This document shows, in pieces, positions 1 through 33,066 of a DNA stretch of 33,066 nt. Where the stretch lies: NCBI GenBank assembly GCA_027717985.1, contig JALLOO010000008.1, positions 1-33,066 of the forward strand, written 5' to 3'. The first letter of the stretch is position 1, and every line of letters begins with the position of its first letter. This DNA comes from Patescibacteria group bacterium AH-259-L05 (GTDB lineage: Bacteria; Patescibacteriota; Patescibacteriia; UBA2591; UBA6264). The notes below the pieces were generated by a model. That model had not been told where the DNA came from. It did not search any database and was given only the letters and a program-made list of their open reading frames with translations. The translations under genes were made by a program, and so were the position numbers.

Positions 1-35
1 GGGCTCCTGATAAAAAGTTATCCACACCGACGTAC

Positions 36-71
36 TTGACAATTTATATATGTACATTATAATGTACATAT
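36..71 (+). promoter_or_regulatory. Sigma70-type promoter of the TA operon (TTGACA 36-41, N16, TATAAT 58-63) overlapped by a 24-bp perfect palindrome ATATGTACAT-TATA-ATGTACATAT (48-71), likely autoregulatory operator
   Basis: Direct reading of sequence; position upstream of antitoxin. Confidence 0.8.
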
Positions 72-95
72 TACTAAAATATTAACTTATGATCT

Positions 96-455
96 ATGAA
101 CACGAAAACAACGCTTTCAATTTCAGAAGCAAGAAAAAAAATATTTACCATAGCTAAAAAGGTTCAAAAACCATCAACGCATTATACCTTAACTGAAAAG
201 GGCAAGCCCAAGGTTGTTATGATGTCTGCTGAAGAATTTGAATCGTGGGAAGAAACACTCGAGGTAATGCGCGATTTTCCTGATTTGATGAAAGACATTA
301 AAGAGGTAGAGCGAGATATAAAAACCGGTGCTTACAAAAAATATACTCCGCTCGAAGATATTCTTGTAGAAGAGGGGTATATTCTGACAAATAAAGGCGG
401 AAAATATGAGTTATCGAATAAGGCTAAAACCAAGCGCAGAAAAGGATCTCGCTAA
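96..455 (+). CDS. Type II antitoxin, Phd/YefM family
   Basis: N-terminal LSISEARKKIFTIAKKVQ...KGKPKVVMMSAEEFESWEETLEVM is typical Phd/YefM; paired with downstream RelE-like toxin. Confidence 0.88.
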   Translation: MNTKTTLSISEARKKIFTIAKKVQKPSTHYTLTEKGKPKVVMMSAEEFESWEETLEVMRDFPDLMKDIKEVERDIKTGAYKKYTPLEDILVEEGYILTNKGGKYELSNKAKTKRRKGSR

Positions 456-660
456 AATTCCGCAACGCGATCGCGAACGCATTTTTGCTGAATTAGCTGG
501 TCTTACAACAAATCCTTATATTGGTAAAAAGTTAAGTGGCAAGTATAAGGGCCGTTACTCAATTCAGGTTTGGCCATATCGTATTATTTATCAAATTTAT
601 AAAAAAGAGCTTTTAATTATTGTTATTCGCATTGGCCATCGCCAAGGAGTTTATCAGTAG
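406..660 (+). CDS. Type II toxin, RelE/ParE superfamily
   Basis: YRIRLKPSAEKDLAKIPQ...LSGKYKGRYSIQVWPYRIIYQIYKKELLIIVIRIGHRQGVY; overlaps the antitoxin ORF by 50 nt. Confidence 0.88.
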   Translation: MSYRIRLKPSAEKDLAKIPQRDRERIFAELAGLTTNPYIGKKLSGKYKGRYSIQVWPYRIIYQIYKKELLIIVIRIGHRQGVYQ

Positions 661-684
661 AGGATAAAGGTTATTTTTTATTTT

Positions 685-718
685 TTAAAGCAAAAAGCCC
701 GCTACTCAGCAGGGCTTT
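685..718 (-). terminator. Intrinsic terminator downstream of the 53-aa micro-ORF
   Basis: AAAGCCC...GGGCTTT stem followed by T-tract on the minus strand. Confidence 0.7.
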
Positions 719-778
719 CGAATTTGATAATTGCTCGACCTATGAGAAGTCCTATAACTGCGATAGGACCATAAGGCG

Positions 779-940
779 CTACTTTACGACCGTTTCGAGA
801 ATCTCAGCGATGCCAATCGGGTCAGAGAGATAGAGGAGAATAGAAAAAATAAAAGCTACAACTACTACAGCGAGTACATTGTCAACCATGTCTTTAAACC
901 ATTCAGTGATATCTAAAGAACGTTGATATTTTTTGTTCAT
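779..940 (-). CDS. 53-aa single-TM microprotein MNKKYQRSLDITEWFKDMVDNVLAVVVVAFIFSILLYLSDPIGIAEILETVVK
   Basis: Translated by hand from minus strand; SD GGAGGG upstream of ATG, consensus promoter, downstream terminator; absent from the ORF track because of length. Confidence 0.75.
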   Translation of the reverse strand: MNKKYQRSLDITEWFKDMVDNVLAVVVVAFIFSILLYLSDPIGIAEILETVVK

Positions 941-967
941 TTTCCCTCCATATTGTGGAATGAACTG

Positions 968-1009
968 ATAATTACACTGTAATTATACAAAATCGTAAAG
1001 ATTTGTCAA
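968..1009 (-). promoter_or_regulatory. Promoter TTGACA-N16-TATAAT with palindrome ATAATTACA-C-TGTAATTAT (968-986) overlapping the -10
   Basis: Direct reading; same architecture at 2270-2311. Confidence 0.8.
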
Positions 1010-1050
1010 TTACATTGTTGCAGTAGCTATAGTATGGTAGAATAAGAAGC

Positions 1051-1950
1051 ATGAAAGTTATGATAACTGGCGGTTCAGGGTTTATTGGGCAAAACCTCAC
1101 TGCTGCGTTATTACAAAAAGGTTATGAGGTTACTATTGTAAATCGCCATGCTTCAAAACAAAAGCAGGTCGCCTTTTATGATATTGATTTAGTTCAATCT
1201 GAGATACCTGATGAGATTTTCTCAGATGTTGATGCAGTTATTCATTTGGCAGGAGCTAATATTTTTGGGCGATGGAGCAAGCGCAAAAAACGCGCAATTT
1301 ATCACAGCCGTATTGCAGGAACACGAAATCTCGTATCTGCCATTAGTGCCTTGAATCAAAAGCCAAAAGTTTTGATCTCTGCTTCAGCTGTTGGATTTTA
1401 TGGAGATAGGGGAGAGGACAAGCTTGATGAATCCTCAAGCTCTGGCAAAGATTTTCTAGCTCATGTGTGTATTGATTGGGAAAAGCAAGCTCGCGAAGCT
1501 GAGAAATGTGGTCTTCGAACCGTACAAATTAGAACTGCTCCTGTCTTAGGACACGGAGGATTTTTGAGAAAAATTGTGCCGATATATAACTTAGGTCTTG
1601 GCGGCCCGATTGCAAGGGGGAAGCAGTGGTTTCCCTGGATCCACATGGCTGATATTGTTGGTGTGTATATGTTTGCCTTAGAGAACGAGGCCATTGCTGG
1701 GCCAGTGAATGCATGTTCGCCTCAGCAGATTAGAAACATAGACTTTTCAAATGCTTTGGCCAAAGTTTTGAAAAGGCCTGCATATTTGCGAGTACCTAGA
1801 TTGGCCTTAAAGCTCGTTTTAAATGATCTGGCAAGCGTTGTTTTAGCAAGTCAAAAAGTGTATCCAAGAAAACTCAACGATTTTGGATATAAATTTATCT
1901 TTCCTAACATTGAAAAAGCATTGGAAAATCTTTTTATAATTGGAGAATAA
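1051..1950 (+). CDS. NAD-dependent epimerase/dehydratase, TIGR01777 (YfcH-like)
   Basis: MKVMITGGSGFIGQNLTAALLQKGYEVTIVNR; GANIFGRWSKRKKRAIYHSRIAGTRNLV; SASAVGFYGDRGE. Confidence 0.9.
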   Translation: MKVMITGGSGFIGQNLTAALLQKGYEVTIVNRHASKQKQVAFYDIDLVQSEIPDEIFSDVDAVIHLAGANIFGRWSKRKKRAIYHSRIAGTRNLVSAISALNQKPKVLISASAVGFYGDRGEDKLDESSSSGKDFLAHVCIDWEKQAREAEKCGLRTVQIRTAPVLGHGGFLRKIVPIYNLGLGGPIARGKQWFPWIHMADIVGVYMFALENEAIAGPVNACSPQQIRNIDFSNALAKVLKRPAYLRVPRLALKLVLNDLASVVLASQKVYPRKLNDFGYKFIFPNIEKALENLFIIGE

Positions 1951-2005
1951 GATATTATACATTGTAAATTTCAAGGTTCTGTGAGCGAAGCGAGCAGGTT
2001 TTTAT
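1946..2005 (+). repeat. Family A palindromic repeat, copy A1 (5' part degenerate)
   Basis: ATAAGATATTATACATTGTAAATTTCAAGGTTCTGTGAGCGAAGCGAGCAGGTTTTTAT. Confidence 0.7.
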
Positions 2006-2095
2006 AATTGAGGAATCTGGAAAATCCTGAAATTAACAATTTCAAGGATTTTCCCAAGATTCCGAAATTAGTTATGTGCCTAAGGCACATGTCCG
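2003..2095 (+). repeat. Family B palindromic repeat, copy B1 (uninterrupted): long near-perfect hairpin plus ATGTGCC-TAA-GGCACAT hairpin
   Basis: GGAATCTGGAAAATCCTGAAATT (2012-2034) / AATTTCAAGGATTTTCCCAAGATTCC (2038-2063) inverted repeat; second copy at 16220-16382. Confidence 0.8.
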
Positions 2096-2130
2096 AACTA
2101 AACTGTCAGGTTGAACCTGTTAAATAAAAC

Positions 2131-2158
2131 AAAAAAGCCCTCACTTGGTGGGGCTTTT
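2131..2158 (-). terminator. Intrinsic terminator that overlaps the 3' end of the 32-aa micro-ORF
   Basis: Minus strand AAAAGCCCCACCAAGTGAGGGCTTTTTT. Confidence 0.75.
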
Positions 2159-2239
2159 GTGGTTCTTAGATACCTCGGAGCGGTTAATTTCCAAAGCGAT
2201 AACAACAGCTAATAGTAAGAGGACAAGAGCGGCGCCCAT
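2141..2239 (-). CDS. 32-aa hydrophobic microprotein MGAALVLLLLAVVIALEINRSEVSKNHKSPTK
   Basis: Translated by hand; SD GGAGGG; 5'UTR and promoter nearly identical to the 779-940 cassette. Confidence 0.65.
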   Translation of the reverse strand: MGAALVLLLLAVVIALEINRSEVSKNHKSPTK

Positions 2240-2269
2240 TGTTTTCCCTCCATATTGTGGAATGAACTG

Positions 2270-2311
2270 ATAATTACAGTGTAATTATACAACACCTTAA
2301 AAATCTGTCAA
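2270..2311 (-). promoter_or_regulatory. Promoter TTGACA-N16-TATAAT with palindrome ATAATTACA-G-TGTAATTAT (2270-2288)
   Basis: Direct reading; duplicate of 968-1009 architecture. Confidence 0.8.
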
Positions 2312-2330
2312 TAGTTCGCATCAAATCATT

Positions 2331-2442
2331 GTCATTCCGCATACCTTTTTTGTCATTCTTTTTTTGTCATTCCGCGCAAAGCGCGGAATGACAAAGGGGT
2401 TTGTGGGATGACAAAGAATCTTGTGGGATGACAAGGACTAGT
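2331..2442. repeat. Family C palindromic repeat (TGTCATTCCGC...GCGGAATGACA) with flanking partial half-units
   Basis: TTTTTGTCATTCCGCGCAAAGCGCGGAATGACAAA hairpin plus left and right degenerate half copies. Confidence 0.75.
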
Positions 2443-2489
2443 TCGGGAATAAGCAAAAAGCCCGTTGGTATTGTGTCCAAGGGCCTTTT

Positions 2490-2561
2490 AAAGTTTGGAT
2501 ACAGATATCATTCCTTACAAACTTCAAGGTTCTGACGAGCGAAGCGAGTCATGGTTCTTAT
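2490..2561 (+). repeat. Family A palindromic repeat, copy A2
   Basis: AAAGTTTGGATACAGATATCATTCCTTACAAACTTCAAGGTTCTGACGAGCGAAGCGAGTCATGGTTCTTAT. Confidence 0.9.
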
Positions 2562-5215
2562 GAGTGTTTTTTAACCCATGCTTCTTCTGGGGTGAGTGCT
2601 TTGAGTTCGGCAGGTACTATTTTGCGAAATATGTTTTCAAAAGATTTGAGTTCGCCATTAACCGTCAGCAGGCGTTCTATCGTAATTCCGAAAAATTGTT
2701 CATTCTTTTTTAAGTATGGCTTTATAAGATTCCAGTCATCAGGGGTTAGATTAGTGAATTTACCGCCATTAAGCTGATTTTCGGAAAGTACATTATGTGG
2801 ATCGCGGATATAAATAGCGCCGCCAGGAGCAAGTGAAAATAAGTTGCTTCCTGGATAGGGCGTATCCATTTCTTGAAGTTTACCGTTATTATCAAAATAT
2901 ACACCAAGAACAATCACAAATCCACCGCCATTCAAAGGATCACCCGCCATAAAGGATTCTGCAAGGTAATCAAGACAGGTTCCGTTAATTATTCCCCGTG
3001 GATGCCCAACCGCACCAATATAGGGTCGTCCGGCAGCATTACCTAACACATATGCTTCGCCGCCTTTGGCACCGTACATATATGTCTGACCAACATCACC
3101 ATAGATAACGAGGGTACCATCTTTCATAATATTTCCAACCTGGTCCTGACCATTATTGTGCACTCGAATTGTTACACCACGGATATTATCAGGGGCGTTT
3201 TTATCAATCCCAATTCCAGAAGCGAGATAATCGCCCGGAGATCCGTATACATCAATATCTACATTTTTAGTTACTGCCCCTAACCCGTTTCCAATAAATC
3301 GCTGACCACGTACGTTAAATAGGACAAACCGTACAAATCCGCGTTTATACAGATTTACGATTGTTTGTGAAAGTGAGTCAGCTCCTTCTGAGGGAAAATC
3401 ATGGGAGTCTATTATAAGAACCTTGCTTCGCAGAACCTTGTTACTCACTCCGCTCGTAATAAGAGTCGTATCCAGGCCTTTTAATTCTGGTAATGGATTT
3501 GACGAGGTTATTTTGAGGTATTTCTGGAAAGATAGAGTATCAATTTTATTGATCAGGTTAGTAAAGGTATCATCAATCAGCGAGAGAAGATAGCTTCTTT
3601 TTATGTTTCCTACTTTATATCGGTGATCTAACAGCAGCGTTAGCAGTGGGAGCGCACGATCAAGATCAGTGTCATCTAAAATATTTCGCTCAATGCTTTT
3701 TAAAAATGATTCAATGTCATTAACGCTCCAGAATGCGAGATTTCGGGATACAAGATTAAATTTTTCTTCTGTTTTGTAGCGCGGATCAAAAACGATATCT
3801 GAGTCCATTTTCCTTGTTTGAGAAGTATCTAACAGATGTTTTGGTGGCTCAACATCAATATGTTTTCCAAATTTATTATCGCATACCATTGATGCCTTTT
3901 TATTCTCTTGTGGCGTTACAGTAAAGATGAAGGCGCCTCCATCAGTGTGTGATCCACCGCGTGCACTCCAGTATAGATCTGCGCTTGACCAAACATGAGA
4001 TGATTCAGATGCAATACTTTCAAGCGTTGCATCAATTACCTGTTTTTCAGATGAGGAAAAGCCAATGGTTTCTTTTCCATTTTGAATAGCAAAGACCTGA
4101 GGCCGTAGCATTGACGTATCAGTAATACCAATGAGCCGATACACATTTTCACGATGATCAGATTGTGCAAGGAGGAAAAACCAGGGACCATCAGGAGATC
4201 CATGAATGTGCGTTGTTTCTAAATCTTTATAGATTCCCTGTTTATCATAATCTAGTAGGGTAAAATCTCGTTCAGTGGTGGGCGCAAATGTTTCAATAAC
4301 ATATTCAAGAGGATATTTTGCAACACGATGATACAGATCAAAAGTAAGTGCAGCTACTTCAGTATCAGTAAGGAACAGGGGATAGACATTTGACTGCGAC
4401 AAGTATGTGCATAAGGATGAGTAGTTGGCAAAGTCACCATTGTGAACCAGAGCTTCATTCATTCCAATAAAGGGATGCGCTCCACCAGGATGGATCACTT
4501 TTCCTCGGGTAGGATAGCGGTGATGCCCAATCCATATATGAGCATACAAATCTTCAAGCTGATAGTAGCGAATTACGTCGTCGCCGAAACCAACTGATTT
4601 GCAAACGAGCATGTTTTTTGCATGCGAGAATACCAGTGCTTGTTTTTCTCCTTCTGACTGATAAAATCGTGAATTCAATCGATACGTATTTTGATATACA
4701 ATCTCATCGTCAGCTTCTATGGTATGTGAGTCATTAAGGTGATGCTTGGCCATAAACTTTTTGCGCACTTCTGGCTTGACACGCACAAAATAGCAAATTA
4801 CCTTTGGCGGTGTTACGGTAAGATTCAGCGATGAAATATCTGAAAGTGTAGGAATCTCAAATACATGCTCAACAATAAATGGTTTTTCAATGAAGTTTGA
4901 TTCAAGTTCAGACCTGAAAGATGTATCAAGATATGCGCCAGCGATAAGGTAGCTTTCATTAAGAATATCAGAGGTGGTATTAAAAAATTCTGGATCAAGC
5001 CCAACAGCAGCAATGCCACCGCCTTTACTATTACCGCGATTTTTCATTTGATTCAATCCTTGGAGTAAATGTTTTCCTGCAATGGGAATGCTAGAAGAAA
5101 CGCCAATAACACCACAGCCGCCTTCGGGTGTATGTTTACGAATCGGTATAGATGGAAATATCTGTGATACTCTGGAAGCAATCAGCGTGTCTCGTAGTCT
5201 TTCTGTATTCATCAT
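2558..5215 (-). CDS. Glutamate synthase component: class II glutamine amidotransferase domain fused to C-terminal GXGXG domain
   Basis: Catalytic Cys in PEGGCGVIGV, HHRYPTRG, ALVHNGDFANY; C-terminal GXGXG repeats (YGDVGQTYMYGAKGGEAYVLGNAAGRPYIGAVG); no FMN domain in this ORF. Confidence 0.85.
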   Translation of the reverse strand: MMNTERLRDTLIASRVSQIFPSIPIRKHTPEGGCGVIGVSSSIPIAGKHLLQGLNQMKNRGNSKGGGIAAVGLDPEFFNTTSDILNESYLIAGAYLDTSFRSELESNFIEKPFIVEHVFEIPTLSDISSLNLTVTPPKVICYFVRVKPEVRKKFMAKHHLNDSHTIEADDEIVYQNTYRLNSRFYQSEGEKQALVFSHAKNMLVCKSVGFGDDVIRYYQLEDLYAHIWIGHHRYPTRGKVIHPGGAHPFIGMNEALVHNGDFANYSSLCTYLSQSNVYPLFLTDTEVAALTFDLYHRVAKYPLEYVIETFAPTTERDFTLLDYDKQGIYKDLETTHIHGSPDGPWFFLLAQSDHRENVYRLIGITDTSMLRPQVFAIQNGKETIGFSSSEKQVIDATLESIASESSHVWSSADLYWSARGGSHTDGGAFIFTVTPQENKKASMVCDNKFGKHIDVEPPKHLLDTSQTRKMDSDIVFDPRYKTEEKFNLVSRNLAFWSVNDIESFLKSIERNILDDTDLDRALPLLTLLLDHRYKVGNIKRSYLLSLIDDTFTNLINKIDTLSFQKYLKITSSNPLPELKGLDTTLITSGVSNKVLRSKVLIIDSHDFPSEGADSLSQTIVNLYKRGFVRFVLFNVRGQRFIGNGLGAVTKNVDIDVYGSPGDYLASGIGIDKNAPDNIRGVTIRVHNNGQDQVGNIMKDGTLVIYGDVGQTYMYGAKGGEAYVLGNAAGRPYIGAVGHPRGIINGTCLDYLAESFMAGDPLNGGGFVIVLGVYFDNNGKLQEMDTPYPGSNLFSLAPGGAIYIRDPHNVLSENQLNGGKFTNLTPDDWNLIKPYLKKNEQFFGITIERLLTVNGELKSFENIFRKIVPAELKALTPEEAWVKKHS

Positions 5216-5283
5216 TTTTCTCCTTCTTTGAGTGTAAAGATCTTATTCATAAGCTTATCAGTTTTTGTTTTTTTGTCAAGTAA

Positions 5284-5317
5284 AAAATCACCTCGAGATC
5301 TTCTCAAAGGTGATTTT
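5284..5317 (-). terminator. Hairpin AAATCACCT...AGGTGATTTTT
   Basis: Inverted repeat with T-rich flanks between the two glutamate synthase ORFs. Confidence 0.5.
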
Positions 5318-6636
5318 TATTTGTGTTTTCGTTCTGGACAATATTTTAATAAATCAGTTCTGCCGCGAAGATCAGTTACTTTAGTTAATCCAAGCTTGCG
5401 ACAAGCATCAATTATTTGATTTTCATGTGATTTATAAAGATTTAAAATTTGTTGTGAACCCCATTCGGGCGTAATTAATTGCGAAAGCTCTGGGTCAGTA
5501 GTGGTAATACCAAATGGACAGCCGCGTCCGCGTTCACAATTAGCACAACGTGTACAACCAATCGCAACGAGTTCAGCAGTACCTATTATCCACCCATCAG
5601 CACCAAGCGCAATTGCTTTTAACCCATCATATGCAGTACGTATGCCGCCGCTTGCTATCAGCAGTATATTATTACGTGTTTCTTCCTGGACCAGATGTTT
5701 ATGTACTCGAGGAATAGCGAGTTCAGTTGGCATAGCAATATTTTTTTTTGCAATATCAGGAGCCGCACCAGTTCCGCCATAACCGCCGTCAATATTAAGA
5801 ACATGCGTTCCTGCATCATAACTGCCAGATGCCACCATATCAATATCTATTGTTGTTGATACTTTAGTAGAAACCAAAGCTCGAGGATTAATTTGTTTAA
5901 TCCAGTCAATGTGTTTTTTATGATCTTCAACAGAGTATACACTGTGGAACGGGAACGGAGAAAGTGCACTTATCCATGGTACGCTTTCACGCATCTCGGC
6001 TACGGCAAGCGTTACTTTATCTCCTAAGAGGTGTCCACCCAGACCTGGTTTTGCAGCCTGTGCATACTTGAGGTCAACAATTCGTGCGCGCTGTATTGTT
6101 TCCTCTTTTACTCCAAATAAACCAGTAGCAACCTGTGTGATAACATGATCTTTATATGGTATTAATTCGTCAGGATATCCGCCTTCGCCTGTGTTGCTAA
6201 AGGTACCCATCATGTAAGCCGCCATGGCTTTCGAGAGCATAGTATTTAAACTTATTGAACCGAATGACATAGCAGCGCCGTAAAAAGGAACCGGGATTGT
6301 GATAATTGCTAGACCATCGTTTCGTTTGTTTAACACAAGAGAGGTATCAATTTTAACATTTTTAGGTGTCCACTGCTCTTCGGGCAGGAAATTAAAGTCA
6401 AGTACATCAAATCCACCGCCAGAATCACCAATACGATACTCTAATCCGTTGTCTGGTATATTGCCGGTTTGTGCTTGTATCCAGGTGGAGAGAATAAGTT
6501 CGGGTGTCCAGCGTTTATCTTCAAACATTGTTGGCGGTAGTCCAAATTCAAGCGTAGGCCAATCTTGAAATCCGCGATGAAGTGCCTCAGTATGTTTTTC
6601 AATAATTTTTTGTTCTGCAGTTTTTTTCTTACTCAT
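5317..6636 (-). CDS. Glutamate synthase FMN-binding domain protein
   Basis: GGTGAAPDIAKKNIAMPTELAIPRVHK, IASGGIRTAYDGLKAIALGAD, Cys cluster CTRCANCERGRGCPFGI. Start placed at ATG 6636 (SD AAGGAGG) rather than 6723. Confidence 0.88.
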   Translation of the reverse strand: MSKKKTAEQKIIEKHTEALHRGFQDWPTLEFGLPPTMFEDKRWTPELILSTWIQAQTGNIPDNGLEYRIGDSGGGFDVLDFNFLPEEQWTPKNVKIDTSLVLNKRNDGLAIITIPVPFYGAAMSFGSISLNTMLSKAMAAYMMGTFSNTGEGGYPDELIPYKDHVITQVATGLFGVKEETIQRARIVDLKYAQAAKPGLGGHLLGDKVTLAVAEMRESVPWISALSPFPFHSVYSVEDHKKHIDWIKQINPRALVSTKVSTTIDIDMVASGSYDAGTHVLNIDGGYGGTGAAPDIAKKNIAMPTELAIPRVHKHLVQEETRNNILLIASGGIRTAYDGLKAIALGADGWIIGTAELVAIGCTRCANCERGRGCPFGITTTDPELSQLITPEWGSQQILNLYKSHENQIIDACRKLGLTKVTDLRGRTDLLKYCPERKHK

Positions 6637-8023
6637 AGCCAGCCACCTCCTTAAATGCTTCTGCTTCAAGGTCTGATAAGATAAGACGTCTGCCAATCTC
6701 CCCGCGCAATCGTCTGACATCACGCATTCCTATAGCACCCAATACTTCAAGAAGCTGATCATGCCATGATGCGGCCAGGTTTTTCAGCCGCTGTATTGCC
6801 CATGAAATATTCATTTTTTTAGGAAAGGTAACGAAAGCCGAATTATCATCTACGAGTTCTCCCTCAATGTGTGCTTGAAGCGCAATCCATAAAGCAGTAT
6901 CAAGACTAACCGCATCTAATCCTGAAATAATTGCTTTTGGCACATGTTCAGCCATACTAATGCCGCCGCTGCCAATCAAGGTTACGTTTTCGCGTACTTT
7001 TGCCCTAACAAGACGTTCGTGTGTATTGGTAATGCAGTCTGCAATAAACTGGTTGCCAACATTACCATGATAATCAGCCGTGAGGTGAAATACTTTAATT
7101 CCGATTTTAACCATTTCAACGATATCAGCAGTAAAGGGTACACGCGCACACATAATTGCCTCAGGTGCACCATGTTTTACTTTATCAGCTATAGTAGAAT
7201 CCCAGTTATTTATTTCAACAATCCGGGGAGAGCGGGGGAGGTCGTTAAGTAGTTCTACTGAATGTTGGTCAACAAGTGGGATAACGTGTGATGCGTAAAG
7301 ACGATGACGAAGTATTGATGAAATAGGGATAATCACCATTGTTTTAATGTCATATGATACTCTATTAAGAATTTCAAGCAGTTGATTGTTCTGTATTATT
7401 GTACTCGTCGCATCGAACAGAAAGGGGACTTGAATCGGTACTGTTTTTGGTTTGCCAGCAATAACCTTTCCATTATTATCAAAGGTTAAAAACAGGGATT
7501 TTTCACCAATATCTACTTTTGTTGAAATATATTCTCTGCCATGTATTCCATCTCTTGTCGGGCGGACAATTACACTAAAGTCAAGATATATATTATCCCA
7601 TCCTTTACCACTAAAGGAGCCGCGATAGCCAGCGCCGCTGACCGGGACACGGCCAGTTCGCGCTTCATACAGAATCGTTTCTACCTGTTTGGGAAGAATG
7701 TATGAGTCGCCAAGCAATTTTTGATTAGGATGCGGATAGATTCTAACAACATCAGGGTTTTCAACTGTGCATCTTAGACATCCGACGCAAAGATTTTCGC
7801 GCGGTGCTAAGCCGCCTAAGGGGCCTGAGAAGACACCATAAACACACGGGCGGTCGAGCGCAACTTTTGTATTTCCTCTAAAGTGCAGTAATTCTTTCAA
7901 AACCATTTTAATCAACCGGAGTTTTTTTACATCTACATGAAATCGCGGGGGTTTGTAAGAAATATCAGGGGTGAATTCTGCTTCAATGGTATATCGGCGA
8001 TATGGTATTGTATCAGTTTTCAT
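6629..8023 (-). CDS. Second glutamate-synthase-related (FMN-binding-domain-like) protein with N-terminal CVGCLRCTVENP motif
   Basis: IGSGGISMAEHVPKAIISGLDAVSLDTALWIALQ; overlaps the next gene by 8 nt; Cys motif near N-terminus. Confidence 0.75.
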   Translation of the reverse strand: MKTDTIPYRRYTIEAEFTPDISYKPPRFHVDVKKLRLIKMVLKELLHFRGNTKVALDRPCVYGVFSGPLGGLAPRENLCVGCLRCTVENPDVVRIYPHPNQKLLGDSYILPKQVETILYEARTGRVPVSGAGYRGSFSGKGWDNIYLDFSVIVRPTRDGIHGREYISTKVDIGEKSLFLTFDNNGKVIAGKPKTVPIQVPFLFDATSTIIQNNQLLEILNRVSYDIKTMVIIPISSILRHRLYASHVIPLVDQHSVELLNDLPRSPRIVEINNWDSTIADKVKHGAPEAIMCARVPFTADIVEMVKIGIKVFHLTADYHGNVGNQFIADCITNTHERLVRAKVRENVTLIGSGGISMAEHVPKAIISGLDAVSLDTALWIALQAHIEGELVDDNSAFVTFPKKMNISWAIQRLKNLAASWHDQLLEVLGAIGMRDVRRLRGEIGRRLILSDLEAEAFKEVAGYE

Positions 8024-8159
8024 CAGTATATTCCTCCATTACTTACGTTACATTATGTAAAGAACTTATCTTTATTCTATCAAATAAAACCATTTTGTCA
8101 ATATAAAAAAGATCACACATATGAAGTATGCGATCTTTTTGATGCCGAGCTTCTATCGC

Positions 8160-8345
8160 TTAAAAATTTGGATCAAAATGTGGGATAACATAGACAAGAA
8201 GAACAAGGCCGAATATAAGTACGGCAAAGGTGATAAGAATTCTTCCAAGTAGTCGGGTGAATAATTTTTGTGTATGAAACAATAAAAGTGCTCCAATAGC
8301 TGAAAAAGCTATCCCCAGCAAAACAAGAAGGACAGGAGTAAGCAT
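8160..8345 (-). CDS. 61-aa two-TM membrane protein
   Basis: MLTPVLLVLLGIAFSAIGALLLFHTQKLFTRLLGRILITFAVLIFGLVLLVYVIPHFDPNF; SD GGAGG; promoter TTGACG...TAGTAT upstream. Confidence 0.7.
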   Translation of the reverse strand: MLTPVLLVLLGIAFSAIGALLLFHTQKLFTRLLGRILITFAVLIFGLVLLVYVIPHFDPNF

Positions 8346-8435
8346 AGCAGCCTCCTACTTTTATAGGATTCAAAGAACGCAGTAGTATACTATCAATTCC
8401 TTTAATTTTCGTCAATCATTTTTCTGTCATTTCCT

Positions 8436-8515
8436 ATTCCTTCTTTGTCGCCCCGCACTTAACTCCTTTTTGTCACCCCGCACTTAACTTTGTTGAGTGC
8501 GGGGTGACAGGGGTA
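8436..8515. repeat. Family C palindrome TGTCACCCCGCACTTAACTTTGTTGAGTGCGGGGTGACA with upstream half-unit
   Basis: Near-perfect stem; related copy at 20947-21017. Confidence 0.8.
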
Positions 8516-8630
8516 AGTTTATCTCGACAAAATTTATATATTTTGTACACTAATATATGGTAATAAACGTTGAGAGTACGGCTCGAAAAAGTAAAAGCAT
8601 GAGGAAAATTAAGAATTAATAATTTAGCGT

Positions 8631-8993
8631 ATGTATTTAATAGCGCGGTTGTTTTTAAATGCTATATTTTTGCTCATAGCAACTTATTTTATGAAAGGTG
8701 TCGAGGTATCTGGATTTTATTCTGCTATTATGACAGCTTTATTTTTGGGTATAGTTAATGCAGTAATCAGACCTATTTTCATTTTTTTGACTTTGCCAAT
8801 AAATATTCTTACCTTAGGATTGTTTACGTTAGTGATAAATGGTTTATTGATTTTATTTGTCGCGAGTTTTGTTAAGGGGTTTGAGGTGAGCAGCTTTTGG
8901 GCAGCGGTTGGTTTATCTATATTTCTGTGGATTGGTTCTTGGTTAACCAATACTTTTATTATTGCTAAAATGTTTAAACAACACGATACATAA
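8631..8993 (+). CDS. Phage holin family IV (YvlD/PF04020-like) 4-TM protein
   Basis: GIVNAVIRPIFIFLTLPINILTLGLFTLVINGLLILFVASFVKGFEVSSFWAA. Confidence 0.88.
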   Translation: MYLIARLFLNAIFLLIATYFMKGVEVSGFYSAIMTALFLGIVNAVIRPIFIFLTLPINILTLGLFTLVINGLLILFVASFVKGFEVSSFWAAVGLSIFLWIGSWLTNTFIIAKMFKQHDT

Positions 8994-8997
8994 TTCT

Positions 8998-9240
8998 ATG
9001 CTTACGTTATATATCAAATCAGGATGCCCCTATTGTATTAAAGTGCTTAATTTTACCAAGGAGCACAATATTGATTTGATCGAAAAAGACGCATATGCAG
9101 GTGAGCAAAATATGAAAGAATTACTGGAAAAAGGCGGGAAAAATCAAGCACCATTTTTAGTTGATGACACAAAAGGCGTTTCAATGTACGAATCTGATGA
9201 TATTATAAGCTATTTTAAGAAAAAATATGATAATGTTTAG
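8998..9240 (+). CDS. Glutaredoxin-like protein
   Basis: MLTLYIKSGCPYCIKVLNFTKEHNI, CPYC active site; start at 8998 preferred over 8962. Confidence 0.85.
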   Translation: MLTLYIKSGCPYCIKVLNFTKEHNIDLIEKDAYAGEQNMKELLEKGGKNQAPFLVDDTKGVSMYESDDIISYFKKKYDNV

Positions 9241-9270
9241 CCCAGTGTGTAGGGACACATTATTTGAGCG

Positions 9271-9317
9271 TTATCCCCATATGTTTATGTTGACAAGTTG
9301 CTTCCATAAATTATAAT
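9271..9317 (+). promoter_or_regulatory. TTATCCCCA box (9271-9279), -35 TTGACA (9290-9295), N16, -10 TATAAT (9312-9317)
   Basis: Direct reading. Confidence 0.75.
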
Positions 9318-9368
9318 AGAGGTAGTTGTTTTTTTAAAATAGCAAGGACGTCCTCAGGAGGAGATAGA

Positions 9369-9629
9369 ATGAACAAAAAAGATCCTGGTGTCGTAAAACT
9401 AGTTGATACGATTAGAAAAGAGAGTAAGTCGGTGATAAGAAGACTAGGGGCGGTTGGGATGACACAGTCGGCAATTGAAAAATTTTTTGATGGCGAAGAA
9501 GTTAAAGAGTGTGTCCATTGTCATACTCCAAATATGATCGAAGTGCATTATGACAAGGACAACGAGAGGTCAACATATGAATGTTTGAATTGTTCTAAAA
9601 CACACATGAAAGACTGGAAAGAAGATTAA
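9369..9629 (+). CDS. Small zinc-ribbon-like protein of unknown function
   Basis: CVHCHTPNMIEVHYDKDNERSTYECLNCSK (two CxxC); SD AGGAGGAG. Confidence 0.75.
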   Translation: MNKKDPGVVKLVDTIRKESKSVIRRLGAVGMTQSAIEKFFDGEEVKECVHCHTPNMIEVHYDKDNERSTYECLNCSKTHMKDWKED

Positions 9630-9655
9630 ATCGGTCTCTGAGAGGCCGATTTTTA
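9629..9655 (+). terminator. Intrinsic terminator AATCGGTCTCTGAGAGGCCGATTTTT
   Basis: Stem plus T-tract. Confidence 0.8.
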
Positions 9656-9708
9656 CTCCTCCTACTCTATTTGACAAAAGTAGTAGAGATGATATAATTA
9701 AATACAAT

Positions 9709-10143
9709 ATGAAGCTTGTTATCCAACGGGTCGGGGAGGCATCAGTGGAGGTTGAAGAAAAAACCATTGCAAAAATTGGCAATGGTATGCTTGTTTTAGT
9801 TGGCATTTCAAAAGATGATGATGAAGACATTGTTAAAAAATTAGCGCAAAAGGTAATAAAACTAAGAATTTTTCCTGATGATCATCGTGATATTAATCGT
9901 TCAGTTGAAGATGTAGGGGGCGAAATACTCGCTGTGTCTCAGTTCACCTTATTGGCTGATACGTCAGCGGGCAATCGACCAGGGTTTAGCTATGCTGCCG
10001 AACAGAATAAGGCGCAGAAATTATTTAATTTTTTTATAGGTGAACTTAAAACTTCGGGACTGAAGGTTGAAACAGGCGAGTTTGGTGCCTATATGAAGGT
10101 ACATTTAGTCAATAATGGTCCGGTAACTATTATTTATGAGTGA
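9709..10143 (+). CDS. dtd: D-aminoacyl-tRNA deacylase
   Basis: MKLVIQRVGEASVEVEEK, VSQFTLLADTSAGNRPGFSYAA, NNGPVTI. Confidence 0.95.
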   Translation: MKLVIQRVGEASVEVEEKTIAKIGNGMLVLVGISKDDDEDIVKKLAQKVIKLRIFPDDHRDINRSVEDVGGEILAVSQFTLLADTSAGNRPGFSYAAEQNKAQKLFNFFIGELKTSGLKVETGEFGAYMKVHLVNNGPVTIIYE

Positions 10144-10144
10144 A

Positions 10145-11353
10145 CTACTCTACGCCTGAAAGTGTAAGAGCTTCCTGCTTCACAGTCGAGGGCAACCCCT
10201 CAACTCCACAGGCGTTACTTCCCGTAGTCCCTACGGTAGTTAAACCTAAGGTAAGAATATTTCTGGCTGCGTTTACATCTCTGTCTATGGTTAAGCCGCA
10301 TTCAGAACATTGGTGGATTCTGATGGCCAAGGATTTAGGAACTGCTTTTCCGCAACCAGAGCACATTTGAGATGTATTCTGGGGATTCACTCCTATAACA
10401 TACACACCAGCTTCTTCCGCTTTGTACGTAAGCATGTGTAGGAATGTACCCCAAGAAACATCAGTAATTGATTTTGCTAAATATTTGTTCCTGATCATAC
10501 CTTTGATGTTTAATTTCTCAAAGGCAATGAATTGAAAGGTATTGACCAGAGATCTGCTTACTTTATGTAAAAAATCTGTTCTTTGATTATATATTCTTTC
10601 ATGTAATTGAGCTACCTTTAATCTTGATTTGTTTCTGTTTTTACTCGTTAGTTTCTTTTTGGAATGTTTTCTTTGAATCTGCACCAATTTTTCTTCTGAT
10701 TCTCTTAAATATCTCGGGTTATCTACTTTGTTTTCTTGAGAAGTGGTTACAAAATTGTTCAAACCTACGTCAATGCCGATCATATGTTCTTGCTTGATAT
10801 TTTCAATCTTTGGTTTATCTGGTAATTCTTGATCAATCTCAACTGAGAAACAAGCATACCATTTATTTGTGTTTGTTCTCCTGATGGTTAAAGTTTTAAT
10901 CGTTCCTTTCATTTCTCGATGAAGTATAATTGTAACAGGGCCAATTTTAGAAAGAGTAAGTTTGTTGCCCTTTACTGCAAATCCTGATTGCGGATACACC
11001 AAACTATCATATCTGTTTTTCCCTTTAAATCGTGGATATCCTGGTTTCTGAGTTTTTCCATTCTTATTTTCTACAACTCTTCTAAAAAAGTTTTGAAACG
11101 CTTTATCTAAACGTCTGGGAACATCTTGTAACACCTGAGAGTATATTTCATGTAATTCTGGCTTTTGGTTTTTAAGCGCTGGTAGTTGTTTTATCTGATC
11201 AAAACAAGAAATCTTTGTTTTATCCTTTTCATACGCATTTCTTCGTTGTGCTAAGCAATGATTGTATAGCCAGAGGCAAGAGGAGAGGATTTTTTCAAAA
11301 GTTTCCTGCTGTGTTTTAGTTGGATAGAGTCTGTATTTATAGGTTCGTTTCAT
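10145..11353 (-). mobile_element. tnpB: TnpB (IS200/IS605 OrfB family RNA-guided nuclease), apparently intact
   Basis: RuvC motifs MIGIDVGLNNFVT, FIAFEKLNIKGM, DRDVNAARNI; zinc finger CSGCGK...CSECG; start MKRTYKYRLYPT at 11353. Confidence 0.93.
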
Positions 11354-11357
11354 ATAA

Positions 11358-11969
11358 TTAGTTTCCCTCACTCGTAAAGTGAATAATGTTTTTTACTTCT
11401 CCGACAATGTGAAAATTTTCATCTTTCTTTACCACTTCATGAGTATATTTTGGATTTAAAGATTCTAACACAATATGTTTCCCTGCAAATATAATCTTTT
11501 TGATTTTTGCTTCGTGGTTATGAATCACAATACCCAGTTGGCCTGATCTCACCTGTGTTTGTTTGACTGCTAACACCAGATCATTTTCAAATATCCTGGG
11601 CTCCATTGAATCGCCTCGGGCCTTAACTAAAAACACTTGATCTGAAACACCAAACACTTTGGTAGAAAGCGGTATCCGATCAATTACATTTTCTTGTACC
11701 AGTAGTCCGTTTGGCCCGCACTGAGCCATACCATAGAGATTAACATAGGTTAAGTCTTCTACTGGATCTTTAAGAACAGTGTAGTCTTGCGGGTAGGCTG
11801 GATTTCGCCGAAGATATCCTTTTTTCTCAAGCTGATTAATATGGTAGAGAGCGGTATTAGGTGAGTTCACCCCTATTTCTTGAGCTATATCTCTCAGCGT
11901 CATACCCCTAACACCTTTTTTAAGTACATTGAGAATTATTTTTTGTTTAGGGTGAAGTTTTTGAATCAT
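11358..11969 (-). CDS. LexA/UmuD-like S24 autopeptidase repressor with N-terminal winged helix
   Basis: LRDIAQEIGVNSPNTALYHINQLEKKGYL; YGMAQCGPNG (Cys-Gly candidate cleavage site); KARGDSMEP (Ser) and HNHEAKIKKI (Lys). Confidence 0.88.
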   Translation of the reverse strand: MIQKLHPKQKIILNVLKKGVRGMTLRDIAQEIGVNSPNTALYHINQLEKKGYLRRNPAYPQDYTVLKDPVEDLTYVNLYGMAQCGPNGLLVQENVIDRIPLSTKVFGVSDQVFLVKARGDSMEPRIFENDLVLAVKQTQVRSGQLGIVIHNHEAKIKKIIFAGKHIVLESLNPKYTHEVVKKDENFHIVGEVKNIIHFTSEGN

Positions 11970-11997
11970 ACATTTTGTTTTAAAATATATTTATTCC

Positions 11998-12047
11998 ATC
12001 CTATATTTTATAGGATAAAATATATCTTGTCAATTAAGTTATCCACA
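11998..12047 (-). promoter_or_regulatory. lexA-like promoter TTGACA-N17-TAAAAT with palindrome ATCCTATA-TTT-TATAGGAT (11998-12016) and TTATCCACA box (12039-12047)
   Basis: Direct reading; palindrome overlaps the -10. Confidence 0.75.
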
Positions 12048-12125
12048 GGCTTGTTTTATAGGGAATTTAATTCAAAAACCATTAAAAATATGTTAGCGTA
12101 TAATAAGAAGATGCGAGTTTTCATC

Positions 12126-12145
12126 CCTGCCTGCCGGCAGGCAGG
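12126..12145. repeat. 20-bp perfect palindrome CCTGCCTGCCGGCAGGCAGG
   Basis: Direct reading. Confidence 0.9.
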
Positions 12146-12195
12146 TCATCCTCTGAAGGGGATACGTTTTCTTGCTCGCGTTCTATAAAAAAGGT

Positions 12196-12393
12196 ATGGA
12201 ACAAGAAATTTTAAAAAAAGTTGAAGAGAATGCAAAAAACCTTGAAAAAATTTATGCGTCTGTTGAAAAGACGAGAAAGTATTTTCGTTGGACGCTTATT
12301 ATCACTATAGCCGTTATCGTCTTGCCCTTGATTGCATCGGTCTTTGTCATTCCGTGGTTAATCGGCAACATTACTTCACTGTACGGTTTCTAA
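12196..12393 (+). CDS. Small protein: short coiled-coil plus TM segment(s)
   Basis: MEQEILKKVEENAKNLEKIYASVEKTRKYFRWTLIITIAVIVLPLIASVFVIPWLI; start moved to 12196. Confidence 0.7.
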   Translation: MEQEILKKVEENAKNLEKIYASVEKTRKYFRWTLIITIAVIVLPLIASVFVIPWLIGNITSLYGF

Positions 12394-12532
12394 AGTATGA
12401 TGATGTTGGACTTCATCATAAGGTTACAGTTATTACCAGACTCAACCTGATAGTTTATTTTTTTGTCTATGGCAAGAGCTTGACATCAGGGGGAAATTTT
12501 GCTAGTATATACTAAAAGAGGAGGATAGATCA

Positions 12533-13339
12533 TTGAAAAAAGTAATATGGGGTATATGTTTATGTGTAAGCATAGGAAGTTCCCAGTTTAATCTTGACCG
12601 CTTTGTTGGTGAAGATTTGCACTATGACGTAGTATGGGGAGCTTTGGAAGTTGCAGAAGTTAGTGGCAAGGTTTCGTTTGTAGAAAACGATTCATCAAGA
12701 ATGAGTGTAATGTTTAAGTCAGAAACTGTTGGGTGGGTTAAATTCATCTTTGATGAATTAGATTCAATATATTCTGAATTCACTGCTTCATCGGGTGAGC
12801 TCATCCGTTCGTATCGATTTGCACGCTGGGATCTTTTAGGGTTCGCTCCACGGATAGATGAAATAACTATTACCAAGGATGGCCCGCATATGACGTATAG
12901 TTTTGAGGGCCCTGGAGAAGAGTCATGGCAACGATCAGTCGTAGTAGATAGTAATTTTTCTCCAGTAGTGGATTTAGGAGATATGTTTAGTTCAGGAATG
13001 GTTATGCGTACCTTAGTAAACGACGTAGGTGATTATCATTATTTTAGGATTTTCGGAGCGATAGATAAAAATTTGGTTCCTAAATTATTTCCATTGCTGA
13101 TTGAAGGCGAAGAGAGTATAGAGATTGATGGTGTGAGCTACGAAACGCTCAAATGCCGTTTTGAAATCGTTGATACCAGTGTAGTATTCCGTGATTCAAA
13201 GGTTGTGATTTGGATAACGAATGATTATCGACGTCTACCGGTACAGCTAACCGTGACCGTAACAGTGCCCATTCTTGGCAAGGAAATTGTTACCGTTATA
13301 TTGAATCATGAAAAATCAATATTACCCTCGTATAAATAA
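12533..13339 (+). CDS. DUF3108-like secreted protein (TTG start)
   Basis: Signal-like N-terminus, GEDLHYDVVWGALEVAEVSGKV, ITNDYRRLPVQLTVTV; SD AGAGGAGG; promoter TTGACA-N17-TAGTAT at 12480-12508. Confidence 0.65.
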   Translation: MKKVIWGICLCVSIGSSQFNLDRFVGEDLHYDVVWGALEVAEVSGKVSFVENDSSRMSVMFKSETVGWVKFIFDELDSIYSEFTASSGELIRSYRFARWDLLGFAPRIDEITITKDGPHMTYSFEGPGEESWQRSVVVDSNFSPVVDLGDMFSSGMVMRTLVNDVGDYHYFRIFGAIDKNLVPKLFPLLIEGEESIEIDGVSYETLKCRFEIVDTSVVFRDSKVVIWITNDYRRLPVQLTVTVTVPILGKEIVTVILNHEKSILPSYK

Positions 13340-13340
13340 A

Positions 13341-13374
13341 AAAGCTCTCATCAGCAAATGCGGCGAGAGCTTTT
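13341..13374 (+). terminator. Intrinsic terminator AAAGCTCTC...GAGAGCTTTT, directly followed by repeat A3
   Basis: Inverted repeat. Confidence 0.75.
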
Positions 13375-13436
13375 AAAGTTTAGCAATAAGATACTATACT
13401 TTTTAAGGTTCTGCGAGCGCAGCGAGCAGGTTCTTA
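13375..13436 (+). repeat. Family A repeat, copy A3 (divergent)
   Basis: AAAGTTTAGCAATAAGATACTATACTTTTTAAGGTTCTGCGAGCGCAGCGAGCAGGTTCTTA. Confidence 0.8.
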
Positions 13437-13507
13437 AAGTTTGGATAAAGATATTATTCCTTTCAGACTTCAAGGTTCTGACGAGCGAAGCGAGGAACGG
13501 TTCTTAT
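13436..13507 (+). repeat. Family A repeat, copy A4, abutting A3
   Basis: AAAGTTTGGATAAAGATATTATTCCTTTCAGACTTCAAGGTTCTGACGAGCGAAGCGAGGAACGGTTCTTAT. Confidence 0.9.
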
Positions 13508-13542
13508 TAATAGTAAAATCGGAGATCGTGGCTCTGATCTAA

Positions 13543-14373
13543 TTAGAGGTAATCTAAAAGCGCTTCGTAGTTAATAAATTTAAAAATTTTAAACCCCCAG
13601 GCAATTAAAAGCGAGAAGTTGTTGGTCAAAAGCAGTATACCAAGGAGAATAAGGAATACACCACCAATGATTGAGACGATATGTAGATATTTGGTTGCAT
13701 GGCGAATATACTGCGATGCTTTTCCAACGCCGGCGGCAATTATAAGAAAGGGGATCGCAAGTCCTAAAGAGAAAATAAATAAAAGAAAACCGCCCTGAAT
13801 AGCCGTAGTAGAGGTTGAGGCAAGGAGAAGAATCGAGGCTAAAATCGGCCCGACACACCCGGTCCATCCAAATGCGAATGAAGCGCCCACAATAAAGGAG
13901 GTAAGCGATTTATTATATTTTGAAGAATCTAAAGTTTGGATAAGGATATTACTCCTTTCAAACTTCAAGGTTCTTCCGAGCGGAGCGAGGAAGGTTCTTA
14001 TTTTTTTAAGCGGCTTAATTTTAGCAAAAAAAGGAAGCTTTATTATCCCCAGTATAGAGAACCCAAAAACAATTACTAAAATACCCGCAATGCGCGTTAA
14101 CCATATGCGATAGGGGACTAATGCTTGTCCAACGAGCCCAGCTGCAATACCAAAGAAAATAAAAATAGCGCTAAATCCTATAACAAAAAATAGGCCATTG
14201 GTAAAAATCTTTTTCTTGGCCTTTTTTGATTTTAAGGGATTTTTTAAGTCATGTATTGAAACACTACTGATAAAGCCAAGGTACGCCGGCACTAAGGGAA
14301 GGGTACACGGTGCAAGAAAGGTTAAGATGCCGGCAATAAATGCGGGGATGATAAGGGGGATGGCTTCATTCAT
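13543..14373 (-). CDS. ccdA: Cytochrome c biogenesis/thiol-disulfide TM transporter, CcdA/DsbD family (contains in-frame family A repeat)
   Basis: IPAFIAGILTFLAPCTLPLVPAYLGFIS; FGWTGCVGPILASILLLAS. Confidence 0.9.
   Translation of the reverse strand: MNEAIPLIIPAFIAGILTFLAPCTLPLVPAYLGFISSVSIHDLKNPLKSKKAKKKIFTNGLFFVIGFSAIFIFFGIAAGLVGQALVPYRIWLTRIAGILVIVFGFSILGIIKLPFFAKIKPLKKIRTFLAPLGRTLKFERSNILIQTLDSSKYNKSLTSFIVGASFAFGWTGCVGPILASILLLASTSTTAIQGGFLLFIFSLGLAIPFLIIAAGVGKASQYIRHATKYLHIVSIIGGVFLILLGILLLTNNFSLLIAWGFKIFKFINYEALLDYL
13931..14001 (+). repeat. Family A repeat, copy A5, inside the ccdA ORF
   Basis: AAAGTTTGGATAAGGATATTACTCCTTTCAAACTTCAAGGTTCTTCCGAGCGGAGCGAGGAAGGTTCTTAT. Confidence 0.9.
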
Positions 14374-14864
14374 ACGTTGAATAATTCTTTTGTTCGTTTT
14401 TGCATTTCATTAAATTTCATAGGACCTCTTTTATGAAAGATAATAGTCCTATCTTCATTTACAAAGATTGTTTCAGGCATTGAAAATCCGCCAATTGATT
14501 GGTAAAACAAATCTTTTGGGTCAAGAAGAAAGATGAGCTCATTACTTATGCCGCTGTCATCAGTATATTTTTTGTTGGTACTTAGAGATTCCGCGCGATT
14601 TATTGCAATAATAACAATTTGATCTTCAAATTCTTTCTGAAGTTTTGCAAAGTCTTTGAGCTCTTCGAGACAAAATAAACACCATGCGGCCCAGGAGTTT
14701 ATTACTATAGGCGTGCCTTTGAAATCAGAAAGCTGGACAGTATCCCCTTGATAATTTTTTAAACTAAAATTAGGAGCTGTATTATCAGAAGAGCGAGGAG
14801 AGATAAGTATGATACCAATAATCACCATTACAATACTGGTGATAATGATAACTATTTTAGTCAT
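14370..14864 (-). CDS. TlpA/ResA-like membrane-anchored thioredoxin
   Basis: APNFSLKNYQGDTVQLSDFKGTPIVINSWAAWCLFCLEEL; start/stop overlap with ccdA. Confidence 0.88.
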   Translation of the reverse strand: MTKIVIIITSIVMVIIGIILISPRSSDNTAPNFSLKNYQGDTVQLSDFKGTPIVINSWAAWCLFCLEELKDFAKLQKEFEDQIVIIAINRAESLSTNKKYTDDSGISNELIFLLDPKDLFYQSIGGFSMPETIFVNEDRTIIFHKRGPMKFNEMQKRTKELFNV

Positions 14865-14873
14865 ATGGAGTTA

Positions 14874-15935
14874 TCATTTATATAATTCTGTATCTGGATG
14901 CGCCACTGCCCAACTAAACCAAAAAGCAGAAAAAGGGTTGATACGCTCCTCGTCTCCAGCTGGCGATCTTCTAAACATTCTCACTACATCGAGCTCTTTG
15001 TCGTAACGCAACAAAATAGTGGTATTTTCAAAAATATCTTCAACCACCCCCTTTGCTTTGATTGCCTCAACATGGTAGGCCTTTGATTTGCCATCGGTGA
15101 CAATACCAAAGACAAAGGCATCGTTGGGAAGTCGTGTATCAGTTGGTCTGGCTAATGAAAGAGAAAGATTTGTCACCGAGAAATAATCGCCGTACGGGCT
15201 CGATCCATAAAATTTGCTGGCACCAGTATCGCGTGAAAGCACGTGGCCATCCGGATGTAATTTTTTCCACTTGCCATAGCGTGCTTGATCTGAGGGCAAG
15301 ACACTAAGTTTCGTACCAGTCATTTCACCTACTACGGCTTCACCCAAAATTTGCGGCCACAGGCTGTCAGTTTTGCGATCATACATAACCAGATTTGATT
15401 TCCATAGCTTCCCCGAGGTGCCGAATTCAACGCGTTCACCTTTGACAAGTGGATCAAATATATATCCCGTAAGACAGAGCGGGCAATAGGTGACCAAGAT
15501 ACGCTCTCCTTCCACGGTATCGTTTACCATCTCATGCCACACAAGAATTTGATAAGGATAGAAACGATGTGTATTTCCGCGAGAGAAGACAACACCTGGT
15601 TCATCATCGTTAAGAAATTTGTTTGCCTCTTTAATAGAGATAAACTTTGGGTTATCAATAGAAGGAATACCGTCTTTTGGCGGCCCACCACTGATGATTT
15701 CTTCCAAGGGTATGCTGTGCTTTACCCCATCAGTTACTATGATTTCTCTTTCACTTTTTTCTATCTGAACTTTCTTTTGTTCAAAGACAGTCTCTTCAGT
15801 AGATAGAACTTCTGTTTCTGTGACGGATTTTTCAGTAACAGGTTCTTTAACCGTCTTTTTCGAAAGGAATTGCACGACAATAACGCCGGTGATTATCAAA
15901 ACTAAAATTATAACTACGAGAAAAGTAGGTCTCAT
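14874..15935 (-). CDS. DUF3179 domain-containing protein
   Basis: TYCPLCLTGYIFDPLVKGERVEFGTSGKLWKSNLVMYDRKTDSLWPQ. Confidence 0.9.
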   Translation of the reverse strand: MRPTFLVVIILVLIITGVIVVQFLSKKTVKEPVTEKSVTETEVLSTEETVFEQKKVQIEKSEREIIVTDGVKHSIPLEEIISGGPPKDGIPSIDNPKFISIKEANKFLNDDEPGVVFSRGNTHRFYPYQILVWHEMVNDTVEGERILVTYCPLCLTGYIFDPLVKGERVEFGTSGKLWKSNLVMYDRKTDSLWPQILGEAVVGEMTGTKLSVLPSDQARYGKWKKLHPDGHVLSRDTGASKFYGSSPYGDYFSVTNLSLSLARPTDTRLPNDAFVFGIVTDGKSKAYHVEAIKAKGVVEDIFENTTILLRYDKELDVVRMFRRSPAGDEERINPFSAFWFSWAVAHPDTELYK

Positions 15936-15961
15936 TGAATCGCTTTATATGTGTTAAATCA

Positions 15962-16033
15962 ATAAGAACCATTCCTCACTTCGTTCGTCAGAACCTTGAA
16001 GTTTGTAAGGAATGATATCTGTATCCAAACTTT
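15962..16033 (-). repeat. Family A repeat, copy A6
   Basis: Reverse complement matches the A2/A4 consensus. Confidence 0.9.
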
Positions 16034-16044
16034 AAAGGATTAAT

Positions 16045-16200
16045 TTATGCGCCGCAGCATTCTTTAGCGTATTTGCCCGATCCGCAGCCACACGTTTTTT
16101 CCTGAGATCCGCAGCCACATCCATCACCTTCTTTTAAATCACGCCCGCAGTTCTTGCATTTGTATTCTTCCTTTTTTGACTTTTTAAAAAATTTAAACAT
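16045..16200 (-). CDS. 51-aa Cys-rich protein with SEC-C-type motif
   Basis: MFKFFKKSKKEEYKCKNCGRDLKEGDGCGCGSQEKTCGCGSGKYAKECCGA, translated by hand; CxxC plus CGCGSGKYAKECC. Confidence 0.75.
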   Translation of the reverse strand: MFKFFKKSKKEEYKCKNCGRDLKEGDGCGCGSQEKTCGCGSGKYAKECCGA

Positions 16201-16219
16201 ATCTTTTTAGTTATATTTT

Positions 16220-16382
16220 GGATATGTGCCTTCGGCACATAACTAATCTCGGAATTTTGGGAAAATCCTTGAAACTAAAGTTTGGATACAGATATCATTC
16301 CTTACAAACTTCAAGGTTCTGACGAACGAAGCGAGGAAGGTTCTTATTGATTTCAGGATTTTTAAAATTCCTCAATTATAAG
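16220..16382 (-). repeat. Family B repeat, copy B2, interrupted by family A copy A7
   Basis: GGATATGTGCCTTCGGCACATAACTAATCTCGGAATTTTGGGAAAATCCTTGAAA [A7] TGATTTCAGGATTTTTAAAATTCCTCAATTATAAG. Confidence 0.8.
16277..16347 (+). repeat. Family A repeat, copy A7, nested in B2
   Basis: AAAGTTTGGATACAGATATCATTCCTTACAAACTTCAAGGTTCTGACGAACGAAGCGAGGAAGGTTCTTAT. Confidence 0.9.
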
Positions 16383-16495
16383 GCGACCTTTTTTTGATTC
16401 TCACTGTAAGTTATACTAACAGAAAGAAGGAAAACAATCGATATAGCACCTGTGGATATCTTGGCAGAAATCAACAAATGTGATATACTAGTGTT

Positions 16496-16873
16496 ATGGA
16501 GAGAGGCAAAGAGAAAATTTCATGGTTAGAACGTTTGATAAAAAGATTTTTATTTGCGTTCCACGGATTTCGGGCAGCATGGAGAATTGAGCAAAGCTTT
16601 CGTATCCAGGTTGTGTTAGCCCTTATTATTGTTATTCTTGGCATTGTTGTACGACTTTCTTCGCTTGAGTGGATGTTCATCATTATTGCAATTGGCGCTG
16701 TTTTATCGCTTGAGCTTTTGAATTCAATGATAGAGAAAGTCCTTGATATCCTTCATCCTGAAGCACGCGAGCGCGTGAAAATTATTAAAGACATTTCTGC
16801 AGCTGCAGTTTTAATTGCAGCTCTTATGGCTATCGGCATTGGTCTTATTGTTTTTATTCCTTATTTGTATTAA
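16496..16873 (+). CDS. dgkA: Diacylglycerol/undecaprenol kinase
   Basis: FAFHGFRAAWRIEQSFRIQ, SLELLNSMIEKVLDIL. Confidence 0.9.
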   Translation: MERGKEKISWLERLIKRFLFAFHGFRAAWRIEQSFRIQVVLALIIVILGIVVRLSSLEWMFIIIAIGAVLSLELLNSMIEKVLDILHPEARERVKIIKDISAAAVLIAALMAIGIGLIVFIPYLY

Positions 16874-16883
16874 ATAAATATCT

Positions 16884-17582
16884 ATGAAGCATATAATACT
16901 TCTTATCGTACTTTTATTGGTACTGTCAGGTTGTTCATTGAGTACGTCAAAAAAGATTCAAGCGCCGCAGCAAGTACCACCTGTCACTCAGGAAAAAGAA
17001 ACAATTGCAGCGCCGGAAGCGGATACGACACCGCCTAGAGAAGAGCAAACCGGTGCGCCGCAGATACTTACGCCAGATCAGTTTAAAAATCTTGTTTCTC
17101 AATATACTCAGGTAGTGCTCAAAACTAATTTTGGCGATATTACTATCATACTTTATAATCAAGATTCACCTTTTACGGTTAATAATTTTTTGAATTTAGC
17201 TCAGAGTGGTTTTTATGACAACACCAAATTTCATCGGGTTATCAAAGATTTTATGCTTCAAGGAGGAGACCCAAATAGTCGTGACGATGATTGGACTGAC
17301 GATGGCATTGGAGGTCCGGGGTATCGTTTTAAAGATGAAATCAATCAACATCCAATAATACGAGGTAGTCTTGCCATGGCCAATGCAGGTCAGAATACTA
17401 ATGGTTCACAGTTTTTTATTGTTACTGCCATTGCCGTTCCGTGGCTGGATGGCAAGCATACGAATTTTGGCTATGTGGATGAAGGGATGGATGTGGTTGA
17501 TGCAATTGAAGGCGTTGCAACAAATGAACGAGATCATCCAACGCGCGATGTAATTATCAAGACTATCGAATTGCTTCCATAA
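16884..17582 (+). CDS. Cyclophilin-type peptidyl-prolyl isomerase, lipoprotein
   Basis: LSGC lipobox; KFHRVIKDFMLQGGDPNSR, GSLAMANAGQNTNGSQFFI. Confidence 0.95.
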   Translation: MKHIILLIVLLLVLSGCSLSTSKKIQAPQQVPPVTQEKETIAAPEADTTPPREEQTGAPQILTPDQFKNLVSQYTQVVLKTNFGDITIILYNQDSPFTVNNFLNLAQSGFYDNTKFHRVIKDFMLQGGDPNSRDDDWTDDGIGGPGYRFKDEINQHPIIRGSLAMANAGQNTNGSQFFIVTAIAVPWLDGKHTNFGYVDEGMDVVDAIEGVATNERDHPTRDVIIKTIELLP

Positions 17583-17651
17583 GAACCATGACTCGCTTCG
17601 CTCGTCAGAACCTTGAAGTTTAAAAAATATAGTATCTTATTGCTAAACTTT
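17579..17651 (-). repeat. Family A repeat, copy A8
   Basis: ATAAGAACCATGACTCGCTTCGCTCGTCAGAACCTTGAAGTTTAAAAAATATAGTATCTTATTGCTAAACTTT. Confidence 0.9.
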
Positions 17652-17703
17652 AAGAAAATGTGCTATACTATTACGTGTCACTCTAATAAATTAATTTAAT
17701 CAC

Positions 17704-18261
17704 ATGAGTACACTATCGTGGATTATTATAGTTGTCGCTGTTGTGGCGGTACTTTGGCTTATTGCCACCTATAACAGCTTTATCCGGCGCATCAATCGCG
17801 CCAAAGAGGCATGGTCTGATATTGATGTTCAGCTAAAACGCCGATATAATTTGATTCCCAATCTTATCAGCACCGTGAAAGGATATGCACAACATGAGCG
17901 TGAGGTTTTGGAGCGTGTAACTGAAGCGCGCACCAAAGCAATGAATGCGCAAAGTATTGAAGAGCACGGCAGATCAGAAAATATGTTGGCAGGAGCCCTC
18001 AAGTCACTTTTTGCCGTTTCAGAAAATTACCCGCAGTTAAAAGCAAATGAGAATTTTCTTGAGTTACAGCGCGAATTATCTGATACCGAGAACAAAATTC
18101 AGGCTGCCCGCAGATTTTATAATACCAATGTGCGCGACCTCAACACCAAGGTTGATTCCTTCCCGGCAAATATCATTGCACGAAGCTTTAAATTTAAGAA
18201 ACGGAAATTTTTCGAGCTTGAAGAGGAAGCGGCAAAAAGACCTGTAAACGTTAGTTTCTAA
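17704..18261 (+). CDS. lemA: LemA family protein
   Basis: YNSFIRRINRAKEAWSDIDVQLKRRYNLIPNLISTVKGYAQHE. Confidence 0.95.
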   Translation: MSTLSWIIIVVAVVAVLWLIATYNSFIRRINRAKEAWSDIDVQLKRRYNLIPNLISTVKGYAQHEREVLERVTEARTKAMNAQSIEEHGRSENMLAGALKSLFAVSENYPQLKANENFLELQRELSDTENKIQAARRFYNTNVRDLNTKVDSFPANIIARSFKFKKRKFFELEEEAAKRPVNVSF

Positions 18262-18269
18262 ATTGAGCT

Positions 18270-19166
18270 GTGAGTATTTATACACAACAAGATAGAAATA
18301 TTCGCAAGACATGGATTTTGATGAGCCTGTTTTTGGTTATTGTTATTGTTCTTGGTTTTGCATTTTCTCAAATTTATGATAATCCAATCATTTTGTATAT
18401 TGCTGTCATTTTTAGTTTGGGAATGAATTTTTTCAGTTATTGGTATTCTGACAAGATTGTACTGAAGATGTCTGGAGCGCGCCCGCTTCAAAAGAAAGAT
18501 AATCCAGAACTGTATCGTATTATTGAAAACCTTTGTATTACTGCTGGCCTGCCTCTGCCCAAAATATATATGATTGATGATCCTGCGCCTAATGCATTTG
18601 CCACAGGCAGAAATAAAGAGCGTGCGGTAGTAGCAGTAACGTCTGGATTGCTTGAACGACTCAATCGAACTGAGCTTGAAGGGGTAATCGCGCATGAGAT
18701 GAGTCATATTGGCAATCGTGATATTCTCATTTCTACGCTTGTGGTGATATTGGTGGGATTTATTGCCCTGCTTTCAGATTTTTTTCTGCGGCTTACCATA
18801 TGGGGAAGAGGTGGCAGACGAAGAGGGGATGAAAGAATGCACCTTATTATGATGCTCGTTGGTATCCTCCTTGCCATACTTGCCCCTATTGTTGCCATGT
18901 TGATTCAGGTAGCTATCTCAAGAAAGCGAGAATTTTTGGCTGATGCCTCTGGAGCGCTTTTAACACGCTACCCTGAAGGACTTGCCTCAGCATTAGAAAA
19001 AATTTCTCAATATCCTACGTCATTGAAAAGAGCAAATAAAGCAACCGCCCATCTTTACATCTCAAGCCCGTTCAAAGGCAAAAAAGCAGGTGGTTGGTTA
19101 ACCAAGGCGTTTATGACCCACCCACCAATGGAAGAAAGGGTAAAGGCATTAAGAGGAATGAAATGA
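18270..19166 (+). CDS. htpX: M48 family metalloprotease HtpX (GTG start)
   Basis: LEGVIAHEMSHIGNRD; SRKREFLADASGALL. Confidence 0.95.
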   Translation: MSIYTQQDRNIRKTWILMSLFLVIVIVLGFAFSQIYDNPIILYIAVIFSLGMNFFSYWYSDKIVLKMSGARPLQKKDNPELYRIIENLCITAGLPLPKIYMIDDPAPNAFATGRNKERAVVAVTSGLLERLNRTELEGVIAHEMSHIGNRDILISTLVVILVGFIALLSDFFLRLTIWGRGGRRRGDERMHLIMMLVGILLAILAPIVAMLIQVAISRKREFLADASGALLTRYPEGLASALEKISQYPTSLKRANKATAHLYISSPFKGKKAGGWLTKAFMTHPPMEERVKALRGMK

Positions 19167-19207
19167 TTACAATATATTAAAAGATAAAAAATAATAATTA
19201 CAAAAAA

Positions 19208-19462
19208 ATGGGCGAAGGATTTAAAAAAGAATATGGTCTACCAACAGAGAAGGACATCAAGTTTTTTAATGGATTGGTAGAAAAATATAAGGAAAGGGGA
19301 GTGGATATAGATTCTAGTGCTGATTATATAATTATTATAAGAGAGTCAGGAAGAATACATAATATCCCCAAGTGGTATGTCATTCCTCAAAAAAATAATC
19401 CTAAAGGAGGGATGGATATAGAAGAGTATATCGATATGATTTTAGCTGAAGACGAGGAATAA
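19208..19462 (+). CDS. Hypothetical protein
   Basis: 84-aa ORF closely packed upstream of the aminotransferase. Confidence 0.5.
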   Translation: MGEGFKKEYGLPTEKDIKFFNGLVEKYKERGVDIDSSADYIIIIRESGRIHNIPKWYVIPQKNNPKGGMDIEEYIDMILAEDEE

Positions 19463-19465
19463 TCT

Positions 19466-20293
19466 ATGAAAGAAAAATATTGTTATTGTAATGGAAAAAT
19501 TATTCCAGTAGCAAAAGCAGGGTTAAAGCTGAATGATATGGGCATTTTGCGCGGCTATGGCGTGTTTGATTTTTTACGTACGTATAATAACGAACCATTT
19601 TTATTAAACGAACACCTATCTCGATTTAAGCGATCTGCAAAGTTATTAAATATTAAAATACCTGTTTCTCAGGCGAAATTACCAATTATCATTAATAAAT
19701 TATTGTTGAAAAACGGATTTAGGGAATCAGAAATCAGATTGGTTTTAACCGGCGGTCCAACTTCTGACGGCATAAGCTATAGCAAGCCAAGTTTTTTTAT
19801 TTTAGCTGATGTAGCTCAAAATTTGTCGTCAATAGTATACGAGAAAGGGATTAAACTTATTTCGTGTGAGTATCAGCGTGAAGTTCCACAAGCTAAAACC
19901 CTAAATTATATTACCGCAATCCGCGCTCAGCCGCGAAAAAATAAACAAGGCGCATTTGAGATTTTATATGTTTTCCAGGGAAGCGTACTTGAATGTACGA
20001 CCAGCAACTTTTTTATATTTAAAAATAACACCTTAATTACTCCAAAAGATAATATTTTAATTGGCACGACCAGAAATCTTGTTATAAAATTAGCTCAAAA
20101 CAAATTTAGGATTCAAGAGCGGGATCTCAAGGTTAAAGAATTAAAGTCAGCTACTGAAGCATTTATCACAGCATCCAATAAAGAAATTGTACCTGTTATA
20201 AAAATAAATACGACAACAATTGGTAACGGAAACGTAGGGGAGAATACTAAATATGTAACGAAGTTATTTCATGAACATATTAAAGGTTTTTAA
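19466..20293 (+). CDS. Class IV aminotransferase (branched-chain aminotransferase/ADC-lyase superfamily)
   Basis: GYGVFDFLRTYNNEPFLLNEHLSRFKRSAKLL; LECTTSNFFIFKNNTLITP. Confidence 0.88.
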   Translation: MKEKYCYCNGKIIPVAKAGLKLNDMGILRGYGVFDFLRTYNNEPFLLNEHLSRFKRSAKLLNIKIPVSQAKLPIIINKLLLKNGFRESEIRLVLTGGPTSDGISYSKPSFFILADVAQNLSSIVYEKGIKLISCEYQREVPQAKTLNYITAIRAQPRKNKQGAFEILYVFQGSVLECTTSNFFIFKNNTLITPKDNILIGTTRNLVIKLAQNKFRIQERDLKVKELKSATEAFITASNKEIVPVIKINTTTIGNGNVGENTKYVTKLFHEHIKGF

Positions 20294-20295
20294 AT

Positions 20296-20943
20296 ATGGT
20301 GCAATATATTTCTTTAAAAGAATTAGAAAAACGAAAGAAAAGAGCACAAAAGATTATTCGTGAACTTAAAAAGCTATTTCCGCAAACAAAAATAGCGTTA
20401 AAGTATTCAAGCAATTGGGAACTTTTGGTTGCCGTAATTTTATCTGCGCAATGTACTGATAAAAAGGTTAATGAGGTCGTCCAAAAATTGTTTAAAAAAT
20501 ATAAAATTTTAGATGATTATGTGCATGCAGATTTGCATGAGTTTGAGCAAGATATTCGATCAACCGGATTTTATAGAAATAAAGCAAAAAATATATTAGC
20601 AAGCGCTCAGATTATAAAACAAACATACCATGGGAGAATTCCGAAGACCATGGAGGAGGCGCTTAAACTCCCGGGCGTTGCACGGAAAACGGCAAATGTG
20701 GTATTAGGTAATGCATATGGGATTGTGGAGGGCATTGCGGTAGATACTCATGTGAAGCGTTTATCTAAACTATATGGCCTTACCAATGAAACGAATCCAG
20801 ATAAAATAGAAAAAGATTTAATGCAAATTATCCCTAAAAAAGAATGGTTTGCCTTTACCTATCGAATGATTGATTATGGAAGAAAGTATTGCCCTGCACG
20901 GCCGCATGATCACGCACATTGTCCCTTAGTGAAGATAAAATAA
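20296..20943 (+). CDS. nth: Endonuclease III (HhH-GPD), atypical [4Fe-4S] motif
   Basis: LSAQCTDKKVNEV; LPGVARKTANVVLGNAYG...VDTHVKRLS. Confidence 0.93.
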   Translation: MVQYISLKELEKRKKRAQKIIRELKKLFPQTKIALKYSSNWELLVAVILSAQCTDKKVNEVVQKLFKKYKILDDYVHADLHEFEQDIRSTGFYRNKAKNILASAQIIKQTYHGRIPKTMEEALKLPGVARKTANVVLGNAYGIVEGIAVDTHVKRLSKLYGLTNETNPDKIEKDLMQIIPKKEWFAFTYRMIDYGRKYCPARPHDHAHCPLVKIK

Positions 20944-20946
20944 TTT

Positions 20947-21017
20947 ATTTTTGTCATTCCTTTTGTCACCCTTTTTTGTCACCCCGCACTCAACTTTGTT
21001 GAGTGCGGGGTGACAGG
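20947..21017. repeat. Family C palindrome TGTCACCCCGCACTCAACTTTGTTGAGTGCGGGGTGACA with upstream half-units
   Basis: Perfect stem by eye; matches 8436-8515. Confidence 0.85.
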
Positions 21018-21056
21018 GAGGAATTATCTTGTTGAGTATAAGGGAGGAATAAAATA

Positions 21057-21881
21057 ATGGTATACTATAACGTTTTAACAAAAAAACAGGAAGAATTAGA
21101 AAACGTTGTTATAGTTGATGAGCCAAAAGAAAAAAAGTTTGTGGTATGTATTCCTCACTGTGGTGTATATATTCCAGAGATGTGTCTCTCGCATCTTAAT
21201 ATAGAAAGTGAACGATTTTTTCACGATGCTGATGTATATACTGATATATTGTTTGATTTAGTTGACATTGGCGGCGTGGTGATTAAAACAATGATTAACA
21301 GAGATGTTGTTGATCCTAATCGGGCGCGCACCAATGACACCAAAGAAGGCGTTATACGATCGATCAGTTTTGATAAGACTAAACTTATCAAACACAGGTA
21401 TTCACCAGAGGAAAGAGAATTATTGTTAAAACAGTTTTATGATCCTTTTCATAGGAGATTGAAAAAAGAGATAGAGAGTATACGTAAAAAGTATGGCCGC
21501 GTACTTTTATTAAACGGACATTCGATGGCAGATCAAATACCTGCGACGAGAAAGAAAAAAGAACAAAGAAAGCGGCCGGATTTTTGTCTTGGCACGCAAG
21601 ACGGCATGTCTGCCGATGAAAAAATATTACAGGTATTTGAAAAGTCGCTGCGTGCCAATGCTAAAAAAATTAATGCAGCAGTTGAAGTTAATTATCCTTT
21701 TAAGGGGTACACAGGAATAACTTCTCAATATGCCCGGCCAAGTCAAGGGTATCACTCTATTGTTTTAGAGGTTAATAAACGATTATATTTAGAGGAAAAT
21801 AAAAAACCTCGTTATAATATGATTAAAAAAATTAATGCCATTATTGCCAATATCATGGTTGATGTGGTACAATACATATGA
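21057..21881 (+). CDS. N-formylglutamate amidohydrolase family protein
   Basis: CIPHCGVYIPE; RDVVDPNRARTN; LLNGHSMAD; LEVNKRLYL. Confidence 0.85.
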   Translation: MVYYNVLTKKQEELENVVIVDEPKEKKFVVCIPHCGVYIPEMCLSHLNIESERFFHDADVYTDILFDLVDIGGVVIKTMINRDVVDPNRARTNDTKEGVIRSISFDKTKLIKHRYSPEERELLLKQFYDPFHRRLKKEIESIRKKYGRVLLLNGHSMADQIPATRKKKEQRKRPDFCLGTQDGMSADEKILQVFEKSLRANAKKINAAVEVNYPFKGYTGITSQYARPSQGYHSIVLEVNKRLYLEENKKPRYNMIKKINAIIANIMVDVVQYI

Positions 21882-24571
21882 TGAATAAAAAATATCTTAT
21901 AATTATTTTTGTATTATTTATCCTGATTTCATTTTTTGGATCAGGGATTATTAATTTAATCACTGACTGGTATTGGTTCAATAGTGTTAACTATGAAAGT
22001 ATATTTACCACAATTTTATCTACCCAGATAATCCTTGGGATAATCGTCGGCATTTTGACATTTGCGCTATTGGGCATGAGCCTCTTTTTAGTTCATAGAT
22101 TTGCACGATCAAGCCCTTATGGGCATACTGCACATACATTTGGAATTCTTGGATCATTAGTTATTGCATTGTTAGCCGGGATTGTGGCAAGTGGCAGCTG
22201 GGAAACGGTATTGCAATATTTTAACGCCGTAGATTTTAACGAGGTTGATCCTATATTTAGTAGGGATATTTCATTTTACATGTTTGAGCTTCCCTTTATT
22301 GAATTTATATTAAGTTTTGTACTGCTGCTCATTATTATTTCTTTTATTGGATCAATCATTAGCTATGGTATTCGCGGGTCCTTGCCATTGCAGCAGTTTA
22401 AGGTATCTCTCATAGATAAACCAGCTAGAAATCACTTGCTGGTGTTGATCTCTTTATTCTTTGTTGTACTCTTTTTACGCATATACTTTGTTCGTATCCC
22501 ATCCTTGGTATATAGTACTACCGGGCCGCTTATAGGGGCAAGCTACACAGATATTCATGCCATATTGCCCAGTCTTAAAATATTATCAATTGTGGCGCTT
22601 GGTATTGCGGTGTTTGCCATACTCAATATTGTTACCAACAAACCTCAATCTATTATATTTGCCATTATCTTTTATATTCTGGTCTCGGTCATTGGTGTAT
22701 GGGCATATCCAACATTACTCCAAAAATTAGTAGTTTTACCAAACGAGCTGGTAAAAGAAACGCCATATTTACAATATCATATTGATGCAACACAAAAGGC
22801 ATTTGGGCTTGATAGCGTTGTTGAAAGAAATTTGACTGGTGAGACCACGTTAGATATGGATGATATTAATAATAATCAGTCAACCATTCAAAATATACGA
22901 CTATGGGATCGTGAGCCATTGCTTGATACGTTTTCCCAAATCCAAGAAATTCGCACCTATTATGATTTTGTATCTGTTGATAATGACCGATATAGGTTAA
23001 ATGGTGATTATCGCCAGGTATTGCTCTCTCCGCGAGAGCTTAATTCAAGTAGTTTGCCTCAAAGGAATTTCATTAATGAACACTTAACCTTTACGCATGG
23101 GTTTGGCTTGACCCTCGGACCAGTAAATGAAGTAACGCCCGAAGGATTGCCCTTGCTTCTTATAAAAGACCTGCCGCCAACTTCAAGTATAGAATCATTA
23201 ACCATCAATCGTCCTGAAATATACTATGGCGAGCTTTCAAATGAGTATGTGGTGGTTAATACAGATGCAAAAGAGTTTGATTATCCCTCAGGAGATGAAA
23301 ATGTGTTTACGAGCTATAGTGGAAATGGTGGCATAGAAATCGGTTCAGTCATAAGAAAAGCATTGTTTGCATTTCGTTTTGGAACATTAAAAATTCTTTT
23401 ATCCAATGATATTGGTAATGATTCTAAAATAATGTATTACCGAGATATACAAAGTAGGGTAAAGCGTGTTTTACCATTTTTGCGCTTTGATGCTGACCCG
23501 TATTTAGTAGTAGATAATGAAGGCAGGTTGAAATGGATTTACGACGCGTATACGACCAGTAATCGCTATCCCTACGCGCAGATGATAACTGAAAGAGTAT
23601 ATAGTCAATATGAAGGATTTCAACCATATATTGTTTCACAACTTAACTATATACGAAATTCAGTAAAAGTAGTGATTGATGCGTATGATGGCTCTATGAC
23701 GTTTTATATTGCTGATAGTAATGATCCTATCATTCAAGTGTATAGTAAGATTTTTAACGGCTCTTTTATGCCATTAGATGAAATGGATGAGTATTTACAA
23801 ACACATATCAGGTATCCTGAAGATTTATTTGAATATCAAACCAAGCTTTATACCATCTATCATATGGGTGATCCACAAATTTTTTACAATAAAGAAGATC
23901 AATGGGAAATTCCTACCAAAGCTGCCACGGGAAGGGGAGACCCCATGATGCGCCATATGATTATGAAGCTTCCCGAAGAACAAACAGAAGAATTTATTTT
24001 AATGATTCCCTTTACCCCGCGTGGGAAAGACAATTTAGCCTCGTGGATGGTGGCGAGAAATGATGGTGAATATTACGGGCAGTTGATGGTATATCGTTTC
24101 CCAAAACAGAAATTAGTGTTTGGTCCAACACAAATTATTAACCGTATTAATCAAGATACAGAGATTTCAAGTCAATTAACCTTATGGGATCAACGCGGAT
24201 CGCAAGTCATCAGAGGAAATCTTTTTGTCATTCCTATTGAGAAATCATTACTTTATATCCAGCCAATTTATTTGCGCGCTGAAGGTGGGAGAATTCCAGA
24301 GTTAAAGCGGGTTATTGTTGCATATGAAAATAAGATTGCGATGGAAGAAAGATTAGATCGTGCCTTAGAAAGAATTTTTAGCGGTACATTAGAAATAAAA
24401 GCTCAAGAGACAATTTTGGAAGTTGAGCTTCCAAAAATTCAAGAGGAGCAGGATTTGATAAAAACAGCACAAGAACATTATGAAAATGCGCTTGATGCAC
24501 AGCGTCGTGGTGATTGGGCTACTTATGGAGAAGAGATTAAGAAGCTCGGAGAAATATTGCAACAACTATAA
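21878..24571 (+). CDS. UPF0182 family membrane protein
   Basis: N-terminal TM block with LITDWYWFNSVNYESIF; YGELSNEYVVVNTDAKEFDYPSG; IPFTPRGKDNLASWMVARNDGEYYG. Confidence 0.92.
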   Translation: MMNKKYLIIIFVLFILISFFGSGIINLITDWYWFNSVNYESIFTTILSTQIILGIIVGILTFALLGMSLFLVHRFARSSPYGHTAHTFGILGSLVIALLAGIVASGSWETVLQYFNAVDFNEVDPIFSRDISFYMFELPFIEFILSFVLLLIIISFIGSIISYGIRGSLPLQQFKVSLIDKPARNHLLVLISLFFVVLFLRIYFVRIPSLVYSTTGPLIGASYTDIHAILPSLKILSIVALGIAVFAILNIVTNKPQSIIFAIIFYILVSVIGVWAYPTLLQKLVVLPNELVKETPYLQYHIDATQKAFGLDSVVERNLTGETTLDMDDINNNQSTIQNIRLWDREPLLDTFSQIQEIRTYYDFVSVDNDRYRLNGDYRQVLLSPRELNSSSLPQRNFINEHLTFTHGFGLTLGPVNEVTPEGLPLLLIKDLPPTSSIESLTINRPEIYYGELSNEYVVVNTDAKEFDYPSGDENVFTSYSGNGGIEIGSVIRKALFAFRFGTLKILLSNDIGNDSKIMYYRDIQSRVKRVLPFLRFDADPYLVVDNEGRLKWIYDAYTTSNRYPYAQMITERVYSQYEGFQPYIVSQLNYIRNSVKVVIDAYDGSMTFYIADSNDPIIQVYSKIFNGSFMPLDEMDEYLQTHIRYPEDLFEYQTKLYTIYHMGDPQIFYNKEDQWEIPTKAATGRGDPMMRHMIMKLPEEQTEEFILMIPFTPRGKDNLASWMVARNDGEYYGQLMVYRFPKQKLVFGPTQIINRINQDTEISSQLTLWDQRGSQVIRGNLFVIPIEKSLLYIQPIYLRAEGGRIPELKRVIVAYENKIAMEERLDRALERIFSGTLEIKAQETILEVELPKIQEEQDLIKTAQEHYENALDAQRRGDWATYGEEIKKLGEILQQL

Positions 24572-24573
24572 GA

Positions 24574-24657
24574 ATAAGAACCTGGCTTCGCCCCGCTTAG
24601 CGTGACTTCGCCAGAACCTTGAAATTTGAAAGGTAAGTTATCTTAATGCCAAATTTT
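24574..24657 (-). repeat. Family A repeat, copy A9 (longer hairpin loop)
   Basis: ATAAGAACCTGGCTTCGCCCCGCTTAGCGTGACTTCGCCAGAACCTTGAAATTTG...CCAAATTTT. Confidence 0.8.
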
Positions 24658-26472
24658 AAGAGAAACAATTTAGATAGTGCTGTTTCTCCATATCTACGTC
24701 AACATAAAGACAACCCGATCCACTGGCAGGAATGGGATAAAGAAACTCTTGACTATGCCAAGAAGACGAATAAGCTGCTCTTTGTCTCTATAGGATATGC
24801 GACATGCCATTGGTGCCATGTGATGGCAAGCGAAGCATTTTCTAATGCAGAGATTGCTGATATTTTGAATAAATATTTTGTATCCATCAAAGTTGATCGA
24901 GAACAGCGGCCAGATCTTGATCAGTATTTCATGGAGTTTGCAACGCAAACAACAGGATCTGGTGGTTGGCCACTCAATGTTATTCTATCTTCTGGTCAGA
25001 AACCATTCTTTGCGGGTACCTATTTTCCGGTAGAGTCCCAACATGGGCTCCTTAGTTTTCGGGATGTATTGGTGCGCGTTCTTGGCTGGTATAAAGAGAA
25101 TAAAAATAATATTTCAGAATTTCGTATGGGAGAGAGGAAAGTCAAGGAGGGAGAACGTACCATAGATGAGTTAATAGTTGAGATCGGTCACGCGTTTGAT
25201 AGAACATATGGCGGCTTTGGCCAGAGCACAAAATTTCCTCCGCATAACGCGTTACTCTTTTTAATGAGTTATTATGGGGCAACTGGTGATGATACGGTTG
25301 CTTCTTTGATTACCCAGACACTTGATACAATGGCAATGCGCGGCCTCCATGATCATCTCCAGGGTGGATTTTTTCGGTACTGTGTTGATCGTCAATGGAG
25401 CATACCGCACTTTGAAAAAATGCTCTACGATCAAGCAATGCACCTCATGAGTTATAGTATGGCATACAAATTGTTTAATCGAACAGCGTATAAGCGCGTT
25501 GTTGATATGTTGATACTTTGTCTTGAGCAAACCTTTGAGCATAACGGGCTTTTGTATTCTGCCCATGATGCTGATACCGACCACGAAGAAGGCACAACCT
25601 ACCTCTGGTCGTATCAGGAATTACAGGATGTGCTCACCAACGCCGAGTTTGAGAAATTGAGAGCCCTCTATACCGTAACGCAATATGGAAACTTTGAAGG
25701 AAGAAATCATTTGATTAAAAAAGAGCATAAATGTTTAGATACAATCGAGAATAAACTTTTAGGAGCGAGAAAGAAACGACCGCAGCCGTTTGTTGATAAA
25801 AAAATCGTTACCAGCTGGAATGCATTAGCAGGCATTGGCCTTATCCTGGCGTTTCGCTGGACATCTCATAGGTCAGCGAAGCAAAAAGCTATAAAGCTTT
25901 TTGATAAACTCATACGTGAACATTTCAGGGACGGAAAGCTCGCACATAGCTCTTGTAAGGGATCAGTGCAAGAGCAGGAGTTTTTAGAAGATTATGCCAG
26001 CGTCTTGTTGCTCGCTACCTACATCTATGAAGAGATAGGGGAAGGGAAAGAAATAATAGAGACACTGCTTACCAAGCTTGAATCGTTTCGTTGCCAGGGT
26101 CAGTGGTTCATGAACAGGGCAGGTGGAGATTTTAAGCGTATTCCCGCACGACCGTTTGATCATCCGACACCTTCCGGTATCTCCCTTGGGGAATTAGCTC
26201 GGTTCAGAGCGCATCGAATACTTCAAAGAGTTGCATCAGACGAGACAAAAATTCGCTTCAAACAACACTTGGAAAACGACTTTTATAACCTCGTGGTTTT
26301 CTTACAAAGAGGGAACTATCATGAGCTCCATACCCCTCACAAACTCTTGTGGAAGGATGTGCCGATCAATAGTATGCAATTGAAGGGAACATTCTACCAA
26401 GATTGCTATCAATATCAATGTAGACAATTTAAAACAAAAAAAGAATTGCTCTCTTCACTGAGAACGTCTTGA
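24646..26472 (+). CDS. Thioredoxin-domain protein, DUF255/YyaL family
   Basis: SPYLRQHKDNPIHWQEW; GYATCHWCHVMASEAFSN; GTYFPVE. Confidence 0.93.
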   Translation: MPNFKRNNLDSAVSPYLRQHKDNPIHWQEWDKETLDYAKKTNKLLFVSIGYATCHWCHVMASEAFSNAEIADILNKYFVSIKVDREQRPDLDQYFMEFATQTTGSGGWPLNVILSSGQKPFFAGTYFPVESQHGLLSFRDVLVRVLGWYKENKNNISEFRMGERKVKEGERTIDELIVEIGHAFDRTYGGFGQSTKFPPHNALLFLMSYYGATGDDTVASLITQTLDTMAMRGLHDHLQGGFFRYCVDRQWSIPHFEKMLYDQAMHLMSYSMAYKLFNRTAYKRVVDMLILCLEQTFEHNGLLYSAHDADTDHEEGTTYLWSYQELQDVLTNAEFEKLRALYTVTQYGNFEGRNHLIKKEHKCLDTIENKLLGARKKRPQPFVDKKIVTSWNALAGIGLILAFRWTSHRSAKQKAIKLFDKLIREHFRDGKLAHSSCKGSVQEQEFLEDYASVLLLATYIYEEIGEGKEIIETLLTKLESFRCQGQWFMNRAGGDFKRIPARPFDHPTPSGISLGELARFRAHRILQRVASDETKIRFKQHLENDFYNLVVFLQRGNYHELHTPHKLLWKDVPINSMQLKGTFYQDCYQYQCRQFKTKKELLSSLRTS

Positions 26473-26510
26473 CAATTAAACTTGTGCAAAAAAGATAAAA
26501 ACATAGTCGT

Positions 26511-27332
26511 ATGAAATTACCTCACAAGCAAAAACAAGGACGCGAATTACTCAAGTGCATCCGAAAACAAATACAACAGAAGAAGTATGCGACTGTTTCT
26601 TTTTCGCTCTCAAAAAAAGAGCTTACTTCTGTTGCTGAACATTTTCTTGAGTTTTTACGGTTACCAACTGAGCTCAAAGAGCAATTTTATTTTCTCATAG
26701 ATCCAAAACATAGGGGCTCTAACGTTGGGTATGTGAGAAAACAAAAAGAGTATGGCGGTGATGATAAGGAACTATTCCATTATAATGAATGGGCAGAGGA
26801 CGCATTTAAAGAATTACTTACTTCAGGCACTCCTCCTGTTACTAATTTTTTTGATTCAGCTCGAAACGTCTATAAAGCAGCAAAAGCAACAATCAAGAGA
26901 GTAATACAAGCGTTTGAAATTGAATTTCCTGGCATGTATAAAAAGTTTTTTCCTGATAAAGGATATCCTCATTTGTATTTACGATTTTTGAAATATAATG
27001 TTATAGAAAGGGGTACTGTTTTAGCTCGGGGCCATTATGATATAAGTGGATGTACCCTGACCATTACTGAAAGTGGTCCAGGGCTGCGCATGGGGACAGA
27101 TAATTCAGATCTCAAGCCAGTTGAGTGCAAAGAGGGCGATGTTTTATTTACCACAGGATTAAATTTCAAAAAAATTACCTCGGCCGAATTTCCTCTCACC
27201 TGGCATGATGTCATTAAAACAGGCAGAAATTATAGTAAAGATGTAGCTCGATGGTCTATTGTGTTTTTTGCTGACCCTATTGGCATGGAAGCTCCGACGC
27301 TTGCACAAACCCATACCCTGAAAAAACCTTAA
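26511..27332 (+). CDS. 2OG-Fe(II) oxygenase, isopenicillin N synthase-like
   Basis: HYDISGCTLTITESGPGLRM (HxD) ... WHDVI...RWSIVFFADP. Confidence 0.75.
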   Translation: MKLPHKQKQGRELLKCIRKQIQQKKYATVSFSLSKKELTSVAEHFLEFLRLPTELKEQFYFLIDPKHRGSNVGYVRKQKEYGGDDKELFHYNEWAEDAFKELLTSGTPPVTNFFDSARNVYKAAKATIKRVIQAFEIEFPGMYKKFFPDKGYPHLYLRFLKYNVIERGTVLARGHYDISGCTLTITESGPGLRMGTDNSDLKPVECKEGDVLFTTGLNFKKITSAEFPLTWHDVIKTGRNYSKDVARWSIVFFADPIGMEAPTLAQTHTLKKP

Positions 27333-27345
27333 TAGAAAGTTACGG

Positions 27346-27388
27346 GAATAAAAAAGAACCCCATATAGTGCTATTGGGGTCTTTTTGT
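27346..27388. terminator. Bidirectional terminator AAAAAGAACCCC...TGGGGTCTTTTT between convergent genes
   Basis: Stem with A/T tracts on both sides. Confidence 0.75.
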
Positions 27389-27697
27389 TTAGTCTCCATT
27401 TATGCCGCAATCGGAATGATCGTCGTCTTCTTCCAACGGCTTCTTCTGCATCTCTACCCATCCTACCTGTCTTTTTTGGTGATTTTTAGCAAATTTTCTA
27501 ACTTCATCTAATCCTCTATACTCACTATGGCCGCTGTTGAGTTTTAGCTCTGCTACATCAGAGTCAGGGCGTAATATAAATGGAACACCAGTACGCGTTA
27601 ATACTTTAAAAGCTTCCAAGACATCTTCTTCTCTGGCATCTTTAATACCGGGTTCAAAGGGTTGAGGGAAAAAAAGTGTGGGTATTTTAAAGTACAT
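27389..27697 (-). CDS. Hypothetical protein
   Basis: ATG at 27697 has SD GGAGG; promoter TTGACA-N16-TATAAT at 27736-27763. Confidence 0.6.
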   Translation of the reverse strand: MYFKIPTLFFPQPFEPGIKDAREEDVLEAFKVLTRTGVPFILRPDSDVAELKLNSGHSEYRGLDEVRKFAKNHQKRQVGWVEMQKKPLEEDDDHSDCGINGD

Positions 27698-27783
27698 ATT
27701 TTCCTCCTTTTGTTTTCTTGAGAACAACACATACCATTATACCAATCCATAAAAAGTTGTCAACACTTTTACCTTACACACTT

Positions 27784-28218
27784 TTAAATCCTTATTTCTC
27801 TATCTATTGGAATATCAAGATCATCGCTTATAGAGCTCAGCATAGCTATTACTACTAATAAATCTTCAAACGTTAATTTGTTTATATTTTTGAGTGCTGG
27901 CCTTATTATAACCTCACCTTTTTCAGTATCCTCGGGCACACCAATGCAGGCAATTAGCATTTTCTTTTTGGTAATACATATAGAATCACTATATGTTTTA
28001 TTAGGCGGCGATATTACAAACTCGCAAGAGTAGCCGTCAGGAAGCTCGTCAAATAATCTTTTAGCCTTATTTTTTCCTAAACAGACCAGCAGTGACGCTT
28101 GATTAAGTTCTTTCTCATACCATAATTCTTCTAGTTCTTCTGGTTGGAGTTTGGGGTGTTTTTCTAATCGCTTTTTGGGCTGTTTTTCTGGAAGTTCTTC
28201 TGGTTGCTCTATTGTCAT
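27784..28218 (-). CDS. Hypothetical protein
   Basis: SD AAGGAGA; promoter TTGACG-N16-TATACT upstream. Confidence 0.6.
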   Translation of the reverse strand: MTIEQPEELPEKQPKKRLEKHPKLQPEELEELWYEKELNQASLLVCLGKNKAKRLFDELPDGYSCEFVISPPNKTYSDSICITKKKMLIACIGVPEDTEKGEVIIRPALKNINKLTFEDLLVVIAMLSSISDDLDIPIDREIRI

Positions 28219-28293
28219 GTTTCTATTCTCCTTTTTAAGGGTTGTAATGAGCTGTATTTAGTATATACCATATAAAAAAGTCGTCAATTACTA

Positions 28294-28322
28294 TTGACAG
28301 ATACGTTAAAATATGATATCAT
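28294..28322 (+). promoter_or_regulatory. Promoter TTGACA-N17-TATCAT for micro-ORF transcript
   Basis: Direct reading. Confidence 0.7.
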
Positions 28323-28431
28323 AGTAATGTAATCCCTATTCGTTATGAACAGGTGCACTGAAAAGTGAACAGGGTTAGATGATTGCCCTAAAACAATCAT
28401 CATAGTTCGTTATTCACGAAAGGAGGCCGTT

Positions 28432-28527
28432 ATGGCTGATAAAAGAATAATTATCAATGGTCCGGGAAAGTGGATACTAATCCCTTTTCACGGTGACGCA
28501 TCCTCCCAATACCGCTGGGTAATTTAG
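28432..28527 (+). CDS. 31-aa micro-ORF MADKRIIINGPGKWILIPFHGDASSQYRWVI with structured 5' leader
   Basis: Hand translation; SD AAAGGAGG; terminator ACCGCTGG...CCAGCGGTTTTTTTT (28511-28540) overlaps the stop codon. Confidence 0.6.
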   Translation: MADKRIIINGPGKWILIPFHGDASSQYRWVI

Positions 28528-28613
28528 GCCAGCGGTTTTTTTTATAAAAAAAATACTCCGCTGTGCCGATAACAGTTTCAAGTTTTTCTTTGGCGGCAAA
28601 TTCAAAAAAATTA
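28528..28613. repeat. Family D repeat, copy D1
   Basis: AGCGGTTTTTTTTATAAAAAAAATACTCCGCTGTG...TTTCAAGTTTTTCTTTGGCGGCAAATTC, shared with 30531-30676. Confidence 0.7.
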
Positions 28614-28689
28614 AAAACATTCTGAAATGTAAAAGGCTTTCTAGATTCACTCCAGAGAGCCTTTGAGCTTATGCCCTCCTCTTCTCTTT

Positions 28690-29700
28690 TTAGTCTTTTT
28701 TCTTATGTGTTGTGCATTCCTCGCATAAGACACCGTTATAAAAACCTTGCTCATTGGTATTGCTCTCGTTTTGATAACGTTCTTTTCCAAAACAACGGGT
28801 TGCAAGATAGTAGCGTATGCAGCATGTCCGGTAGCCAAAAAGAAGACCGAACAGGAGGTCCACTTCTGGCTTTACCTTACCTTTATAAAACAGTTCTCTT
28901 TCGTCAGTAATTTTTGGATATTCACAAAGATATGCAAGTGCTTGTGCTATTACCATGGAATCTATTTTTTTAAAAAGACGTTCAGCTTGTTTCTGTACGA
29001 AAGGAAATTCAGAGAAATCACGAAGCCAATCTACTATCGGAAGTGAAGAAAGCGGCACGGGTTGAGAGATGTTCAATGCATTCAATTCTTCAACCAACTT
29101 TCTATCAGGCGTTACCACTACCCTTCCAAATAAATCTGATTCTGATATCACCACAAGACCGTGTGTTTTGGCAAACCGCCGTGCTTCTTCTGATACATAA
29201 ACCTCGCATCCGGGTTTATTTCCTTTTATCACCTCTTCAATAAGCCATTGTTCGTCTGCAAGCATTTTCTTGACTTTACCGATGGGAAAACTTTTTGCTG
29301 CCAGCCATTCTATCAATAGTTGAAGCTTGGGAAATTCGCAAAGTTCTGTATCGCTGATACGCGTGCCATAGATGCAGAGATTGGTTTTCACGTTTATACC
29401 ATAAAAAAATTTGTATGTATCCTGAAAAACCTCTCCTTTTTTCCGAGCTTTTTCTCGAGCTTTCCATCGATCAAATAATAGTAAACACAGCTGGAAGAAA
29501 TGAGCATCATGAATCAGCTTTGTAAGTTTTTGTTTTTCTTTTACAGATAATAGCAAAGACCGATCTCGATTTAATATGATTTTCCTGTTTATCAAATCAA
29601 TATCAACACGGCGAGAAACGCCCGTAATATCGTAGGACATGAAATAAACTGCTTTTAATTTTCCTGCTTTCCCCAACTCTCTCGGTTCATCTTCAGCCAT
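28690..29700 (-). CDS. Hypothetical protein with Cys-rich C-terminus, possibly DUF483-like
   Basis: LLFGYRTCCIRYYLATRCFGKERY...VLCEECTTHKK; SD AAGGAGG. Confidence 0.55.
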   Translation of the reverse strand: MAEDEPRELGKAGKLKAVYFMSYDITGVSRRVDIDLINRKIILNRDRSLLLSVKEKQKLTKLIHDAHFFQLCLLLFDRWKAREKARKKGEVFQDTYKFFYGINVKTNLCIYGTRISDTELCEFPKLQLLIEWLAAKSFPIGKVKKMLADEQWLIEEVIKGNKPGCEVYVSEEARRFAKTHGLVVISESDLFGRVVVTPDRKLVEELNALNISQPVPLSSLPIVDWLRDFSEFPFVQKQAERLFKKIDSMVIAQALAYLCEYPKITDERELFYKGKVKPEVDLLFGLLFGYRTCCIRYYLATRCFGKERYQNESNTNEQGFYNGVLCEECTTHKKKD

Positions 29701-29781
29701 GTCTTCCTCCTTTATTGTGAACGAACTAAAATTTGTATTTTTAGATTAACACATCCAAAGAAAAATAGCAAGTTCTCACGT

Positions 29782-29909
29782 AGTGTCATCCCGAGGACGA
29801 AGTCTGAGGGATCCCTCACTTTGTTCGGGATGACTGCTTTGCAGTCAGTTATGTGCCGACTTCGTCGGCCGTAGGCGACTATGTCGTCCGAAGGCCGAAG
29901 GCACATGTC
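29782..29909. repeat. Cluster of three palindromes: GTCATCCCGA/TCGGGATGAC, TGACTGC/GCAGTCA, ATGTGCC/GGCACAT
   Basis: Direct reading. Confidence 0.75.
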
Positions 29910-30024
29910 CTAAATTTTAAAAAAGAAGAACCTTTCAGAACTTCCTTACAATGATAAAAGCTCGGATTTGTGGTCCGAGCCTTTGTAGTAGTAATCCAAT
30001 GGAAAACGGACCACTTTTGCTTGC

Positions 30025-30429
30025 TTAAAAATTTCTCAATAACTCGCGTTCTGGGATAATATCTGATCGTGGCGTTGGTACAGCTAGTTTCTTTTGCCAT
30101 TTTTCCTTAATCTCTTCTGAGGGCAAGGTAATATCTATTTCGGGAGAGTCAGTGGAATAACGTCCAAAATAGTTTGTTTTTTGTGTAATTGAAACTATTT
30201 GGTATTGAGCCTGAGGGTTTACGATCAATCTGATCTTTTCAACATTAGTCTCTATTTTTCCCTTGTTAGTGCCAAGGGTAAGATATTAATCGCCCGAGAG
30301 TTTTTCAATAATTCTGGCAAACCTTATAGTTGCGTTTTTAATAGGCTTTTCAGACATAGTAAATGACATCAAAAGCACTATTGCCCCAACTATTCCAAGT
30401 ACTACTAAAATTGAAGTCACTATATCCAT
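30025..30429 (-). pseudogene. Possible nonsense-interrupted membrane-protein ORF (47 aa + in-frame TAA at 30286-30288 + 86 codons open)
   Basis: Both segments in the same frame; SD AAGGAGG and promoter TTGACT-N17-TATACT upstream of ATG 30429. Confidence 0.5.
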
Positions 30430-30530
30430 AACTTTTCCTCCTTTTTGTTTTTGTCAAAGGACTTTCATTCCTTGACTAAGATAGTATAGCAACCTTCATA
30501 GAAAAAGTCAATAGCTGTGTTGGGGATAAG

Positions 30531-30676
30531 GTAGCGGCTTTTTTTATAAAAAAAGCTCCGCCGCGATCTTTGACAATTTCAAGTTTTTCTAATGAGTTAA
30601 TTATAGCTCATTACAGTAAATTTTTCAAGAAAAAAGGGCTTGAAAAAATTTATTGTTTTGGCGGCAAGTTCTTTAT
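30531..30676. repeat. Family D repeat, copy D2, carrying an internal insertion with two hairpins
   Basis: Flanks match D1; internal TAATGAG...CTCATTA and AAATTTTTCAAG...CTTGAAAAAATTT. Confidence 0.65.
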
Positions 30677-30773
30677 TCTTAAATTTTGAAAAAGAAAAGA
30701 GCCTCGCACGGTTTGCCCGCATGAGGCTCGAACTACTTTCACCTTTGACGTGGTGTCGGTTACCGATGGTCAG

Positions 30774-31679
30774 TCAGCGAGTGACCGAGACTTCTCGTGT
30801 CGACTCCTCACCGTTAACCCGAGTACTCACAATCACCTTGCCATCCTTGGAAACCTTCGGAGCGTCGACGGAAAAACTCCGCTCAGAGCTGTATGCATGA
30901 TCCTCAAAGACCTGCTCGGGTTCTTCGAGGCCGTTCTTCCAAGCGAACACTTTGCAACTTATCTGGGCCCCCCTGATATTGCAGTAGTCGATTTGTTCGA
31001 CAACCAGCCATGCCACGACTTCACCGTTCGTCGGTGAATCGCTGAACCGCGCGTTGACCGTAGTCGTAACAAACTGGCCGTTCAGGTAGACCTTCTGGCC
31101 ACCGCCGATACTGGATGGCACGAATTCAAGTCCGCTCCCCGTAAGACCTTCCGGAGTCTCGCCGAGCATCTGCTCGATCTTGACCGCGGTCTCCTGAATT
31201 TTTTCACACTTCCACCTAATAACTTTCTCGCTGTAAATGGGGGGATAGTAGTGGGTCGCCCTTTCGATCGAAGTGACTCTTTTCTTCCAATCTGAAAGAA
31301 AGATGTCATTTTTGGCCGCTTCCAGAAGGTGCTTCATCCTAGGTTCAAGGTTTGCCTGCTCCCAGCTGATCCCGTCGGGGAATCTGTCGCCAAATATGCC
31401 ATTACTATATTGTCCGATTCCATCGATGTATTTCTCTGTCTCTTCCTCAAGAAAAGTCAAGACCACCGCGAGGAGCTCCCTCTGTTCGTCTTTAGGGAGT
31501 TCTCTAAAAGTTCCCCCTTCTCCGAACAGGTTTTCTTTTGTGAATGCTCTGAGTCGTTGTGCCTTCTTCTCCTCCAGAAGTGCCTCGGCCATGGCGAGAG
31601 CCTCCTCCTTCTCGGAATTCTCATCAGCCTGCTGGTTGACGAAGGGGAGAAGACGTTCTGTTACTGTGTTCTGTGTCAT
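30774..31679 (-). CDS. Hypothetical protein, GC-rich relative to surroundings
   Basis: 301-aa ORF with SD AAAGGAG and promoter TTGACA-N17-TATACT upstream. Confidence 0.65.
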   Translation of the reverse strand: MTQNTVTERLLPFVNQQADENSEKEEALAMAEALLEEKKAQRLRAFTKENLFGEGGTFRELPKDEQRELLAVVLTFLEEETEKYIDGIGQYSNGIFGDRFPDGISWEQANLEPRMKHLLEAAKNDIFLSDWKKRVTSIERATHYYPPIYSEKVIRWKCEKIQETAVKIEQMLGETPEGLTGSGLEFVPSSIGGGQKVYLNGQFVTTTVNARFSDSPTNGEVVAWLVVEQIDYCNIRGAQISCKVFAWKNGLEEPEQVFEDHAYSSERSFSVDAPKVSKDGKVIVSTRVNGEESTREVSVTR

Positions 31680-31928
31680 CCTTTTTCTCCTTTCTTTTAT
31701 GAAATGTATTGTTTATGAGCCATTGTGACTCACCTTAGAACTACATTAAGTATAGCATAATTTTAGTTATATGTCAAGACACATCAAAAAACAGAAATTT
31801 CGAAGAAATTTCTGCCTCAATAAATATGAAAAATTTTCTTTTACAAAATGTGGTTTTTTCGAGCCGACCCCAGTAGTAGAGCAAAGCTCACTACGGGGCA
31901 GGTATTTTTATCAGTTCTTTAGCAGTTT

Positions 31929-32189
31929 TTATCTATGAGATAAGGCAGGTTCTTTGATTGAGATTTTGCCGCCCCCTTCAACAAGAGTTTTCGTTTTAGA
32001 AAGAAACTTTGTTGCCTCTAAGATTTCAATTAAGACAGGAACATTATCTTTTGTAAAATGAATAACAATATTACCAATTTCTTTAGCGAAATCAATTGGT
32101 TTATCGGTGATTTCCCACATGAGAACATCAGCCTCTGGCTCGTATGAAATTTTTATTTTATTTTTCTTTTTCATATTTATTTTCTGCAT
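31929..32189 (-). CDS. DUF2283 family protein
   Basis: KISYEPEADVLMWEITDKPIDFAKEIGNIVIHF...PVLIEILEATKFL. Confidence 0.8.
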   Translation of the reverse strand: MQKINMKKKNKIKISYEPEADVLMWEITDKPIDFAKEIGNIVIHFTKDNVPVLIEILEATKFLSKTKTLVEGGGKISIKEPALSHR

Positions 32190-32239
32190 GTTTGCTAAAT
32201 TTTATCATACAAACACATTATGTTTAGTTAGGCTGATCG

Positions 32240-32284
32240 GTGGTGCACTATTTTCAGTATACTGCACCACTGAGAAAAAGTCAA
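32240..32284 (-). promoter_or_regulatory. Promoter TTGACT-N17-TATACT flanked by inverted repeat GTGGTGCA/TGCACCAC
   Basis: IR arms 32240-32247 and 32263-32270 around the -10. Confidence 0.6.
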
Positions 32285-32303
32285 TGATTTTGTGGGTCAA
32301 CTA

Positions 32304-33065
32304 CTATTCTACAGTGCTTATTATATCAAATTCATCAGCAATAGCGCCGTTAATATCTTTAAAATAGCAATAAGCTTTATTGGTAACACCGCCATGATTA
32401 AAAATGCAAAACAGCGCGCCATAGTCAGCGTCTTGGTCAGCAGTATAAATGGCCGCCCACCATGGTTTTCGCGCTAATACATCATTTTGTTTGCGTATAC
32501 TTTTGCCGCCCAGCCCTGAAACAAACGCAAATGTCCTGCCTTTTTGAATAATTAAAGTATTATCAGTTGAAGCAATACTTTGAGTTTTGAAATTATCCAT
32601 TAGATGAGTTCTTGAATATGAGTGCTCATGTCCAGTTGCAATAAGAGCACCGCCTTTTCTGCACTCTTCATACGGCTCCCATCCTACTTCATCTTTTTTA
32701 TCCCCAACCTGCATTAAGCGCTGATTTTTGTGCCATGAACAAATTCGCCATGCAGCGTCAGTTGAAGCAAGTTGTTCTTTAATATAGTTTGTATGATCAG
32801 TTCCAAGCGTACCAACGCCTGAAAGTATAAAAAATATACTCTTGTATGTACAAGCTGAATTAACACCTAGATCTCCGTAACATTCTGTTTTATCAATTTT
32901 GTTCAGTCGAGCAGAAAGCTTTTGTTTATATTCTAACCACTTATCAACATCATGATTACCGACTGATGCAAAATATGGAAAATCATGACCCAACACATTG
33001 GTAATTTGTTCATCCCATAAATCAGGACTGTCTTCATAGTCAAAATCGCCCTGATGTAAGACCAT
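32304..33065 (-). CDS. Calcineurin-like metallophosphoesterase (5' end truncated by window edge)
   Basis: HQGDFDY, GNHD, SWHKN, TGHEHSYSR. Confidence 0.88.
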   Translation of the reverse strand: MVLHQGDFDYEDSPDLWDEQITNVLGHDFPYFASVGNHDVDKWLEYKQKLSARLNKIDKTECYGDLGVNSACTYKSIFFILSGVGTLGTDHTNYIKEQLASTDAAWRICSWHKNQRLMQVGDKKDEVGWEPYEECRKGGALIATGHEHSYSRTHLMDNFKTQSIASTDNTLIIQKGRTFAFVSGLGGKSIRKQNDVLARKPWWAAIYTADQDADYGALFCIFNHGGVTNKAYCYFKDINGAIADEFDIISTVE

Positions 33066-33066
33066 G

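Follow-up and report, generated by a model that had tools for sequence, protein, structure and literature searches.

BoxA-type elements are known mainly from rRNA operons and from a few mRNAs. In mRNA leaders, boxA has been described as a binding site of NusB/S10 in E. coli suhB and other genes; in Citrobacter koseri it has also been described ahead of a gene for a ParE-like toxin, and 0-7 putative sites of the strict form GYTCTTTAANA occur per genome in the gamma-proteobacteria (Baniulyte et al., 2017; PMC5725501). The cassettes described here, two of them in the window (the whole 33,066-nt stretch of DNA that was analysed) and one in a sister species, carry an instance of a comparable motif: GYTCTTTR lies near transcript 5' ends, is strand-specific and is present in the rRNA leaders of relatives. 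The difference is that it takes here a looser form, seen on dozens of leaders in a single genome of 1 Mb and again throughout the class, and that the copy within the cassettes, GTTCATTCC, is an off-consensus variant. Another comparison can be made with integron and superintegron cassettes, whose genes are likewise small, self-contained and exchangeable and often consist of orphan ORFs or of toxin-antitoxin pairs. The present units (1 and 2 in the window, 3 in the sister species) have, however, no attC-like repeat, and what is conserved in them is the promoter, the leader and the terminator; the same genome does contain, on contigs C21 and C22, distinct arrays of small genes that have intergenic repeats in common, but units 1-3 make no use of these repeats. 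Finally, SidA of Caulobacter is a small membrane peptide induced by the SOS response. The window resembles that system in having short single-TM peptides under a putative dyad operator as well as a LexA gene, although the LexA dyad found here, ATCCTATAAAATATAGGAT, is unrelated to the dyad of the cassettes.

Architecture of the two cassettes in the window

The sequence-only reading had described two minus-strand units, each with TTGACA-N16-TATAAT, a dyad fused to the -10 hexamer and the same leader, followed by an ORF (53 aa in one unit, 32 aa in the other, without relation between the two) and by a terminator. All these elements were confirmed (Table 1), and the similarity between the two ORFs does not rise above that of shuffled sequences, either in nucleotides or in protein. 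The common 28-nt leader, which terminates in GGAGGGAAAA, is matched 28/28 only at units 1 and 2 in the whole 1.03-Mb assembly (next best match, 21/28), and a repeat comparison within the window showed the promoter-leader block to be the only repeat that the two units have in common, sequence identity ending at the start codon. The 70-nt blocks of both units differ at six positions, five of them among the 16 of the -35/-10 spacer and one among the 54 elsewhere (Fisher p=0.002), the latter being the central base of the dyad.

Table 1. Features of the cassette locus, in window coordinates.
Feature	Position	Strand	Remarks
YefM/Phd-ParE toxin-antitoxin pair	96..660	(+)	TGTACA dyad promoter ~49-69, fully conserved in the sister species G001
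Unit 1 intrinsic terminator	690..718	(-)	Stem 698-713, ~65 nt beyond the stop codon
Unit 1 ORF	779..940	(-)	53 aa; single hydrophobic segment, KD19 2.57
Unit 1 leader CAGTTCATTCCACAATATGGAGGGAAAA	940..967	(-)	BoxA-like GTTCATTCC 957-965; SD GGAGGG 944-949
Unit 1 dyad ATAATTACAGTGTAATTAT	968..986	(-)	Putative operator across -10/+1
Unit 1 -10 hexamer TATAAT	982..987	(-)	Spacer 16 nt
Unit 1 -35 hexamer TTGACA	1004..1009	(-)	
TIGR01777-family SDR gene	1051..1950	(+)	Between units 1 and 2; G001 orthologue 91-91.5% identical
Unit 2 terminator block	2126..2164	(-)	39/39 match to the block that follows the third cassette, G001; stem 2133-2158, overlapping the final codons and stop codon of the 32-aa ORF
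Unit 2 ORF	2141..2239	(-)	32 aa, N-terminus hydrophobic (KD19 2.43)
Unit 2 leader	2242..2269	(-)	28/28 identical to unit 1 leader; boxA-like GTTCATTCC 2259-2267; SD 2246-2251
Unit 2 dyad ATAATTACACTGTAATTAT	2270..2288	(-)	Putative operator
Unit 2 -10 hexamer TATAAT	2284..2289	(-)	Spacer N16
Unit 2 -35 hexamer TTGACA	2306..2311	(-)	

Each unit would constitute an autonomous cassette, formed by a near-consensus sigma-70 promoter, the dyad, the leader, one membrane-peptide ORF and an intrinsic terminator. A repressor bound to the dyad at -10/+1 would block RNA polymerase, expression being presumably high otherwise, and the short leader would combine the boxA-like element with a strong SD.

As for the peptides, the 53- and 32-aa ORFs and the 80-aa ORF of the third cassette all start at an SD and contain a segment with a KD19 of at least 2.4; among background small ORFs, no more than 3.2% have a value of 2.3 or higher. 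No homologue of the 53- and 80-aa peptides was found beyond their own genome among 381 genomes of the class, and no family of Pfam, PHROGs, NCBIfam or PADLOC scored above cut-off; all three peptides are orphans. The 53-aa ORF was considered as a SecE and rejected, its score being below the family cut-off and the true SecE of the genome lying on contig C61 (68 bits). The ORF of unit 2, which runs into its terminator, could be a decayed remnant. A conflict role, as toxin-like or exclusion peptides, might tentatively be envisaged for highly expressed, switchable and fast-replaced membrane peptides located beside a toxin-antitoxin pair.

A third cassette in the sister species

The copy number initially given for the cassettes, two, holds for the present assembly, but a further copy exists in the sister species G001, the only other genome of the genus. 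Both this genome and the present assembly (G000, 1.03 Mb) are fragmented MAGs, 75-78% complete (77.5% for G000), and together they hold only three cassette copies. The third cassette (G001:C113:1688-2061) lies in the corresponding neighbourhood, where the order is SDR, ParE, YefM and then the cassette, divergently oriented and directly upstream of the toxin-antitoxin pair. Its promoter, TTGACG-GATTTTTAAGGTGTTG-TATAAT, has the spacer of unit 2 and a single altered base in the -35; its leader core, GTTCATTCCACAATATGGAGGG, agrees with those of units 1 and 2 at every position (22/22), and the terminator block of 39 nt matches that of unit 2 at 100%. Within this frame stands an ORF of 80 aa with two TM segments, unrelated to the 53- and 32-aa ORFs (all pairs at shuffle level). 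The change is concentrated in the dyad: comparison of unit 2 with the third cassette shows 4/19 dyad positions altered versus 1/89 over the -35 and -10 hexamers, the spacer, the leader and the terminator (p=0.003), and the complementarity of the dyad arms is down to 6/9.

The flanks of the cassettes are syntenic, since C113:2096-8173 of G001 aligns with contig C14 of G000, from base 1 of the latter, at 81-90% identity (87-90% in the longest blocks); between the toxin-antitoxin pair and the SDR gene, G001 has no equivalent of unit 1. The YefM-ParE coding region is only ~70% identical between the two species, whereas the flanking genes reach 87-91%. In G000, contig C62 begins just upstream of the toxin-antitoxin pair and the gap between C62 and C14 coincides exactly with the position of the third cassette of G001, while contig C113 of G001 terminates within the shared terminator sequence; assembly breaks of this kind would be expected in both genomes from repeated shells.

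At least three cassettes are thus present in one neighbourhood of this genus, with a common shell and unrelated ORFs, and two of them, one from each sister species, have identical terminators. The proposal that a control module is combined with different coding sequences is in this way strongly supported, the promoter, leader and terminator surrounding in G001 a third unrelated ORF. Because the same shell and the same stop signal enclose a different gene there, the coding sequence of a fixed shell has apparently been replaced. The reading that we prefer, with a probability of about 0.6, is that of an expression shell with replaceable ORFs for short membrane peptides, whose leader bears a boxA-like element. 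The homologous ends of the shell (promoter and leader on one side, terminator on the other) would permit replacement of the ORF by recombination or local rearrangement, the shell would be retained while the peptide turns over, and the boxA-like leader RNA would contact Nus factors. Neither a recombinase nor a recombination site was identified for cassettes 1-3, and a scan of G000 for the tyrosine recombinase box was empty.

Other repeats and arrays have also been observed in this genome. About 12 promoters of small unrelated genes have GGGTTGGGGAAAAGTGG immediately ahead of the -35, in most cases just after a terminator that ends in CCTCGCTTTTT; they are located on contigs C2 (L108), C17 (L031), C18 (L032), C21 (L058), C22 (L059) and C34 (L071). 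On C22, repeats of ~130-150 nt lie between small genes, among them Gp49-like/HTH and HicA toxin-antitoxin genes, and arrays of this type can be read as integron-like or otherwise mobile cassette arrays, with no tyrosine recombinase seen. In the small-gene array of C21, a 45-nt unit is repeated in tandem to give seven copies, most of which are 100% identical (L058:4000-4408). In the window itself, a dispersed repeat of ~60-85 nt with AACTTCAAGGTTCTGACGAGCGAAGCGAG, possibly a REP/MITE-like element, is found at 2484, 13430, 13925 and 16271 and, inverted, at 15959, 17576 and 24608, and a TnpB/OrfB-like gene occupies positions 10145-11371.

The dyad and the alternative explanations

The best surviving alternative, although an improbable one, is a small regulon in which one dedicated repressor, not encoded nearby, acts on the ATAATTACANTGTAATTAT operator of two membrane-peptide genes. 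In both copies, the dyad ATAATTACA-N-TGTAATTAT is a perfect 9-1-9 palindrome fused to the -10, far beyond chance (two exact matches in the window; 0.11 in shuffles at <=3 mismatches), and in units 1 and 2 it is likely a real operator, because perfect dyads over the -10 are rare in G000 (6/174 promoters versus 1.5 expected). Promoters of the TATAATTACANTGTAAT type point in the same direction: TTGACA-N-TATAATTACANTGTAAT was found in 23 GTDB contigs, from Firmicutes and other genomes, and precedes there genes for TetR, Fur-like regulators, RelB- and CopG-type antitoxins and lipoproteins, so that such dyads can be operators. These downstream genes are, on the other hand, unrelated to one another, and therefore the dyad is convergent and points to no particular regulator. 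In addition, no further copy of the dyad was detected in the 1.03 Mb of G000 at <=3 mismatches of the 23-mer (next best, 15/18), nor is any intact operator located upstream of a regulator gene in this assembly, both copies belonging to the locus of units 1 and 2. The search for the module beyond the window had two outcomes: the dyad was absent at <=1 mismatch from 193 relatives, which leads to the rejection of a widespread operator regulon, but the third cassette was recovered from G001 with another ORF. Since the dyad is precisely what that cassette has lost, the sharing can be explained without a single dedicated repressor, and the operator, real as a dyad in two copies, is dispensable. The earlier suggestion of a regulon under one dedicated repressor has consequently not been borne out, with two intact operators only, none of them at a regulator, and a third dyad decayed to 6/9.

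Several particular candidates were also discarded. Control by BlaI/MecI/CopY was rejected, as PF03965 has no match in the 77.5% complete G000, and LexA/SOS control was rejected because the dyad of the lexA promoter is unrelated to that of the cassettes. The LexA-like repressor gene of the window (11358-12030, minus strand) has this promoter dyad, ATCCTATAAAATATAGGAT, and a second lexA-like gene (L066, G000:C29) has GTCCTATAAAATATAGGAC, sharing the lexA dyad and not the cassette dyad; both genes speak in that respect against the regulon, and the two sequences suggest the LexA box of this species. Four dyad matches in viral contigs lie inside genes or have no promoter context, three of them being ...VIIPKG coding sequence on the opposite strand.

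Less likely still is a scenario in which a promoter segment was recently copied, by local duplication or gene conversion, to a place before meaningless ORFs, where there would be transcription only or the RNA would be the product. The copies are indeed within 1.3 kb of each other, no family matches the orphan peptides, and the stop codon of unit 2 is inside its terminator. However, the spacer has diverged (5/16) and the leader and operator have not, which is not what a recent and simple copying of the entire block would leave; moreover, 3/3 ORFs start at an SD and are strongly hydrophobic, and the shell and the terminator are retained in a second species. Finally, type I-like toxin genes, that is, short hydrophobic peptides whose common leader would be the target of one antisense RNA, are very unlikely: the small hydrophobic ORFs with strong SD, the identical leaders and the adjoining type II toxin-antitoxin pair would agree with them, but no other locus is complementary to the leader (next best match on either strand, 21/28), the window has no Rfam match and the leader folds are not above shuffles.

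A boxA-like motif in the leaders of the class

The leader of the shell contains GTTCATTCC, an instance of the strand-specific motif GYTCNTT (unsupervised consensus, TGTTCTTTAAAA). A genome scan of G000 with GTTCRTTYC gave seven sites provided with promoter and SD. When starts were called from consensus promoters and SD, and not from mapped transcripts, an unbiased 6-mer test found GTTCTT in 25 of 143 promoter-SD-ORF leaders against ~1.0 expected, on a par with the SD, and random-seed EM returned two motifs only, the SD and GtTCtTt.aaa. Out of 232, the motif appears 51 times in sense, 6 in antisense and 0 in reversed orientation, and the held-out half at 8 bits gave 35 sense and 7 antisense sites, with 2.9 in shuffles. 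Its distance after the -10 is variable, mostly 6-23 nt and up to 39, and this variability, together with the strand specificity, is as for an RNA element. Folding of the leader as a stable hairpin is no stronger than in shuffles, and the exact leader and terminator are absent from viral contigs.

The likeness of this motif to boxA can be expressed in the scores of its PWM, which are 13.6 bits for the textbook E. coli boxA and 12-16 bits for the rrn leaders of relatives, the own rrn element of G000 being weaker (9.7 bits). The forms of the rrn leaders are GTTCTTTACAA in G004 and G005, GCTCTTTTAA in G003 and GTTCGTTGACAA in G000, and no boxA-like element is evident in that of G006. The cassette GTTCATTCC reaches 11.6 bits with the EM matrix, 26th of 230 leaders, and shows several departures from GYTCTTTRANA. 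The motif is also enriched in the leaders of G006, which belongs to another family, and weakly in those of G004. In the class as a whole, which is placed as CPR-like from the size of its genomes, the pattern TTGACA-N24-44-GYTCNTT-N6-30-GGAGG is present in 236/381 genomes. By a count of rows by eye, ~25 genomes of the class have a control match, and in the 26 members of the order the matches amount to 87 versus 1 for the reversed control. The strict published boxA pattern yields 6 leader sites in G000, so that the excess of the motif lies in its looser form. NusB is present in G004, G005 and G006 and was not detected in G000 or G001, each ~75% complete. No boxA literature on this bacterial group was found in an incomplete coverage of the literature.

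The presence of the motif on many unrelated genes implies that the leader is no marker peculiar to the cassettes; rather, GTTCATTCC appears to belong to a boxA-like motif common at the mRNA 5' ends of the class, to which NusB/S10 would be predicted to bind. It is a more tentative proposal that boxA-type elements are routine on ordinary mRNAs of the class, with loading of the NusB/S10 type on much of the transcriptome, in addition to shells whose ORFs are swapped between species. A shell of promoter, leader and terminator with an exchanged ORF would show directly how genes for orphan small proteins originate or are exchanged, and the leader motif would make testable a genome-wide role of boxA-like RNA in an uncultivated class of small genomes whose transcription control is almost unstudied.
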